Shown here piece after piece: positions 1 through 64,000 of a stretch of DNA of 64,000 nucleotides. The stretch is taken from the NCBI RefSeq assembly GCF_000332315.1, contig NZ_KB235933.1, positions 1,057,021-1,121,020 on the forward strand, written 5' to 3'. Position numbers and translations under genes: made by a program. Below the pieces are notes generated by a model. The model did not search any database, was not told where the DNA came from, and saw nothing but the letters and a program-made list of their open reading frames with translations. The DNA is from Prochlorothrix hollandica PCC 9006 = CALU 1027 (GTDB lineage: Bacteria; Cyanobacteriota; Cyanobacteriia; Prochlorotrichales; Prochlorotrichaceae). The stretch's first letter is position 1; each line of letters starts with the position of its first letter.

Positions 1-1
1 A

Positions 2-878
2 ATGACAGAAAGATACAAAAATACAATCTTTGAGAAAATTAAAAATTCAACGATTACCCATGTTGCTCAAGAAGAAGGTTTAACTTACGATCAAGTAAAA
101 GGTATTTTAGAATCAAAATTTAATGGAAGCAACAATCTGAATTGCAATATCAATAAAATAAGTATAGATGAGTTCAGTCACCGTAAAGGTCAGGGAAACT
201 TTGCGACAGTGATTTGTGATTTAGAAACAGCAAATCTCATCGAAGTGATTGACTCTCACCAACAGGATAAAAATCATCGAAGTCCCTATGGGGTGGCCGT
301 TAGAGGTAAGAGAGGCTATTGCAGAGGTTAGTGTAGATATGTGGGGCGGATTTACAAAAGTCATCCAAACTGTGTTCCCAAATGCACGTATTGTATATGA
401 TCGTTTTCATGTCATGAAAATCTTGAATGAAGAACTTAATAAAATACGAAAACAGTGTAATTCGGTGCTTAAAGATCTCAAGATCAAGCATATCCGTAGC
501 CTCATTCTAAAAAACGGAACAGATCTTAATGACGAAGAAAAAAAGCTCCTAGAAATCATCCTGAAATCCTCTGAAAGGCTAAGAAATGCCTATCAGCTAA
601 AGGAAGATTTTCGTCAAATCTATGAAACAGATCAAGAACCTGAAGTAGCCAAAGTCAAATTAGAAGAATGGTTAGCCAAAGCATCCAAATTTTATAGTCA
701 AGTAATCACGACAATCAAAAATCATTTTGATGGAATTTGTAATTACTTTTATAACCGTACAACTAGCGGTAAAATGGAGGGAATTAATAACAAAATAAAG
801 GTCATCAAGCGTCAAGCTTATGGATTCACAAACTTTGATCATCTGAGAATGAGACTCCTCATAGCCTGTTCTCATTAG
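2..878 (+). pseudogene. ISL3-family transposase, frameshifted and cut by the window edge
   Basis: This is a DDE transposase of the ISL3 type. The first part (to about base 280) carries the first catalytic Asp in ISIDEFSHRKGQGNFATV. The rest, one frame over, carries VSVDMWGGF, the YDRFHVMK segment and the C-terminal GKMEGINNKIKVIKRQAYGF with the catalytic Glu. The two parts join cleanly if one A is removed from the AAAAA run near base 271 (reading ...DSHQQDK then IIEVPMGW...), so this is a one-base frameshift in an otherwise coherent protein. The N-terminus lies off the window. ISL3 transposases are normally a single reading frame, so I take the copy as inactive, although ribosomal slippage on the A run or a sequencing error would look the same. 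I could not identify the right terminal inverted repeat. Confidence 0.85.
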
Positions 879-1050
879 TTTTACTTATCAGCCTCATTCC
901 CAGAGAGCCCATTTCTTTTTCTATAATCGTCCCAGGCATTTAACGAAGATTGGTCGTTTTAGCTTATAATGGCTAAAACTCGATGAGAGGTGAAGGCTGA
1001 AACCCTTTAGACTCGTTCACTACCAACCTCGATCTGAGTCTCTGGGACGG

Positions 1051-1146
1051 TTAAGTAGGCGGGGGAAAATAAACAGGGTTGAAAGCGGATGTAACCCTAA
1101 CTCTGCCGTCATCTCTACCTCGGATTAATTATCCTGACCTACTTAC
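1051..1146. repeat. 96-bp palindromic repeat, copy 1
   Basis: This segment is about 90% identical to another 96-bp segment at 52179-52274. Its ends are an imperfect inverted repeat (TTAAGTAGG... and ...ACCTACTTAC), and an inner stem AGGGTT/AACCCT flanks a GC-rich loop. It has no reading frame. It is either a small non-autonomous mobile element or a structured RNA. Confidence 0.7.
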
Positions 1147-1184
1147 CTAAAATATATCCATACCTAATACTGAGAAGCACACAT

Positions 1185-1595
1185 ATGAAGTTCCTTAACT
1201 TTCTTCGCTGGATTTTCTTTATCCCTTTGGGTTTAGTTGCTTCAGCTTTAGCCGGTACATTAGCTACACTTCTCCTTACAATTATTGGTAAAGCAGGATA
1301 TTTTGGAGGGGCTAGTTGGTATGTGTGGCTGATTAATGGGTTGGTCACAGCTTACTCATTAGCTTGGGTTTCTTTTTACATTGCGCCAAAAATTACACGA
1401 TTCTGCAAGTGGTTTATCGTCGGTTTAATGTTAGTCATGGGAGTTTCAACATTCATTTTAGTACCAGCAATGAACATTGAAAGAGTCCAAATGACCTCTG
1501 GAGTTTCAATGACTATGATGAGTTTTATTATGGCATCTTGGTCTCCAGAGGAGATTGAACGTAATCTTGGACTATATAATAAGAAGCAAGGCTAA
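1185..1595 (+). CDS. Small integral membrane protein, unknown
   Basis: I do not recognise this 136-residue protein. It has hydrophobic segments at roughly residues 8-32, 45-68 and 75-96, followed by a Met-rich stretch (TSGVSMTMMSFIMASW) and a short charged tail, which suggests three or four membrane passes. The ATG is preceded by GAGAAG at a suitable distance, which supports the start. It stands alone between the ISL3 remnant and two unknown genes on the opposite strand. Like them, it is AT-richer than the bulk of the window, which fits an acquired region. No function can be given. Confidence 0.6.
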   Translation: MKFLNFLRWIFFIPLGLVASALAGTLATLLLTIIGKAGYFGGASWYVWLINGLVTAYSLAWVSFYIAPKITRFCKWFIVGLMLVMGVSTFILVPAMNIERVQMTSGVSMTMMSFIMASWSPEEIERNLGLYNKKQG

Positions 1596-1726
1596 AAGCC
1601 AGATTATACAACAACTATTGGTAGTGATGTAAATGTAATGTCGATTGATTTTCAAAATCTCCGTTTGTCAGGCATTTCAACTCAGATAGCCCATTACGTT
1701 TGCACATCTATCCAACTATTAGCGAA

Positions 1727-1829
1727 TACAGCAGTCCTAAATGGGTCGTGTGGTGTGCCCCCTCCGGGGGCACACCACACCAAGGGTTTCAGCCATCGAG
1801 ATGCCTACAACTGATTTAGGGTTGCTGTA
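1727..1829 (+). repeat. 103-bp palindromic repeat, copy A
   Basis: Copy A reads TACAGCAGTCCTAAAT at the left end and ATTTAGGGTTGCTGTA at the right, an inverted repeat with two mismatches. Inside is a near-perfect hairpin GTGTGGTGTGCCCCC-TCC-GGGGGCACACCACAC. This copy overlaps the 3' end of the gene on the minus strand (1737-2534) and provides its last ~30 codons and stop. Confidence 0.9.
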
Positions 1830-2534
1830 CATATCAGAGTAATATGATTCGTAATCTCTCCACTCAAGAAGTCCTGTAATATTACTGCTAAAACTAATTA
1901 AGATTCCATTTTTCAAGTTAAATGCTGGATCTTTAGGAAATTTTTCTGTAATATCTTTTGCTTGTTCAGCAGACAAACTTATACTCTCAATGGATTGATC
2001 TGTAGTGCAAATATAGTTTTTTGAAAGAAGATCGAAAATTGTTACATTCGGCTCTCTAAGCTCATCGTCATCCATATGATTGAACTGATTGCGGCCAGCA
2101 TAAATTACTAGTCCGATAGGTACACTTCTGACCTTTCGACCTACACAGAATTTAGTGATTTTGCTCTTAGGCTTTAACAATGAGTACAGGGATTTAGGCA
2201 GGTTTTCAGAAATCTCTTCATTTTCCGAAAACCATTGGATTCCCATTGCAGCAATTTGTAACAATGAACCACATAGTGTAGCAAGTGCAAAGCTTTCAGC
2301 AGAGAAATCTCTTTGCGCCTTACGTGATGCTTGAATTCCAGCTTGATTTGCAGTTATCCAATTTTCATATTCAGGTCTTCGGTTAAGGGTATCTCCAGCA
2401 TTGCCTAAGTAGATAGGTGGGTTTGAATTATGTAAAACCTGGATGTACGACTCAATTCCCTCAAAAATTTTAATGACTGCACTTTCTGTTTTTTTGAGAT
2501 ATTCCTCTCCTGAATTCATTTTGCAAATCTCCAA
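1737..2534 (-). CDS. Hypothetical protein with repeat-derived C-terminus
   Basis: This is an unrecognised soluble protein of 265 residues. It is mostly helical and polar at the N-terminus (EEYLKKTESAVIKIFEGIESY), with a middle part containing FALATLCGSLLQIAAMGIQWF and a conserved-looking GRKVRSVPIGLVIYAGRNQFNH. The last ~30 residues, from YSNPKSVVGIS to GHTTRPI, are the translation of the 103-bp repeat at 1727-1829, and the TAG stop lies inside that repeat. The original C-terminus was therefore replaced or extended by insertion of the element. It lies 6 bases downstream of another unknown gene on the same strand, so the two are probably co-transcribed. Base composition is AT-rich compared with the genes after 3.9 kb. 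Confidence 0.6.
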   Translation of the reverse strand: MEICKMNSGEEYLKKTESAVIKIFEGIESYIQVLHNSNPPIYLGNAGDTLNRRPEYENWITANQAGIQASRKAQRDFSAESFALATLCGSLLQIAAMGIQWFSENEEISENLPKSLYSLLKPKSKITKFCVGRKVRSVPIGLVIYAGRNQFNHMDDDELREPNVTIFDLLSKNYICTTDQSIESISLSAEQAKDITEKFPKDPAFNLKNGILISFSSNITGLLEWRDYESYYSDMYSNPKSVVGISMAETLGVVCPRRGHTTRPI

Positions 2535-2540
2535 CTGTAT

Positions 2541-3248
2541 TCACTCGGCATCAGAGCATAAATGCTCATGAGCAGCATTATAGACTACTTTAATATTATT
2601 AGTGTTACTGAAAGATGCTGTTTTATTTTTCAATGCTTGTATGAAGCCCATTTCGTAAATTTCTGCACACGCTCCATAGCCAGCTAAGAGTAAATTAGCA
2701 TCTGGCTTGTTATGAAATTCAGCATCAACATCTTGAGCATCAAAACCTTGTTGTTTAACAGTTAATAGATAATTTTTCGGAGACTCGGGGCTAATAGAAA
2801 TTTGAACACTACTATCAGGACAAACGTATAAATTTGCAAGCGCATATACTTTAACCAAACTGAGTGAAACTTCATCCGCTATGCTTGTCGCTGATGGTTC
2901 TTCAAGAAGCCGTTGCAACTGACCAGCAATAGAAGTAAAAACCTTTCCCCTTTGGGTGACACTGGCTTTCAGGTCACAATACTTGTTTGACATTTCCAGC
3001 ACATCTTGATTGATTTGAGGTAATCGCTCTTTCTGAGGGAAAGTTTCATAGAAACCTGCAATCACTTGAACTTGAGCTTGACGCTTCAGATTACGATTAG
3101 TTGTTAGTTCTCTGAAGGGACTCCAGTTTTCACGCTTCATGGTTATGGAATCGTATACCTGGATCATGTCACCACAACCGCGAAAGAAAAATATGCCCCC
3201 AAGAACTAAGGTAAAGCTGAGAAGCCCTCCAATTTTTTCTCGCCACAT
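2541..3248 (-). CDS. Hypothetical membrane-anchored protein
   Basis: This 235-residue protein is of unknown family. One hydrophobic segment at residues 7-24 (GGLLSFTLVLGGIFFFRG) follows the charged start MWREK, so the protein is probably anchored with the rest outside the cytoplasm. The remainder is polar and contains four Cys residues (CDLKAS, YVCPDSS, GACAEIYE and HLCSD). It is the first gene of a two-gene unit with the unknown gene ending at 1737; the spacing is 6 bases. Nothing in the sequence gives a function. A shared acquired origin with its neighbours is likely from the AT-rich composition. Confidence 0.6.
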   Translation of the reverse strand: MWREKIGGLLSFTLVLGGIFFFRGCGDMIQVYDSITMKRENWSPFRELTTNRNLKRQAQVQVIAGFYETFPQKERLPQINQDVLEMSNKYCDLKASVTQRGKVFTSIAGQLQRLLEEPSATSIADEVSLSLVKVYALANLYVCPDSSVQISISPESPKNYLLTVKQQGFDAQDVDAEFHNKPDANLLLAGYGACAEIYEMGFIQALKNKTASFSNTNNIKVVYNAAHEHLCSDAE

Positions 3249-3324
3249 AGCTTTAATCCAGCGTCATTACAGATCTAGTTTGCCCATTAATTCAGTTTCA
3301 AAACTCCTTTATAGCGATTCGGAC

Positions 3325-3427
3325 TATAGCAATCCTAAATCAGTTGTAGGCATCTCAATGGCTGAAACCCTTGGTGTGGTGTGCCCCCGGAGGGGGCACA
3401 CCACACGAACCATTTCGGACTGCTGTA
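3325..3427 (-). repeat. 103-bp palindromic repeat, copy B
   Basis: Minus orientation. The inner hairpin is GTGTGGTGTGCCCCC-GGA-GGGGGCACACCACAC. The left end reads TATAGCAATCCTAAAT, and the right end TTCGGACTGCTGTA has diverged from the consensus. It lies upstream of the minus-strand gene pair that starts at 3248. Confidence 0.85.
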
Positions 3428-3525
3428 TCTGAATGATGCTTCAAGAATTGATTGACCTTGAATAATCAAGAGGCAACCTTACGGTTACACCCCCATCGAT
3501 AACCGAAGCGGCATAACTATGTATT

Positions 3526-3682
3526 GACAGAAAATTTCTGTTTGGTCTGACTATAAGCGATATAGGCTGAATTTCAAATTTCTGCCTAATCACCTTATAT
3601 GGGCTGTCAGACAGAAAAATTCTGGCTACTTACCCTATGCGGGATATTATACAGAAAAATGCTGGCTAATCAACCCCATGGT
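3526..3682. repeat. Degenerate ~40-bp periodic repeat
   Basis: A motif close to ACAGAAAAATTCTGGCTA recurs at about 3526, 3570, 3611 and 3651, so the period is 40-44 bases. The copies have diverged, and the stretches between them are partly alike (CTTATATGGG / CCTATGCGGGATAT), so the whole unit is repeated. There is no coding potential. Confidence 0.55.
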
Positions 3683-3686
3683 GTGT

Positions 3687-3789
3687 TACAGCAATCCTAA
3701 ATCAGTTGTAAGGATCTCGATGGCTGAAACCCTTGGTGTGGTGTGCGCCCTCCGAGCGCACACCACACAACCCATCTCGGACTGCTGTA
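3687..3789 (-). repeat. 103-bp palindromic repeat, copy C
   Basis: Minus orientation. The hairpin differs from copies A and B on both arms (GTGTGCGCCC...GAGCGCACACC), so the changed bases still pair apart from one position near the tip. It lies downstream of acs. Confidence 0.85.
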
Positions 3790-3922
3790 GCCAGACAAGA
3801 CTCTGCTGAGGTTTGGGTGTACATCGTGGAGAGGGGCAAGCCCAGGGGAGTGCCCCCACTGTTGCGGGTTGAGACTGCTGCAATGCCGGTTTTGGGCACC
3901 AGGCTCAGGGCATCGCGGAGAT

Positions 3923-5893
3923 TTATGCGCCTTCCCGGAGTTTATCGAGAACAGAGCGATCTTCCAGGGTAGACGTGTCTCCAAACACCTCTTGACCAGA
4001 AGCCAGGGAGCGCAACAGACGGCGCATGATTTTGCCCGATCGCGTCTTCGGCAACGCCTCACTAAAGCGGATTTCCTCCGGACGGGCCAAGGCTCCGATT
4101 TCCGCCACCACATGTTGCCGCAGCTCCTGGGCCAAGGCATCATTGGGGATTTGATCCCCTTCCAAGGTAACAAAGGCCACGATCGCCTCCCCCTTTAAGT
4201 CATCCGGCTTACCCACCACTGCCGCTTCCGCCACAGCCCCATGGGACACCAGGGCCGACTCAATCTCCATCGTCCCCAGGCGGTGGCCCGACACACTGAT
4301 CACATCATCGACCCGACCCATCACCCAAAAGTAACCATCCCCATCACGGCGGGCACCATCCCCCGCAAAATAGAGGTATTGGCCATCCTTCGGGGCAATG
4401 TGCTCCCAATAGGTGCGACGGAAGCGATTATCATCCCCATAGACCGTGCGCATCATGCTGGGCCAGGGGTGGCGCACCACCAAATAGCCCCCTTCATTGT
4501 CAGGGACCGGGTTACCCTCCAGATCGACCACATCCGCCAAAATACCGGGCAGGGGCATACAGGCCGATCCGGGCTTGGTGGCGATCGCCCCCGGCAACGC
4601 CGTCAGCATATGGCCCCCGGTTTCCGTTTGCCACCAGGTATCGACAATGGGGCAGCGCTCCTTACCGATTACCTTGTGGTACCACATCCAGGCTTCGGGG
4701 TTGATGGGTTCCCCCACGGTCCCCAGGAGGCGCAGGGAGGAGAGATCCCGGCCATTGGGCAGATGTTCCCCCATTTTGATAAAAGCGCGGATGGCAGTGG
4801 GGGCAGTGTAGAAAATGGTCACCCCATATTTTTCAATGACATCCCAGAAGCAGCCTGGATTGGAGGCGCGGGGTGCCCCTTCATACATCAAACTGGTGGC
4901 TCCATTGGAGAGGGGACCATAGACAATGTAGCTGTGGCCCGTAATCCAGCCCACATCAGCGGTACACCAATAGACATCCTCATCCTGGATGTCAAAGGTC
5001 CATTGGGTGGTCATGTGGGTGTAGAGGTTGTAGCCGCCGGTGGTGTGGACGACTCCCTTGGGTTTGCCGGTGCTGCCGCTGGTGTAGAGGACAAACAGCA
5101 CATCTTCGCTGTCCATGGGTTCGGCGGGACAGACGGCGGAAACCCCCTGGCGCAGGTCATGCCACCAGTGATCCCGCCCCGGTTCCATGGGGATTTTCTC
5201 CTGGGTTCGCTGCACCACGAGGACGTTTTCGACGCTGGGGGCGGCGTTGTTGGCCAGGGCTTTGTCCACTTCCGCTTTTAAGGGCACGGCCTTGTCTTTG
5301 CGGAAGCCCCCATCGGCGGTGATGACCAGTTTGGCTTGGCCGTCGTTGAGGCGATCGCGGAGGGCTTCGGCACTGAAACCCCCAAAGACCACACTATGGG
5401 GGGCACCAATGCGGGCACAGGCCAACATGGCAATGGCGGCTTCGGGGATCATGGGCATGTAAATCCCCACGATGTCCCCTTTTTTGATGCCTAGCTGTTT
5501 GAGGACATTGGCAAACAGGCACACTTCCCGGTGCAGTTGGGCGTAGGTGAGGGTACAGGAGTCCCCCGGTTCCCCTTCCCAGATCAGGGCCGCTTTATTT
5601 TTGCGCCAGGTGGTGAGGTGGCGATCGAGGCAGTTGTGGGTAATGTTCAGTTTGCCGTTGACAAACCACTGGGCAAAGGGGGGCTGCCAGTCCAGCACCT
5701 GATCCCATTTCTGGAACCAGTGCAGTTCTGTTTCTGCTAATTCTGCCCAAAATCCTGCGGGATCGGCCTTGGCTTTGTCGTAGAGGGCTTGGTAGGCTTC
5801 GGGGCTGTTGATGCGGGCTTTTTGCACAAAGTCGGCGGGGGGGGCAAACAGCCGTTTTTCGTTCAGGATTGATTCGATCGTCGGTTGGGACAT
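3923..5893 (-). CDS. acs: Acetyl-CoA synthetase
   Basis: Acs activates acetate with ATP to acetyl-AMP and then acetyl-CoA in the cytoplasm. The 656-residue product has the usual length. It shows the N-terminal acetyl-CoA synthetase domain, the AMP-binding loop [11 protein letters not shown] (residues 270-280), [10 protein letters not shown], the hinge/adenylate motif [20 protein letters not shown] and the C-terminal [11 protein letters not shown]. Lys621 in that last motif corresponds to the lysine that acetylation switches off in this family. I chose the ATG that gives MSQPTIES. The frame stays open ~99 codons upstream, but that part is low-complexity and overlaps the next gene. The gene stands alone, 136 bases downstream of a DUF2809 gene on the same strand. 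Confidence 0.97.
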
Positions 5894-6029
5894 GGTACTA
5901 CTGCGGTTCTGATGTGGTTCTGGGCCGTAAACGGTCAAGATGTTACCCAAAAACCATACCGACTCGCCGCGATCGTCTGGCGGTTTCCTTGCTTTTCTTA
6001 ATGGGGGTTGGGGGTTCGGGGGCGCATCC

Positions 6030-6464
6030 CTAGAACCGAGGGCGGTGATAGGCCCGGTGATAGTCCCGGTGATAGGCCCAGTAGAAGAGCCAGCCCAGGG
6101 CGCAACCGAGACCGTAGCAGAGGAAGTCTGGCCAACTGAAGGCGGAACCGAGGAGTAATTGGCCGAATAAGGTGGCCCGGAAGGGAGCAAGCCAGGTAGG
6201 ATGCCATAATTGGGAGCATTCCCCTAGGGCTGTTAGGCCAAAGATCCAGAGGCAGGTTTTGGTTAAGCTAAAGCGGGGTTTTAGCAACAGCACCAGGGCT
6301 AACCAGGCCATGGCGTACAAGATATCGCCCCCATATCCCCGCAGCCACAGGGCACCGACACCGCTGTAAACTTTGGTGCCAATGCCTAGGGGAATAAGCA
6401 AAACCAGGAGACCAAAGGAAAAGCGACGATCCCAGGGGGGCAGAATGGCGGGAGCAGTGTTCAT
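6030..6464 (-). CDS. DUF2809 family membrane protein
   Basis: This 144-residue polytopic membrane protein has four or five hydrophobic segments. It matches the DUF2809 pattern: GIGTKVYSG near the start, [12 protein letters not shown], then [45 protein letters not shown]. The function of the family is unknown. The C-terminus carries a short repeat [11 protein letters not shown], encoded by a 12-base tandem repeat; it is probably a recent expansion. The gene is 21 bases downstream of the bisphosphate nucleotidase on the same strand, so the two may share a transcript. Confidence 0.85.
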
Positions 6465-6485
6465 GATTTGAGCTTCCAGAGATGA

Positions 6486-7553
6486 CTACACCAGGGTTTG
6501 GATAGCGGCGATCGCGGCTGCATGGAGCACCCCATTACTGGCCACAATGCCCTCATTGTTCAGCAGCTTAGTGCCCTGGGAAAAATCCAGGGGTTGGCCC
6601 CATTGATCCGTCACCCGTCCCCCCGCTTCCTCCAGCACCAACACACCGGCTCCATGATCCCAAATATTTTCCCGCCGTTGGGCTGAAGCCCCGGAGGGCA
6701 GACGCATATAGAGATCCGCCTCACCCCGGGCGATCGCCCCATACTTGGCCAAACTATCCATGGGCAGGGGGTCCGCCTGGAGACCGATGGCCTGGGCCAC
6801 CGCCTGTTGCCATGCGGGGGTGCCGTGATCCCGTTCCACGCTTTCGATCAGGCGGAACTGGGCAGCCCGTTCCGGGCCATTGACCCGCAGGGGTTGGGTG
6901 GCTCCAGAACCGAGGGCAATGGCCTGGGCACCTTGGCCCCGCACCGCCACAAACGCCACCCCCCGATCGCCCCTGGGATCCTGGGGCACCACCGCCAGGG
7001 CCGGAGCCACAATCACCGCCACTTGAAGCTGACCTTTTTCGATCAGGGCTAGGGCCACCGCATACTGATCCCCCCGCACATAGCCCTTAGTGCCATCGAT
7101 GGGATCCAGGGTCCAGAAGCGATCGCCCAGGCCACTTTTGCCATGGCCCACCCAGTCCAACACTGCCTTGACACTGACCTCGGCGGGTTCTGGGGTCAGT
7201 GCCTGCAACGGTGCCAGAGGGGAACCCACCCCTGGGGTTATGGGGGAATCGTGGACATAGGGCTGGAGGTACTGGGTCACCTGGCGCAAACACTCCGCCA
7301 TGGCGGGACTGGCCAACAGGCGGGCATCCTCTTCCCCCATAACGGGATCCTGGGGAAAATGCTGCTGAAGACTGCGACAAATCAAAGCTTGGGCGGCATA
7401 GTCCGCGATGGTCACAGGGCTATGATCCGGCTTGGAGAAGGCGGCGGAGGCTTGATCCCGCCGTACAGCTTCGCACAGATGGCCTGCTGTGATGGCACAA
7501 TGCAGGGCAACTGCCCGCTCCTGGGCATAGGGGAGGGTAGGGTGGGACATCAA
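6486..7553 (-). CDS. 3'(2'),5'-bisphosphate nucleotidase (inositol-monophosphatase family)
   Basis: This family removes the 3'-phosphate from PAP/PAPS, clearing the by-product of sulfate activation, and needs Mg. The 355-residue protein shows the metal sites of the superfamily: GEEDARLL, then FWTLDPIDGTKGYVRG and, near the C-terminus, IWDHGAGVLVLEEAGGRVTD. The length and the GTKGY form favour the HAL2-type nucleotidase over plain inositol monophosphatase. The start is one of two adjacent ATG codons. Upstream lies a 15-base tandem repeat (7588-7645), which may overlap the promoter. Substrate preference is inferred from family resemblance. Confidence 0.9.
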   Translation of the reverse strand: MMSHPTLPYAQERAVALHCAITAGHLCEAVRRDQASAAFSKPDHSPVTIADYAAQALICRSLQQHFPQDPVMGEEDARLLASPAMAECLRQVTQYLQPYVHDSPITPGVGSPLAPLQALTPEPAEVSVKAVLDWVGHGKSGLGDRFWTLDPIDGTKGYVRGDQYAVALALIEKGQLQVAVIVAPALAVVPQDPRGDRGVAFVAVRGQGAQAIALGSGATQPLRVNGPERAAQFRLIESVERDHGTPAWQQAVAQAIGLQADPLPMDSLAKYGAIARGEADLYMRLPSGASAQRRENIWDHGAGVLVLEEAGGRVTDQWGQPLDFSQGTKLLNNEGIVASNGVLHAAAIAAIQTLV

Positions 7554-7587
7554 ATGGCTCCAACGGTGGGGGATCTGAAGGTCTTTA

Positions 7588-7645
7588 ATACTGGTTTTTG
7601 GGGTACCGGTTTTTGGGGTACTGGTTTTTGGGATACCGGTTTTGT
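7588..7645. repeat. 15-bp tandem repeat upstream of the nucleotidase gene
   Basis: The unit TACCGGTTTTTGGGG is repeated more than three times with small changes. It lies in the divergent spacer between the nucleotidase gene (minus) and the C39-like gene (plus). Confidence 0.8.
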
Positions 7646-7830
7646 ATCAGTTTCCCAGGGGATTCCCGATGGCTGTGATCAGCCTAGACAAATAGAGCAG
7701 CCCGATCGAGGGGTTCGATCGACCACCGTCGATCGCAAAACCACCGCCACCCCTGGAGTCGCGCCTAAACCAACACCGTGCCATAACTAACACCATGCCA
7801 TTGAGGGGGCTGAGGGAAGCCAGGGAAGCC

Positions 7831-9801
7831 ATGATTGTTACAACCCAGAATTCTACTGTACCGCCGACCACGGCACCGCTGACCACCGCCGCGATCGCCC
7901 CCGCGAGCCTCACCTATGAAGGGCCGGAAGAGGTGTTAGTCAAAACCCCCATCCTGTTGCAGGGCCGCTACGATCGCGCCACGATCGATGATTTAACCCT
8001 GATGGCGGAAGACCAATGTACCTTCCAAATTTCCCTGGATCCCGCCACAGGTCAATGGACTTCTAACTTAGATGAGGGATTTTACACCGCAGGATCCCGC
8101 TGGCTCCGGCTTCAGGGTCATAATGCCACGGGACAGGTGATCAGTGAGCAGGTGATTCACCTTACCGTCAGTTCCGAACCCCTGAGCGTGGGGCAGGCAG
8201 TGCAGGTGCATATTCTCCAAGACACCCTGTTTAAGGTGTTGCCCTTGGATTCTTCGGTGCTGAACGATCGCCAACTCTTGCCCTTGAAAGCGGGCCAGTC
8301 CTTGGCGGTCGATCGCTATGGCTACACCGATGGCTATCTGCGGCTGGAACTGCCCACGGATCTGGGGAAACTGGGGCGGGTGGGCTATGTGGATGCGGCC
8401 CAGGTTACCTTGACCAAGGGGCGGGAACGGTTGCCGGTGGACGGGGATCAGCAGACCGTCATTTTGCCGGGACCGGTGCAGGTGCAGGTGTTGCAGGATA
8501 CCTGGCTCAAAACCCAGCCCCTGGATTCCGCCCATGTAGCCCCCTCCCAGCGCTGTCGTCTCCAGCGGGGCCAACAGTTGATGGCGTTCAGCTATGGGTG
8601 TCAGCGGGGCCACTTCCGCCTCAGTTTGCCGGTGGCCAGTTTCCAGCCCCAAGCCTTTTGTGCTGATCAGGTCAGTCCCCATCCGGTCAGCATCAACGGT
8701 CACAGCACAGATATTGCCCCTGGTGGATCCGATCGAGGGGTTTATCCCAGTAATGGCGATCGCCCTGGGGATGGGGGGATCGATCGTGGCGGCAGTCAGT
8801 CCAGTAACGGTCATGCTGGGGGTAATGCTGGGGGTAACCCGGATAATGGTTCCACCCCTGGGGCTGGTGTGACTCCGGCTGGGGTTACTCCGGCTGGTGT
8901 TACTCCGGCCCACCAACCCCTAGACTTTCCCCTCTATGTCCCCTGGACCCATGTGCAACTGAGCCAAGGGGTGCGGGAAATTCCCTTTGATCCCGATGCT
9001 CTGACCCTGACGGTCACCCAGGATTCTGTGTTTAAAAAGTGGCCGGTCAACCGCAGTAACTTGCGGGAGGGGGAATATTGCTCATTGCCCCAGGGATCGG
9101 TCTATGGGTTGCTGGGCTATAGCCCCACCGGGGAGCATGTCAAGGTGGCCTTCACGGAGAATCTGCCCGGTTTTGGCAATGCGGGCTATTGCTTGCGACA
9201 CCAGATCCAGGTGCGGCGGGGGGTCCAGGGGGTGGATTTAGGGGCGGTGCAGGTGGAGCTGAATGTGCCATCGGTGGCCCAAATTCCTAGTCAGGGGGAA
9301 GGAGTCCAGGGGGGAGTCTTGGCGGCGATCGCCATGACCCTGGCCTATCACGGGGTCCGTTCCCAGCGGCCCACCCAGTCCCTGGTGGAAGAGCTATACC
9401 AGGACTGTCAACAGCGCTATGGTTCTCCCCGCTATTTAGACAGTTCCCTGGTGGTGCGCCTGGTGCAACGCTATGGCTTTGAAGCCAGTTTCAGCACCAA
9501 TCACACCTGGGGACAGGTGCGCCAACGCATTAGCCAAGGTCAGCCGGTGGTGGTGGAAAGTTACTGCACCCACCAAGGCCATGGTCTCTGCATCATTGGC
9601 TTCACCCCTACGGGCTATGTGGTCAATGATCCCTGGGGCAATGCCCTACGGGGGTATCGCGATCGCCGAGGCTCCAAGGTGTTTTACTCCCATGCCTATC
9701 TCCATCAAATGTGTCGCCTGGGGGGGCAGGGTCAGATTGGCGCGTATTTCATTGCCCCAGGGGGTTCCGATAAGGTGGTGGCGGCGCGATCGCGGCAGTA
9801 G
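7831..9801 (+). CDS. Multi-domain protein with SH3-like repeats and a C39-like domain lacking the catalytic Cys
   Basis: This large protein (656 residues from this ATG) begins with an Ig-like segment and has three related modules of SH3-like appearance: VQVHILQDTLFKVLPLDSS, VQVQVLQDTWLKTQPLDSA and LTLTVTQDSVFKKWPVNRS. A Gly/Asn-rich linker with TPAGV repeats precedes the last module. The C-terminal ~180 residues resemble the papain-like C39-type fold (VPSVAQIP...AAIAMTLAYHG, HQGHGLCIIGF, VVNDPWGN). The His and Asp positions are present, but the segment where the nucleophilic Cys should sit reads GEGVQGGVLAAIAM, with no Cys. It is probably a binding or structural protein, not a peptidase. No signal peptide is visible. 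An ATG at 7795 is possible, but this one follows AGGGA. Confidence 0.75.
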   Translation: MIVTTQNSTVPPTTAPLTTAAIAPASLTYEGPEEVLVKTPILLQGRYDRATIDDLTLMAEDQCTFQISLDPATGQWTSNLDEGFYTAGSRWLRLQGHNATGQVISEQVIHLTVSSEPLSVGQAVQVHILQDTLFKVLPLDSSVLNDRQLLPLKAGQSLAVDRYGYTDGYLRLELPTDLGKLGRVGYVDAAQVTLTKGRERLPVDGDQQTVILPGPVQVQVLQDTWLKTQPLDSAHVAPSQRCRLQRGQQLMAFSYGCQRGHFRLSLPVASFQPQAFCADQVSPHPVSINGHSTDIAPGGSDRGVYPSNGDRPGDGGIDRGGSQSSNGHAGGNAGGNPDNGSTPGAGVTPAGVTPAGVTPAHQPLDFPLYVPWTHVQLSQGVREIPFDPDALTLTVTQDSVFKKWPVNRSNLREGEYCSLPQGSVYGLLGYSPTGEHVKVAFTENLPGFGNAGYCLRHQIQVRRGVQGVDLGAVQVELNVPSVAQIPSQGEGVQGGVLAAIAMTLAYHGVRSQRPTQSLVEELYQDCQQRYGSPRYLDSSLVVRLVQRYGFEASFSTNHTWGQVRQRISQGQPVVVESYCTHQGHGLCIIGFTPTGYVVNDPWGNALRGYRDRRGSKVFYSHAYLHQMCRLGGQGQIGAYFIAPGGSDKVVAARSRQ

Positions 9802-9833
9802 ACTGCCGGGGTCGAGTACAACTCGCCAACCCT

Positions 9834-10071
9834 CCTGGGAGAGCCGACTTGTAGTCGGCTTTGGGTCGAGTGCAACTCGACCATCCCAGGGCGAGGGCCA
9901 CTCGCCAATCCTCCTGGGAGAGCCGACTTGTAGTCGGCTTTGGGTCGAGTGCAACTCGACCATCCCAGGGCGAGGGCCACTCGCCAATCCTCCTGGGAGA
10001 GCCGACTTGTAGTCGGCTTTGGGTCGAGTGCAACTCGACCATCCCAGGGCGAGTACAACTCGCCAATCCTC
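9834..10071. repeat. 79-bp tandem array, three palindromes per unit
   Basis: Three units of exactly 79 bases (starting 9834, 9913 and 9992) are followed by a partial one. Each unit contains three hairpins in series: AGCCGACTTGTAGTCGGCT, GGGTCGAGTGCAACTCGACC and GGGCGAGGGCCACTCGCC. Units 1 and 2 are nearly identical. It lies between convergent genes (7831-9801 plus, 10110-10688 minus). Confidence 0.9.
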
Positions 10072-10109
10072 CGGGGAGATGGGCTTCAGGAGACTAGTAG
10101 GGGTTTCCC

Positions 10110-10688
10110 TTAGGTTTGATGGCGGAACCGGCCCAAGAGTCGGTAGGCCGGGAAACCCAGGTACAACCCATTCAGCAACAGCAGCAATAGCCGCAGCCAG
10201 GGAGCCGTGACACTGGGCCACAGCATCACGCTTGCCCCCAGCACTAGACAGGACTCCCCCAGGGCGACCCAGGGACCATGGTGGCGGGGATCCCAGTAGG
10301 AGAGGGGGCTGATGAACCGATAGCGACTGAAGGGCAGAAAGTGGCAATGGGCATCGTCATGGTGCACCGGCAGATCCAGCAGGTCATGGAGCACCATGCT
10401 CAGCCCCAGCACTACCCCCGCTGAACTATGGCACAGAGCCGCCCCCAGGGCACCCAGCAGGGCCAGGGGAATGGAATGGACGAGGGCCGTCCAGGTGTAC
10501 CAAAAGGGGGAATAGTAGGTCTCGCCCCAGAGGGTAGCATCGTCTTGGCGCAACACTCCTTTCGCCCAGCCATAGAGAATGAAAATGGGCAGGTCGGGTA
10601 ACACGGCACCCAGAACAATAACGGAAGCCAAGGGGGTGTGGGGCAATAGCAGCGCCACATTCAAAACAGCATGACTGGGGGTTTTCAT
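10110..10688 (-). CDS. YdjM-like membrane-bound putative metal-dependent hydrolase
   Basis: This is a 192-residue membrane protein. The N-terminus MKTPSHAVLN, the GAVLPDLPIF segment, the polar centre MVLHDLLDLPVHHDDAHCHFLP and the later YWDPRHHG are His/Asp-rich, as in the YdjM/metal-dependent hydrolase family of inner-membrane proteins. Four or five hydrophobic helices surround these. The family's activity is not well established, so hydrolase is only a family label. I chose the ATG giving MKTPSHAV; an upstream in-frame start adds 23 residues that run into the neighbouring gene's tail. The gene lies 37 bases downstream of the Pro-rich membrane protein on the same strand. Confidence 0.7.
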   Translation of the reverse strand: MKTPSHAVLNVALLLPHTPLASVIVLGAVLPDLPIFILYGWAKGVLRQDDATLWGETYYSPFWYTWTALVHSIPLALLGALGAALCHSSAGVVLGLSMVLHDLLDLPVHHDDAHCHFLPFSRYRFISPLSYWDPRHHGPWVALGESCLVLGASVMLWPSVTAPWLRLLLLLLNGLYLGFPAYRLLGRFRHQT

Positions 10689-10725
10689 GGGGCAAGGGGC
10701 AGGGCAAGCTAGGAGTGAGCAACAG

Positions 10726-11799
10726 CTAGGGATTAGCAAAGGTGTTGATTTGACCATTGCCGATCGGTTGACCCGGCACCAGGGGGGTGGTTACAGGGGT
10801 ATTGAGGTTGCTGGGGTTGCTGGGATTATTGGGGTTACTGGGGTTCAGGCCGGGAAATCCCGGTTGGATCGATTCTTGGCCGGGGACAGAGCCGGGTAAG
10901 GTGCCGGGATAGGTCGGAGCGGTTGTCCCTGGGTAGGCTCCGGGAGTGTTTCGGGATAAACCACTGGGGTTGGGCAGCGGGGGGACAAGACCCCGGTTGA
11001 GGGTAGGGGTGAGGGGAGCCGGGTAGGGTTGGGCTAGTCCGGCAGGGGGCTGGGGAATCTGGGGGCTGGTGGGGTAGGGACTGGTGGGATAAGAACCGGT
11101 GGGATAAGAACCGGTGGGGTAGGAATTGCCATAGGGGTTAGCGATCGCCGCCGTGCCTAGTTTGGGGGCAGGGGGAGCCGCAGCCCCAGCGGTAGTCAGG
11201 CCCGTCTCAGGGAGGGGAGACAGAAAAGATTGGGGGGTGGCAAAGGGGGAGCCGGTGGGCGGGGCCAGGTCCGGGGCGGAGTCGGATCCAGGGTCAGCCA
11301 GGGTGATGCTGGGCAGGGAAGCCGTGGCTAGATTCAGGGGGACGGCGGGGCTAGGGGATCGAGCATCCAAACCCAGGAACCCACTGGCTAGGGCGGGGGC
11401 ATTGTCCTCTGGAGACAGCAGTAAGCTGCCTGCTGTGACGCTGGATAATTCGGGGATCAGGGAGGGAAAGGTGGATTCGGTGGCCGGGTCGGATAGGTCC
11501 AAGGTGGGGGCATTATCGCGGAAGCTGGTTTGGCGTTGAGCGGTGCGGCTATTTTTGCCCAATTCCTTGAGCAGTACGTCTAAATTGTCGATTTCGGCGG
11601 CGATCGCTAAAGTATCCGTACTGAGGCGATCGGCCTCGCCGCCCCCACTTTGATCAACGCTAAAAGACTTCCGGGGCTGATATAGCCACAACCCCCCAAA
11701 CAACAGCAGCAAGCCCAAGCCCATGGCACTGAGCCAAACCCAAGGCTGTTCCAACCAAGACAGGGGGGAGGGGGAACGGGGAGGGGAGGGTTGAGCCAT
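10726..11799 (-). CDS. Single-pass membrane protein with long Pro/Ser/Gly-rich tail
   Basis: This 357-residue protein is not recognised. Residues 18-41 (PWVWLSAMGLGLLLLFGGLWLY) form one membrane helix. It is followed by a helical acidic stretch (DTLAIAAEIDNLDVLLKELGKNS), then ~250 residues of low-complexity Pro/Ser/Gly/Asn sequence with short repeats (SYPTGSYPTGSYPTSPYPTS; NPSNPNNPSNPSNLN). The tail is probably disordered and may span the cell envelope. The repeats are encoded by near-identical 9- to 15-base units and are likely to vary in length between strains. It sits between the phosphodiesterase and the YdjM-like gene, all on the minus strand. Confidence 0.65.
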   Translation of the reverse strand: MAQPSPPRSPSPLSWLEQPWVWLSAMGLGLLLLFGGLWLYQPRKSFSVDQSGGGEADRLSTDTLAIAAEIDNLDVLLKELGKNSRTAQRQTSFRDNAPTLDLSDPATESTFPSLIPELSSVTAGSLLLSPEDNAPALASGFLGLDARSPSPAVPLNLATASLPSITLADPGSDSAPDLAPPTGSPFATPQSFLSPLPETGLTTAGAAAPPAPKLGTAAIANPYGNSYPTGSYPTGSYPTSPYPTSPQIPQPPAGLAQPYPAPLTPTLNRGLVPPLPNPSGLSRNTPGAYPGTTAPTYPGTLPGSVPGQESIQPGFPGLNPSNPNNPSNPSNLNTPVTTPLVPGQPIGNGQINTFANP

Positions 11800-11847
11800 G
11801 GTGCTGTACCAGGAAAGGGCGGGAGCTAGAGTGTTGGATCTGAGGAG

Positions 11848-13248
11848 TCAAACCGGCCAGACTTTGCCCCGCAGTCCAGGGGGTGGGGTAATGCCGAAGC
11901 GGTGGCAGAGGGTGGGGACCACATCATAAAGCTGTGCCCCCGTCAGCACCTGTCCCCCCTGGGGGCGTTGGGGATCATGGTAGATCACTAGGCCCAAGGG
12001 GGCATGGTTGGCATCATCGGGTCCCGTGTCGTTCTCCACGGTGTAGAGGGTGTTATGGCCGACACTTCCCACCGATCGCCATGCTAAATTATCGAAATAC
12101 ACCAATAAATCTGGAGCGATACCGCGAACTCTTTGGTAAATAGCCTGGGGCTTATAAGCGTTACTACTTAAAGCATTGCCCTGGGCATCGGGGAGGGCTT
12201 CTAGGCGGCTTGCCAGTTCGTTGCGCAGGCGATCGTAATCCGCCATGGGAACAATGCCCTCCGGTTCTCGCCCCTGGACATTGAGGAAAACCCGGCCATA
12301 GTAGCCCCCCGCTCCCCAGGCTTGGGTGCGGCTCCAATCCACCGCCACCTGATCCAGGGGTCGCGGCTCCGTTGGGTTTTCCTTCAGCACCAAATAGCCC
12401 TCCTGGATCAGCCACTCATTGAGGCAAATGCCCCCCATCAAGGGCTGGGCACCATGGTCCGACACCACCAGCACCACGGTTTCCGGGCTGCATTGGGCCA
12501 GCAAGTCCCCCACCCGCTGATCCACTTGGCAATAGTAGTCATGGATGGCGTTGGCATAGGGATCCTGGGGTTGGTGTTGGGGATGGCGGGGATCCATGGG
12601 CTTCCAGAAGGCATGGTGAATGCGATCGACCCCCATATCCACCAGCATCAGAAAATCGGGGTGATCCTGGTGCAGCAGCTTTTCCGCAAGGCTGAACCGT
12701 TGTTGGCAGAGGGCATAGAGGTTGTCCAGAATTTGGGCCTTGTCCTCCGATCGAAACTCCGGCACATCCAACATAAACGCCGGCATCCACTGCCGGATCT
12801 GGTTCCCCAACTCCGGGGGATGGGTGAAGGGGGTATCCAGGTTGGGGGTGAGGAAACAGGACACCTGGCTCCCTGACACGGGACGCGGGGGCGAGGTACC
12901 CGGGACGCTGAGGGTGGCCACAGTCCAGCCCGCCTCCCCCAACAGATCCCAGAGGCGGGGCACCTTGACGGCGCGACCATCGGAAATGGCCATGGTGTGA
13001 TAGCCCCGATCGCGGCGGTTGCGGAACCCGTAGATCCCCAACTCCCCCGGATCCCGACCGCTCATCATGCAACTCCAGGCGGGCACGGTAATGGCGGGAA
13101 TACTGCTTTCTAAACGGCCATAGCTGCCCTGATCCATCAGGCGGGAGAGGTGCGGCAGATCCGATCGCCACTGGTCAAACACCAGATCGGGGGCCATGCA
13201 ATCCAGACCAATGATCAGCAGGCGGGGAGTTGGAGCGGCATCGGTCAC
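11848..13248 (-). CDS. Alkaline phosphatase-superfamily phosphodiesterase
   Basis: This is a 466-residue enzyme of the type I phosphodiesterase/nucleotide pyrophosphatase branch. The metal-binding start is LLIIGLDCMAPDLVF, the nucleophile region is AITVPAWSCMMSGRDPGELGIYGF, and further metal ligands are in MLVDMGVDRIHHAFW and VVVSDHGAQPLMG. The substrate is unknown; related bacterial proteins act on nucleotide or lipid-linked phosphodiesters. The start codon is GTG at 13248, directly abutting the TAG stop of the Hlip gene, so translation of the two is probably coupled. No signal peptide is visible, which suggests a cytoplasmic enzyme. Confidence 0.85.
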   Translation of the reverse strand: MTDAAPTPRLLIIGLDCMAPDLVFDQWRSDLPHLSRLMDQGSYGRLESSIPAITVPAWSCMMSGRDPGELGIYGFRNRRDRGYHTMAISDGRAVKVPRLWDLLGEAGWTVATLSVPGTSPPRPVSGSQVSCFLTPNLDTPFTHPPELGNQIRQWMPAFMLDVPEFRSEDKAQILDNLYALCQQRFSLAEKLLHQDHPDFLMLVDMGVDRIHHAFWKPMDPRHPQHQPQDPYANAIHDYYCQVDQRVGDLLAQCSPETVVLVVSDHGAQPLMGGICLNEWLIQEGYLVLKENPTEPRPLDQVAVDWSRTQAWGAGGYYGRVFLNVQGREPEGIVPMADYDRLRNELASRLEALPDAQGNALSSNAYKPQAIYQRVRGIAPDLLVYFDNLAWRSVGSVGHNTLYTVENDTGPDDANHAPLGLVIYHDPQRPQGGQVLTGAQLYDVVPTLCHRFGITPPPGLRGKVWPV

Positions 13249-13467
13249 CTAACGCACCCCCATCCAGGTTAGAAAGTCTTGGCCCGTGACGAGTTCCAGG
13301 AGGATCAGGGCAATGATGCCCACCATGGCAAAGCGGCCATTGATCCGTTCTGCGTAGGCGGTCCACCCAAAACCGGGCTGGGGATCTGAGACGGGTTCGG
13401 GGGTGGGCACCGGGGGCGTGGCAGTTTCGAGGGGGGGGGTTTGCAAATCGTCGCTCATGGCAGGCAA
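13249..13467 (-). CDS. High-light-inducible protein (Hlip), chlorophyll a/b-binding-like
   Basis: This single-helix chlorophyll-binding protein has 72 residues. The signature AERINGRFAMVGIIALILLELVTGQ lies in the helix at residues 39-63, with Glu40, Asn43 and Arg45 as the expected pigment and ion-pair residues. Hlips protect photosystem II assembly and bind free chlorophyll under high light. The Pro-rich N-terminal 30 residues are variable in this family. It is immediately followed by the phosphodiesterase start (no spacer), an uncommon partner. Upstream are 9-base tandem repeats (AACCCAGT-type, 13564-13590) and no clear light-response element that I can identify. Confidence 0.93.
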   Translation of the reverse strand: MPAMSDDLQTPPLETATPPVPTPEPVSDPQPGFGWTAYAERINGRFAMVGIIALILLELVTGQDFLTWMGVR

Positions 13468-13631
13468 TCGTAAAAGGGGCTAAGGGAACTGGTGACTAGG
13501 GTCTTGACTGGGTTCTGGCCAGGGTTGCTGATGAACGTTGCTGATGAACAGAGTTCACAAGGCAACCCAGTAACCCAGTAACCCAGTAACACGTTAACAG
13601 GCATTGCTAACGAACGTCAGTCGGGGTGGGG

Positions 13632-14960
13632 TTAAAGATGGTGGGGATAGTGGCGGGCAATGAGAACCAAGAAATCTCCGGCTTGGGTGGGGGTATGGGC
13701 TTCTGGATTCACCATTACCTTGCGTTCATAGTCTTTGCCCCGTTCGATCGCCACCAAAATAGCCCCGTGGCCTTCCTGCAAGTGGCGCGAGATCCCCAGG
13801 AACGACTGACCCGCCCAGCCATCGGGCAAGGGCAACTTATAAAACTGGTTCCCCGTCTGCACCGTTAACAGTTCCGCTAAGACTTCTACGGCCCCTAAAT
13901 TCCGGGCGGACGTGGCAATTAAATGGCCCGCCAACTCATCGGTGATCACCACATCTTCCACCCCCGCCACCCGCAATTGCACATTATTTTTGCGATCGAG
14001 CAACTGGGCACAGGTATAAATCACCGGATTAAGCTTTTCAATGGTTAAGGCCGCTAACACCGTCCGGGCATCCCGATCCTGGTCGCTGCGGGGGTGGGTG
14101 GAATCCGCCAACAAAATGGCCCTGGAAGCGTGGTAAATCCCCACATTTTCCAACACATCCAGGGTGGTATAGTCCCCCTGGAAAAAGTAGAGCCGGGACT
14201 GATCAACGTGGCGCAATTCCCGTTCCGCCAGTTCCACACTTTCCGCCACCACTACGATCGGCAACTGCCGCAACATGGCATCTGCCTGCAACTCTTCAAT
14301 GAGCAGGTGACCGCTGCGGTTCCAACCACAAATGACCATGTGCTCTTGCAGTTCATCCAGTTCCAAAAGCCGCACCTCCATCACCGTTTTCAGTCGCTGC
14401 ATCATCACCGCCGACACCACCCCCGTGAAGACTGCAAACATGGTAAGCCCCCCGGTGACCACCAACAGGGCCATGAAGCGACCGGCATCGGTGCGGGGTT
14501 GGACACCCACTGGCTCCGCTGACACCAGGGTAAAGAAGCTCCACCACAGGGATTCACTGAGGGAGTCAAAGTTTTCGTTTTGTCGCCCCTCCAGCAGGTA
14601 CATTCCCAGGGCACCCACCAACACAATCAGCCCCACCACCAGCAACAACCCCAGTTGGGATCCTAGGGTGGTGGCTAGGGTATAGGAGAAACGGCTAATG
14701 CTGCGGTTGACCAAGATTCCCACCCGCAACAGCCGCAGGAGCCGCAACAGCCGCAGGATGCGAAAGGCGGGAGACACCGGCAGGATTGCCACAATATCCA
14801 GCCAATACTGCCGGAAAAATCGCTTTTTTCGCCGTGCGATGCCATAGCGGATCAGCAACTCCACCATGAAGACGGTGGAGATCAGACGATCGACATACTG
14901 AAACAGCCCTGAATTCCATTCGCCCACCCCCACCCCCACCTCCAACACCACCAGGCTCAC
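13632..14960 (-). CDS. Voltage-gated-type ion channel with RCK/TrkA-N domain; start codon unclear
   Basis: This looks like a potassium-type channel subunit. The N-terminal part has an S2-S4-like block with repeated Arg (RILRLLRLLRLLRVGILVNRSISRF), then a pore region (SESLWWSFFTLVSAEPVGV) whose filter is not the standard TVGYG. From about residue 205 comes a TrkA-N/RCK nucleotide-binding fold (HMVICGWNRSGHLLIEEL) and a TrkA-C-like end. The annotated GTG falls inside the first membrane helix. The frame remains open ~60 codons upstream with convincing sequence (PWIEQLDRLIHAPATELALI), but that stretch holds no ATG, GTG or TTG before the TGA at 15141. The real start may be CTG/ATT, or there is a frameshift. 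The gene follows the DUF3386 gene. Confidence 0.8.
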   Translation of the reverse strand: MSLVVLEVGVGVGEWNSGLFQYVDRLISTVFMVELLIRYGIARRKKRFFRQYWLDIVAILPVSPAFRILRLLRLLRLLRVGILVNRSISRFSYTLATTLGSQLGLLLVVGLIVLVGALGMYLLEGRQNENFDSLSESLWWSFFTLVSAEPVGVQPRTDAGRFMALLVVTGGLTMFAVFTGVVSAVMMQRLKTVMEVRLLELDELQEHMVICGWNRSGHLLIEELQADAMLRQLPIVVVAESVELAERELRHVDQSRLYFFQGDYTTLDVLENVGIYHASRAILLADSTHPRSDQDRDARTVLAALTIEKLNPVIYTCAQLLDRKNNVQLRVAGVEDVVITDELAGHLIATSARNLGAVEVLAELLTVQTGNQFYKLPLPDGWAGQSFLGISRHLQEGHGAILVAIERGKDYERKVMVNPEAHTPTQAGDFLVLIARHYPHHL

Positions 14961-15123
14961 GGAGATCAGAATTAACAGGATCAGGGCTAACTCGGTGGCA
15001 GGGGCATGGATCAGGCGATCCAGTTGCTCAATCCAAGGACTGCGGGGCTGCTGCTGGGCAAGCCCCGTAAGGGATAACCCCCGCCGCTGGTTGGTCAGGT
15101 TGAGGGATTGGGGAAAGGGACTT

Positions 15124-15864
15124 TTAGGCTGTTTCAGGGGTCAAAAGCTCAAAATCAGAGAAGGTAAATTCCTGGGTCACCGCACCGTCAGGGGTGGCGC
15201 TGGTGATGCGTCGTTGGCTCAGTAAATAATATCCCCCTACTTCGGTGTAGAGGTCCTCAAATTCGCTGCGGCCTCCCTTGGCTTCCCCAGTTTGGGGATC
15301 ATGGTACACGGAATCATAGCGGTGGGATAGATAACCCGCGCCGGTGTCATGGCTGCTGAAGGTGTTGATGGTGACCACCACCCCATGGATGTGGCGATGG
15401 ACGAGGCACACTTCCTGGTTGCGAATTTTGTAGCGATCGCCCTCAGCCTTGCCCCCCATCAAAATTTCTAGGGCACCGCTGTCATCGGTTTCCCCCAAGC
15501 GGAAGGTGTTGTGGCCGTGGGTTTCCTCGAAGGTGCGGCGAACCCGGTGGATGGCGACTTCGTGGAGTTGTCCATGGACGGTTTGGCGGGCAGTTTCGTC
15601 GTCAATGCCGGTGACGGAGGGTTTAAACTTGGCGGTGACTTCTGCATGACCGGTAACGCTGTCGTCTCCCTGGCGATAGGTGACGGTGGCGCGGTAGCCA
15701 GGGAAGTTTTTATCCCAGGTGTAGCGGTTTTCGTAGGCGGCGCGAAATAGGTCTTGGGCGCTGGTGTCTTGGGCGCTGGTGTCTTGGGCGCTGGTGTCTT
15801 GGGCGCTGGTATCTTGGGCGCTGGTGTCTGGGGTGCTGGTGTCTTGAGTCTGGACACTTACCAT
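15124..15864 (-). CDS. DUF3386 family protein with N-terminal TSAQD repeats
   Basis: This 246-residue protein belongs to a cyanobacterial family of unknown function. The conserved part starts at LFRAAYENRYTWDKNFPGYRA and runs through HEVAIHRVRRTFEETHG, the GDRYKI region, VVVTINTFSSHDTGAGYLSHRYDSVYHD and a FSDFELL end. Before it is a tandem peptide (TSAQD five times after an imperfect first unit) encoded by 15-base repeats. The repeats lie between the start codon and the domain and keep frame, so they change only a flexible leader. No membrane segment is present. It precedes the ion channel gene on the same strand and may be co-transcribed with it. Confidence 0.85.
   Translation of the reverse strand: MVSVQTQDTSTPDTSAQDTSAQDTSAQDTSAQDTSAQDLFRAAYENRYTWDKNFPGYRATVTYRQGDDSVTGHAEVTAKFKPSVTGIDDETARQTVHGQLHEVAIHRVRRTFEETHGHNTFRLGETDDSGALEILMGGKAEGDRYKIRNQEVCLVHRHIHGVVVTINTFSSHDTGAGYLSHRYDSVYHDPQTGEAKGGRSEFEDLYTEVGGYYLLSQRRITSATPDGAVTQEFTFSDFELLTPETA
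15753..15845. repeat. 15-bp coding tandem repeat
   Basis: About six copies of TTGGGCGCTGGTGTC lie inside the start of the DUF3386 gene, encoding TSAQD units. Because 15 is divisible by three, gain or loss of units keeps the frame. Confidence 0.9.
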
Positions 15865-16306
15865 GGTTCTTCCTCTTGTCTAGGGGGATTTATGGGGCTG
15901 GGTAGGATGGGATCCGGGCAATCCCCCAGATCCAACTGTGTTGTTCCCCTAGGGTAGCGCTTTCCCGGTTCCTTAGGCTATGGGGTCGCGGTGAAACCGG
16001 GTCATTGCCCCCACCCTGTCTCCACCGATCCCTTCCGTCCCATCTGCACCCTCTGCACCAGGACTGAGTACCTCACAAAATTTGCCAGAACCTCACACCA
16101 CCGGGAGGGTCAGGAAACCTGACCCCTACATCGGCCCAAACCCGGTAGGAGTGGAGAAACCCCGCCCAAGGCAGACTCTTTTGTCAGTCAATCAGGTATC
16201 GGAGCTTGAGCTAATCCCCAGCTTTACCTACCCCCGATCGCTAGGCTCCTGATACCTTAAAGGTGACACTTCGTTGGTCCCTCCTCTGAATGTATGGCTT
16301 GAATCT
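15865..16306. other. Intergenic spacer with palindrome
   Basis: This 440-base divergent spacer lies between the DUF3386 gene (minus) and the DUF262 gene (plus). It holds a palindrome AGGGTCAGGAAACCTGACCCCT at 16106-16127, whose core recurs at 56949-56974. I see no gene and no convincing promoter. Confidence 0.5.
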
Positions 16307-18028
16307 ATGGCTCGGATTAATCTGCTAGATACGCGCACGACTAGTTTCGGTGACTTAATTGGCAATGGCAAGATTTACAGAGTGCCGCCTTTTCAGCGTG
16401 ATTACTCCTGGACTGAAGAAAACTGGGAAGATCTTTGGCAGGATATTCTGGTGCTACACACCACCAATCCTAGTGCTGGTCATTACATGGGGGCGATCGT
16501 TCTCCAAAGCTCTAGGGCTTCAGACAAAGAGTTTACGATTATTGACGGACAGCAACGGCTAGCTACCCTCAGTATTATGGCGATCGCGGTTATCGAAAAG
16601 ATTCAAAAACTAGTCGATCGAGACGAACAAAAGGCAGCTAACCAAGAGCGGCAGAAAATTCTCAATCGCACCTATCTCAGTGACAAGGATCCACGCTCTC
16701 TGCGTTATTCCAGCAAGATCATTTTGAATGAAAATAACAATGACTTCTATCAGAGCAATTTGATCAACCTCAGAAGTCCTTTTAATATTCGATCGCTCTC
16801 AAAATCTAATCAACTACTTTGGCAAGCGTTCCAATATTTTTCGGATTCTTTAGAAGAACTTGAGGATGTTGTTCAAGGTGGTGAAAAATTAGCTGAATTC
16901 TTGACCGATACCATTGCCCAGAGACTACTTTTTATTCAGATTAACGTTGAAGATGAGTTAAATGCTTACACAGTGTTTGAAACCCTGAACGCTAGAGGCA
17001 TAGAACTGAGTTCAACAGATTTACTAAAGAATTACTTATTTTCCCTCTTTCAAGGTCCCGACGATCTACAAGAAGCCCAGAGACAGTGGAGGCGCATTAC
17101 TAATACTGTTCAGATGGAAAGATTCCCAGAATTTCTCCGCTATTACCTCAGTCTCCGACATACTAGGGTCAGGCGAGAAAGGCTATTCAAAATAGTTCGT
17201 GACTCTGTTCAGAATGGCCAACAAGCCTTTGAGTTACTGGATCAACTGGAAAATTACAGTAGTCTTTTTATCGCTCTCGGTAATTCCAATGATGAATTCT
17301 GGCGAGATCTTCCTGCAAACCGACCCTATGTTCGTGAACTTGAACTATTTCGCGTCAAACAGGCTTATCCAACTTTATTTACAGCCTATGAGAGGTTTTC
17401 CCCTGAAGACTTCACTCGCCTCCTCAAACTCGTGGGGGTACTGTGTTTTCGCTATACGATCGTTAGCAGCTTAAATCCTAATGACTTAGAAACACTTTAC
17501 AACAAGGTGGCAATTGCAATCACAACGGGTGAGATAACTAACCCCAGACAGGTTTTTGAACAACTGCGATCGGTCTATGTTTCAGATGAGAAGTTTTCGC
17601 AGGACTTTTCTTTGCTTTCACTGTCTACCAGAGGGCAGAAAAAGAAACTAGTGCGATATATTTTGTCTAAGCTTGAGGCCGATGCACGACTGGAGGTTAA
17701 TGAAGATGGTTTTTCGATCGAACATATCTTGCCTGAATCCCCCAGTCCTGAATGGCGACAACACTTTACTGATAGCCAACTGGAAGAAATGGTGTATCGC
17801 ATTGGCAATTTGACACCGTTAGAACCCCATCTCAATCGCGAAATCGGCAATGGGCGTTATGCCATCAAGCGAGATGTTTACCAGCAGAGTGGCTATGAGT
17901 TAACCAAAAATATAGTGGCTGAGGAATGGACTCCCCATACACTGACTACACGACAGAGGGATTTAGCCCGGAGAGCTACTCATATTTGGCGATCGGATTT
18001 TGCTCCTCATAAATTTCTGCCCGACTAA
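16307..18028 (+). CDS. DUF262/DUF1524 protein (GmrSD-like, possible restriction component)
   Basis: This protein of 573 residues has an N-terminal DUF262 domain (YRVPPFQRDYSWTEENWEDLWQDI, TIIDGQQRLATLSIM, FETLNARGIELSSTDLLKNY) and a C-terminal DUF1524 HNH-like domain (FSIEHILPESPSPEWR, RIGNLTPLEPHLN). The DUF262 part is a ParB-like NTPase and the DUF1524 part a predicted nuclease. The fused form is known from GmrSD-type, modification-dependent restriction enzymes. I prefer the ATG giving MARINLLDT; a TTG 33 bases upstream is possible. It points toward a large restriction-modification gene on the other strand, so a joint defence role is likely but not shown. Composition is moderately AT-rich. 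Confidence 0.85.
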   Translation: MARINLLDTRTTSFGDLIGNGKIYRVPPFQRDYSWTEENWEDLWQDILVLHTTNPSAGHYMGAIVLQSSRASDKEFTIIDGQQRLATLSIMAIAVIEKIQKLVDRDEQKAANQERQKILNRTYLSDKDPRSLRYSSKIILNENNNDFYQSNLINLRSPFNIRSLSKSNQLLWQAFQYFSDSLEELEDVVQGGEKLAEFLTDTIAQRLLFIQINVEDELNAYTVFETLNARGIELSSTDLLKNYLFSLFQGPDDLQEAQRQWRRITNTVQMERFPEFLRYYLSLRHTRVRRERLFKIVRDSVQNGQQAFELLDQLENYSSLFIALGNSNDEFWRDLPANRPYVRELELFRVKQAYPTLFTAYERFSPEDFTRLLKLVGVLCFRYTIVSSLNPNDLETLYNKVAIAITTGEITNPRQVFEQLRSVYVSDEKFSQDFSLLSLSTRGQKKKLVRYILSKLEADARLEVNEDGFSIEHILPESPSPEWRQHFTDSQLEEMVYRIGNLTPLEPHLNREIGNGRYAIKRDVYQQSGYELTKNIVAEEWTPHTLTTRQRDLARRATHIWRSDFAPHKFLPD

Positions 18029-18293
18029 TGGCATAATCTAACAGCAAAGGTTGGGTATCTCCAATATACATTTGGAATTCGTCAGCTAGACGATCGGCGA
18101 TCGCCTCAAACTCATTATGACTCTCTGGAAATGAGGCTGATAAGCTTGGGTAATGATCCGTGAAAGCCTTATACAGACAGGATTTCAATAATGACCCTTT
18201 ATTCAAATGATATCGTTTATTATACAGTCTTCGGCGTGATCCCCAGAGAGTCGATTGATTTATGTCATTTGCCTTCCACGATCTTAATTTCAT
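17976..18293 (-). CDS. Small hypothetical protein between restriction genes
   Basis: This 105-residue protein is not recognised. Its N-terminal half is basic (RSWKAND, GSRRRLYNKRYHLNKG) and its C-terminal half acidic and helical (HNEFEAIADRLADEFQMYIGD, LLLDYAISRAEIYEEQNPIAKYE). The ATG lies inside the last codons of the restriction-modification gene (29-base overlap), and its 3' end overlaps the end of the convergent DUF262 gene by 53 bases. The tight packing suggests a real third member of the cluster. It could be a small accessory, antitoxin-like or control protein, but there is no direct evidence for this. A later TTG start is also possible. Confidence 0.5.
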   Translation of the reverse strand: MKLRSWKANDINQSTLWGSRRRLYNKRYHLNKGSLLKSCLYKAFTDHYPSLSASFPESHNEFEAIADRLADEFQMYIGDTQPLLLDYAISRAEIYEEQNPIAKYE

Positions 18294-21200
18294 CTTCTGT
18301 CAATCCATACAGCTTATAAACGATTTGATCAATCAGGTGATCGCACCACATCAGTTGCATTTTGACCGGCAACAGCGTCTCTAAACTAGCTTGATATTCT
18401 TTCTCTAGCGTTTGCTGTTCTGTTCGCGCTACCGGATCGATCGTGATCTTCTTTTTATTTTTCTTAAGCAGTGCGATCAAGGCATCAAAACTCAGGTGGG
18501 GTTCGCCTGTGTCGTTATCCCTATCTGCATTACCTGTACCTTTTTTGTAATAGTCGCCTAAGTAGTTTTGAATCTTAGATTTGTTGGTGAGAGTGTCGAT
18601 CGGGCAACCGATAAAACGTTCCAGCCATAGCAAAAAGCTTTTGACTTCGGTTTGCTTTTGTTTGTTGAGTTCAATCATTTGCTCGGCTAGATGCGCTAAC
18701 AAATCATGAATCACATCGGCTTCTTCGAGCTGCTGGCTGAGGTGATGAGTGACTTGAGCTAACAGCGGATCAGCGTTGTGATCGAGTTGGAATTGATTGT
18801 AGAGGGTGATCGCGTTTTGGACAGCTTGTTGACGGCGATCTGTTGGGGTGGTAAAAGAGATTTTTCGGATAGGGAATTGACGAATGCTCTCAGGATAAAC
18901 TTCAGTATATGAACCTTGTAAAGTATCAGTCGCAAGGAAACGGGAAAAATGATAAGTCATGAAACATGAGTTTATCAAAGATAAAATGTAATGTAATCTA
19001 TATTGCTCCGCGTACTCATATGCCAACCGATAACCTGCTACTTCAAGCGACTTAATATGATCTGTCCAAATTATTAGATGGATCACGAGATGATCACTGA
19101 AGTAGCCTTCGTCATCGTAAGAACTAATTAGCTTGTTCTCCTCGCCGCTAACTCTACGAATTGCAATTTTAGGCAACTCAAATAGTTCGATGAATCGAGA
19201 TCTATGAAAGTATTCCTGTTTGGCTTCATAATCAAGGAATAAATCGCTCCAATTTATTTCGTAAGGCGTTATGTTAGTCCCTAAAATAAATTTTCTATAT
19301 CCTTGACCATCATGATTTTTAATGACTTCATTCTTTTTAAATTTAATCGGGCTATTAGCACCACTATGAGCCACAATTCCCATGTTGACATGACAAATAG
19401 AGCCAAGAAATATACTATTATTTTGAGTTTTTATTTTGATGAAAATTTCTGCTTCGGTTATGTCAACTCGAAAGGCGAAATTTGAAAACTCGTAAAATGT
19501 GCTTTGAGGTATTATTGAAAAATCATAAAACTCTTTGTCGAACCTTATGATTTTTACAGAATTTGAATCATTTTGAAGCGGTGATACAACATAAATAATT
19601 AGGTGTCTAGAAATCTTCTCAAATACTAAATGTTCTTCAAAATCGACTAATTCAGTCAAGCTGCAATTATCTAAAATAAATTTTCTAATATTAGTTCCAT
19701 ACTTTTCAGTTGAAAATGAGCTTGGAATAATAAAAGATTGACAACCTGTTTTTGCCTTGGTTAAGGATAATGCTCTATATATAAATAGCACGAACAAATC
19801 CCAATGTCCTGATGCAATGTCCGGGTAGATTTTCTCTAGGATTGTTGGGAGAGACTTGTCATATGCAGTTAATTCCCAATTTGAAATATATGGTGGATTT
19901 CCAATGACTACATCAAATCCTGCATTTGCTTTCCAACTAGCGTTTTCTAGGTCGATAAATACTTCTGGAAATTCTAGATCCCAATGAAAAAAGTGTTTCT
20001 TGTCACTGAGTTTTAGGGCATCGTCATAAACGGCGGCATCTGCCTTGTTCATTTTTTTCGGGTTAGCCGAAATTGCATTCGTACCAAACACACGCAAAAA
20101 ATGGTCGGCTCGTTTTAAGCCAAAAAATTTAGAGACGTAGATATCGAGCAATCGCTTAAAGGGTTTGGCAGCGTCATCAAAGGATCGAAATAGGGTTTCG
20201 CTTTGTTCGACTTCGGCAAAAGTGGCATCGCTTAGCACACTCACACCACGCATAATTTCTGCTGCTCTTAGCAAGCCTACAAAGGGTCCTGCTAAGAGGG
20301 TAAACTGTCTGCCTGAGTCCTGCGACATAGCGGCTGCGGCTTCTCTGGCAGTGGTGCCGATCAACGAATTGCCACAGCGCAAATGGTGATCTAAAAAGCT
20401 CAACGGTGCGCCGATCGTAAACGAATGGAGCCACAAACTTACCTTTGCTAGTTCCACCGCCATGGGGTTCAAATCCACGCCATAAATGCAGCGCTTCATC
20501 ACCACCCGTTGTAGCAGTTGAGTCGGTTCCAGGCGATCGGGATTGATGATGATGCCCTGCTGTTCCAGGTTTTGTAAAATGCTCTGGCGCGTTTGCTCCA
20601 GCATCTCCAGCACGGGGTTTTGTTCAGGATACAGCGTCAAAATGCGGATCAGTTCATCGGTCAAATAGTCCACTGCTTCCACTAAAAAATGACCGCTGCC
20701 CATCGCTGGGTCACAGATTTTAATATCCAGTAAGGTACTTTGTGCCTCCCGTTCTAGCCGTTGCAAATCCTTTCGCAATCCGTTCAGGCTTTGGGTGCCC
20801 AGCCGTTTATCTTTCATCTGGGTATGCAGTTGGGCAATGCTTGCCATCAGTTCGCTAAACCGAGTTTGCCGCTGCTCTAAGATGGGTTTCAGCGTGTGGC
20901 TGACGATGTATTTCACAATATAGTCAGGCGTGTAATAGGAGCCTGTGGCTTTGCGTTCGCCCTTGTCATTTTCGAGATGTACTACTGCCTTAGACAAGGG
21001 GTTTGACAAGGGGCTTAAGCCCCTTGCCTCAATGACGACGCGATATTCCAACAAGCCCTCATAAATCGAACCCAGTTGCCGCACGCCCAAAAAGCTATAG
21101 TCGATCGGCTGTCCTTCAAATCGAGCCAGTTGATCCAACACCGGAGCTAGCACCGCATCGGATACCTTAAAGCGAGACAAAAAATGATTGGCGGGATACT

Positions 21201-22311
21201 CAACCTGATTGCTGGGCTGACTGAAATCAAAATGAAACAAACCGCCGTTATAGCGGGGCACTTCCAATCCCCGATCGCCGCGATCGACAATTTGAAACAG
21301 GCTGAGCAGGCGATCGTATAGCCCGGTGGAAGTCTGGCTCAACTTCTTTTGTCGCTTGATGCCCTCAGCCACTTCTTGGGTGATTTTGATCAAGCTGTGA
21401 TCCCGATAATCGCGATCGATGGGTAGCAGATTGCGGGCTTCGGCATAGAGCAAAAACAACAGCTTATAGAGAAAGGACAGCGTTGCTTCATACACCTGCT
21501 CCGGTGTCACCTGCTCTCCCCGGCGGGTGGCATCCGCCACAAGGCCCCCCGCCAAACCGGGAAAGACGCGATCGAACACCAATGCCTTTAGCTCATTGCC
21601 CACGCGCTGAGCATAGGTGGTGCTGCCCTCCCGCACCCGCTCTAAAAAATTTCGCCCCTGGGGGTCTTTGACCAGCGACTCTTGCCGAAAGAACAGCCAA
21701 AAATACTTAAACTGTTCCAAGTCGCCTGCTTCCAACAGTTCCACCAGATCGACAGGGTAAAACTCCGTCGCCGTCGAGGAAGCCTGCCGATAATACAATC
21801 GCCACTCGCGCCCGTTCGTCAGAATCCCCCAATCAACCCCCGTCCCTGTCAGGTAGCTCGCAATCTGAAATGATGGGTTTTCGTTTTTGTAAACATCTCG
21901 CTTGTCATTGGCAGTCACCTTACTGAGCGGGCGTTCCCAATATTTTGCTTCAGCGATCGCCCTCACTCGCGCATAAAAAGCAGACTCATTGTTTTGATGA
22001 TGGTACGCTTCATCGCGATCGGGTTCACTGGTAAACAGGGCATAGTCCGGTCGTTGTGCCCTACCTTTGCCACGAGTCGTCACCTGGGGAATATGGCTAA
22101 AGCCCAAAATATCCAGCGCAGGCTTAATAAAAACCTCTTCTGTTTGCGCTTCACTCAGCGTCGGCAACAGGGTTTGTTTAGACAGATAGAGCTTTTTTAA
22201 CGCCTCAAACCCTGCAGTCACATCCACCTGCCATTCGGGGCATTCTTGAATCCGATGCTCCAGGTAATGCTGCGAAAACAGCGGCTTGTTTGGTTTTTGT
22301 CTATCTGCCAT
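18265..22311 (-). CDS. Eco57I-type single-chain restriction-modification enzyme
   Basis: This 1348-residue protein combines functions in the manner of type IIG enzymes. The N-terminal ~130 residues look like a PD-(D/E)xK nuclease (RPDYALF around residue 90, AEAKYW around 117). An adenine methyltransferase follows: motif I DPAMGSGHFLVEAVDYL (~532), a DLNPMAVELAKVSLW segment and motif IV VIGNPPYISN (~804). The stretch after it (~830-1150) would hold target recognition (TEVYPESIRQFPI at its end), and the C-terminus is helical and Lys-rich. It should cut and methylate the same DNA site. Bases ~18900-20000, covering the recognition part, are much more AT-rich than the rest of the gene, which suggests domain replacement. 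It is clustered with a 105-residue protein and a DUF262 protein. Confidence 0.9.
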   Translation of the reverse strand: MADRQKPNKPLFSQHYLEHRIQECPEWQVDVTAGFEALKKLYLSKQTLLPTLSEAQTEEVFIKPALDILGFSHIPQVTTRGKGRAQRPDYALFTSEPDRDEAYHHQNNESAFYARVRAIAEAKYWERPLSKVTANDKRDVYKNENPSFQIASYLTGTGVDWGILTNGREWRLYYRQASSTATEFYPVDLVELLEAGDLEQFKYFWLFFRQESLVKDPQGRNFLERVREGSTTYAQRVGNELKALVFDRVFPGLAGGLVADATRRGEQVTPEQVYEATLSFLYKLLFLLYAEARNLLPIDRDYRDHSLIKITQEVAEGIKRQKKLSQTSTGLYDRLLSLFQIVDRGDRGLEVPRYNGGLFHFDFSQPSNQVEYPANHFLSRFKVSDAVLAPVLDQLARFEGQPIDYSFLGVRQLGSIYEGLLEYRVVIEARGLSPLSNPLSKAVVHLENDKGERKATGSYYTPDYIVKYIVSHTLKPILEQRQTRFSELMASIAQLHTQMKDKRLGTQSLNGLRKDLQRLEREAQSTLLDIKICDPAMGSGHFLVEAVDYLTDELIRILTLYPEQNPVLEMLEQTRQSILQNLEQQGIIINPDRLEPTQLLQRVVMKRCIYGVDLNPMAVELAKVSLWLHSFTIGAPLSFLDHHLRCGNSLIGTTAREAAAAMSQDSGRQFTLLAGPFVGLLRAAEIMRGVSVLSDATFAEVEQSETLFRSFDDAAKPFKRLLDIYVSKFFGLKRADHFLRVFGTNAISANPKKMNKADAAVYDDALKLSDKKHFFHWDLEFPEVFIDLENASWKANAGFDVVIGNPPYISNWELTAYDKSLPTILEKIYPDIASGHWDLFVLFIYRALSLTKAKTGCQSFIIPSSFSTEKYGTNIRKFILDNCSLTELVDFEEHLVFEKISRHLIIYVVSPLQNDSNSVKIIRFDKEFYDFSIIPQSTFYEFSNFAFRVDITEAEIFIKIKTQNNSIFLGSICHVNMGIVAHSGANSPIKFKKNEVIKNHDGQGYRKFILGTNITPYEINWSDLFLDYEAKQEYFHRSRFIELFELPKIAIRRVSGEENKLISSYDDEGYFSDHLVIHLIIWTDHIKSLEVAGYRLAYEYAEQYRLHYILSLINSCFMTYHFSRFLATDTLQGSYTEVYPESIRQFPIRKISFTTPTDRRQQAVQNAITLYNQFQLDHNADPLLAQVTHHLSQQLEEADVIHDLLAHLAEQMIELNKQKQTEVKSFLLWLERFIGCPIDTLTNKSKIQNYLGDYYKKGTGNADRDNDTGEPHLSFDALIALLKKNKKKITIDPVARTEQQTLEKEYQASLETLLPVKMQLMWCDHLIDQIVYKLYGLTEDEIKIVEGK

Positions 22312-22497
22312 ACTTTAGTCCTCAATAGGGTTTAGTATACATAGTTTTTTCGTATAATGTTCCTGATTTGGATCGGCTTCACACTTTTTTATGTATGGAT
22401 CCCTAGGGTTGGTTATACCGACTCATCTCCGATCGCCCCCGCTACTCAGACGAATTATCCCGATCGCCTGAACTGCGATCGCCTGAACCTCGATCGC

Positions 22498-25400
22498 CTA
22501 TCTAGCCTCGATCGCCCCCTCTGCTTCCAGCACCAACCGCCGCAATTGATCCAAGAGATCTGGCGCGACCTCCTGCCAGAGTCCCCGCTGCTCTGCTTCC
22601 AAAAGTCGTTCCGCCATATCCCGTAACGCCCAAGGATTATGGTCTTGGACAAACCGTTGCACCTCTGGATTCAGCACATAGGCTTGGGTAACCCCCGCAT
22701 ACATGTGATCAGCCACACAATGGGCCGTGGCATCATAGGCGAATAAATAATCCACCGTGGCAGCTAGTTCAAAGGCTCCCTTGTAGCCATGGCGCATGGC
22801 TCCGGCGATCCATTTGGGATTGATCACCCGCGATCGATAGACCCGCGCAATTTCCTCCTCCAAGCGGCGCACCTTAGGCTGGTGGGGACGGGAGTGATCG
22901 CCAAAATAGGTGTGGGGTTGCTGGCCCTGGGTCACCCGCACCGCCGCCGTCAGCCCCCCCTGGAACTGGTAATAGTCATCGGAATCCAGGAGATCATGCT
23001 CCCGGTTGTCCTGGTTATGGAGGACAATTTGCAGGTGTTGTAATCGCTGTTGGAACGCTTCCGGGGCGCTGTGGCCCTGGCAACCCAGATCAGAACTGCC
23101 ATAGGCGTAACTGCTCCAGTTGATATAGGCGCGGGCTAGATCCTCGTCACTGTGCCAGTTTTGGGCTTCCATCAACCCCTGCAACCCGGCCCCATAGGCT
23201 CCCGGCTTGGATCCAAAGACCCGATAAGCGGCGCGGCGTTGGGCTTGATCGGGGGAGAGTCCCTGGGCTTGCCAGTGGTCGCTTTCCTGGCGGACCCGTT
23301 GGGCCAGGGGGTTTTGGTCCGGGGGTTCCGGTAACTGGGCTACGGCTTGGGTAGCCCGATCGAACAAATCAATTAAATTAGGAAAGGCATCTCGGAAAAA
23401 CCCCGAAATTCGCAGAGTAACATCAACCCTGGGTCGTCCCAGCAGAGACAGGGGCAAAATCTCGAAATCCACCACCCGCCGGGACGGGCCTTCCCACACC
23501 GGGCGCACCCCCAAGAGGGCCAGGGCTTCGGCGATGTCGTCTCCCCCGGTGCGCATCGTAGAGGTGCCCCACACCGACAGGCCCAGGCTTTGGGGATAGT
23601 CGCCATTGTCTTGGGTATAGCGATCGATCAGCACCTCCGCCGCCTTGCGCCCCAGATCCCAGGCGCTTTCCGTGGGCAATCCCCGTAAATCGACGGAATA
23701 AAAGTTGCGACCCGTGGGCAAGACCTCAGGACGGCCTCGGCTGGGGGCACCGGAGGCACCAGGGGGCACATAGTTTCCCGCCAAGCCCTGGAGTAAATGG
23801 CTGATTTCCTGGGGAGTTTGTCGTAGGGCTGGTAACAGGGTTTGGGCAATCCACCCTAATTCCACCGCCAAGGCCGATCCTTCCCTGAGGGGTGGGCTAA
23901 GCTGTTGGGCTTTTAGCTGGAAGTCCTCCCCTAGGGCGAGGGAAGTGGCTGGGGGTTGGGCGATCGTCGTCTCCATCAGCACCTCAACCCACTGGGCGGC
24001 GATCGCCTCCAACTGCTCCACCCCATCGCCCCAGGTGCGGCAGTCCTGGAAGGGTTCCGGTTTTGGCCCAGACCAGGGGTGCCCTAGATCCGCTGTCAGG
24101 GGGTCCAGATCCAGATCCCAGGCTTCGGCCAGGGCGCGGGTCAGTCCCCGGCGGACACCACTGGGGGATCGGGCAATGGCAACGGTCAGATCCCGCAACT
24201 GATCCCCCTGGGGGCACTGGCCAAAAATATGGAGACCATCCCGAATTTGGGATTCCTTGAGTTCGCAGAGGTAGCGATCGAGGGCCGTCAACCACATTTC
24301 TGGATTATCTTCCCTGAGGAGCGTGGAGTTCGGATTTTGATCTAAAACACTGGTTTCTGGCGGTATTGCATTAGTTTTCGCCCCAGGCTTGGGGGATAGC
24401 TGAGTCCCAGGCACCGGCATCACCGTCCCTAGCTCCCGATCCATCTGCTCCTGGCGCAACAGTGCCCAAATGCGCTGGCGAATCACCGGCACCCGTTTGG
24501 GATCTAGGGTTTGGGCATCGTAATACTCATCCACCCACTGCTCTAACTGGGCCAAGGGTCCATAGAGTTCCGCCCGGGTTAAGGGGGGGGTGAGGTGATC
24601 GAGAATCACCGCCTGGGCACGGCGTTTGGCTTGGGAGCCTTCACCGGGATCATTGACAATAAAGGGGTAAAAATGGGGCAGGGGACCGAGGGCCACTTCC
24701 GGGTAACAGGTGGCGGAGAGGGCTAAGCCTTTGCCGGGGAGCCATTCCAGGTTGCCATGTTTGCCCACATGCACCAGGGCTTGGGCCTGGAACTGGGAGC
24801 GTAACCAGTGGTAAAAGGCCAAATAATGGTGAGTGGGTTCCAGATCAGGAGCATGGTAGTTGAGGCTGGGATCCTGGTCATAGCCCCGCGAAGGCTGGAT
24901 GCCCACAAAGACATTACCCAGGCGAATACCGGGAATGGGCAGGCGATCCGGCACGGTACCCCAGCGTTGCTGCAAATCTCGCTGAATGGCTGGGGCTAGG
25001 GTTGCGAGATAGCGTTGGTACAGGTCTCGCTGGAGGCTTTGGCCCTGGGTGCGCCACTGACTTTCGGGATCGTTGGTGGCACTGGTGGTCAGGCGATCGA
25101 TCACGTCCTGCCCCGTCTGGGGGATTTGCTCCGGGGATCCCAGGTCATAGCCCGCCGCTGCCAGGGCGTGGAGGATTCTGGCACAACTTTCGGGGGTATC
25201 CAGACCCACCCCATTGGCCAGCCGTCCGTCCCGGGTGGGATAGTTGGCCAGGATCAGGGCCACTCGGCGATCGGCCACGGCAGTTTGGGCCAATTGCACC
25301 CAGTTATGGGCCAAGTCCGCCACAAACTGCACCCGATCGGCCTGGGGTTCATAGATAACCACATCGGTTTCTAGGGCCGCTTGGTGCTGCTGTACGGCCT

Positions 25401-26430
25401 TAAAAGAAATGGCCCGTGTCACAATTCGCCCATCTACTTCCGGTAAGGCCACATTCATGGCAATATCGCGGGGAGTCAGTCCCTGCCAACTGTCCTGCCA
25501 TTGGGCCTGGGTGCCCCCACTGAGGATCACCTGGAAAACGGGTACATTGAGGCGAGACCACAGATCCGGAGGGCCAGAATCCGATGCCCCTGGGGCGGTG
25601 CTGGGGGCAATGGCGAAGCCGGTGGTATTGAGGACAACCCCTAGGGCAGGCCGGTGGCGATCGCGGAGGTGTTGCACCACGGCGGTCTGCACGGCCCGAT
25701 CGCGCAGGGATGAGACAAACAGGGGAACGGGGTTCAGGTGGCGCTGGGCTAAGGCTTGGCAGAGGGCATCAATGGGGGCTGTGTTGCTGGCCAGGTAGTG
25801 GGATCGATAAAAGAGGATGCCGACACTGCCGATGCCTGGGTTCGGTTCCAGGTCGTTAGTGGGTTCAGTGGCCGGTGCTGGACTGTGATATAGCCCCACC
25901 AAGGGCACCGACTGGGGGGCAGGGGGCAGGGGACCCATGCCTAAACTGTGGTGGGCGGCAAACTGTAGCCCATGGCGTAAGTTAATCACCCCCCCTTCGC
26001 AAAAATAGCGCCAGAGCTGATCCACTGCCCCCAACCCCAGGCTGGAATGGCTGACGAGATCGGGATCGGGGCGATCGTCCCCCGGCAGAACCCAGAGCGC
26101 AGCCCCCGTGGTTTCCGCCACCCCTTTCACCACCTCCAGCCCATAGCTCCAATAGCCCCGTCCCCCCAGCAGGCGCAGAATAATAACCTGAGCTTGGCTT
26201 AAAACGCTGTCGGCGTAGGTGTCAATGGTGAGTTGCTGTTGCAGTTGCAGCAGGTTGACCGATCGCACCGCCGGAAAGTCTGGGGGCAGTTGGGGTAAGG
26301 CTTGGGCCAGGGTCTGGATATCGGTGTCGGCGGCGGTGAGCAACACCAGGGGCGCGGGGGTTTGGTCAATGAAAATGACTCCTTCAGCGTTGGGGTTCCA
26401 ACCGCCGGGGGTCGCAGCAAGGCGATGCAT
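22498..26430 (-). CDS. cobN: Cobaltochelatase subunit CobN
   Basis: This is the large subunit of the aerobic-type cobaltochelatase, which inserts cobalt into the corrin ring using ATP (with ChlI/ChlD-like partners in cyanobacteria). The 1310-residue length is normal. Recognisable blocks are LVHVGKHGNLEWLPGKGLALS, PFIVNDPGEGSQAKRRAQAVILDHLTPP, VSVWGTSTMRTGGDDIAEALALLGVRP and the C-terminal YFGDHSRPHQP...MRHGYKGAFELAATVDYLFAYDATA. A CobN assignment fits better than ChlH, given the MHRLAATPGGWN start and overall pattern. I chose this ATG over one 186 bases upstream because the longer leader (LSQPSRAKPNSQF...) is not family-like. No cobalamin riboswitch is evident upstream. Confidence 0.93.
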   Translation of the reverse strand: MHRLAATPGGWNPNAEGVIFIDQTPAPLVLLTAADTDIQTLAQALPQLPPDFPAVRSVNLLQLQQQLTIDTYADSVLSQAQVIILRLLGGRGYWSYGLEVVKGVAETTGAALWVLPGDDRPDPDLVSHSSLGLGAVDQLWRYFCEGGVINLRHGLQFAAHHSLGMGPLPPAPQSVPLVGLYHSPAPATEPTNDLEPNPGIGSVGILFYRSHYLASNTAPIDALCQALAQRHLNPVPLFVSSLRDRAVQTAVVQHLRDRHRPALGVVLNTTGFAIAPSTAPGASDSGPPDLWSRLNVPVFQVILSGGTQAQWQDSWQGLTPRDIAMNVALPEVDGRIVTRAISFKAVQQHQAALETDVVIYEPQADRVQFVADLAHNWVQLAQTAVADRRVALILANYPTRDGRLANGVGLDTPESCARILHALAAAGYDLGSPEQIPQTGQDVIDRLTTSATNDPESQWRTQGQSLQRDLYQRYLATLAPAIQRDLQQRWGTVPDRLPIPGIRLGNVFVGIQPSRGYDQDPSLNYHAPDLEPTHHYLAFYHWLRSQFQAQALVHVGKHGNLEWLPGKGLALSATCYPEVALGPLPHFYPFIVNDPGEGSQAKRRAQAVILDHLTPPLTRAELYGPLAQLEQWVDEYYDAQTLDPKRVPVIRQRIWALLRQEQMDRELGTVMPVPGTQLSPKPGAKTNAIPPETSVLDQNPNSTLLREDNPEMWLTALDRYLCELKESQIRDGLHIFGQCPQGDQLRDLTVAIARSPSGVRRGLTRALAEAWDLDLDPLTADLGHPWSGPKPEPFQDCRTWGDGVEQLEAIAAQWVEVLMETTIAQPPATSLALGEDFQLKAQQLSPPLREGSALAVELGWIAQTLLPALRQTPQEISHLLQGLAGNYVPPGASGAPSRGRPEVLPTGRNFYSVDLRGLPTESAWDLGRKAAEVLIDRYTQDNGDYPQSLGLSVWGTSTMRTGGDDIAEALALLGVRPVWEGPSRRVVDFEILPLSLLGRPRVDVTLRISGFFRDAFPNLIDLFDRATQAVAQLPEPPDQNPLAQRVRQESDHWQAQGLSPDQAQRRAAYRVFGSKPGAYGAGLQGLMEAQNWHSDEDLARAYINWSSYAYGSSDLGCQGHSAPEAFQQRLQHLQIVLHNQDNREHDLLDSDDYYQFQGGLTAAVRVTQGQQPHTYFGDHSRPHQPKVRRLEEEIARVYRSRVINPKWIAGAMRHGYKGAFELAATVDYLFAYDATAHCVADHMYAGVTQAYVLNPEVQRFVQDHNPWALRDMAERLLEAEQRGLWQEVAPDLLDQLRRLVLEAEGAIEAR

Positions 26431-26532
26431 AGGGGAGGGGGTAATGAACGGGGGCGACCATCGATCGTAACAGTCTGGGGCTAGTTGGCTAACATCTGGC
26501 CAATATATTGACAAAAAATGGTCGCTGTAGCT

Positions 26533-26841
26533 GTAGGTTGGGTAGAGGAACGAAACCCAACAAGGGATCTGACAAAACTGGCTGTTGGGTTTCGCCCTGG
26601 AAGGTTGTGACAACAAACCTAAAATGGTTCCAAGCTCAACCCAACCTACGGCTGGCTATGAACTGGGATCGATCGTAGGTTGCGTAGAGGAAGAAACCCA
26701 ACCAGGAACCTGTGCGGGTTTTCGTCGCGTAGGTTGGGTAGGAACGAAACCCAACGGGCAACCTGTGGGTCCCTGTGTTGGGTTTCGCCCCCCGAATCTT
26801 GGCCATAAACTGAGACGGGTCACAAGCTCAACCCAACCTAC
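26533..26841. repeat. Cyanobacterial GTAGGTTGGG dispersed repeat, three adjacent copies
   Basis: Alternating blocks of GTAGGTTGGGTAGAGGAACG, GAAACCCAAC, TGTTGGGTTTCG and CTCAACCCAACCTAC form large inverted repeats at 26533-26649, 26679-26728 (partial) and 26729-26841. Shorter pieces of the same family occur near 48932 and 55243. This kind of repeat is common in cyanobacterial spacers. It lies upstream of cobN. Confidence 0.8.
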
Positions 26842-27298
26842 TATTTCGGGTTTTTCGTCGCGTAAGTAGTACGAACTACGAACAATGCCCATAAAAATTC
26901 CCCCACCACGGGCAGGGGAATCAGGGGTTGATGGGGACTAACCCTGGGGTGAGGGGTTTATCTCAGGTTAGTCCTAGCTAATGACGATTAATAAAGGCCC
27001 ACCGCAGCGCCGTCTTACCTCAGCCTTAGACCTGGATTAAGACCAGGGGGGTTCAAACAGTATCAGTTTAAAGTTTCCGAGTACAAGCTCGGTTTACTGC
27101 CACCGATCGCCATTAAACCCATATAAAGCGATTTGTAGATCATAAAACAATGTTGGCAGTCACCAACGCCGCAGTCAGGCACCCCCATTGTACCTAGATG
27201 TCTCGAAAATCGCTAGGGGAAGACGCGGCGAATTTTTCCAACCCAGGATCAGGGGGGCACGGGGGCATAAACCCTACGATCGCCCAAGGTTCGGATCA

Positions 27299-27404
27299 GT
27301 GTGGAGGGATTAGTGTGGAGGGATTAGTGTGGAGGGATCAGTGTGGAGGGATCAGTGTGGAGGGATCAGTGTGGAGGGATCAGTGTGGAGGGATTAGTGT
27401 GGAG
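27299..27404. repeat. 14-bp tandem repeat
   Basis: Seven and a half copies of GTGTGGAGGGATYA (Y is C or T) are arranged head to tail. The period is not a multiple of three, so translation through it cycles frames; it is non-coding. Confidence 0.95.
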
Positions 27405-27717
27405 TAAGAGCGTCAGCCCTGCCCCGCTCGGTTCGTTTCCCCTGGCCTACCGATCACCGGCATCTAGTTTAAATGGGAACTCGGACATTCCAAATCAAAG
27501 CAGTGCTCTAAAAATTGCACTTGATAAAAACACCAAAAATGGCGAGGGCTTAGGATCAGGGGTTGTTGTTTATTAAGAATCGGTTGACTCAGGTACTTCC
27601 ACAGCGGGAATTTGAGATTTCGAGCTGGACTGGGGGGCAGAAGGTGGAACATGAGGCGACTCCAAAAGTCCTGTAGCGTAACGTCCTACGGCGTAGTTGA
27701 GAAGCTGAAACGCTTCA

Positions 27718-27820
27718 TACAGCAGTCCTAAATGGGTCGTGTGGTGTGCCCCCGGAGGGGGCACACCACACCAAGGGTTTCAGTCATCGAGATCCTTACA
27801 ACTGATTTAGGATTGCTATA
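27718..27820 (+). repeat. 103-bp palindromic repeat, copy D
   Basis: Plus orientation. The inner hairpin is intact (CCCCC-GGA-GGGGG type), and the right end reads ATTTAGGATTGCTATA. It abuts a truncated reading frame on the minus strand. Confidence 0.9.
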
Positions 27821-28115
27821 GACCAACTCAGGCTGGCACGGAGACCGAGTTAGTCCACAAAATCACGTCAATCTGGGTCATCGGACTGGATGCCCCCTAG
27901 AGCTGCAATCTGTGGTGAAAGGAAAAAAGTATCATGATTTCCATACTAGGCAGTTCCGTTCCGTCCCGTATCATTGCGCAAGGATTTGTAAAATTTGTAG
28001 CTGTTTTTTTTCAGAAACTTCACATTACAGCAACCCTAAATCAACGGTTGTGAAATAATGCTGTGGATTGAACCACTGGCCCGATCGCGGATGTCCTGAA
28101 CCCTGGAGAACCATT

Positions 28116-28526
28116 ATGCCCGAAGAAACCCCCCAGACCCCCGCCCCCAAAGCCAAGCCCCCGGCCTTGGAAGATAAGCCCTTTGGGGACTTCATTGAAC
28201 AAGACTATGTACCCAGCCTGAAGGATGCCCTGGAGCAATCGGGTTTGGGGGATTTGGCCCTTTCCTTTGGTCGCCGAACCCTACCCCAAACCCAGGAGAC
28301 CTGTTGGCAGGTGCGGGGACAGTGGGCCGGGGGGCGGCGATCGTTCCTCCTGGCCTTCCCAGAGGAAAAGATCGGGGGCTTAAAAGCCTTTGCCTGTGCT
28401 GATGGGGGGGCGGAACCCAGCTATTTGGAACCGTTCCTCAGTGATGAGCGCAAAATTACCCTGCCCCTATTGGTGTTTGGGGTGGTGCAGCGCCTCAATG
28501 GCCAAAAGTGGCTCGGCTGGAACTAA
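28116..28526 (+). CDS. DUF2996 family protein
   Basis: This 136-residue protein is of a family found in cyanobacteria and plastids, with unknown function. After a Pro/Lys-rich leader comes the conserved body: KPFGDFIEQDYVPSLKDALEQSGLGDLALSF, then CWQVRGQWAGGRRSFLLAFPEEKIGGLKAFACADGG, then EPFLSDERKITLPLLVFGVVQRLNGQKWLGWN at the C-terminus. The ATG giving MPEETPQTP follows GGAGAA at good distance; an upstream in-frame ATG is less likely. The next gene begins inside its last codons (19-base overlap), so the two form a unit. Confidence 0.9.
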   Translation: MPEETPQTPAPKAKPPALEDKPFGDFIEQDYVPSLKDALEQSGLGDLALSFGRRTLPQTQETCWQVRGQWAGGRRSFLLAFPEEKIGGLKAFACADGGAEPSYLEPFLSDERKITLPLLVFGVVQRLNGQKWLGWN

Positions 28527-28870
28527 CGACGGTGGCAGGGCGCAGGTCTGGACAGCCCCAGGGGTCGGAGCCACCCCTGGAGGGGCAAGCCTTAGTCAAA
28601 GAAGTGTGTCGCCGTATCCGGGTGGCCCGCTCCTATTGGGATGCCCATAATAACCGGGCCTGTCGCCGGGAACGGGAAAAGGCTTTGGCGTTGTATCACC
28701 AGTTAACAGCAGCGGAAAAAGACCAGGTGCCCCAGGTGTTGCGGGTTTGGTTGCGTTACCGCAGTGAAAAATATTTTGGGGAACAGAACCCGAAACCGAA
28801 GTCTGCTGCTCCTAAAAAGGGTAAAGCATCGCGGCGAGGGCGATCGCAGAATCAGAGTGATAATGCTTAA
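28508..28870 (+). CDS. Small basic conserved hypothetical protein
   Basis: This 120-residue protein starts with GTG within the end of the DUF2996 gene. The middle is helical (EGQALVKEVCRRIRVARSYWDAHNNRACRREREKALALYHQLT) and then AAEKDQVPQVLRVWLRYRSEKYFG. The tail is a Lys/Arg-rich disordered stretch. The body looks like a conserved cyanobacterial family, though I cannot name it. Basic tails of this sort often bind nucleic acid, which is inference only. The overlap suggests translational coupling to the DUF2996 gene. The GTG might not be the true start, since the first 25 residues are low-complexity. Confidence 0.6.
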   Translation: MARLELTTVAGRRSGQPQGSEPPLEGQALVKEVCRRIRVARSYWDAHNNRACRREREKALALYHQLTAAEKDQVPQVLRVWLRYRSEKYFGEQNPKPKSAAPKKGKASRRGRSQNQSDNA

Positions 28871-28911
28871 GGGTGGTTTTTCCGAGAAATAACCTAAAAA
28901 ATAACCTAAAA

Positions 28912-28985
28912 TCGGGATGACAGGATTTGAACCTGCGGCCCCTTCGTCCCGAACGAAGTGCGCTACCAAGCTGCGCCACATCCCG
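28912..28985 (-). tRNA. tRNA-Pro (anticodon CGG)
   Basis: The minus strand folds as a complete 74-base cloverleaf: acceptor CGGGATG/CATCCCG, D stem GCGC/GCGC, anticodon stem CTTCG/CGAAG around loop TTCGGGA (anticodon CGG), variable GGGCC, and T arm GCAGG-TTCAAAT-CCTGT. The discriminator is A and the CCA end is not encoded. It reads CCG proline codons. Confidence 0.97.
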
Positions 28986-29042
28986 TAGCGGCTTCCAGTA
29001 TATCCCATGACGGGGCAACACGCTAGACTCAACTCCCGGTTA

Positions 29043-29104
29043 TCCTGAAAAGTCGTCCTGAAAAGCTGTCCTGAAAAGTTGTCCTGAAAAGTCGTCCTGA
29101 AAAA
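29043..29104. repeat. 13-bp tandem repeat
   Basis: There are five copies of TCCTGAAAAGTCG with single-base changes, between the tRNA and the thioredoxin-domain gene, in a likely promoter region. Confidence 0.9.
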
Positions 29105-29132
29105 TTTTTGCCTGAGTCAACCGGATCTTGCC

Positions 29133-31250
29133 ATGCCTAATCGCCTTGTCCACTCTCCCAGCCTCTATCTCCAGAAGCACGCCCACAACCCCATTGATTG
29201 GTGGCCCTGGGGTGATGAAGCCCTGGCGACGGCGAAGGCCCAGGACAAGCCCATTTTTCTGTCCATTGGTTACTCCAGTTGCCACTGGTGTACGGTCATG
29301 GAGGGGGAAGCCTTTTCCGATCCAGAGGTGGCCCACTTTCTGAACCAGAATTTTTTGCCCATTAAGGTCGATCGCGAAGAACGCCCCGACCTGGACAGCA
29401 TTTATATGCAGGCGCTGCAAATGATGGTGGGCCAGGGGGGATGGCCCTTGAATATCTTTTTGGATCCCCAAGATTTATTGCCCTTTTATGGCGGGACCTA
29501 TTTTCCCGGTCAGCCCCGCTATGGACGGCCCGGTTTTCTGCAAGTGTTGCAAGTGCTGCGGCAAAGCTATGACCAGGATCCGGACAAACTCCGGGATATT
29601 CGCCAGGAAATTTTGGGCCATCTGCGCCACAGCACCACCACCCAGGGGTCCATGGATCTCAGTGAAGGGCTGTTGCTCAAGGGTTTGGAATATAGCACCC
29701 GCATCATTAGTCCCAATTTCGGCGGCAACAGCTTCCCCATGATGCCCTATGGCCAGACAGCCCTGCGGCTGACCCGCTTTGGGGGAGAGCGTGCCGAAGC
29801 GGCCCAAAAAGCCTGTATGCAACGGGGCTTAGACCTGGCCCTGGGGGGCATTTTTGATCAGGTGGGGGGCGGCTTCCACCGCTACACCGTCGATGCCACG
29901 TGGACCGTGCCCCATTTTGAGAAGATGCTCTATGATAATGGCCAAATTATGGAGTATCTGGCCAATTTGTGGAGCCAGGGACAGCGGGAGCCAGCCCTAC
30001 AGCGGGCGGTGGCGGGGACGGTGGCGTGGCTGAAGCGGGAAATGCTGGATGCCCAGGGTTATTTTTATGGCTCCCAGGATGCGGATAATTTCGCCGAGCC
30101 AGATGCGGCAGAACCGGAGGAGGGAGCTTTTTATGTTTGGGCCTATGACCTGTTGCAGGCCCACCTCAGCGATCCAGAACTGGCGGCTCTGGAGGCGGAG
30201 TTTACGGTGAGTCGGGGGGGGAACTTTGAGGGAAAAACGGTGCTGCAACGGCGACGATCGGGGGATCTCTCCGATCGGTGTCGATCTGCCTTGGCCCAAC
30301 TGTTTCACCAGCGCTATGGGGTGCCAGAAACGGCGATCGCCCCCGTGACCCCGGTGCGAAATAACCTGGAGGCTAAAGCCTATGGGGGAGCGGGGCGTAT
30401 TCCCCCGGTGACGGATACCAAAATGATCGTGTCCTGGAATAGTCTGATGATTTCGGGGTTGGCGCGGGCGGCGGTGGCCTTTGGGGAGCCGGAGTATTAT
30501 GGATTGGCTACCCAGGCGGCTCAGTTTATCCTCGATCGCCAGTGGCACCAGGGTCGTCTCCATCGTCTTTATTACGGGAATCAGGATTATGGGAACCAGG
30601 ATTATGGGAATCAGGAGGGCGGTGTGGCGGTGGCGGCCCAGGGTGAGGATTATGCGTTTTTGATTAAGGCGCTGTTGGATGTGGGCCAAGCCAGCCTAGT
30701 GGTGGGGGGGAGCCACGGCTCAGGCGTTGTCACGGACTGGCTAGAGCAGGCCCAACGGGTTCAGGAGGAGTTTGACCGGTTGCTGTGGAGCGAGGATCTG
30801 GGGGGCTATTACAATACGGCCCAGGATGCCAGTGAACATCTGTTGGTGCGGGAGCGTAATTATGGGGATACGGCCATTCCCTCCACCAATGGGGTAGCGG
30901 CGATGAATCTGGTGCGGCTGGGTTTGGTCAGCGATCGGCCTGCCTATGGCGATCGGGCTGGGCAAGTGCTGCAATCCTTCAGTACGGTGATGAACCAGTC
31001 GGCCCCAAGCTGCCCCAGTTTGTTCCAGGCGTTGGATTATTACCGCAATGGGACCCTGCTAAGCCTCGATCGCACCCAGGTCACCGCCTTTGCCCAAGGC
31101 TACTGGCCCACGGTGGTGTTCCGGCCTAGCCTCGACTTACCCCCCGGATCCCTAGGCATGGTCTGTGAGGGGGTGGCCTGTGGGGAACCCATGGCCACGG
31201 TGCCGGAACTCCAGGATCAGTTACACCGCAGCAGCACCCGCAGTCTTTGA
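29133..31250 (+). CDS. Thioredoxin-domain / six-hairpin protein (YyaL, DUF255 family)
   Basis: This 705-residue protein is conserved from bacteria to animals (spermatogenesis-associated protein 20 type). The N-terminal DUF255 part has thioredoxin fold features: HAHNPIDWWPWGDEAL, then FLSIGYSSCHWCTVMEGEAF with a CxxC pair, then NQNFLPIKVDREERPDLDSIYM and GGWPLNIFLDP. The rest resembles an alpha/alpha six-hairpin barrel (FDQVGGGFHRYTVDATWTVPHFEKMLYDN; VSWNSLMISGLARAA). The exact reaction is unknown. Near bases 30578-30620 a 15-base tandem repeat adds YGNQDYGNQDYGNQE in a loop. The ATG follows a weak leader with the 13-bp repeats. It is transcribed toward rplI. Confidence 0.9.
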   Translation: MPNRLVHSPSLYLQKHAHNPIDWWPWGDEALATAKAQDKPIFLSIGYSSCHWCTVMEGEAFSDPEVAHFLNQNFLPIKVDREERPDLDSIYMQALQMMVGQGGWPLNIFLDPQDLLPFYGGTYFPGQPRYGRPGFLQVLQVLRQSYDQDPDKLRDIRQEILGHLRHSTTTQGSMDLSEGLLLKGLEYSTRIISPNFGGNSFPMMPYGQTALRLTRFGGERAEAAQKACMQRGLDLALGGIFDQVGGGFHRYTVDATWTVPHFEKMLYDNGQIMEYLANLWSQGQREPALQRAVAGTVAWLKREMLDAQGYFYGSQDADNFAEPDAAEPEEGAFYVWAYDLLQAHLSDPELAALEAEFTVSRGGNFEGKTVLQRRRSGDLSDRCRSALAQLFHQRYGVPETAIAPVTPVRNNLEAKAYGGAGRIPPVTDTKMIVSWNSLMISGLARAAVAFGEPEYYGLATQAAQFILDRQWHQGRLHRLYYGNQDYGNQDYGNQEGGVAVAAQGEDYAFLIKALLDVGQASLVVGGSHGSGVVTDWLEQAQRVQEEFDRLLWSEDLGGYYNTAQDASEHLLVRERNYGDTAIPSTNGVAAMNLVRLGLVSDRPAYGDRAGQVLQSFSTVMNQSAPSCPSLFQALDYYRNGTLLSLDRTQVTAFAQGYWPTVVFRPSLDLPPGSLGMVCEGVACGEPMATVPELQDQLHRSSTRSL

Positions 31251-31426
31251 CCTTGGTTCTGGCTTCTGCCCTGGGTCGGGGCGGGGTTTTCTGGACCCGG
31301 CTGGGGGTGATGGGTGGCGATTTGCAGGGGCGGCAGCAAGAAGTTCTGCCTGTGTTCTCGATTTACGGGGTCCATCTGGTAAAATGATACCCTTTGGGAA
31401 ACTCTAGTAGCGGCGGAACAGCAGCA

Positions 31427-31885
31427 ATGGCTAAGCGTGTGCAGGTGGTCTTGAATCAAGACGTTAGAAAATTAGGCAAGGATGGTGACTTGGTGGAGGT
31501 GGCTCCGGGTTATGCTCGGAATTACCTGTATCCCCAGGGTGTTGCTGTACCTGTAACGCCTGGGGTGCTGAAGCAGGTGGAATACCGCCGTCGCAAGGAA
31601 GAGGAGCGCATCCTGGAGGAGCGCCGTCAGGCTGATGCCCGGAAGGTTGCCCTGGAAACCATTGGCCGGTTTGTGATCAAGAAGCAGGCGGGGGAAGAGG
31701 AATCCATTTTTGGAACGGTTACGAATGGTGATGTGGCCGATGCCATCCTAGAATCCACGAAGCAAGAGGTGGATCGCCGAGATATTGAGGTGCCTGAAAT
31801 CAATAAGCTGGGCTTTTATAAGGTCACTGTTAAGTTGCACCCTGAGGTGGTGGCTGTGGTGGAAATTCAGGTGACGGCTCTCTAA
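31427..31885 (+). CDS. rplI: 50S ribosomal protein L9
   Basis: L9 is a 152-residue ribosomal protein that binds 23S rRNA near the L1 stalk. The start [34 protein letters not shown] is typical, followed by the long connecting helix ([29 protein letters not shown]) and the C-terminal domain with [13 protein letters not shown] and [13 protein letters not shown] chose ATG 31427 over an in-frame upstream codon because family members begin MA(K)RVQV. A -10-like TAAAAT lies at 31380-31385. A strong hairpin at 31896-31918 ends the unit. Confidence 0.97.
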
Positions 31886-31895
31886 GGGAGGCTGG

Positions 31896-31918
31896 GACAG
31901 GGGAATTTTTCCCCTGTC
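31896..31918 (+). terminator. Hairpin after rplI
   Basis: A perfect 10-base stem GACAGGGGAA/TTCCCCTGTC with a TTT loop starts 10 bases after the rplI stop. The T run lies in the loop and arm, not after the stem, so it is terminator-like and not canonical. Confidence 0.6.
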
Positions 31919-31990
31919 GTCTCTGTAACTATTCAGGGTTCTACAACTTCGTCCCCCCCCTTAACGGTTACGGATCATTTAATGGGTGAT

Positions 31991-32018
31991 GGGTGCGTTA
32001 CATTCCATTAACGCACCC
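31991..32018. repeat. GGGTGCGTTA inverted repeat
   Basis: A perfect inverted pair GGGTGCGTTA / TAACGCACCC with an 8-base loop. This type of repeat is widely dispersed in bacteria. It lies between convergent rplI and the TerB-like gene. Confidence 0.7.
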
Positions 32019-32069
32019 TACAAGATTGACGATCGCAGTGCTTAAAACTTTGCCAACACGGTCTAAAGG

Positions 32070-33032
32070 TTATCGTTGACCAGCAGTGCTGGTTTTTGTC
32101 TGCTCGATAACAACATAGGATTGGAGGTTAAAGCGTTGATACTGCTCGCAGATACATTCTGCAAACCCTTGGGAGTAAAAAATACAGGTTTGATAGGCAA
32201 ATTCGTGAATTGCAGAGGGTGTCAGCCCTGACATAACACTACCGATCGCGTTCTTCTGCTCTTGGTTAGCGGGTAAAACAATCACGCGGTAATGGTCACC
32301 TTCAATCGGATCCTGCGCTAGATAACCTCGGAATAGTCCCCCCACTTCTGCGTGCATGAGCTTCTCGCTTTCTTCAATTCGATCGTCGGACTTGATGAGG
32401 GTATCAATTAGATCAAGAAGTTCAGCCACTTCAGCACTGGGTGGAGAGCTATCGAGATAGTCCGAAACATCCTGACGTAATTTTAGGAACCGATTGCTTG
32501 AAACTGAGGAGGTTTTTCGGATTTCTTCATTCCAATGAAAAGAGATATGCCAGCGTGCTGCCAGAGCATCAATAATCTCTTGTTCTTGTGGGGAAAGGTC
32601 ATCATCAATTAAGGCAAATCCAGTCAATATTCTCAGTAACAGCCCTGCCTGATGGGGCTTGATTAAGGACTTGGCTAAATCACCGGACTCCTTGGCTTCT
32701 AGATTTAACTTCTGGAGAAAGAGGCTAATTAAACTCTCCTGACGGTTATCTCGGACCCAAACCCCAAGACCGATGAGGATAATGATGAAAAATTGGAACA
32801 TAAAGAGGGCTTGATTAATGGCAGGGGCGATATTGCCATCAATGAGAAACAGTAGAAAATAGAGCGTAGTGCCGTAAAGATTGAGCAGTAGGGCGACGAT
32901 CGACTGACTTCTGGCGACCTCAATATTATGCTTGCGTTTCCACAGAGGATTTAAGTAAAAATAAACCTTAAACAGCGCTAGAAATGCGTTGATCGTAATG
33001 AGGGCTTCAATAATCCTTTTAAAGGTTTCCAT
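32070..33032 (-). CDS. Membrane protein with TerB-like cytoplasmic domain
   Basis: This protein has 320 residues from the ATG giving METFKRII. Three hydrophobic segments (about residues 8-27, 44-64 and 70-92) are followed by a soluble domain. Its stretch ILTGFALIDDDLSPQEQEIIDALAARWHISFHW resembles TerB/tellurite-resistance type helical domains, which carry acidic residues in that position. The rest (DLIDTLIKSDDRIEESEKLMHAEV) repeats the same acidic helical pattern. No specific function follows from this. The frame is open upstream into copy E of the 103-bp repeat (to 33191), where another start exists; the upstream part (FCVFERQGYWISNQL...) may be a few genuine residues or nothing. Confidence 0.65.
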   Translation of the reverse strand: METFKRIIEALITINAFLALFKVYFYLNPLWKRKHNIEVARSQSIVALLLNLYGTTLYFLLFLIDGNIAPAINQALFMFQFFIIILIGLGVWVRDNRQESLISLFLQKLNLEAKESGDLAKSLIKPHQAGLLLRILTGFALIDDDLSPQEQEIIDALAARWHISFHWNEEIRKTSSVSSNRFLKLRQDVSDYLDSSPPSAEVAELLDLIDTLIKSDDRIEESEKLMHAEVGGLFRGYLAQDPIEGDHYRVIVLPANQEQKNAIGSVMSGLTPSAIHEFAYQTCIFYSQGFAECICEQYQRFNLQSYVVIEQTKTSTAGQR

Positions 33033-33134
33033 AAACGGGTTTCTTTGCTCAGAACCGGACAACAAGAGTATAACGGGCGCATCCAACTGGTTAGAAATCC
33101 AATATCCCTGTCGCTCAAAGACACAAAATCCAGC

Positions 33135-33237
33135 TACAGCAGTCCTAAATGGGTCGTGTGGTGTGCCCCCGGAGGGGGCACACCACACCAAGGGTTTCAG
33201 CCGTCGAGATCCTTACAACTGATTTAGGGTTGCTGTA
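33135..33237 (+). repeat. 103-bp palindromic repeat, copy E
   Basis: Plus orientation with both ends intact (TACAGCAGTCCTAAAT / ATTTAGGGTTGCTGTA). A further end fragment, TACAGCAGTCCGAATT, follows at 33283-33298. Confidence 0.92.
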
Positions 33238-33404
33238 GCACGAAATATTGTTGATTGGGTTCGTGGGTGGTGCCAGACTCATCTACAGCAGTCCGAATTA
33301 TAGCACTGACCTCAAGTATTAGTGAGTTTGATCAGCACTGTATTGGCTCGTTTAAGATTCTGACTAGACCAGGGGCTGAACTCTTGCGTTTAAGTCTTTT
33401 GGGT

Positions 33405-33656
33405 CTAAGCTGTTTTTGTGGATTCGGTGTGGTGCCAGATGGTCTGGTTCCCGTGGGTTTCGGCGATGACGAGACCAAACCATTCTAGGCGTTCCAGGTT
33501 TTCGACGATCGCGGCCAGTTTTTTCTTTGTGTTTTTACCGGTGAATTGGGCGGCGATTTGCTCGACGGTCCAGTGGCTGGGGGTGGTGTGCAACAGGTTG
33601 CGAATGGCGGCGAGTTGTTCTTTGGGTTGGCTGGGCCATTTTTGCTGTTCGACAGC
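33405..33656 (-). pseudogene. C-terminal remnant of a larger gene (winged-helix-like tail)
   Basis: The minus strand is open from a TAA at about 33657 to 33405 and encodes QKWPSQPKEQLAAIRNLL, then SHWTVEQIAAQF and KKLAAIVENLERLEWFGLVIAETHGN. No good start codon exists (only an internal TTG). The sequence reads like the small winged-helix tail at the end of a DNA-processing or modification enzyme. The missing N-terminal part would lie where the PIN gene now sits. I treat it as the debris of a replaced gene. The family assignment is only an impression. Confidence 0.45.
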
Positions 33657-33669
33657 TTACTTATTGGAA

Positions 33670-34125
33670 TCACGGCATATGGTCATATCCTTGAAGATCC
33701 CTATCTAAAGACCAGATAAAAATGTGGCAGTTTGGTGCTATTCTGATCATCTTTTCCCATTCTTTGATAATAGATAAATCTCCCATACCTGCCCCCCGCA
33801 TTGCTGACTCAGGAAAGTTACTGAGCCATTCTCCGACCTCCTCCATATTGGGTAGTTGCATCACTTGCCAAGGGGCTTCCCCTTGTATCGCCTTCTGAAC
33901 TTCTGTGATGAAGACTTCAGCAAATCGCCGTCGGTTTCCGCCATCACTGAGGTGAGCAATATGATTACCTGTTTCATAAACAGCAGCCATAGGGAGGAGA
34001 AGATTAGTGTCTGCCTCCAGTAAATCTTTCAAGTGCTGAATCACCTGAGTGCGTTCACTATTCAGATGGGGAATATCAAGCACATTGCAGAATATAGATG
34101 TATCAACGATCGCAACTGCTTTCAT
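33670..34125 (-). CDS. PIN-domain protein, partner of the upstream ATPase
   Basis: This 151-residue predicted ribonuclease of the PIN fold has acidic residues spaced as expected: Asp8 in AIVDTSIFCN, Glu51 in AAVYETGNHIAHL, Asp116 in GAGMGDLSII and Asp141/143 in SLDRDLQGYD. PIN enzymes cut RNA with bound Mg, often as toxins. Its ATG overlaps the TGA stop of the ATPase gene (ATGA), so the two proteins are made in coupled fashion. There is no VapB-like antitoxin next to it; the ATPase takes that place. This makes a two-part ATPase-nuclease system plausible. Confidence 0.8.
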   Translation of the reverse strand: MKAVAIVDTSIFCNVLDIPHLNSERTQVIQHLKDLLEADTNLLLPMAAVYETGNHIAHLSDGGNRRRFAEVFITEVQKAIQGEAPWQVMQLPNMEEVGEWLSNFPESAMRGAGMGDLSIIKEWEKMIRIAPNCHIFIWSLDRDLQGYDHMP

Positions 34126-35432
34126 TCTCCAGGTCCTCCCACTACAGCAAGAGAAGCGAGCCACTCCATCGCTCTCCTCTTTTTCTGCTCTGCTCCAGGA
34201 TGCTGTTTCACAAAACGTTCCAATAGTCCACGAGTCATGAGGTGCCCCACAGAACCCTGAGCGATCAGTTCGGGGTAATCGGGAATATCCTGCAATCTCA
34301 TTAACTGACTGGAGCCATCTTGGGGCCTTCGATAGCAAAATACAGTTTCAGGAATAGCCTCGTCAGGTAGGGCATCGAGCAGGGCAGGATTATGGCTACT
34401 AATTAAAACCCGTAGGTCACGTTTTTTTGCAATATTAGAAATTCTTGCCAATAAATCGGCTGCTCTGCTGGGGTGTACACCGTTATCAATTTCTTCGATG
34501 ACAACCAAGCTTTGCTCTGGCGCGGACAGCATAGCTGCAGCAATCGAAAGCACGCGCAACGTTCCATCTGACAGCATGGAAGCATCATAGGTGGTAGATA
34601 TACCCCCAAACGTTTCAGTCAACTGCAACATAACCTCATCACGGGGGGTTTCGATGAAACTGATATCTTCAATATCTTGCTCAGGTAAACTTTGAATAAA
34701 ATCCAGAACTGACCTTTTAACTTCTGGGTTAAGACATAGGTTATAGACTACACCTGAAAGGTTTTCGCCGTGTTCTTTGAGTGCTTTGTCAACTTTATGC
34801 CCATAGGATCGCATGGCACTAGGTTCAGGCTCAAGGAAGACAATACTACTTAACCATTGAACATATTTTTCAGCCACTTTAGGAATTATTTCTCGGCTTT
34901 TCGTGTTCTCGGGACGAAACCGAATATCACTCAAAAGCTGTGTAAAAATGGCCATGTGGCTGCTGCATACAATGCTGGGCTTCTTGCCACCTCTAGCGAA
35001 ATTATTATAGGTAACAAATACATCACTGCCAGCTCCTTGGGGGGCACTAGTAATCTTGTACAAAGGAACTGTTGAACTGGGACTTGTGATTTTTTCTCTG
35101 GTGACGTGAAGATCTCCATCGTCTCCAAGACTTAAGTCGATCGAGAGATTTTTCCACTCTAGCTCTGTTGTGACACAAGAAATCCCAAAGGTTTTCGAGC
35201 CTCGATAGCCCAGATTCTCTACTCCTCCCCTGAAAATCACCTCGTCTTGCTTATAAAGTCCACCTAAAAAGCTAAGCCGTTCTCCCTCGGCAATCCTTGC
35301 CAGTAAGCGCAAGGCTTCGATCGCATTACTCTTCCCAGAAGCATTAGCTCCAATCAGAACGGTCAACCGCCCCAGTTGTAACCTGCCCGATCGATAGCTC
35401 TTGAAATTTTTTAACTCGATTTGAGTCAGCAC
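34122..35432 (-). CDS. ABC/SMC-like AAA ATPase (OLD-type), partner of PIN nuclease
   Basis: This ATPase has 436 residues. It begins MLTQIELKNFKSYRSGRLQLG, with Walker A GANASGKS at residues 28-35. Later come the ABC signature MLSDGTLRVLSIAAAML, Walker B SLVVIEEIDNGVHPSRA and the switch ISSHNPALLDALPD. The split-head layout with no coiled-coil arms of SMC length matches the AAA_15/AAA_21 group of ATPases used in many anti-phage systems. The GTG start is preceded by GGAG. Directly upstream are two perfect 15-base direct repeats (35461-35490) that look like an operator. It is the first gene of an operon with the PIN gene. Confidence 0.88.
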   Translation of the reverse strand: MLTQIELKNFKSYRSGRLQLGRLTVLIGANASGKSNAIEALRLLARIAEGERLSFLGGLYKQDEVIFRGGVENLGYRGSKTFGISCVTTELEWKNLSIDLSLGDDGDLHVTREKITSPSSTVPLYKITSAPQGAGSDVFVTYNNFARGGKKPSIVCSSHMAIFTQLLSDIRFRPENTKSREIIPKVAEKYVQWLSSIVFLEPEPSAMRSYGHKVDKALKEHGENLSGVVYNLCLNPEVKRSVLDFIQSLPEQDIEDISFIETPRDEVMLQLTETFGGISTTYDASMLSDGTLRVLSIAAAMLSAPEQSLVVIEEIDNGVHPSRAADLLARISNIAKKRDLRVLISSHNPALLDALPDEAIPETVFCYRRPQDGSSQLMRLQDIPDYPELIAQGSVGHLMTRGLLERFVKQHPGAEQKKRRAMEWLASLAVVGGPGE

Positions 35433-35460
35433 CTAATGGACTCCGTTTTGGCCTTAACTA

Positions 35461-35490
35461 AGGGACTATAACGTAAGGGACTATAACGTA
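35461..35490 (-). promoter_or_regulatory. Tandem 15-bp direct repeats before the ATPase-PIN operon
   Basis: AGGGACTATAACGTA occurs twice with no gap, 29 bases before the GTG start. On the minus strand each unit contains TTATAGT, which could serve as a -10 box. A tandem operator or duplicated promoter is the simplest reading. Confidence 0.5.
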
Positions 35491-35603
35491 ATCAGCATAC
35501 TACTGCCCGTCGGGAGTTGCTGTGATGCTGATGCTTTGACGCTGATCGATCGCATCAACACCCGATCGCTAGCCGCCAGCAGTCCCAAGACCTGGGTTGA
35601 TGT

Positions 35604-36602
35604 CTAGGTGGGGCGTAGATCAGTGGGGGGAGTATAGGGTTCAATGGTGTGGGCGGCGGCGGGTAGTTGCGATCGTTGTTGGCCTCGGTAGCGGACATAA
35701 TCACACCATAAATCGATGGGAGTGGCCACCAGTTGAACCCAATCTTTCTGCCCCAACACCACAGAACCCACCCCTAGGCCCACCTCCTTCAGCAGCCACC
35801 GCCCCAGGATGTAAAAAATCCGTCGGGCAGAGGGCGGGGACTGGCGCTTTGCCCCATGGAGGTGGTGCAAATAACCATTGGAGGTGCCGTAGCGATGCCA
35901 TTGTTCCATCAGTCCGCTCCAGGTCGATCGGTGGCGGTGTTGGACGATCGCCGTTTCCGCAAAAGCCACCGTCCAGGGTGCCGATCGCTGCAGCCGCCAA
36001 CAGAGATCCGCATCGCCCCCCGTGGTCAGATAGGGCCGAAACAGACCCGATAGACCCAGGGCCGATCGCCGTACCCCTAAATTGGCCGTTTGGCCGTAGG
36101 CTCCCAGGGGGTGGGCTAGGGTGTAGCGCTGATCCATCAGTTCCCGGTGTTTAGCGTAGCGCTCCAGCCAGTGGGATCCCGGTAGCGCCGTTAACTGGCC
36201 CACCACCAGGCCCACCGCCGGGTCGGCAAAGGGTTGCACCATGCGCTCCAGCCACTGGGGTTGGGGACGGCAGTCCCCATCGGTAAAGAGGATCAGATCC
36301 CCCGTGGCGCTGTGGATGCCCCGGTTGCGGGCGGCGTAGGAACTTTGGATCTCCGCCTCGGTTAGGGGCTGGAGACCGGGGAGGGTGGGCACAGCCTGGG
36401 CTAACAGGGTGGCGGTATTATCCTGGCTGTTGTTGTCCACCAGTAAATATTGCACCCGATCGCTGGGGTAGGTTTGGTTCCGCAGGCAGTGGAGGAGATC
36501 CGGCAGATCCCGGCCCGCGTTATAGAGGGGAATCACCACGGACACCGAGGGACAAACGTCAGCTATGGTTACAGCTTCAGCCATGGTTATAGTTCCGGCC
36601 AT
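35604..36602 (-). CDS. Family 2 glycosyltransferase
   Basis: This GT-A transferase has 332 residues. It has PSVSVVIPLYNAGRDLPDLLHCL, VDNNSQDNTATLL and GDLILFTDGDCRPQPQWLERM, where the DGD is the metal/nucleotide-binding DxD, followed by the acceptor-side GGDADLCWRLQR (ED-like motif). The donor sugar cannot be told. The start is one of two nearby ATGs. The first follows the TAA of the upstream glycosyltransferase by two bases (TAACCATG), so the two are a coupled pair. The small repeat of ATGGTTAYA at the start region shows local duplication. It probably works in envelope or extracellular polysaccharide synthesis. Confidence 0.88.
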   Translation of the reverse strand: MAGTITMAEAVTIADVCPSVSVVIPLYNAGRDLPDLLHCLRNQTYPSDRVQYLLVDNNSQDNTATLLAQAVPTLPGLQPLTEAEIQSSYAARNRGIHSATGDLILFTDGDCRPQPQWLERMVQPFADPAVGLVVGQLTALPGSHWLERYAKHRELMDQRYTLAHPLGAYGQTANLGVRRSALGLSGLFRPYLTTGGDADLCWRLQRSAPWTVAFAETAIVQHRHRSTWSGLMEQWHRYGTSNGYLHHLHGAKRQSPPSARRIFYILGRWLLKEVGLGVGSVVLGQKDWVQLVATPIDLWCDYVRYRGQQRSQLPAAAHTIEPYTPPTDLRPT

Positions 36603-36604
36603 GG

Positions 36605-37555
36605 TTACAACTCCCCTGGCTTAGGGGTTGGGCGATGGCGGGCTAACCCTTCCACCACACACCAGAGATAGCCGATTTGGCCGTATACATAGGCTAAGTT
36701 GTCAAAACAGAGGGCCGCATTGCCCAGATATTTAACGGTTTTATAGGCTCCCCGCAGCAACCGTTCTCCCCCTCGCCGCACTTGGTCAGCGGTGGTCACT
36801 TGGCCCGCTTGGTCCCGGTAATATTCACTGACCCCCTGCCACCAACTGCGCTCCAAGAACCAACGGCGATTGATGCGTTCCGGTGAAACCTGGTGACCTA
36901 CTAGGGCTGTGGGGATATAAGTCACATCCCAGCCCTGTTTTAGGGCCAATTCCGTGACATATAGCTCTTCGTTGGATAATAGTTTCTTGCCGATCCGTCC
37001 CAGGTGGGGATCAAAGCCCCCCACGCCTTGCAAAAAGTCCCGGCGCACGGAGTAGTTGACCCCTCGCGGGGTGAGGCGGGGATCGCGGATGGCCACTGGC
37101 TCCGATCCCAAATCGAACGCCCCCAAGGCTCCGGTGAGGCTGTCGGAGATCCAGGGGGGGGGCTGGTGGGGCCAGATCAAAGTGACTTTACCGCCGGCCA
37201 CCGCTAAGCGGGGATTGTGGCCATAGGCTTGGAGCAGTTCCGGGAGCCAGTGGTCATCGGCAATGGCATCGTCATCTAAATAGGCCAAGATATCGGCTTG
37301 GGTTTCCTCTGCCCCCCGGTTCCGGGCCACCGATAACCCCAGTTCTGCCTCATAGAGATAACGCACCCGTCCTTCCGCTGCGTAGGGTTGGACTAGGGCG
37401 GCGGTGCCATCGGTGGAGGCATTGTCGATCACGAGGATCTCAAAGGCGGGCAGGGCTTGGCGCAGGAGACTTTCGATCGCCGCCTGGAGATAACGATCGC
37501 GGTTATGGGTGCAAATAATGGCGGCAATGGTAAGGGGGGGCGATGACTGATCCAT
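36605..37555 (-). CDS. Family 2 glycosyltransferase, HpsE-like
   Basis: This protein has 316 residues from the ATG giving MDQSSPPL. The GT-A core includes IAAIICTHNRDRYLQAAIESLL, VIDNASTDGTAALVQ, YEAELGLSVARNRGAEE and ILAYLDDDAIADDHWLPEL (DDD metal site), then LLSNEELYVTELALKQGWDVTYIP. The overall pattern matches the HpsE group of glycosyltransferases used for hormogonium polysaccharide in filamentous cyanobacteria. This is family resemblance, not proof of that role. It is followed at once by a second family 2 transferase. A longer in-frame start (22 residues more) is Pro/Thr-rich and less likely. Confidence 0.88.
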   Translation of the reverse strand: MDQSSPPLTIAAIICTHNRDRYLQAAIESLLRQALPAFEILVIDNASTDGTAALVQPYAAEGRVRYLYEAELGLSVARNRGAEETQADILAYLDDDAIADDHWLPELLQAYGHNPRLAVAGGKVTLIWPHQPPPWISDSLTGALGAFDLGSEPVAIRDPRLTPRGVNYSVRRDFLQGVGGFDPHLGRIGKKLLSNEELYVTELALKQGWDVTYIPTALVGHQVSPERINRRWFLERSWWQGVSEYYRDQAGQVTTADQVRRGGERLLRGAYKTVKYLGNAALCFDNLAYVYGQIGYLWCVVEGLARHRPTPKPGEL

Positions 37556-37676
37556 GGTGGGGGAAGGTCGTGGCGGGCAGGTGGTTTGGGTCCGTGGCTT
37601 GGGTCTGTGGTCTGTTGCCACTGTAGCCTATGGCTGCTGCCCCTGGGCCAGTGTTGGGTTGGCCGGGATTCCTGGT

Positions 37677-38936
37677 TTAGGTGTTGGCTAGAAGCCGTTG
37701 CCAGGTCAGGGTATGACCATCACGATCGAGGCTCCAGCGTAGTAATTGATTGGCGGCACGACCCATGAACGGTCGATCGCGGCGGGAGGCTTCCCAGCGA
37801 TCGCCCAAGGCTTGGCGGGGTGCAGTGGTGGCCAGGGCAATGGCTTCCTCCACACTGCACACTCCCCACCGCACCAGGTTACTCACCCCCGTCAGCAAGG
37901 GTTCCGTCGTCCCCGCCAGGGTTCCATCCGCCAGCCGTGCGGTGCCTTGGTCTACGGTCATGTGGCGATCGTCCCAGGGATAAGTCCCATCCCCCAACCC
38001 CAGGGGCGCTAGGGCATCACTCACCAAAAATAAATGTTCGCTGTAGTTGCCCGCCCTCAACAGAATCTGCAACATCAGCGGTGACACATGTTGACCATCG
38101 GCAATGAACCCAGCAAAGACCCCCGGTTCCAGCAAAGCAGCCCCCAATAGGCCCGGTTCCCGGTGGTGGAGGGGAGGCATGGCATTAAAGGCATGGGTGA
38201 CCAGGGTGGCCCCTTGGCGAAAGGCAGCTTGGGCCTGGGCTGCGGTGGCCTGGGAATGGCCCAAACTGACGGCGATGCCCTGCTGACAGAGGTAGGGAAT
38301 CACTTCCCCCGTGGGATCCAGTTCTGGGGCCAGGGTCATGACCTTGACCCACTGACCCTGATCCGCCAGTAGGGTTTTCAGGGTGGCCAGGGTTAGGGGT
38401 TGGAGATACTGTTGCGGGTGTGCGCCCCGTTTGCTGGGGTTTAAGCAGGGACCTTCCAAATGGACCCCCAGAATTTTGGCGGAACCTACCCGATGAATTT
38501 GTTGGTCGTAGCGGTGAATGGTGGCCAGGGCTTGCTGAATCTGTTGGGGTGAGGTGGTGACGAGGGTGGGTAGAAACGCATCCACTCCCTGTTGCCATAA
38601 AAACTGACAGATTTCCCCCAGCTTGCCCAGGTGGTTCAGGGTCAGGTCTGTAAATGATAGTCCCAAGGCTCCATTGATTTGGAGATCCACGCCCCCCAAG
38701 GACAGCCAGTCTCCCTGGAGGTTCACCACCTGTAACCGTTCCGGTGGCGGTTGTTTAAACGCTTGGGCCATGGGCTGAATCGATCGCACCAACCCTTGGG
38801 GATCCACCCACACACACAGCAGGTCTGGGTGACCGGGTAAGCGGGCATGGGTGATTAAGGTGGTGGACTGTTTGGAGTCGCTACAACTGTCAGGGACAGA
38901 GGAGGGATGATCTGAGAATGAAGTTACCTGGGCCAT
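37677..38936 (-). CDS. nagA: N-acetylglucosamine-6-phosphate deacetylase
   Basis: NagA removes the acetyl group from GlcNAc-6-phosphate in amino-sugar recycling; the released acetate could feed Acs. The 419-residue protein has the amidohydrolase fold: GGVDLQINGALG near residue 85, metal ligand Glu in GVHLEGPCLNPSKRGAH, His in AVSLGHSQAT and VTHAFNAMPPLHHREPG, and the catalytic Asp in LVSDALAPLGLGDG. The N-terminus (~30 residues, Ser-rich) is longer than usual. It stands 56 bases downstream of, and on the same strand as, a long spacer with copy F of the 103-bp repeat, and is followed by the glycosyltransferase pair. Confidence 0.92.
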   Translation of the reverse strand: MAQVTSFSDHPSSVPDSCSDSKQSTTLITHARLPGHPDLLCVWVDPQGLVRSIQPMAQAFKQPPPERLQVVNLQGDWLSLGGVDLQINGALGLSFTDLTLNHLGKLGEICQFLWQQGVDAFLPTLVTTSPQQIQQALATIHRYDQQIHRVGSAKILGVHLEGPCLNPSKRGAHPQQYLQPLTLATLKTLLADQGQWVKVMTLAPELDPTGEVIPYLCQQGIAVSLGHSQATAAQAQAAFRQGATLVTHAFNAMPPLHHREPGLLGAALLEPGVFAGFIADGQHVSPLMLQILLRAGNYSEHLFLVSDALAPLGLGDGTYPWDDRHMTVDQGTARLADGTLAGTTEPLLTGVSNLVRWGVCSVEEAIALATTAPRQALGDRWEASRRDRPFMGRAANQLLRWSLDRDGHTLTWQRLLANT

Positions 38937-39740
38937 GGTGTTACGCTCAATCTGCTAGCAGCACAAAACTGAGATTCCTGGGGGCGCGATCGGTCGCATT
39001 CATCATATTGAAAATTGTATTTAAGGCGGTTGGTCTTAAACACCACAAAACCCACGGGTCAATGCCACGGGTCAATGCCAAGCCTGAATGCCAAGATTAC
39101 AGGCCAAGATTACATGCCAACCCTACACGTTAACCCTAAACGCCGACCCTACAGGTCAACAGTGGGGACGAACCCAGGGCCAAGCGTTCAGGGATTCCCC
39201 TGGATGACGATCTTAGGGGCTATGCATTGGCACGGATCAGCAGAAGAGGTTGGGCAACTCCGCTGGGGTGCGATAACACCTTGGGGTTTTTCCTCCGTTC
39301 AGTTCTCTTGTTCGGTTCTCTTGTTCAGTTTTCCTCAGCTACAGCAACCCTAAATCAGTTGTAAGGATCTCGACGGCTGAAACCCTTGGTGTGGTGTGCC
39401 CCCTCCGGGGGCACACCACACGACCCATTTAGGACTGCTGTAAGTCCAATAAACTCAAGTCCAACCGGCCTAAGTCCAAGCTGGGGGGATGGACACAGCT
39501 CGTTACAAAAATTAAAATTTACAGAAATGACCGTAGACAAAAAGCAGCGCAAATAAAGCGAGGAATTGAAAAACTAAGCTGTAATTATTCTTAGGTTCTA
39601 CTATCCCACATTTGGGGTCCGTTCATGGGCTTCCCTGGGGTTTACCAACAAGGTCGCAACTTGTCGATGAGCAGCTTAGACATTACCCTGGTTATAGGCA
39701 GAAAATTCAGCATTAACTCGCTGTTAAGCAAGGACAACCC
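38937..39740. other. Repeat-rich spacer before the VWA gene
   Basis: This is about 800 bases without a gene. It includes imperfect short repeats around 39050-39160 (CACGGGTCAATGC twice, GCCAAGATTACA twice) and copy F of the 103-bp repeat. A good ribosome site AAGGA precedes the VWA gene start at 39741. Confidence 0.6.
39340..39442 (-). repeat. 103-bp palindromic repeat, copy F
   Basis: Minus orientation, intact ends and hairpin (CCCCC-TCC-GGGGG). It is almost the exact reverse complement of copy E. Confidence 0.92.
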
Positions 39741-40346
39741 ATGATCAAAAATCGGGACTATACCTTAATTCTGGATATGAGCGGTAGTATGGCTACCCCC
39801 GACCAATCTGGAGGGGTCAGTCGCTGGCAAGCCGCCCAAGAGTCCACCTTAGCCCTAGCCCGAAAATGCGAACAGTTGGATCCCGACGGCATTACTGTCT
39901 ATGTCTTTTCTACCCGGTTCCAGCGCTATGATTCTGTCACCAGCGCTAAGGTTGCTGAGGTTTTCGCCCAAAATAACCCTGGGGGACTGACTAACTTAGT
40001 GGCACCGCTCCAGAATGCTATTAATGGCTATTTACAGCGGCGATCGCAACCGGACTATGACAAAGCTGGAGAGACGATCCTAGTCATTACCGATGGCCAA
40101 CCCAGCGATCGTCAAGGGGTGATCGATACCATTATCAAGGCAACCCAACACCTCGATCGCGATGAGGAACTGGGGATTTCCTTTATTCAAGTGGGGGACG
40201 ATCCCCAGGCCACCCACTTCCTCAAAACCTTAGATGACGATCTCCAACGGATTGGCGCAAAGTTCGATATTTGTGACACGATCACCATGGACGACATGGC
40301 AGACATGAGCTTGGCAGAGGTGCTGCTGAACGCGATCGAAGACTAA
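39741..40346 (+). CDS. VWA-domain protein
   Basis: This 201-residue von Willebrand A domain stands alone. The MIDAS metal site is visible: DMSGSMATPDQ at residues 12-22, a Thr in NPGGLTNLVAPL, and ILVITDGQPSDRQG. It has no signal peptide or membrane segment, so it is cytoplasmic. VWA domains bind partner proteins through a Mg ion. It is followed after 14 bases by the Slr1339-like salt-stress protein, and the two are surely one operon, so partnership is a reasonable inference. The start follows AAGGA. Confidence 0.9.
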   Translation: MIKNRDYTLILDMSGSMATPDQSGGVSRWQAAQESTLALARKCEQLDPDGITVYVFSTRFQRYDSVTSAKVAEVFAQNNPGGLTNLVAPLQNAINGYLQRRSQPDYDKAGETILVITDGQPSDRQGVIDTIIKATQHLDRDEELGISFIQVGDDPQATHFLKTLDDDLQRIGAKFDICDTITMDDMADMSLAEVLLNAIED

Positions 40347-40360
40347 GATCTTTAAGACCT

Positions 40361-41536
40361 ATGGATCCCATTGATAAACTCCTACAGACCATGAAACCGC
40401 AGTCTCCTGGGGCTGGTGCTTCGTCGGGGAAGGCTCAACCGTCAGTCCCGGCCCAGACCCCGCCGCCTCAAGCCGATGGGGAGTCCACCCCCCACCCCCA
40501 TTCGATCGATGAGTTGCTGTCCCATCTGCCGGGATCAGGACAGTCTGGAGTTAAGCAACGGGATCCTTTGGCTGAGTTTAAACATCCGTCTGCCCCGCCG
40601 GTTAGTTCTGGGGCTGGTTCTGGGGCTGGTTCTGGGGTTACCTCCCCTGCTCCCCCAGAGTCCCGGCTTGATCTGGCTAAACTGCCCCGATCCAGTAGTT
40701 CTGGGCCAACGGCTCCCCTTCCCGGATCGCCTCATCCTCCTAAACCTCATCCTCCTAAATTAGATCTGGCTAAACTAGACCGGGCCAAACTAGACCCAGA
40801 TCAGTTAGACCGGGGAAAACTAGACCAGGGAAAATTAGACCGGGGAAAACTAGACCAGGGAAAATTAGACCGGGGAAAACTAGACCGGGGAAAACTAGAC
40901 CTGACCAAACTCGTGGGTGCCAGCGGTTCCCATGACCTTCCCCCGGCTGTAACGCCTCCCCCGATGGATTTGTCCCAGATTACGAGGGCCGATCGCCCCC
41001 GCCCAACCCCGACGACTTCCCCCCTGCCTAAGTTGGATCTCTCCCAGATCCAATCTCCCCTCTCCCCCCCTGTTCCGCCTGCCGCTGCCAAGCTGGATTT
41101 GTCTAAAATTCCCTCCTCCAGCAGTTCAGCCCCTCTGCCTCGTCCCAGTTCCGGGGGGTTGGGGGGTGGCGGTCTGGCTGATGCTGCCTTTGGGGAAGCC
41201 AAGGCTAAGTTTGCAGAACAACAACGCCAAGAGGCGGAGGCCCGTCGCCAGGAAGAGGAACGGCAGCAACGGGAACGGGAGCGCCTGGAACAGGAACGGC
41301 GAGCCATAGAAGAACGGGAGCGCCGGGAACAGGAACGCCGAGACCAGGAACAACGGGCCGAAGCAGAACGCCTTGCCCAGGAAAAACGTAACGTTCTGGA
41401 AAAGAAGGCTCAACAATGGCTGAAACAGCTCGATCCCATGTCCCATGATGGGCTATGGTTCGATCGCTTTGCCGAAAATTATGACTCTCGCCTGGACGCT
41501 GCCATTGATTACCTGGCGGTGGAAGGGATGTCCTAA
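40361..41536 (+). CDS. Slr1339-like salt stress protein with LDRGK repeats
   Basis: This 391-residue protein has a short conserved head (MDPIDKLLQTMKPQ) and a long Pro/Ser/Gly disordered part. That part contains repeated LDLAK, LDRGK and LDQGK units (residues ~125-185; the core unit is 15 bases) and later LDLSKI-type repeats. Then comes a highly charged coiled coil (RQEAEARRQEEERQQRERERLEQ and onward, residues ~285-345) and the conserved C-terminus KKAQQWLKQLDPMSHDGLWFDRFAENYDSRLDAAIDYL. The C-terminus is what identifies the Slr1339 family. The name salt stress comes from family annotation; the role here is inferred. It is co-transcribed with the VWA gene. Confidence 0.8.
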   Translation: MDPIDKLLQTMKPQSPGAGASSGKAQPSVPAQTPPPQADGESTPHPHSIDELLSHLPGSGQSGVKQRDPLAEFKHPSAPPVSSGAGSGAGSGVTSPAPPESRLDLAKLPRSSSSGPTAPLPGSPHPPKPHPPKLDLAKLDRAKLDPDQLDRGKLDQGKLDRGKLDQGKLDRGKLDRGKLDLTKLVGASGSHDLPPAVTPPPMDLSQITRADRPRPTPTTSPLPKLDLSQIQSPLSPPVPPAAAKLDLSKIPSSSSSAPLPRPSSGGLGGGGLADAAFGEAKAKFAEQQRQEAEARRQEEERQQRERERLEQERRAIEERERREQERRDQEQRAEAERLAQEKRNVLEKKAQQWLKQLDPMSHDGLWFDRFAENYDSRLDAAIDYLAVEGMS

Positions 41537-41614
41537 ACTCCCGTAACTCCTGAACTGCCGTGACTCTTAAGACCCGTAGCTCCTAAACTGCCCCGACTCC
41601 TATACCCGTAGCTC
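41537..41614. repeat. Short degenerate tandem repeats downstream of the salt-stress gene
   Basis: Imperfect units of CCCGTAGCTCCTAAACTGCC and CCCGTAACTCCTGAACTGCC type lie between convergent genes. They are not a clean terminator. Confidence 0.55.
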
Positions 41615-42250
41615 CTATAACTGGGCCGGTTCCTGAACGTCCGAGGCGGCAGCACTGGTCTGGGCTGCGGTGGCTTGCTTTGCTTGATCGAGCTGTTCTT
41701 GATTGAGCCGTTCTTGATCCAAACGCCGCTTGCGGGCATAAAGCTGGATCGTCACGGCCATCAGCACCACTAAGCCGACGATGAACCAGACGGTGCTACT
41801 GGTGGGCAGGCTGTCTTTGAACACTGCCAACAGGACGATGGCCACCAACAGCAGGGTGGGAGCTTCATTTAAGGCCCGCAGTTGTTTGCTGCCCCAGCCA
41901 CAGGTGCCCGCCGCCAGTTGTCCCATTAAGCGGCCACAGAAAAAGTGATAGGCCAGCAACAGGGCCACTAGGCTCAGCTTGATGTGGAGCCAGCGATCGT
42001 GGAGCCAAGCGGGTTGAGTGACCAGTAAACCAATGGCCATGGTCACCGTTACGACCATTCCCGGCGTGGTGATGATGCCATAGAGCCGCTTTTCCATAAT
42101 TTCGTATTGGGCTTTGAGAATGCCCTGGGCTGGCTCTGGCTGGGCCTCGGCTTCTACGTGATAAATAAACAGGCGCACCAGATAGAACAGTCCGGCGAAC
42201 CACACCACAACGCCGATGATGTGCAATGCCTTAAACCAAAAGTAGGCCAT
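41615..42250 (-). CDS. hemJ: Protoporphyrinogen oxidase HemJ
   Basis: HemJ is a membrane enzyme that oxidises protoporphyrinogen IX to protoporphyrin IX for heme and chlorophyll. The 211-residue form starting MAYFWFKALHIIGVVVWFAGLFYLVRLFIYHVEA carries the key His of the first helix. Further features are YEIMEKRLYGIITTPGMVVT, the WLHDRWLHIKLSLVALLLAYHFFCGRLM block and a final helix. The C-terminal 40 residues are a hydrophilic Gln/Ala-rich tail longer than usual. I chose this ATG because the family begins MAY-WFKALH; upstream in-frame ATGs would add 23 or 12 residues. Upstream is copy G of the 103-bp repeat. Confidence 0.93.
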   Translation of the reverse strand: MAYFWFKALHIIGVVVWFAGLFYLVRLFIYHVEAEAQPEPAQGILKAQYEIMEKRLYGIITTPGMVVTVTMAIGLLVTQPAWLHDRWLHIKLSLVALLLAYHFFCGRLMGQLAAGTCGWGSKQLRALNEAPTLLLVAIVLLAVFKDSLPTSSTVWFIVGLVVLMAVTIQLYARKRRLDQERLNQEQLDQAKQATAAQTSAAASDVQEPAQL

Positions 42251-42349
42251 AGTAAACCCCTCGTTACCTCCAAAGGTCTGAGCCATATCACTATCCAACA
42301 GTTCCCGGAACCAGAACAAGGGTGAGTCCAGAACTGTCAGGAACTGTAA

Positions 42350-42451
42350 TACAGCACTCCTAAATCAGTTGTAAGGATCTCGATGGCTGAAACCCTTTGG
42401 TGGTGTGCGCCCTCCGGGCGCACACCACACGACCCATTTCGGACTGCTGTA
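42350..42451 (-). repeat. 103-bp palindromic repeat, copy G
   Basis: 102 bases, minus orientation. The hairpin arms are GTGTGCGCCC/GGGCGCACAC, changed on both sides relative to copies A and B and still fully paired. Confidence 0.9.
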
Positions 42452-42469
42452 GAGGCCGATCGCCCTTGC

Positions 42470-42524
42470 TGAGCGATCGCAAACAAGGCCGATCGCAAAC
42501 AAGGCCGATCGCAAACAAGGATCG
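42470..42524. repeat. GCCGATCGCAAACAAG tandem repeat
   Basis: About three 16-base units built around a HIP1-like CGATCGC core lie next to copy G. They lie upstream of hemJ on the other side of the repeat. Confidence 0.8.
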
Positions 42525-42750
42525 CGCCAAGGACACCGCAACAAACCAGGACAAACCTGACAAGTCTTCTTGACATTTCGTAACAAACTCGTTACATTGA
42601 TTTACATAACGTTACAAAGAACGTTAAAAAGAACGTTAAAAAATCTAGCCCACGGCATCACCTCTGAGGGGTACCCCCCCATCACTATCGGTGCCCCCAG
42701 CCCGGTTCTCGGCCCTGTTACTGCGACTTTCATTTCCCAGGAGTTTGACT

Positions 42751-42948
42751 ATGTTTGCACCCATTGTTGTTCTGATGCGTGATCTTGTTGGTAAGCCTAA
42801 GTTTGTGCAATTGCGGTGTAAGGCGATCGCTCTCCACTCCAAGGCCATCACCCAGTTTTGTAACAGCATTGGTATCGATCGTACCCAGCGCCAAAACATG
42901 ATCCGCCTCGCCCGCGACAACGGGAAGCGCCTGGGTCTCCTCGCCTAG
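42751..42948 (+). CDS. Small conserved cyanobacterial protein
   Basis: This 65-residue basic protein begins MFAPIVVLMRDLVGKPKFVQLRCKAIALHS and ends RQNMIRLARDNGKRLGLLA. The pattern (FAPIV at the start, KAI-LHS-I-FCN-GID, NG--LGLLA at the end) is one I associate with a short, widely conserved cyanobacterial family, but I cannot name a proven function. The ATG follows CAGGAG at 8 bases, which is a strong start signal and decides against longer in-frame versions. Upstream sequence holds three AACGTTA-type repeats (42606-42640) that may belong to its promoter. Confidence 0.75.
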   Translation: MFAPIVVLMRDLVGKPKFVQLRCKAIALHSKAITQFCNSIGIDRTQRQNMIRLARDNGKRLGLLA

Positions 42949-43201
42949 AGTCCCGTGCAGCCCAGATCCCCGGTTTCGGGGGTGGGGTTGTTCACGGGTC
43001 TGCGTTGTTCGATCGGAAACCGTGGATCTTCGAGATCTCGACGTGATCGCTGGTTGCTTCTGTGCCCCAACTTCCAAAAGCCCCCAACCCTCGACCCCCA
43101 CAGACAAAACCGGTTAGTAGCCACGATCGCCCGGTTGGCTCAGTCCTGGGGAGTGGGGCTATAGGATGGTAGCGTGGGGGAGATAACGGGCAGAGGGGTT
43201 A

Positions 43202-44092
43202 ATGGACTGGATTCGGATTGTGTTAGTGGAACCGGCTGGACCCCTCAATGTGGGTTCAGTGGCGCGGGTGATGAAGAATTTTGGCTTGGGGCAGTTGGTG
43301 CTGGTCAATCCCCAGTGTGATCCCCTGGGACCGGAAGCGTTACAGATGGCGGTTCATGGGCGAGATCTGTTGACTCAAGCCCAGCGAGTGGAGAGTTTGC
43401 CCGCCGCCCTGGAGGGATGTCACCGGGCGATCGCCACCAGTGGCCGCGATCGCCTCATTCCCCTGCCCCTGGGGACTCCGCGCCAGATGCTACCGTGGCT
43501 GTTGGAACCTGGCCCTGGATCTGGATCTGGCCCTGGATCTAGATCTAACGCTCCCCCCCAATCCGCCGCCTTGATCTTTGGCCGGGAAGATTCTGGCCTA
43601 ACCAATGGCGAACTCCACTATGCCCAGCGCTTGGTGCAAGTTCCCAGTTGCGACACCTATACTTCCTTGAACTTGGCCCAAGCAGTGGCAGTGTGTTGCT
43701 ATGAGTTGCGCTGTTTAGCCTTAGATACACCATCAGGGGGTCAATCCCCTCAGGATCCCCTGCCCCCCGTGGTTCCCCCCTTGCAGAGCGATCGACCCCA
43801 GAGCGATCGGCCCCTCGACACAGCCCCTGGCATTACGGATCATGGAGGCAACCAAACCGCTTCCTTGACGGATTTAGAGCGTTACTATGGCAAGCTGGAG
43901 CAGGTATTATTGACCATTGGCTATCTTTACCCCCATACGGCAACCCGTCGCATGGAAAAATTCCGGCGGCTGTATGGGCGGATGCAGTTATCCCCCCAAG
44001 AACTGGCCATGCTTCAGGGCATCCTGCGGCAAACGGAATGGGCCTTAGGGTCTAAGCTTGGTGCCACTAATTCCCCAGGCCCGTTACCTTGA
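43202..44092 (+). CDS. trmJ: SpoU-family RNA methyltransferase, TrmJ-like
   Basis: This SPOUT-class 2'-O-methyltransferase has 296 residues. It shows IVLVEPAGPLNVGSVARVMKNFGLGQLVLVNP, AIATSGRDR, the AdoMet knot LIFGREDSGLTNGEL and YTSLNLAQAVAVCCYELR. TrmJ methylates position 32 of the tRNA anticodon loop. The match is good at the family level, but substrate is inferred. Between residues ~95 and 120 is an inserted loop GPGSGSGPGSRS coded by a short tandem repeat, and another low-complexity loop with DRPQSDRP. The C-terminal helical tail (LEQVLLTIGYLYPHTATRRMEKFRRLYGRM) is typical of TrmJ. The ATG follows GAGGGG. Confidence 0.9.
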   Translation: MDWIRIVLVEPAGPLNVGSVARVMKNFGLGQLVLVNPQCDPLGPEALQMAVHGRDLLTQAQRVESLPAALEGCHRAIATSGRDRLIPLPLGTPRQMLPWLLEPGPGSGSGPGSRSNAPPQSAALIFGREDSGLTNGELHYAQRLVQVPSCDTYTSLNLAQAVAVCCYELRCLALDTPSGGQSPQDPLPPVVPPLQSDRPQSDRPLDTAPGITDHGGNQTASLTDLERYYGKLEQVLLTIGYLYPHTATRRMEKFRRLYGRMQLSPQELAMLQGILRQTEWALGSKLGATNSPGPLP

Positions 44093-44225
44093 ATTCCCTG
44101 AGCCATATCGGTCAAGTCTTGACAAATGGGACAACTGCCTTAAGAATTCGCTCAGCTAATCCCTGCATCTGAGTCTCATTAACCGTTGCTACTGATGTCC
44201 ACCCCCGGCCAAGAGAGAGTATTGG

Positions 44226-46163
44226 GTGAAAACTAAACTGCCGCCGTCCCAGCACTCCCCCGGGCAACACCGCAAAACCCGTTCTCCTCTCCAAAAACTC
44301 TGGGGGCGGTTTCAGCAAGGGTCTCAGCAACGGTCTATCCCCCAGGTCGGTAGACCCAGGGGAGGCGCTCAGCCAGCCCGTCCCCTCAGAACCCCTAGCC
44401 CTCCGGTTCGTCCTAACCCAGGCCGTCGATCGCCCCGACCCAACCCCGGCTCGGTGACCTTGGCAGCCCTGGTGGTTCCCTGGTTATGGCAGTGGCGATC
44501 GCGGCTTACCTCCCCGAAACCTCCCCTGAGCCGCTCTCCTGGGTCGGGGCAACACCGAGTCCGGGGGGCATCCGTCCGGGGGCCATCTGTGGGGCAACAG
44601 GGCCACCCTGTCGGACAAAACCTGGACCCATCCCCCTCTGCTGATTCCCCTGCTGATCCCCTCACTGCCTTATCCTCTGCCTACGTTCGTAACCTATCCT
44701 CCATCCCTACCACCCCCTACGTTCCGTCTCCCCCCGTGGAGCCACCCCCTCCCGTGAATCCCTGGGAACCGGTGCGACAGCGACCTGGTTCCCCCTCCGA
44801 GACCCAGCCCACCAACCCGCTCCGATCTAGTGCCCGTTCTTCTGCCCCCGAACCTTCCCTTTTTACTTCCCCTAACACCATGCAGACTGTCGATCGCCGC
44901 ACTACCCGATCCCGTCGCCGCACCGCATCTAGCCGTGCCAGTGCCCCCCGCCGCAGCGCCGAGACTAAGGCGGCCCAAGCCTGGAACCAAGCTACCCCCT
45001 CCCGCCGCGTTCCCCGCACCAAGCTCCCTGTCCCCGTGTTGTATGGGATCCGGCTGTTGATTTTGGGGGTGGGTATTGGGGTGATTGGGGGCACCTTGCT
45101 CACCGCCCTCGACCCGGCCCACATGGGGGTGGCGGCAACGGCAGGGACACCGGACGGCCCAGGGGAGACTGGGGAGGCGGATAGTGGTTCTGTTGCCCTG
45201 GCTTCCCAGTCGGGGGCATCCAGCCTGCGTTTAAACCAGGAACTCACCCCCCTTAAGCAGAAGGTGCAAGCCTTGGTTCAGGAGCAGGCGGATTTAACCC
45301 CAGGGGTTATGGTGGTGGATTTGGACACGGGGGATTATTACAGTCTTAATGGCGATCGTCTCTTTGCCACCGCCAGCATGATTAAAATGCCCATTTTGCT
45401 AGCGTTCTTTGAAGATGTGGATGCGGGCAAAATTCGCCTGGATGAAGAACTGGTGATGCGGGAAGACTTAGTGGCCACGGAAGCGGGGGAGATGCAATAT
45501 TTGCCCGTGGGCACCAAGTTTACGGCGTTGGAAACCGCCGAGGAAATGATTCGCATTAGCGACAACACCGCCACTAATATGCTGATCGATCGCCTGGGGG
45601 GAGCCGCCGCCCTCAATCAGCGTTTTCGGGATTGGGGCTTAACTACCATGGCCATTAATAACTTGCTCCCCGATTTAGAAGGGACGAATGTCTCCACGCC
45701 CCAGGATTTTGCCCTGCTGATGGAATTGATTAATGAGGGTAATCTGCTATCGATGCGGTCTCGCGATCGCTTACTGAGCATTTTGCGCACTCCTGTGACC
45801 CAAACCCTCTTATCCCCCGGCTTAGGAGAAGGGGCCACGATCGCCCATAAAACTGGAGATATTGGTTCCCTGGTGGGGGATGTGGGACTGATTGATATGC
45901 CGACCGGGAAACGCTACTTAGCGGTGATGATGGTGGAGCGGCCTACCAATGACAACCGCGCCCAGGAGTTGATTCGTCAGATGTCACGCCTCACCTATGG
46001 GCATTTGGAGGCGTTGGAGTTGCAATCGGATCAACCGGTGGAGAAGCGCCCCATCCTTGTGCCCACTATGCTGCCTTCCAACCAGGTGGCCACGGATGAG
46101 CCGTCAGAAACCGCAACCAAACCGAAACCCGCTATTATGTCCCCCTTCTGGGTCAGGAATTAG
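44226..46163 (+). CDS. Class A beta-lactamase-like serine hydrolase with long N-terminal extension
   Basis: This protein has 645 residues starting with GTG. The first ~265 residues are Pro/Arg/Ser-rich and probably disordered. A membrane helix sits at about 270-295 (VLYGIRLLILGVGIGVIGGTLLTAL). The hydrolase domain from ~335 onward carries the serine catalytic motif SMIK (Ser384), SDN (445-447, in RISDNTATN) and KTG (542-544, in HKTGDIG). The topology places the enzyme in the periplasm. Penicillin-binding or beta-lactamase activity is the family expectation; there is no omega-loop detail that decides between them. The true start could be downstream, as the leader has unusual base composition (C-rich). 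Confidence 0.82.
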   Translation: MKTKLPPSQHSPGQHRKTRSPLQKLWGRFQQGSQQRSIPQVGRPRGGAQPARPLRTPSPPVRPNPGRRSPRPNPGSVTLAALVVPWLWQWRSRLTSPKPPLSRSPGSGQHRVRGASVRGPSVGQQGHPVGQNLDPSPSADSPADPLTALSSAYVRNLSSIPTTPYVPSPPVEPPPPVNPWEPVRQRPGSPSETQPTNPLRSSARSSAPEPSLFTSPNTMQTVDRRTTRSRRRTASSRASAPRRSAETKAAQAWNQATPSRRVPRTKLPVPVLYGIRLLILGVGIGVIGGTLLTALDPAHMGVAATAGTPDGPGETGEADSGSVALASQSGASSLRLNQELTPLKQKVQALVQEQADLTPGVMVVDLDTGDYYSLNGDRLFATASMIKMPILLAFFEDVDAGKIRLDEELVMREDLVATEAGEMQYLPVGTKFTALETAEEMIRISDNTATNMLIDRLGGAAALNQRFRDWGLTTMAINNLLPDLEGTNVSTPQDFALLMELINEGNLLSMRSRDRLLSILRTPVTQTLLSPGLGEGATIAHKTGDIGSLVGDVGLIDMPTGKRYLAVMMVERPTNDNRAQELIRQMSRLTYGHLEALELQSDQPVEKRPILVPTMLPSNQVATDEPSETATKPKPAIMSPFWVRN

Positions 46164-46290
46164 GAACTGAACAACGGTATAACGGTATTCCAGTCCTGTT
46201 CGTAGTGCTCAATTGATTGAGCAACCGATCCCGCTGGTAGTGTTTACCTGAGACCGTAAGCTGTTAAGGACTGGAGTTCTTACTATCAAC

Positions 46291-46393
46291 TAGAGCAACC
46301 CTAAATCAGTTGTAGACATCTCGATCGCTGAAACCCTGGGTGTGGTGTGCCCTCTCCGGGGGCACACCACAGGACCCGTTTAGGACTACTGTA
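46291..46393 (-). repeat. 103-bp palindromic repeat, copy H
   Basis: Minus orientation. The ends are TAGAGCAACCCTAAAT and ATTTAGGACTACTGTA... type, and the hairpin has one arm changed (CCCTCTCC-GGGGG), so pairing is slightly reduced. Confidence 0.85.
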
Positions 46394-46777
46394 GGAGACT
46401 AGGCAGATGGGCTTCAAGGGTTTCTGGATGGTCGTTATAGTTAAGCCGCAGTCTACTAGGGCAATGGGGCTGCGATCGAGTTCGGTCACCTCTCGGACGG
46501 GAATCAGGGGCAGGGTTTTGGAATTTGTGCGGTTTTCGGGGGATTAACCCTGTAGATTCTAACCAAGATTAAAACACCACGACTAAAATCCCGGCCCTTG
46601 CGTACCCTGGGCATTGCTTGGCTACCCACTTAAGGCGAGAGGGTGGGCTTGGGCGCAGAGCGTTCTGCCCTTAATCTTGTCCCGCTGTCAGCGGACCCCA
46701 TTGCTTCATGGTGGGTTTTCTCCTTGGGTTTTCTCCTTGGGTTCTCTACAGTCTGTTCACCTTTAGACCCTGAGCTG
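46394..46777. other. Spacer between copy H and a small gene
   Basis: This is about 380 bases in which I see no gene, apart from an upstream extension of the small frame at 46643 that has no family-like features. Confidence 0.4.
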
Positions 46778-46918
46778 ATGTCGTTATCCCCTATGCAACG
46801 CTCCCACAAACCCTTAAGACCGAATCCCTTTGAAACCTATCGGGATCCCCAATCCGGAGAATGGAAAGTTCTACAGCAGTCGGCAGTCTCTAAAAAATCA
46901 GGGTTAAGAACTTATTAA
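46778..46918 (+). CDS. Small hypothetical protein (RPNPFETYRDP motif)
   Basis: This is a 46-residue frame MSLSPMQRSHKPLRPNPF followed by ETYRDPQSGEWKVLQQS. The RPNPFETYRDPxSGxWxV pattern resembles a short conserved cyanobacterial hypothetical protein. The start is uncertain: a second ATG lies 15 bases downstream, and the open frame extends upstream to 46643 with a hydrophobic stretch (WWVFSLGFLLGFSTV). No function can be given. Confidence 0.45.
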   Translation: MSLSPMQRSHKPLRPNPFETYRDPQSGEWKVLQQSAVSKKSGLRTY

Positions 46919-47212
46919 GTAAATCTACCTTTCTGGAGACTTCCGCTAGTTTAGTAGAACAAGATACCTCCTAACTGCGTCTTCCGCCTCACCTGCAACT
47001 TCATGGAAGTTGGGTGGGGCTTCTATATTTTGGGGATTTTCCCGTCGCACAGCACCAGTGTGGCCATGGGGGCGCGACCCCTACAGCAAAATAACCTGTA
47101 TATTTCATGGTGCCCATGCTCCAGCGTCCCCTGGACGATACGCGGCCCAGGAGCGCCACGGGCAGCATTCCCAGGCTCTGGGTGGGAGAGAGAGCATATT
47201 TCTAGCAAAAAT

Positions 47213-47248
47213 GCCCCTAAAATTGCCAATTCTGGGGCATTTAGGGGC
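47213..47248 (-). terminator. Hairpin downstream of purA
   Basis: Inverted pair GCCCCTAAA / TTTAGGGGC with an 18-base loop, 66 bases past the purA stop on the minus strand. It could be a terminator; there is no strong T run after it. The rest of 46919-47314 shows no gene. Confidence 0.4.
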
Positions 47249-47314
47249 AAGATTATCGCGGGCATCTCAGTTGAAACCCCATAACTTAGTTTTTCTAGGT
47301 TTAGCAGGATCTAT

Positions 47315-48712
<1,398 letters not shown>

Positions 48713-48818
48713 TCAATTTTCTGTTGCATTTATCTATAAAAGGTTATAGGTCTGGGGCTGCGATCGGTTGATCGACAGCCCCAGACTCCCCTAGCCTTAA
48801 CCCTTGATGGTCAGAGGA

Positions 48819-48921
48819 TACAGCAACCCTAAATCAGTGGTAGGCATCTTGATGGCTGAAACCCTTGGTGTGGTGTGCCATCTCCGGGGGCACACCACAC
48901 GACCCATTTATGACTGCCGTA
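48819..48921 (-). repeat. 103-bp palindromic repeat, copy I
   Basis: Minus orientation, with one arm of the hairpin changed (GTGTGCCATCTCC-GGGGGCACACC). It lies 170 bases upstream of purA. Part of the GTTGGGTTTCG dispersed repeat follows at 48932. Confidence 0.85.
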
Positions 48922-49061
48922 GACCCCGGTTGTGTTGGGTTTCGCAAGGTTCAACCCAATCCATGGAAACATGAGCCTGTCAGAGGTTCTGTCCGTCACG
49001 CCGCTAGGTCGGGTATGACCGAGTGTGAGAGGTGGTGCTGACAAACCCAGTGGTTCAGGGT

Positions 49062-49241
49062 CTAGTGACGGAGAGAGCCGGGGGCATAATAGGCTTCCAC
49101 CACTCGGCCCGTGTTGGCACAGGTCACCATTAAATAATCGCAGCAACCACACTGGGTTCGCACCAGGCGATGGGCTTCCAGGCGATGTCGTTCTGCTGGA
49201 CTGCCACAGTTGGGACAGCGAATATTTTGAACTGTAGACAT
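49062..49241 (-). CDS. Small zinc-ribbon protein
   Basis: This protein has 59 residues from the ATG giving MSTVQNIRCPNCGSPAERH. Two Cys pairs (CPNC at 9-12 and CGCC around 33-36) form a zinc ribbon, with the end reading YLMVTCANTGRVVEAYYAPG. Such mini-ribbons are common in cyanobacteria and usually unassigned. It lies alone; no RBS stands out. A longer start (MYNLAMSTV) adds five residues and remains possible. Confidence 0.75.
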   Translation of the reverse strand: MSTVQNIRCPNCGSPAERHRLEAHRLVRTQCGCCDYLMVTCANTGRVVEAYYAPGSLRH

Positions 49242-49653
49242 GGCAAGGTTGTACATGGATTTAAATTCCTTATCTTATGGCTTGATGTTATGGATGGTGG
49301 AGCATCGGACATACTCTAGACCCGTTAGAATCCAGGCTGCTGTGGAACAGAGCGGCTATTAGCAACGCTAAAGGCTGTCCAGAGCTAGCTGGGACCTGGA
49401 TGGTTTTTGGTGATCCCGGAGTAGTTCCAGGGCGATCTCCGGGGCGATCGCTGGGGGATCGCTGGGGGATCAGTTCATGAACCACTAACGAACCAGAGGA
49501 GTCCGCTAAAAAAGTTTAATTATATTGGTTGGCGATCGATCCTTTAAAAACCGAGTCCACCTTTTATTATTAGATCTTTTTGAAGGGGATGCAACAGCAA
49601 AAACGTGAAGGGATCAAAAATTATACAGTCCCATTAGACGAAAAACCATCTCC
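49242..49653. other. Spacer
   Basis: About 410 bases hold a cluster of GGCGATCGCTGGGGGATCGC-like HIP1 repeats (49432-49475) and an AT-rich part (49500-49620), with no gene seen. Confidence 0.5.
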
Positions 49654-49756
49654 TACAGCAGTCCTAAATGGGTCGTGTGGTGTGCGCCCGGAGGGGGCAC
49701 ACCACCCAAGGGGTTTCAGCGATCGAGATCCTTACAACTGATTTAGGGTTGCTGTA
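49654..49756 (+). repeat. 103-bp palindromic repeat, copy J
   Basis: Plus orientation. The left arm is GTGTGCGCCC while the right arm keeps GGGGGCACACC, so this copy shows an intermediate state with one arm altered. Confidence 0.9.
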
Positions 49757-50104
49757 TTCTAGGTATCTCTATTTCAGCTTGAGTCTATCTAGGGGTGAGT
49801 CCAGGGATACACCTAGGGAAGCGCGGGTTCGGCTGCCAAGGTGAAATGCGATACCAGCCCCCAGGGGGGCGGGGGACACCGATCCTCTCTCCCGATCGCA
49901 AAATTGGATCCTGGGACAAGAGTTGGCTCAGCCCCCACCACAGACCACAATCCTGGGCTGGTCTACCCTGGCCACGATTGCCCAAAACTAGACACCGAGC
50001 CGCCAGTATCCTCTGGCTGGGGTGGTGGGAAAGGCAGCAGCCCTGTATGAGTAACCCGATTTTGTAATAAACTCAGGCGAGAACTGGGCTAAAGGGAGTG
50101 AACC
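49757..50104. other. Spacer upstream of exbB
   Basis: Nearly 350 bases without a gene. A good ribosome site (AAAGGGAGTGAACC) sits just before the GTG of exbB. Confidence 0.5.
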
Positions 50105-50893
50105 GTGAATCTGATTGACTTATTTCAAAAAGGTGGAATTGCAATCCTGTTTTTGGCAGGGCTGTCCATTTTAGCCCTCAGTGTCACGATCGAGCGCCTC
50201 TGGTTTTGGTCTAGGGTTCTGACCCGTGAAAAGCAAATTGTCAAGCAAGTGCTGGAAGCCGCCTGTTATGACTGGGGGGAAGCCATGAACGTTGCCCGTC
50301 GCCATAACCGCCAACCGATCGGGCGCTTCCTCTATGCCCCCTTGCGCCTGACAAACCCTGCCCCTGAGGTCTTTTGTTTAGCCTTGGAAGCGTCTGCTGA
50401 TGAGGAACTGATGGCCATGCGACGGGGGGAAAAAATCCTAGAAGGGGTGATTACCCTTGCGCCACTCTTGGGGTTATTGGGAACGGTGCTGGGTTTGATG
50501 CGATCCCTGGGCAATATTCGCCTGGGGGATCTGGGTACAGCTTCAACGGCTGGGGTCACCTTGGGAATTCGGGATGCCCTGCTGAGCACCGCTGTGGGCT
50601 TGATTGTGGCTATTATCAGTTCCCTGTTTTATCGCCTGTTTCGCATTTTCCTGGAAACCCAAGTCAAAATCTTCCGGCGATCGGGCAGCGAACTGGAATT
50701 GCTCTACCGCCAAGCCTGGGCCATGACCTATGCTCCGGAACCCACGGCGATCGTGGCTCGGAACGCGGTGGGTTCTGATTCCCAGACTTCAGGGGACAGT
50801 GACGATAGCTTGCCAGCCATTCCTCCCCCCAGTTTTATTCCTCCCTATGACTCCCCTTTTGATCCCTCCTCCGACAATCCATTACCCCTGTAA
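50105..50893 (+). CDS. exbB: MotA/TolQ/ExbB proton channel family protein
   Basis: This 262-residue inner-membrane protein is the proton-channel half of an ExbB-ExbD motor, which uses the proton gradient to power outer-membrane transport or envelope integrity. Membrane helices are at about residues 12-30 (IAILFLAGLSILALSVTIE), 118-140 (GVITLAPLLGLLGTVLGLM) and 165-190 (LLSTAVGLIVAIISSLFYRLF). The family motif APLLGLLGTVLGLMRSLG is clear. The last 40 residues are a Pro/Ser tail. GTG start after GGGAGTGAACC. It forms a pair with exbD 23 bases downstream. TolQ is the other possible name. Confidence 0.92.
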   Translation: MNLIDLFQKGGIAILFLAGLSILALSVTIERLWFWSRVLTREKQIVKQVLEAACYDWGEAMNVARRHNRQPIGRFLYAPLRLTNPAPEVFCLALEASADEELMAMRRGEKILEGVITLAPLLGLLGTVLGLMRSLGNIRLGDLGTASTAGVTLGIRDALLSTAVGLIVAIISSLFYRLFRIFLETQVKIFRRSGSELELLYRQAWAMTYAPEPTAIVARNAVGSDSQTSGDSDDSLPAIPPPSFIPPYDSPFDPSSDNPLPL

Positions 50894-50916
50894 TTCTGTT
50901 CCCTTAGCGGCGGTTC

Positions 50917-51540
50917 ATGGCCATGAAAATTAAGACGGATTTATCAGATAGTGGGGTGGCGATCGAGATTGTTCCTCTGATCGATATTATTTTTTGCATT
51001 TTGATTTTCTTCATTTTGGCGGCGCTGCAACTGACTCGCCAGCAAGCCATCAATATCAATCTACCCGGTGCTGGCACGGCCACGATTCAAAACCGGGAAA
51101 TGCTGATGGTGAGTGTGGATGCCATTGGTCAGGTTTATGTGGATCAATCGGTGGTGTCTGAAGCCCAGCTTTATCTGATTTTGGAAGGCTATCAACGCAC
51201 CAATAGCCAAGGTTTGATGGTGTTATATGCCGATCGTAGTGCGGTCTATGACGATGTGGTGCGGGTTTTGGATTTGATGCGATCGGTGGGGGGAAACCGG
51301 GTTGCCCTGGCCACTATTTCCCCTAGCCAAACCCTGGAAACCGAAGATACCCCCGCTCTCTTCCCCTTAGATCTCCAGTCCCCCACAGGCATTACCCCCA
51401 GTCTGCCGTTGACGGATCCCAATGCCCCTGGATCCAGTTTTGATCCCCTATCCCCCAATCTGCCTAATGTCCCTAGCACTCCTAACACGACAGATTTGGG
51501 CGTACCCAACCTAGATCCAGATCCAGGGTCAAACCCCTGA
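50917..51540 (+). CDS. exbD: ExbD/TolR biopolymer transport protein
   Basis: This 207-residue partner of ExbB has one membrane helix (residues ~22-44, IVPLIDIIFCILIFFILAAL). The essential Asp of this helix is in VPLIDIIF. A periplasmic domain follows (VDAIGQVYVDQSVVSEAQLYLILEGYQ, VLYADRSAVYDDVVRVLDLMRSVGGNRVALAT), then a Pro/Asn-rich tail of ~60 residues (PNLPNVPSTPNTTDLGVPNLDPDPGS). The tail is unusual in length and low-complexity. No TonB gene lies in this window. The start is one of two ATGs (50917 or 50923). Confidence 0.92.
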   Translation: MAMKIKTDLSDSGVAIEIVPLIDIIFCILIFFILAALQLTRQQAININLPGAGTATIQNREMLMVSVDAIGQVYVDQSVVSEAQLYLILEGYQRTNSQGLMVLYADRSAVYDDVVRVLDLMRSVGGNRVALATISPSQTLETEDTPALFPLDLQSPTGITPSLPLTDPNAPGSSFDPLSPNLPNVPSTPNTTDLGVPNLDPDPGSNP

Positions 51541-52178
51541 TGCCTAAGTGACTTAACTCACAATATCGCCGTCCTAGAGCGACTGAAGTCGCTACTACAA
51601 ACCAATGACCGGAGCGGTTCTCCCCGTTCGTAGTAACGACTTCAGTCGTTATCCACCAAGAAGTCATGAACCAGAGAGACTGAAGTCGGTAACTATTCAG
51701 GGGGGGACGAAGTTAGTAGGCTTTCAGCCCTCAGTTCGAGGGTCAGGACCGTCTCAAAGCCGGGGCAACCACGGGGGGATTGCCCCTACTAAAATCGGGA
51801 AACCTCGACCTCGGGTAGGGGTCGTGCCCCCGTGCCGACCCTCTTGGCGACCCACAGCCAGGGCAACCACGGGGGGATTGCCCCTACTAAAATTGGGGAA
51901 TCTGCCAAGGTTAAATAGACCCTCTCCAATCGCCTCAGGTCTGTTTTCTGAAGTCTGAAACCCTCATTCTCCCGTGACCCCCTGAATAATTACCTGAAGT
52001 CGCTACTACAAACCAAAGTGACCAAATCTAGAATGAGGTATAGCAGGTGGGCTGTAATGACCTGATATAAGTGTCTGTACCTTATTTACAATATTGCCGC
52101 CATAGGTAGAAATGGGGGAGCACATTGGAGATCACATTGGAGAGCACATTGGGGACCCAAATTATTGAAATTACGGGG
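51541..52178. other. Spacer with dispersed hairpin repeats
   Basis: About 640 bases without a gene. Two copies of a GGGGCAACCACGGGGGG-ATTGCCCC hairpin with the same flank (51763-51799 and 51861-51898) and three pieces of an AGCGACTGAAGTCGCT-type palindrome (51578-51593, 51640-51656, 51995-52012) occur. These are of the kind spread through cyanobacterial spacers. Confidence 0.65.
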
Positions 52179-52274
52179 CTAAGTAGGTGGAGGGAAATAA
52201 ACAGGGTTAAAAGCGGCTGTAACCCTTATTCTGCCGTCATCTCTACCTCAAATTAATTATCCTGACCTACTTAG
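52179..52274. repeat. 96-bp palindromic repeat, copy 2
   Basis: A perfect 10-base inverted repeat CTAAGTAGGT / ACCTACTTAG closes the ends, with the inner stem AGGGTT/AACCCT. It has the same length as copy 1 at 1051-1146 with few differences. It lies 25 bases after the stop of the zinc-ribbon gene on the minus strand. Confidence 0.75.
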
Positions 52275-52299
52275 CCACTATGTGCCAATCGTCCATTTC

Positions 52300-52503
52300 C
52301 TAGGAAATGGCCTGAAGGATGGGACTTTCTAGGGCTGCTGTTGCCTCCAGCAGCGTTTGTTTCCCACGGATATGGGATTCCAGGGAGGTGCTGAGGGAGG
52401 TGAGTTCTTCACGGCAGTGGCCACAGCGCCAGTAGAGACCTTTGGAGCCAATGTGTCGGAGTAGGCGGTGAGAGCAGTAGGGGCAAACCTGGGGAGCAAT
52501 CAT
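52300..52503 (-). CDS. Small zinc-ribbon hypothetical protein
   Basis: This 67-residue protein has MIAPQVCPYCSHRLLRHIG...LYWRCGHCREEL, two CxxC pairs forming a zinc ribbon, then a helical tail (ESHIRGKQTLLEATAALESPILQAI). Both Cys pairs are complete, so it should fold. No function is known to me. It is a different family from the ribbon at 49062. The start has no clear RBS; the ATG is the first in the frame. Confidence 0.65.
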   Translation of the reverse strand: MIAPQVCPYCSHRLLRHIGSKGLYWRCGHCREELTSLSTSLESHIRGKQTLLEATAALESPILQAIS

Positions 52504-53475
52504 TTGATATGACCTTTGTATGTTATAGGGTTCAGAGCAGGTAAAAATGGGAGAAGTGAGAGGAATATTGTGATTACCCGTATGTCACGGAAGACAAGGG
52601 TATAAACGAGTAAGTGGTGTGATCAAGGTGCTGAAAAAAAGGTTTTTTGAAAAAATATTAACGTCTGAAACAAGTATCTCTGAAAACAGAACACCCTAGG
52701 TTTTGGGGAATACCTAGACCTAGTTATAGAAGAGAAGAGACAGGGAAGAACTGATCGGTATCACAGGTGTCCATTGATTTCAAGAAGGCACCGAGACTAG
52801 GAAGCGTTACAGTATTCACTGTTTGGGTAACCGTGGCTATAGTGCCACGAAGAGACGGATGAGAGGAGTAGCCCAGGTTACGAAAGCCTAGAAAAAAGGA
52901 TCGTCATAGGGTTGCATCTAGATAAAGGAGGGATGAGAGGGGCAAACTCAAGTCAAACTCTCCTACAGCAATCCTAAATCAGTTGTAAGGATCTCGATAG
53001 CTGAAACCCTTTGGGTGGTGTGCGCCCAGAGGGCGCACACCGCACGACCCATTTCGGACTGGGGGGTGGGCTTCATAAGCCCCCTGAAGCCGGAGTCAGA
53101 GATTCCTAGGCGGGAGTTCCCAGAGATTAGGAACTACAGTGAAGGTTCACTCTGGTGGGATTCATCTCAGGCAATTCAGGACCTAGGGGCCGATCACCTA
53201 GACGCAGCCAACGGGGGCATCTGTCTATCCTCTAGAGAACCTATCTTTAATTTAGAATTCGCTTTTAAAACAGTAAAGTCAACGCAATAAAAGTAAATAT
53301 CCCAAAGCCTTGGAGAGCAAAATTAAGACTAAGTTTTCAATCATTAAGAAATAATTAAAAATTGGCAGTCGCTAAATGTCATTGCTCACCTAGGATTTTA
53401 ACATTTAAAAACACGACGTAATATGTACCATCATAGACCCTTTAGCCATAAAAACTTCATGGGGATCATTGGTAA
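52504..53475. other. Long spacer with a possible structured RNA and copy K
   Basis: Nearly 1 kb with no convincing gene. Bases 52827-52881 can fold into nested stems (GTAACC/GGTTAC outside, GTGGC/GCCAC inside), and the surrounding sequence is unlike the other spacers. Copy K of the 103-bp repeat is at 52964. After 53270 the sequence is AT-rich and contains runs of A and T, probably the promoter area of the Nudix gene. Confidence 0.4.
52964..53061 (-). repeat. 103-bp palindromic repeat, copy K (right end lost)
   Basis: Minus orientation, 98 bases. The hairpin arms are GTGTGCGCCC/GGGCGCACAC, so both arms are changed in step. The final GCTGTA of the element is missing. Confidence 0.88.
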
Positions 53476-54039
53476 ATGTCTATAATTCAGCCTTGGCAGG
53501 TTCTAAAGTCCACCCTAGTGTTTCAACATCCCTGGTATAATCTTCGCCAAGATAGGGTTCGGCTACCCCAAGGCTCAGTCCTGGAGGACTACTTTGTGAG
53601 CCTCCGTCCAGAGATTGCCCTAGTGGTGCCGATTACGGCGGCAGAGGAGGTTGTTCTGGTTCGGCAATATCGCCATGGCCGAGGAGAGGTGTTGTTGGAG
53701 CTACCCGCTGGTACATTTGATCCCCAGCAAGAGGATGCCCTCGGCGCTGCCCAACGGGAATTGCGGGAAGAAACGGGCTATGGGGGCGATCACTGGCTGC
53801 CCCTGGGCACCCTGGCCGATAATCCCGTCCGGGATACCAATCAACTACATTTGTTTCTGGCGACTGCTGTGACCTGGCAGGGGGAACCGACCCCGGATCC
53901 CTCAGAGGAGATAGAAGTGGTGCGCTATGGAATCGATCGCATTATTCCCGCCCTGCTCCAGGGGGAGATTCGGGTGGCGGGGAGTGTCGCTGCCCTTTTT
54001 TTGGCGTTGCATCATTATTGGGAGGTGGGGCGTTGTTAG
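53476..54039 (+). CDS. Nudix hydrolase (ADP-ribose pyrophosphatase type)
   Basis: This Nudix enzyme has 187 residues. The box reads [24 protein letters not shown], i.e. the standard E-x7-RELREETGY with one extra residue in the loop after the first Gly. The upstream [15 protein letters not shown] and [18 protein letters not shown] are typical of the ADP-sugar pyrophosphatase group. It probably hydrolyses ADP-ribose or a related nucleotide sugar in the cytoplasm. The gene runs into the convergent glycosyltransferase gene with a 4-base overlap. The RBS is weak. Confidence 0.9.
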
Positions 54040-55001
54040 GGTGGGCAACGGGTCACCGCTGGGGCATCCACCCCTCCCACTTCCCCTAAGGTATAGAGGG
54101 GACGACCTTTGACTTCTTCGTAAATCCGGCCAATGTATTCCCCCAGGATCCCCAGGCTAATCAACTGGACAGAGCCGAGAAAAAACATGGCTATGGTAAT
54201 GGCCGCAAAGCCTGTGATCAGGGTATTGGGCTGAAACAAACGCCAGTACAGCACTAAGAGACCCATGACCAGGGACAGTAGCCCTGACAGGATCCCCAGA
54301 TAGGTGGCCATGCGCAGGGGGACGCGGGAGAACGACACCAGACTATTGATGGCAAGGCTGAGGGATTTGCGGAAGGTATACTTGACGGTGCCGGCATAGC
54401 GGGGGGGGCGCTGGAATGTCACCGCTGTTTGGCGAAATCCAATCCAGGCCCGCAGCCCCCGGATATAGCGGTTGCGCTCTGGCATGGCGTTGAGCACGGC
54501 CACTACTTTATGATCCATCAGGCAAAAGTCCCCTGTGTCCGCTGGGATATCGACATCGGCTAACTGCCTGAGGATGCGGTAAAAGCCATAGGCCATGCCC
54601 CGCTTGAACCAGCTTTCTTTTTCGCGGCTGATGCGTTGGGCATAGACCACCTCATAGCCCTGGTGCCACTGGGCGACCATGTCTAAAATTAATTCGGGTG
54701 GATCTTGCAGATCGGCATCCAGCACGACGACGGCTTGTCCCTGGGCAAAGTTCAGCCCTGCGGTCACGGCTACCTGGTGGCCAAAGTTGCGGGCTAAGCT
54801 CAGATAGCGAACTTGGTCGGGGTTTTGTTGCTGTAGCTCCCGCAGCATGGGGAGGGATCGATCGCGGCTACCGTCATTGACCAAAATTAGCTCTGTGGTT
54901 CCGTCCAGTTGATCCATGACCCCTTTCACCCGTCGATATAGCTCTGGAATCACCGCTTCTTCGTTATAGATGGGAATAACCAGGGAATAGTGCACTGCCA
55001 T
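54036..55001 (-). CDS. Family 2 glycosyltransferase, GtrB/DPM1-like
   Basis: This protein has 321 residues from the ATG giving [17 protein letters not shown]. The GT-A part includes [52 protein letters not shown] and [12 protein letters not shown]. Two membrane helices follow ([19 protein letters not shown] and [33 protein letters not shown]). This is the layout of enzymes that move a sugar from a nucleotide to a polyprenyl phosphate at the membrane. An in-frame ATG at 55037 is less family-like. The GT-A start and the two C-terminal helices are each complete. Confidence 0.9.
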
Positions 55002-55261
55002 GGAATTGTTGTTAGTAAAGGGGATAGAGGGGGGCACGCGGGAGGCTTGCGCCGACGGGGTTTGCTGACCTGATCGCCTGGATCGGGGTTCCCTAGGCTC
55101 TGGTTTATTTTAGATTCTGATGGGATTTAGATTGGAATTTAGCTGGTTGACTGGGCTACCGCTGAAAGCGGGACAAGATTAACGGGATAGTGGCACTGTC
55201 CCGGCTTAAGTTGATACCCGGTTGACGGACAAAAGAGGGTCGCTGTAGGTTGGGGTGCGCA

Positions 55262-55320
55262 AGGCTCAACTTGGGTTGCGTTCCTCTTGGGTTGCGTTCC
55301 TCTTGGGTTGCGTTCCTCTG
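55262..55320. repeat. 16-bp tandem repeat, CTTGGGTTGCGTTCCT
   Basis: Three and a half units lie between the glycosyltransferase and pyruvate kinase starts, adjoining a piece of the GTAGGTTGGG dispersed repeat. Confidence 0.85.
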
Positions 55321-55449
55321 GTGGGTTTTCCTCAACCGGAAGAATAGATTAGGCTCGCCGGGGTTGCTACGGAAACAGGTTAAAAGGATAAGGCAACGGT
55401 GCGCCAGCATACGGTTCGCCATTATTTTGCGTCTAATACTACCGTCACC

Positions 55450-56877
55450 ATGAAACCCTTAACCCACCGCACCAAAGTTGTCGCCACCATTGGACCGGCT
55501 AGCAGTTCTCCAGAGGTCATTCGATCGATGGTGCTAGCGGGCATGAATGTGGCTCGCCTGAACTTTTCCCATGGCAGCTATGCAGACCATGCCCAGATTG
55601 TCAGCACGTTGCGGCAGATTTCCGAAGAACTGGACACCCCTATTACCCTGCTTCAAGACCTACAGGGACCGAAAATCCGCATTGGCCAATTGCCCGATGG
55701 GGAAGTGGAACTGGTGAAGGGGGAGAGCTTGACCTTGGTGCCAGTGGAGGAGTATAGCGGCGCACCCCAAACGGTAGGGATTGACTATCCTTACCTGGCC
55801 CAGGAAGCCACCCTGGGGACCCAGGTTCTGTTGGATGATGGATTGCTGGAGCTGACGGTGATCGGGGTGATGGGTTCTGCGGTGCAATGTCAGGTGGTGG
55901 AAGGGGGGATGCTGAAAAGTCGCAAGGGGGTGAATGTGCCCAGCTTGAACCTGCAACTGCCCTCAATGACGGAGAAAGATCAGCAGGATTTGGAATTTGG
56001 CTTAGCCCAGGGGATTGATTGGGTCTCCCTGAGTTTTGTGCGCACTGCTGAGGATATTTTGACGTTGAAGCGGTTTTTGGCCGATCGCGATGCCAGCGAT
56101 GTGCCGGTGATGGCCAAGATCGAGAAGCCCCAGGCGATCGCCAATCTTGACGCGATTATTCAGGTTTGTGATGGTTTGATGGTGGCGCGGGGGGATCTGG
56201 GGGTGGAAATGAGTCCGGAACGGGTGCCTGTGTTGCAAAAGCGCATTATTCGGGCCTGTAACCTCATCAGTATGCCGGTGATCACTGCAACCCAAATGTT
56301 GGATAGCATGATCCGCAACCCCCGCCCCACCCGTGCTGAGGCCAGTGATGTGGCCAATGCCATTTTGGATGGCACCGATGCGGTGATGTTATCGGGGGAG
56401 TCGGCGGTGGGGGATTATCCAGTGAAAGCGGTGGAAATGCTGGTTAAAATCGCCCATGATGTGGAAGAAGACATTAATTTTGTCAATAATCCCCCGGCGG
56501 AGACCGATGAAACCCACGCCCTCAGTGAAGCCCTCAATACCATTGATCACATTTTGAATCTGAAGTGCATTGTGGCGTTCACCACCACGGGCTATACGGC
56601 TATGATTGCGGCGGGGGAGCGACCGAAGGCTCCGGTGATTGCCTTAACACCTCACCCTAAGGTTTATCACCGCCTGAATTTGGTTTGGGGGGTGAAGCCG
56701 GTGTTGCTGGACTTGACGCTGACCAGTTTTGAGGAGGAGATCGAGCAGGTGGAGAAGTGTTTACTGATGCGTCATTTGGCAGAGAAGGGGGATCAGGTGT
56801 TGATTTTGGGAGGAACTCCGGCCTATCGTCCCCAAAGTACCAACTTTATGAAGCTGCATCGCGTGGGTAGTGCCTAG
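55450..56877 (+). CDS. pyk: Pyruvate kinase
   Basis: Pyruvate kinase converts phosphoenolpyruvate and ADP to pyruvate and ATP, the last step of glycolysis. The 475-residue protein has [103 protein letters not shown] and [11 protein letters not shown], i.e. the complete active site. The C-terminal domain is a normal length without the extra PEP-utiliser domain found in some bacteria. I chose the ATG giving MKPLTHRTK because the family begins near RRTKI. No effector-binding detail can be read. Confidence 0.97.
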
Positions 56878-56948
56878 GTATCCTCAGGATATCTAGTCAG
56901 ATGCTGCTTTGGGCGCGGAAACCCCGTCCCCATTGGGTTTTGGTTGGT

Positions 56949-56974
56949 GTAGGGGTCAGGAAACCTGACCCTAC
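56949..56974. promoter_or_regulatory. Palindrome GGTCAGGAAACCTGACC after pyk
   Basis: An inverted repeat GTAGGGGTCAGG-AAA-CCTGACCCTAC lies 72 bases after the pyk stop. Its core is shared with the palindrome at 16106-16127. It may be a terminator or a dispersed repeat. Confidence 0.5.
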
Positions 56975-57017
56975 TGCTGGGGGCACTACCCTTTTTTTTG
57001 TGGAGGGGGGGGAGGCG

Positions 57018-57116
57018 ATGCCGAAGGAGAAGGTGGCCGATTGGTTGGGGATGGCGATGCACCGGAAGAATCCGCGTCGGGTGCTGTCGGCGTTGCGGTT
57101 GTTAATGCAGGCCTAG
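57018..57116 (+). CDS. Very small ORF before the ATPase-DUF4276 pair
   Basis: A 32-residue frame MPKEKVADWLGMAMHRKNPRRVLSALRLLMQA ends 13 bases before the ATPase start. The frame stays open to 56901 without family-like features. It looks like a helical basic peptide, either a genuine small protein or the tail of a lost gene. Nothing can be said on function. Confidence 0.3.
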   Translation: MPKEKVADWLGMAMHRKNPRRVLSALRLLMQA

Positions 57117-57129
57117 AGGGGAAAACAGG

Positions 57130-58317
57130 ATGAAGCTTGAGAGTTTACGATTACAAAATTTCAAGGCATTTCGGCAGGTGGAAATCACCAATCTGCCCCA
57201 GTTTTGTGTTTTTGTGGGCCACAACGGAGCGGGAAAAAGCACAATTTTTAGTGTGTTTGAGTTTCTGAAGGAGGCGATGGCCAGCAATGTTAATGCGGCC
57301 TTGGGGCGCTTGGGGGGGAGTCGGGGCTTGGGGGAGGTGCGCAGCCGGAACCAAACGGGGCCGATCGAGATTGAACTCAAGTTTCGCACTAACCCAGATG
57401 CTCCCCTGACGACCTATTTTCTGGCCTTGGATCAAGACGATCGCGGGCGGGCCTATGTGGCGCGGGAGGTGCTGAAGTATCGCCGGGGCAGCAGTGGCCA
57501 ACCGTGGCATTTTTTAGATTTTTCCAGCGGGGCGGGCTATGCCGTCACCAATGAGCTAGATAAAGTGCAGAATGTTAGTGCTTTGCAGCGGGAGGAGCAG
57601 AGCCTGAAAGCTCCGGATATTTTGGCGATTAAGGGGCTGGCTCAGTTTGAGCGTTTCCCGGCGACGGTTGCCCTGGGAAATCTGATTGATAATTGGCATA
57701 TTTCGGATTTTCATATTCAGCGGGCCAGACCGGAGCAGGATGCGGGCTATGCGGAACATCTCTCGCGGGAGGGGGAAAACCTGTCGTTGGTGGTGCAGTA
57801 TTTGTATCAGCAGCATCAGGGGGTGTTTAATCGGGTGCTAGATCAACTGGCGCGGCGGGTGCCGGGAATTGAGCGGGTGGAGCCGAAAACGACGGAGGAG
57901 GGGCGGGTTTTGCTGAAGTTCCAGGATGGATCTTTTGAGGATCCGTTTTTGGCGCGGTATGTGTCCGATGGCACGATCAAGATGTTGGCCTATCTGACGT
58001 TGCTCTATGACCCCAATCCCCATCCCTTGCTCTGTGTGGAGGAGCCGGAGAATCAGCTTTACCCTCAGTTGCTGTGGGAGTTGGCGGAGGAGTTCCGGGC
58101 CTATAGTCAGCGGGGCGGGCAGGTGTTTGTTTCGACCCATTCGCCGGATTTTTTGAATGCGGTGGGGCTAGAGGAAGTGTTTCTGCTGACGAAGCAGGGG
58201 GGCTATACCCAGGTGCGGCGGGCGCAGGATGATTCCCAGGTGCGGGCTTTTATGGAAGCGGGGGATCAGATGGGGTATTTGTGGACGAGTGGGCTGTTGC
58301 CGGGGATGGGGCTATGA
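57130..58317 (+). CDS. ABC/SMC-like AAA ATPase, partner of DUF4276
   Basis: This ATPase has 395 residues. It starts MKLESLRLQNFKAFRQVEI, with Walker A GHNGAGKST at 30-38. The signature region is ARYVSDGTIKMLAYLTLLYDP, Walker B LLCVEEPENQLYPQLL, and the switch VFVSTHSPDFLNAVGLEEVF. It is of the AAA_15/AAA_21 type, close to the ATPases of OLD and PARIS-like systems. The ATG follows GAGGGGAAAACAGG. The stop codon overlaps the start of the DUF4276 gene (ATGA), so both are made in a coupled manner. This is the second ATPase+nuclease-like pair in the window. Confidence 0.9.
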   Translation: MKLESLRLQNFKAFRQVEITNLPQFCVFVGHNGAGKSTIFSVFEFLKEAMASNVNAALGRLGGSRGLGEVRSRNQTGPIEIELKFRTNPDAPLTTYFLALDQDDRGRAYVAREVLKYRRGSSGQPWHFLDFSSGAGYAVTNELDKVQNVSALQREEQSLKAPDILAIKGLAQFERFPATVALGNLIDNWHISDFHIQRARPEQDAGYAEHLSREGENLSLVVQYLYQQHQGVFNRVLDQLARRVPGIERVEPKTTEEGRVLLKFQDGSFEDPFLARYVSDGTIKMLAYLTLLYDPNPHPLLCVEEPENQLYPQLLWELAEEFRAYSQRGGQVFVSTHSPDFLNAVGLEEVFLLTKQGGYTQVRRAQDDSQVRAFMEAGDQMGYLWTSGLLPGMGL

Positions 58318-58946
58318 CGGGGTATGAGGCTGGATTCTTGGTGCAAAACCGAGGACAGCGGCTTTTTCTGGTCTGTTGTGTGGAGGAGCCTTCGGCTAGG
58401 GAGATGTTGCGGGGGGTTTTGCCAAGACTGGGGTTACAAGAGGGGCAAGATTTCCAGGTAATTTTGTTTCAGGGGAAGCAAGACCTGGAGAAACAGCTAG
58501 AGTTGCGGCTGAGGGCTTGGCAGCGTCCTAATTCGGTATTTTTAGTGTTGAGAGATCAGGATTCGGGGGATTGCGCAACTGTGAAGCAGTCTTTGATGTG
58601 GAAGCTAGTGGCTAGTGGCCAAAAGGGGCTGGTGCGAATTGCCTGTCGGGAGTTGGAGAGTTTTTATTTGGGGGATTTGGCGGCGGTGGAGGCTGGGCTG
58701 GGTTTGTCTGGGCTAGCTCAGCAGCAGCAGGGGCGGAAGTTTCGAGAGCCGGATCGTCTGAACAATGCCAAGCAGGAACTGAAGCAATTGACCAAACAGG
58801 GCTATCAGGAGGTGGCGGGATCGCGGGCAATTGCGCCGCTGCTCAATCTGGATCCGCCTGTGAATCGATCGCGGAGTTTTCAGGTTTTGCTGGAGGGGAT
58901 TGCTCAGCTTTTGGCCCTCGACTTGTCCACACTTTTGGAGAATTAA
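58314..58946 (+). CDS. DUF4276 protein, TOPRIM-like putative nuclease
   Basis: This protein has 210 residues from the ATG that overlaps the ATPase stop. DUF4276 proteins are thought to have a TOPRIM-like fold. Here the Glu is in FLVCCVEEPSARE (residues 24-25), and the acidic pair is in FLVLRDQDSGDC (Asp81, Asp83, Asp86), as TOPRIM needs. A second conserved strip is RIACRELESFYLGDLAAVE. The C-terminus is basic (KFREPDRLNNAKQELKQLTKQGYQEVAGSRAIAPLL). The coupled ATPase makes a two-gene system similar in layout to OLD or PARIS. Known PARIS uses DUF4435 as its second gene, so I do not call it PARIS. Confidence 0.82.
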   Translation: MTGYEAGFLVQNRGQRLFLVCCVEEPSAREMLRGVLPRLGLQEGQDFQVILFQGKQDLEKQLELRLRAWQRPNSVFLVLRDQDSGDCATVKQSLMWKLVASGQKGLVRIACRELESFYLGDLAAVEAGLGLSGLAQQQQGRKFREPDRLNNAKQELKQLTKQGYQEVAGSRAIAPLLNLDPPVNRSRSFQVLLEGIAQLLALDLSTLLEN

Positions 58947-58949
58947 TCT

Positions 58950-59096
58950 ATGTCTAAGCGTCTGATTGAAGAATGGCTCCCGATCGCGTTCCTCAGCGAA
59001 GAAAGTATCCGAAGTGAAGAAAGTATCCGAAGTGAAGAAAGTATCCGAATTTCCCCTGGCAGGCGGGCAAGCCTTCTGATTCACCGGCTCGTTTAA
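58950..59096 (+). pseudogene. Truncated start of a DUF1156 DNA-methylase gene
   Basis: A 48-residue frame MSKRLIEEWLPIAFLSEESIR matches the typical start of DUF1156 (adenine-methylase-type) proteins. It runs into an 18-base tandem repeat giving SEESIR three times, then ends in unrelated sequence with TAA. The rest of that gene (hundreds of codons, including the methylase motifs) is absent. It lies 3 bases after the DUF4276 stop, so it was the next gene of the unit before deletion. Confidence 0.65.
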
Positions 59097-59097
59097 G

Positions 59098-59187
59098 GTG
59101 GATTCGATCAAAGGCTTTGCCCATACGTTGGGGATTGCCCCTGGAATGGTGGTCGATCGGCTGCGAAAGGAGGAGCTAATTCCCTAG
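59098..59187 (+). pseudogene. C-terminal remnant of an ImmA/IrrE- or HTH-type regulator
   Basis: 30 codons beginning at GTG encode VDSIKGFAHTLGIAPGMVVDRLRKEELIP before a TAG. The pattern FA-LGIAPG-VV-RL is the usual end of ImmA/IrrE or HigA-like proteins. It has no start of its own and lies just after the DUF1156 remnant, so one deletion may have removed what was between them. Confidence 0.5.
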
Positions 59188-59249
59188 AATCGCTTTCAAT
59201 CCCTGTTTTAAGTACTTGATTTGGACTCTTTCAACCGGAATTAAAAATC

Positions 59250-60560
59250 ATGGAACTGATTTCTCTAGAACTCCAAGGTTTTCGCGGCCTTGCTGACCAA
59301 ACCATTGACCTAGAACCGGAACCCTTTCGATCGGGGGGGCTACAGCCGATCGTCTTCATCGGCACCAACGGCAGCGGTAAATCCAGCCTCCTCAAGGCGA
59401 TCCTGCGGCTGCTTTCCTGGTTCACCCGGCGGCTCAAAAATGCTCGCACCAACGGCCTACCCTTTCAGCCGGAAGATATAGCCCTCGATCGATCCCAGGT
59501 TGCAGCGGCCCTCACCCTGGTGTATCAAGATCAAAGCTATCGCTGGAACGTCAGCAGAAATCGCCCTAAGGCTTTCAAAACCCACAAAGACAGCCGTAAA
59601 ACAGACACTAAAGGCAGTTTCTACACGGAACTGAACCAGCTTGTCGAATCTTTCCACGGTTTAATGGAACAGGACATTCAAACCCCGCTGCCGGTTTTGG
59701 TCCATTATTCCACCGATCGCACTGTTCCCCAGGCCCGCGTTCACCTCCCCAAAAAACGGGACAATCCCATTCCCCTCAATGCCTACGATCGGGCCTTGGA
59801 CGAGGAAGCCACGACCTTCAAAAGCTTTTTTGAGTGGTTTCGCATCCGGGAAGATTACGAGAACCAACGGCGATCGAAGGAAGATCCCCGCTATCAAGAC
59901 CCCCAGCTAGAGGCTGTGCGACGGGCCTGTACGCTGTTGACCGGCCTGACGGATCTCCAGATCCGGCGCGAAACCCCCGTGCGCATGACGGTCACCAAAA
60001 CCATAGACGGACTCCCGCAAATCTTCCGCATTGAACAACTGTCCGATGGTGAAAAAGGATTGCTCGCGATGACAGGGGATATTGCGCGACGGCTGGCGAT
60101 CGCCAACCCCCACCTCAGCGATCCCCTCCAGGGCGAAGGCGTAGTCCTCATTGATGAAATTGAGCTACATTTGCATCCCCAATGGCAAAGCAGCATCATC
60201 GAAAACCTCTGCACCACCTTCCCCAACTGCCAGTTTATCCTCACCACCCACTCCCCCCAGGTCATCACCAACCTCGATTGGGTCTACCTCCTCGAACCCA
60301 CCCCCCAGGGCACCCGCTGCCAACCCATCCGCACCTATGGCAAGGACAGCAACCGCATCCTGGAAGCGATCATGGGTACCCCGGAGCGATCTTCCCAGGT
60401 GAAAGATCACCTGGATCATCTCTTCAACCTCATTGATGATGGAAAACTAACCGAGGCTCAGAAACTCCACTTAGAACTGCTAAATACACTTACAGGCAAC
60501 GAGCCAGAGTTAACTCATGCTGAATGGCTGATTGAGCGTCGTGAGGCTCTAGGACGGTAG
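59250..60560 (+). CDS. ptuA: Septu ATPase PtuA
   Basis: This 436-residue ATPase is of the Septu anti-phage system. Features are MELISLELQGFRGLADQTIDL, Walker A GTNGSGKS (38-45), a middle part with coiled segments (FEWFRIREDYENQRRSKEDPR), the signature EQLSDGEKGLLAMTGDIARRLA, Walker B VVLIDEIELHLHPQWQ and LTTHSPQVITNLD. It is known that PtuA and PtuB assemble and that PtuB cuts DNA on infection; PtuA controls it. Here the partner HNH gene follows after 6 bases. The ATG follows GGAATTAAAAATC, so the site is weak. Confidence 0.9.
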   Translation: MELISLELQGFRGLADQTIDLEPEPFRSGGLQPIVFIGTNGSGKSSLLKAILRLLSWFTRRLKNARTNGLPFQPEDIALDRSQVAAALTLVYQDQSYRWNVSRNRPKAFKTHKDSRKTDTKGSFYTELNQLVESFHGLMEQDIQTPLPVLVHYSTDRTVPQARVHLPKKRDNPIPLNAYDRALDEEATTFKSFFEWFRIREDYENQRRSKEDPRYQDPQLEAVRRACTLLTGLTDLQIRRETPVRMTVTKTIDGLPQIFRIEQLSDGEKGLLAMTGDIARRLAIANPHLSDPLQGEGVVLIDEIELHLHPQWQSSIIENLCTTFPNCQFILTTHSPQVITNLDWVYLLEPTPQGTRCQPIRTYGKDSNRILEAIMGTPERSSQVKDHLDHLFNLIDDGKLTEAQKLHLELLNTLTGNEPELTHAEWLIERREALGR

Positions 60561-60566
60561 ACGAGT

Positions 60567-61265
60567 ATGAAATATATCCAGAAAAATCCAGAGCCAAAAG
60601 AACTCAAGCAATGGCGAGAAGATCAGCTTGCCCAAGGAGTCAACTTTACCTATGAGAATTTCAAAAATCCTGAAAAACGCATCACTCGCCAGTCTCTTCT
60701 GCAAGAACAGGGCTGGATCTGCTGCTACTGTTGCAAACGCATCAGCCTAGAAATCAGTCACCTTGAACACTTTGACCCCCAAAGCAAGAGTGATCCGGTG
60801 CTAACGGTGACCTATAGCAATATGCTGGCTTCCTGTGGCCCATTAGAACGGGATCCCGCAGATAGAAAGAAATCAGTGAAGTGGCCAGAACACTGCGGTT
60901 ATCAACGCGGTCGTGACCATAAACATAACAATGAAACGATACGCAAAAACGCAGCTTTACCGATCGCCCCACATCACGATCCCCAATGCGAAACCTACTT
61001 CACCTATCGCTCCAATGGTGAGATCCAAGCCGTGAAAGACCATCCCCGTGCTGCTGATGCACAAGAGATGATCAAAATCCTCAATCTCAATGACCCTGAC
61101 CTTATTAAAGCCCGTCAACTAATCTTGCGAACGCTCCAGGGGCTGACGGACACAGAAGCTCAGATTCTCTGGCAGCGTAACCAGAACAGAAACCAACAGG
61201 GTGAATTTCGGAGCTTCTGCCCTGCGGCCCTGGACTACCTCCGCCAAAACTTTAACCTGCCCTAG
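60567..61265 (+). CDS. ptuB: Septu HNH nuclease PtuB
   Basis: This 232-residue HNH nuclease pairs with PtuA. The HNH core is HLEHFDPQS (His65, Glu67, His68) with the zinc Cys cluster CCYCCKR just before (residues 52-56), then TYSNMLASCGPLER and a later His-rich part with CGYQRGRDHKHNN. The pattern fits the PtuB/TIGR02646 group, which also occurs with retron Ec78. There is no reverse transcriptase next to it, so Septu is the better name. The C-terminus (QARQLILRTLQ-like helices, FRSFCPAALDYLRQNF) is as in the family. Confidence 0.9.
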   Translation: MKYIQKNPEPKELKQWREDQLAQGVNFTYENFKNPEKRITRQSLLQEQGWICCYCCKRISLEISHLEHFDPQSKSDPVLTVTYSNMLASCGPLERDPADRKKSVKWPEHCGYQRGRDHKHNNETIRKNAALPIAPHHDPQCETYFTYRSNGEIQAVKDHPRAADAQEMIKILNLNDPDLIKARQLILRTLQGLTDTEAQILWQRNQNRNQQGEFRSFCPAALDYLRQNFNLP

Positions 61266-61286
61266 TTTGCTCACTGGTGCCATCCC

Positions 61287-61748
61287 ATGTCTCCCCTCCG
61301 CACACGATCCTGGCCCGTCAAATATAGCCCCGACACCGCCAACCTCTTCCCCGACTTCTATATCCCCGCCCTCAGTAGTGCCGTCCGTTACTGGCGCACC
61401 ACTGGCTACTTCCAAGCGCTGCCCTAGCCCTGGCCCTGCGGGGCATCGAAGGCTTAATCCGCAACCAAGGCACCATTTCAACACCACATCCTAGAGGTCA
61501 AGGTTGCGATTGCCTGTGACTCCCAACGTCAACCCCGCCCCATGCCGGAACTCTTCCATGCAAAAGCGGGGATTTTGGAAGATAAAGATGGCGATCGCCT
61601 TGTCTTTAACGGCAGCATCAACGAAACCCCCAGCGGCTGGTTCCGCAACTGGGAAAGCTTCCATGTTTTCACCAGTTGGCAAACCCCCGACCCTGTGAAA
61701 GCAGAGGAAACCAGCTTTTATCAGCTTTGGGCTGAACCTGGGGGCTGA
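61287..61748 (+). pseudogene. Broken N-terminal part of a PLD-domain helicase-type gene
   Basis: Three pieces in different frames fit one protein: MSPLRTRSWPVKYSPDTANLFPDFYIPALSSAVRYWRTTGYFQAL (stop near 61428), ALALRGIEGLIRNQGT just after in another frame, and ILEVKVAIACDSQRQPRP...ELFHAKAGILEDKDGDRLVFNGSINETPSGWFRNWESFHVF (to 61748). The HAKAGI...FNGSINET segment resembles a phospholipase D-like active site, which heads many helicase-containing defence genes. The remaining C-terminal part is missing. The gene is broken by at least one frameshift and a deletion. A 15-base repeat GAACCTGGGGGCT follows the end. Confidence 0.6.
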
Positions 61749-61777
61749 ACCTGGGGGCTGAACCTGGAGGCTGAATG

Positions 61778-62212
61778 CTACTCCACTGACACCACGATCG
61801 GCTCCGAGACCACGGAGGGATTATGGGGGATATGGAGATAGTTCCCCAGTACCAACTGTAAACGATGGTCTCCGGGGGTGAGGGTCAGGGTCGTTTCGGT
61901 CTGGCCTGCGCCAAAGTGGAGGATCTGGCTTGTGCTGGCCAAGGGATCGGTTAAATCCGGTAGTTCTGGCACATCAACTAATAGATGGTGGTGGCCGGTG
62001 TATTCCACATCTACGCCGGAGGGGGCAATGCCCATGTTTTTGAGGCCAAACTGGACGGTGAAAGGGGAGGAAACCGTCTGGCCATCAACGGGACTGATGA
62101 TGTAGACCTGGGCGTTGGCGGGGGCCGGAGACCGGTCAGCGGCTTGGGCGGGTAGGGACCAGGTGCCCCAGAAGCTAATGAGGAGGCTAAGCAGGCAGAG
62201 GATTTTTTTCAT
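61778..62212 (-). CDS. DUF4399 family exported protein
   Basis: This protein has 144 residues from the ATG giving MKKILCLLSLLISFWGTWSLPAQAADRS, a typical signal peptide with cleavage after AQA. The mature part includes VYIISPVDGQTVSSPFTVQFGLKNMGIAPSGV and GHHHLLVDV, then LTLTPGDHRLQLVLGNYLHIPH. The His-rich GHHHLLVD and final HIPH segments are hallmarks of DUF4399, whose function is unknown (possible metal binding). The gene lies downstream of rimM, separated by 65 bases containing a 12-base tandem repeat (ACAAGTCGTTTC). Confidence 0.85.
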   Translation of the reverse strand: MKKILCLLSLLISFWGTWSLPAQAADRSPAPANAQVYIISPVDGQTVSSPFTVQFGLKNMGIAPSGVDVEYTGHHHLLVDVPELPDLTDPLASTSQILHFGAGQTETTLTLTPGDHRLQLVLGNYLHIPHNPSVVSEPIVVSVE

Positions 62213-62277
62213 GGTTCTGGCGATCGTGGGTCGTTTCACAAGTCGTTTCACAAGTCGTTTCACAAAACAATCGGCAA

Positions 62278-63024
62278 TCATAAGCCTAGCAAACCGGGGG
62301 GCGGAGTGATTTCGATACGCCCGTTGGCTAGATCTACCACGGGGACGATCGACTCGACAAAGGGAATCAGTAAATTGGGGGCAACCTTGGGTTTAGCGGC
62401 GGCTTTGGCGATGGCTTTGGCTTTTTTCTGGGCCTTGCGGCGACCACTGGGTTTGGGGACTGGGGCGGGTTCTGGTTCCGGTGGGTCTGCCGCTTGGTCT
62501 TCCTGGTCGTCTGCTGGAGACCCAGGGGGGATGAACGTCGGCGATCGCCGCACCTCCAATAAATCATGGCCCGCCGTCAGCAGATTAACCACGGTGCCAA
62601 TGACCTCCTGGGTGGTCTGATCCACGACGGTCAAGCCCATGAGGTCTAAATAGTGGAACTCTCCCGGAGCCAGGGGCGGGCGATCGTCCACGGACACCAG
62701 CATTTGGGCACCCCGGAGGGCTTCGGCGGCTTCCCGATGGCGTATTTCTGCAAATTCCACCACATATAGCCCTTTGTTGGCTAAAAAGCGGCCCTGTTTC
62801 AACTCCATGGACTCCGGTTGTTGGCCTTGGGGTCGCAGGATCCACCGCTGTCCTGGTTCCAGAAAGCGTTCTGGGAATTCGCTTTCGGGGTAGATGCGCA
62901 CTTCCCCCCGTAGACCTTGGGGAGCGACAATGCGCCCCACCACCAGCCACTGCTCTGGGTTAATCAGATGGGATTCTAGGGTCTGGCTGCTGCGATCGGG
63001 TTGAGAACCTGGACTAACACTCAT
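62278..63024 (-). CDS. rimM: 16S rRNA processing protein RimM
   Basis: RimM aids maturation of the 30S head with protein S19. The 248-residue protein has the RimM domain (WLVVGRIVAPQGLRGEVRIYPESEFPERFLEPGQRWIL) and the PRC domain (GEFHYLDLMGLTVVDQTTQEVIGTVVNLLTAGHDLLEVRR...LLIPFVESIVPVVDLANGRIEITPPPGLLGL). An extra ~60-residue insert within the PRC part (PADDQEDQAADPPEPEPAPVP then GRRKAQKKAKAIAKAAAK) is acidic then strongly basic. It is longer than in other bacteria. The ATG overlaps the stop of trhO (ATGA). Confidence 0.94.
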   Translation of the reverse strand: MSVSPGSQPDRSSQTLESHLINPEQWLVVGRIVAPQGLRGEVRIYPESEFPERFLEPGQRWILRPQGQQPESMELKQGRFLANKGLYVVEFAEIRHREAAEALRGAQMLVSVDDRPPLAPGEFHYLDLMGLTVVDQTTQEVIGTVVNLLTAGHDLLEVRRSPTFIPPGSPADDQEDQAADPPEPEPAPVPKPSGRRKAQKKAKAIAKAAAKPKVAPNLLIPFVESIVPVVDLANGRIEITPPPGLLGL

Positions 63025-63923
63025 GACGGATCCCCACTGCGATTAAATTTACCGGTTTTGACCCGCATTTCTTGGCGTTGCTGCTTTTCGGGGGTTATAT
63101 CGCCCACACAAGCCCCACAGCAAATCCCTGCTTGGTAGTCGGGGGACTGGCGATCGTCCGCCGCCAAGGGGCGACCACATCCCAAACACATCCCATAGTG
63201 CCCTGGGGCTAAGCCATGGGTGACGGCTACTCGCTCATCAAAGACAAAACACTCCCCCTGCCAGAGGCTTTCCTCAGGGGCTATGGTTTCTAGGTAGGAT
63301 AAAATGCCACCTTTGAGGTGATAAACCGCCTCAAATCCCTGATTGAGTAGCAAAGCTGTGGCTTTTTCGCAGCGGATGCCCCCGGTACAGAATAGGGCCA
63401 CCTTGGGATGGCGTTGGGGATCCAGATGCTGTTGGGCATAGGTGGGGAAGTCCCGGAAACGCTGGGTGTGGGGATTAATGGCCCGCTGAAAACTGCCAAT
63501 GCCCACCTCATAGTCGTTGCGGGTATCCACCACCACCACCTCTGGATCCTGGATCAAGGCGTTCCAGTTCTGGGGCTGCACATAGGTGCCCACTTGCCGG
63601 TTGGGATTGGCCTCTGGCTGTCCAAGGGTGACTATTTCCGGTTTAATCTTGACTTTGAAGCGCTGGAAGGGGGGGGTTGGGGCCAGGGATTCTCGGTGGC
63701 TGAGGGGGGCGAAGCGGGGGTCTTGGCGCAGGTGATCTAGGAGGCGATCGAGGGCGCTGCGACTGCCAGCAACGGTGCCATTGATGCCCTCCGGGGCCAG
63801 GAGAATGGTGCCTTTGAGGTCGTGGTGCTGGCCGATGGCCTGCAATTGCTGTTTTAGGGGCGAGAGATCGGACAAATCGACAAAACGGTAAAAGGTGGCG
63901 ACGAGGGTAGCGGGAGCGGCCAT
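63021..63923 (-). CDS. trhO: tRNA uridine-34 hydroxylase TrhO (rhodanese family)
   Basis: TrhO hydroxylates U34 of tRNA. The 300-residue protein has the N-terminal acylphosphatase-like part (VATFYRFVDLSDLSPLKQQLQ...ILLAPEGINGTVAGS), the rhodanese domain (VVVDTRNDYEVGIGSFQRAINPH, and catalytic Cys in VALFCTGGIRCEKATALL) and a C-terminal zinc-type region with CLGCGRPL and CGACVGD. This matches YceA/TrhO. A hairpin (63928-63956) stands in the leader, 4 bases before the ATG. The gene overlaps rimM by 4 bases, so the two are coupled. Confidence 0.92.
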   Translation of the reverse strand: MAAPATLVATFYRFVDLSDLSPLKQQLQAIGQHHDLKGTILLAPEGINGTVAGSRSALDRLLDHLRQDPRFAPLSHRESLAPTPPFQRFKVKIKPEIVTLGQPEANPNRQVGTYVQPQNWNALIQDPEVVVVDTRNDYEVGIGSFQRAINPHTQRFRDFPTYAQQHLDPQRHPKVALFCTGGIRCEKATALLLNQGFEAVYHLKGGILSYLETIAPEESLWQGECFVFDERVAVTHGLAPGHYGMCLGCGRPLAADDRQSPDYQAGICCGACVGDITPEKQQRQEMRVKTGKFNRSGDPS

Positions 63924-63927
63924 GGGA

Positions 63928-63956
63928 GGGTTCTATGGGGAGGATCTATAGAACCC
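63928..63956 (-). promoter_or_regulatory. Leader hairpin immediately before trhO
   Basis: GGGTTCTAT / ATAGAACCC with an 11-base loop ends 4 bases before the trhO ATG, so it covers the ribosome-binding region on the minus strand. It may reduce initiation. Confidence 0.5.
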
Positions 63957-64000
63957 CATTATCTGCCACAGTAGACCCTAGGCTGTCGGATCCTCCATTA

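Follow-up and report, generated by a model that had tools for sequence, protein, structure and literature searches.

A catalogued ATPase-PIN gene pair (PDC-M07) in Prochlorothrix hollandica as a candidate mobile defence module

PrrC and RloC are single polypeptides in which an ABC-type ATPase is coupled to an RNase, and their nuclease domain is of the HEPN class. PrrC is a tRNA-Lys nuclease genetically linked to type I restriction: the linked restriction enzyme keeps it silent, and a phage anti-restriction factor activates it (PMC2610378). PARIS (AriA + AriB) uses an OLD-type ABC ATPase and a separate small nuclease, is also tied to restriction or anti-restriction, and has as its effector the tRNA-cleaving TOPRIM nuclease AriB (PMC12409363). 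Septu (PtuA + PtuB) likewise has its nuclease in trans, in this case an HNH protein, and reportedly cuts tRNA-Tyr (PMC13096335).

PIN nucleases occur in another set of described systems. VapBC combines a PIN nuclease with the antitoxin VapB. The DefensePredictor systems DS-3 and DS-5 have PIN domains, lack a classical antitoxin and have been validated in phage defence (PMC13092281). In DS-3 a single protein contains a split PIN domain, and DS-5 consists of a PIN protein and a DUF5830/AcrIF4-like protein, with no ATPase. A 2026 survey reports OLD-ABC ATPases with PIN endoRNases near BREX loci and regards them as backup effectors (PMC12839542).

The pair analysed here lies on the minus strand of the window, a 64,000-nt stretch of the Prochlorothrix hollandica genome. 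Its first gene (34122-35432; GTG start at 35432, stop at 34122) encodes an OLD/PtuA-like ABC ATPase of 436 aa, and the second (33670-34125; ATG start at 34125, stop at 33670) encodes a 151-aa PIN-fold protein. The initial annotation had described an overlap of the two genes by ATGA, all four acidic positions of a PIN active site and a PIN gene with no antitoxin neighbour, and each of these descriptions agrees with our results: the overlap is at 34122-34125, the acids are D8, E51, D116 and D141 (assessed over 49 homologues), and we recognised no small ORF resembling VapB next to the PIN gene. It had also called the system unnamed, which is incorrect, as PADLOC-DB lists the pair as candidate PDC-M07 and the 2026 survey also covers OLD-ABC ATPases with PIN endoRNases (PMC12839542).

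The match to the catalogued candidate is close. The ATPase matches PADLOC model PDC-M07A over residues 2-429 of 436 (E 1.9e-192), and the PIN protein matches PDC-M07B (E 6.5e-59) and, among PADLOC models, M07B models only. Both proteins match over nearly their full length, the M07B partner is adjacent on the same strand with the ATGA overlap, and no tested feature separates this pair from PDC-M07. Because both models match, the pair belongs among the phage-defence candidates already catalogued. Our literature search found no paper that names or validates PDC-M07, no experimental report on it, and no phage-protection or toxicity data for it. The pair itself is real and conserved, and a defence role for it, as a member of this catalogued family, is plausible.

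The ATPase has a Pfam AAA_21 match (E 6.5e-28) and a full set of motifs for ATP binding and hydrolysis: a Walker A motif (GANASGKSN), the signature LSDGTLR, EEIDNGVHP and an H-loop (SHNP). Across 50 homologues, these motif columns are invariant or nearly so. Foldseek searches with its structure model (pLDDT 91) returned PtuA, retron PtuA-like proteins, SMC, Rad50 and OLD, and by its modelled fold the ATPase is nearest to the PtuA class of Septu and retrons. We found neither a TOPRIM nor any other nuclease domain within the protein, so what we see is an AAA_21/OLD-type head that has the full motifs but lacks a nuclease of its own, as in OLD-class ATPases that have a nuclease in trans.

Neither a Pfam search (no credible PIN match) nor a profile search of the PDB (no match) assigned the small protein, and the protein A matches that appeared in the PDB were spurious helical ones, which we rejected. 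Its AlphaFold2 model, however, has a pLDDT of 95.5, and the best Foldseek matches are VapC15, FitB and VapC20, with a probability of 1.00 but an E-value of only ~1e-3. Among 49 homologues, E51, D116 and D141 are invariant and D8 is nearly so, and residues 51-56 (ETGNHI) are invariant; the four acids are kept across at least five phyla. The modelled PIN fold and the conserved acidic active-site residues together place the protein in the PIN superfamily and make it a predicted metal-dependent nuclease. Its substrate is probably RNA, going by PIN-family precedent.

Each of the systems introduced above differs from the pair in some respect. The ATPase shares its fold class with Septu (PtuA is a top Foldseek match), but the Septu partner is HNH and here it is PIN. 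The arrangement of PARIS is similar, but instead of the AriB-type TOPRIM effector there is a PIN protein, and the ATPase matches the AriA model at E 1e-26, far weaker than its match to M07A, so it does not belong to the AriA family. Unlike PrrC and RloC, the ATPase and nuclease are encoded by two genes, and the nuclease is PIN. VapBC shares the PIN fold and acidic residues, but here there is no VapB, the partner is a large ATPase, and the PDC-M07B family is marked by a signature of its own, ETGNHIA, and is not matched by Pfam PIN models.

Joint absence of the two families from other genomes had been set beforehand as grounds for discarding the pair as a unit, and the opposite was found. We examined 80 PIN loci from Cyanobacteria, Pseudomonadota, Bacillota, Bacteroidota and Chloroflexota, and in 77 of them an ATPase homologue lies immediately upstream on the same strand. 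A further locus, from Niveibacterium (L031), also has the ATPase gene upstream in the same orientation, separated from the PIN gene by an IS66 transposase. Counting it, 78/80 loci have an ATPase; the two exceptions are a PIN gene at a contig end (L011) and one that lacks its N-terminus (L063). A few of the 77 loci have a split or short ATPase frame (e.g., L026, L029 and L075), which means that some copies are not intact. Close homologues L010 and L012 keep the ATGA overlap; elsewhere the junction is TAATG or a short gap, a degree of adjacency that suggests translational coupling.

The two proteins also co-diverge: over 68 pairs, ATPase and PIN pairwise distances are correlated with a Mantel r of 0.85, which none of 5000 permutations reached. 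The operon is conserved and its members are inherited together. Seen from the ATPase side, about 30 of 36 strong matches in our sample of cyanobacterial genomes adjoin a PIN gene, one of them across a contig break (counted by hand from the ATPase and PIN scan tables), and about five PDC-M07A-grade copies have no adjacent PIN. A related, weaker group of ATPases (bits ~220-240; G157, G123, G143 and others) occurs in genomes that have no PIN gene, and its members therefore probably have another partner.

Distribution is patchy, with PDC-M07B in 35 of the 390 sampled cyanobacterial genomes (28/160 genera). In genomes G314, G265, G230 and G080 the PIN copies are decayed or split, several with internal stops, which suggests that the system has been lost repeatedly. 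The pair is also mobile: ten plasmids carry PDC-M07B, of which four are predicted to be conjugative and three mobilizable, and the smallest plasmids with the pair are 9 kb. A search of 50,697 phage records and one IMG/VR contig gave no match to the pair.

The point of most interest is that the pair is found repeatedly inside restriction operons. On two plasmids, pIFL1_3 of Vibrio campbellii and pAQU1 of Photobacterium damselae, the genes run hsdM-hsdS-ATPase-PIN-hsdR and overlap one another by a few bases. Three cyanobacterial loci (L140, L143 and L145) have hsdM and hsdS upstream of the pair and hsdR directly downstream, and at a fourth (L144) the contig ends soon after the pair. In Niveibacterium the ATPase directly follows hsdM-hsdS; the IS66 transposase splits the ATPase from the PIN gene of this type I restriction-linked copy (L031:5950-10429).

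MmeI-type genes are the second kind of restriction neighbour, lying a few kb downstream of the pair in three cyanobacteria (L015, L016 and L032). In the window, just 13 bp separate the PIN gene from a downstream C-terminal remnant of such a restriction-modification gene (33405-33656, minus strand, 83 codons). The remnant shares 63% identity with the C-terminal end of a 1162-aa MmeI-type ORF that carries MmeI_N, Mtase, hel and TRD domains. Most of the genes immediately around the pair in this genome are not defence genes.

With one set of queries, drawn in part from the test loci themselves, restriction genes were near the pair at 5/19 loci and at 0/17 same-genome controls; in the wider set, genes of these types lay within 10 kb of the pair at only 8/80 loci. 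In a general comparison for defence islands, PADLOC families numbered 159 in 136 neighbouring genes versus 91 in 136 control genes, with single proteins matching many models each, and genes near control loci also matched Cas, reverse-transcriptase and look-alike models. The link between the pair and restriction is real in several lineages, and it is not obligatory, since most homologous loci have no tested restriction gene within 10 kb.

Our preferred reading, which we consider rather likely, is that PDC-M07 is a sensor-effector defence module of two genes that moves horizontally, in which an ATPase-gated PIN RNase would arrest growth upon infection. The OLD/PtuA-type ATPase would form a dimer or higher oligomer, bind the PIN nuclease that the coupled downstream gene encodes, and hold it idle. 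Infection would be sensed as a state of phage DNA or as a phage protein that blocks restriction, and the triggered ATPase would activate or release the nuclease. Active PIN protein would then cut RNA, most likely tRNA or rRNA, and the resulting halt in translation would amount to abortive infection or growth arrest. We infer the complex, the switch from inhibition to activation, the RNA substrate, the trigger and the phage protection by analogy with ATPase-plus-nuclease systems, of which PARIS, Septu and PrrC are the closest working models. This reading would take PDC-M07 from a candidate of untested class to a concrete mechanistic class, a putative ATPase-gated PIN RNase, and the pair's place within type I restriction operons of several lineages offers a specific hypothesis for the trigger, namely inhibited restriction.

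That place suggests a narrower role, in which the pair would serve restriction-modification systems as an accessory, firing once a phage inhibits them, comparable to PrrC with EcoprrI and PARIS with Ocr. We regard this as possible but tentative, and its probability overlaps with that of the preferred reading because it is a special case of it. The hsdM-hsdS-ATPase-PIN-hsdR order on two Vibrionaceae plasmids, the similar cyanobacterial operons, the MmeI-type genes downstream in three cyanobacteria, the window's own MmeI remnant at a distance of 13 bp and the precedent of PrrC (PMC2610378) all speak for it. With tested restriction genes within 10 kb at only 8/80 loci, however, linkage is not obligatory, and the pair may act in trans or the linkage may reflect shared islands. 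One version of this idea would make PDC-M07 the PIN-based equivalent of PrrC and PARIS: a two-gene RNase guard, recruited into type I and MmeI-type restriction loci of unrelated phyla, that fires when a phage disables restriction. We would advance it only with reserve.

A toxin-antitoxin module, with a VapC-like PIN toxin and the ATPase as antitoxin, would serve plasmid or island maintenance and not phage sensing. The closest solved folds of the PIN protein are indeed VapC and FitB, no other antitoxin candidate adjoins its gene, the pair is carried on plasmids down to 9 kb, and the ATPase comes first in translation order, as is usual for antitoxins. However, a 436-aa ATPase with full catalytic motifs is unlike the DNA-binding antitoxins of the VapB type, the repeated hsdS/hsdR embedding points to cooperation with restriction, and about five PDC-M07A-grade cyanobacterial ATPases stand without an adjacent PIN, so we judge such a module unlikely. 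A housekeeping or DNA/RNA-repair role outside defence could draw on the ATPase's similarity to RecF/SMC heads and on an archaeal OLD-family ATPase that works in the cell cycle (PMC12796447), but the pair's scattered distribution, its carriage on plasmids and the decay of its copies in several genomes make such a role very improbable.

Upstream of the ATPase gene lies a perfect tandem repeat of two 15-bp units, AGGGACTATAACGTA, at 35461-35475 and 35476-35490 (2.2 copies over 35459-35491). The initial annotation had reported two perfect copies 29 bases before the start and had treated them as an operator. The copies are exact, but the leader between repeat and GTG (35433-35460, minus strand), which contains a Shine-Dalgarno-like GGAG conserved in homologues, is 28 bp long, and our results do not support an operator role. 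The repeat is absent upstream of the close homologues L010, L006, L004, L013 and L017, in which the GGAG ribosome-binding stretch is kept, and it is a lineage-specific duplication. It was not found elsewhere in the genome, so there is no regulon.

The repeat does exceed shuffled expectation, as do many other, unrelated short tandem duplications in the window. We counted 27 exact tandem duplications of period 8-30 in these 64 kb, mostly of unrelated units, and shuffled windows contained none of period 12 or more. Since relatives lack the repeat and the window holds 27 such duplications, it is best read as one of the genome's many short tandem duplications, and its position beside the pair is probably incidental. 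The minus strand may carry a duplicated -10 box here (TATAGT within TTACGTTATAGTCCC), but a consensus scan gave no promoter there. Elsewhere in the window, an intergenic array of ~7 14-bp units, AGTGTGGAGGGATY, occupies 27298-27394.

Other defence-like genes are present in the window. A HEC-06/Orf5 protein is encoded at 16274-18025 on the plus strand (E 1.8e-227), and adjoining it on the minus strand (18268-22311) is a gene for a type IIG-like restriction/methylase protein with Eco57I and TaqI_C domains. A HEC-01-type ATPase gene at 57130-58943 (plus strand; HEC-01B model, E 8.3e-192) is followed by an overlapping 221-aa ORF, a possible partner. Lastly, a Septu-like pair lies at 59250-61262 on the plus strand, in which PtuA (E 7.6e-135) adjoins PtuB (E 1.9e-59).
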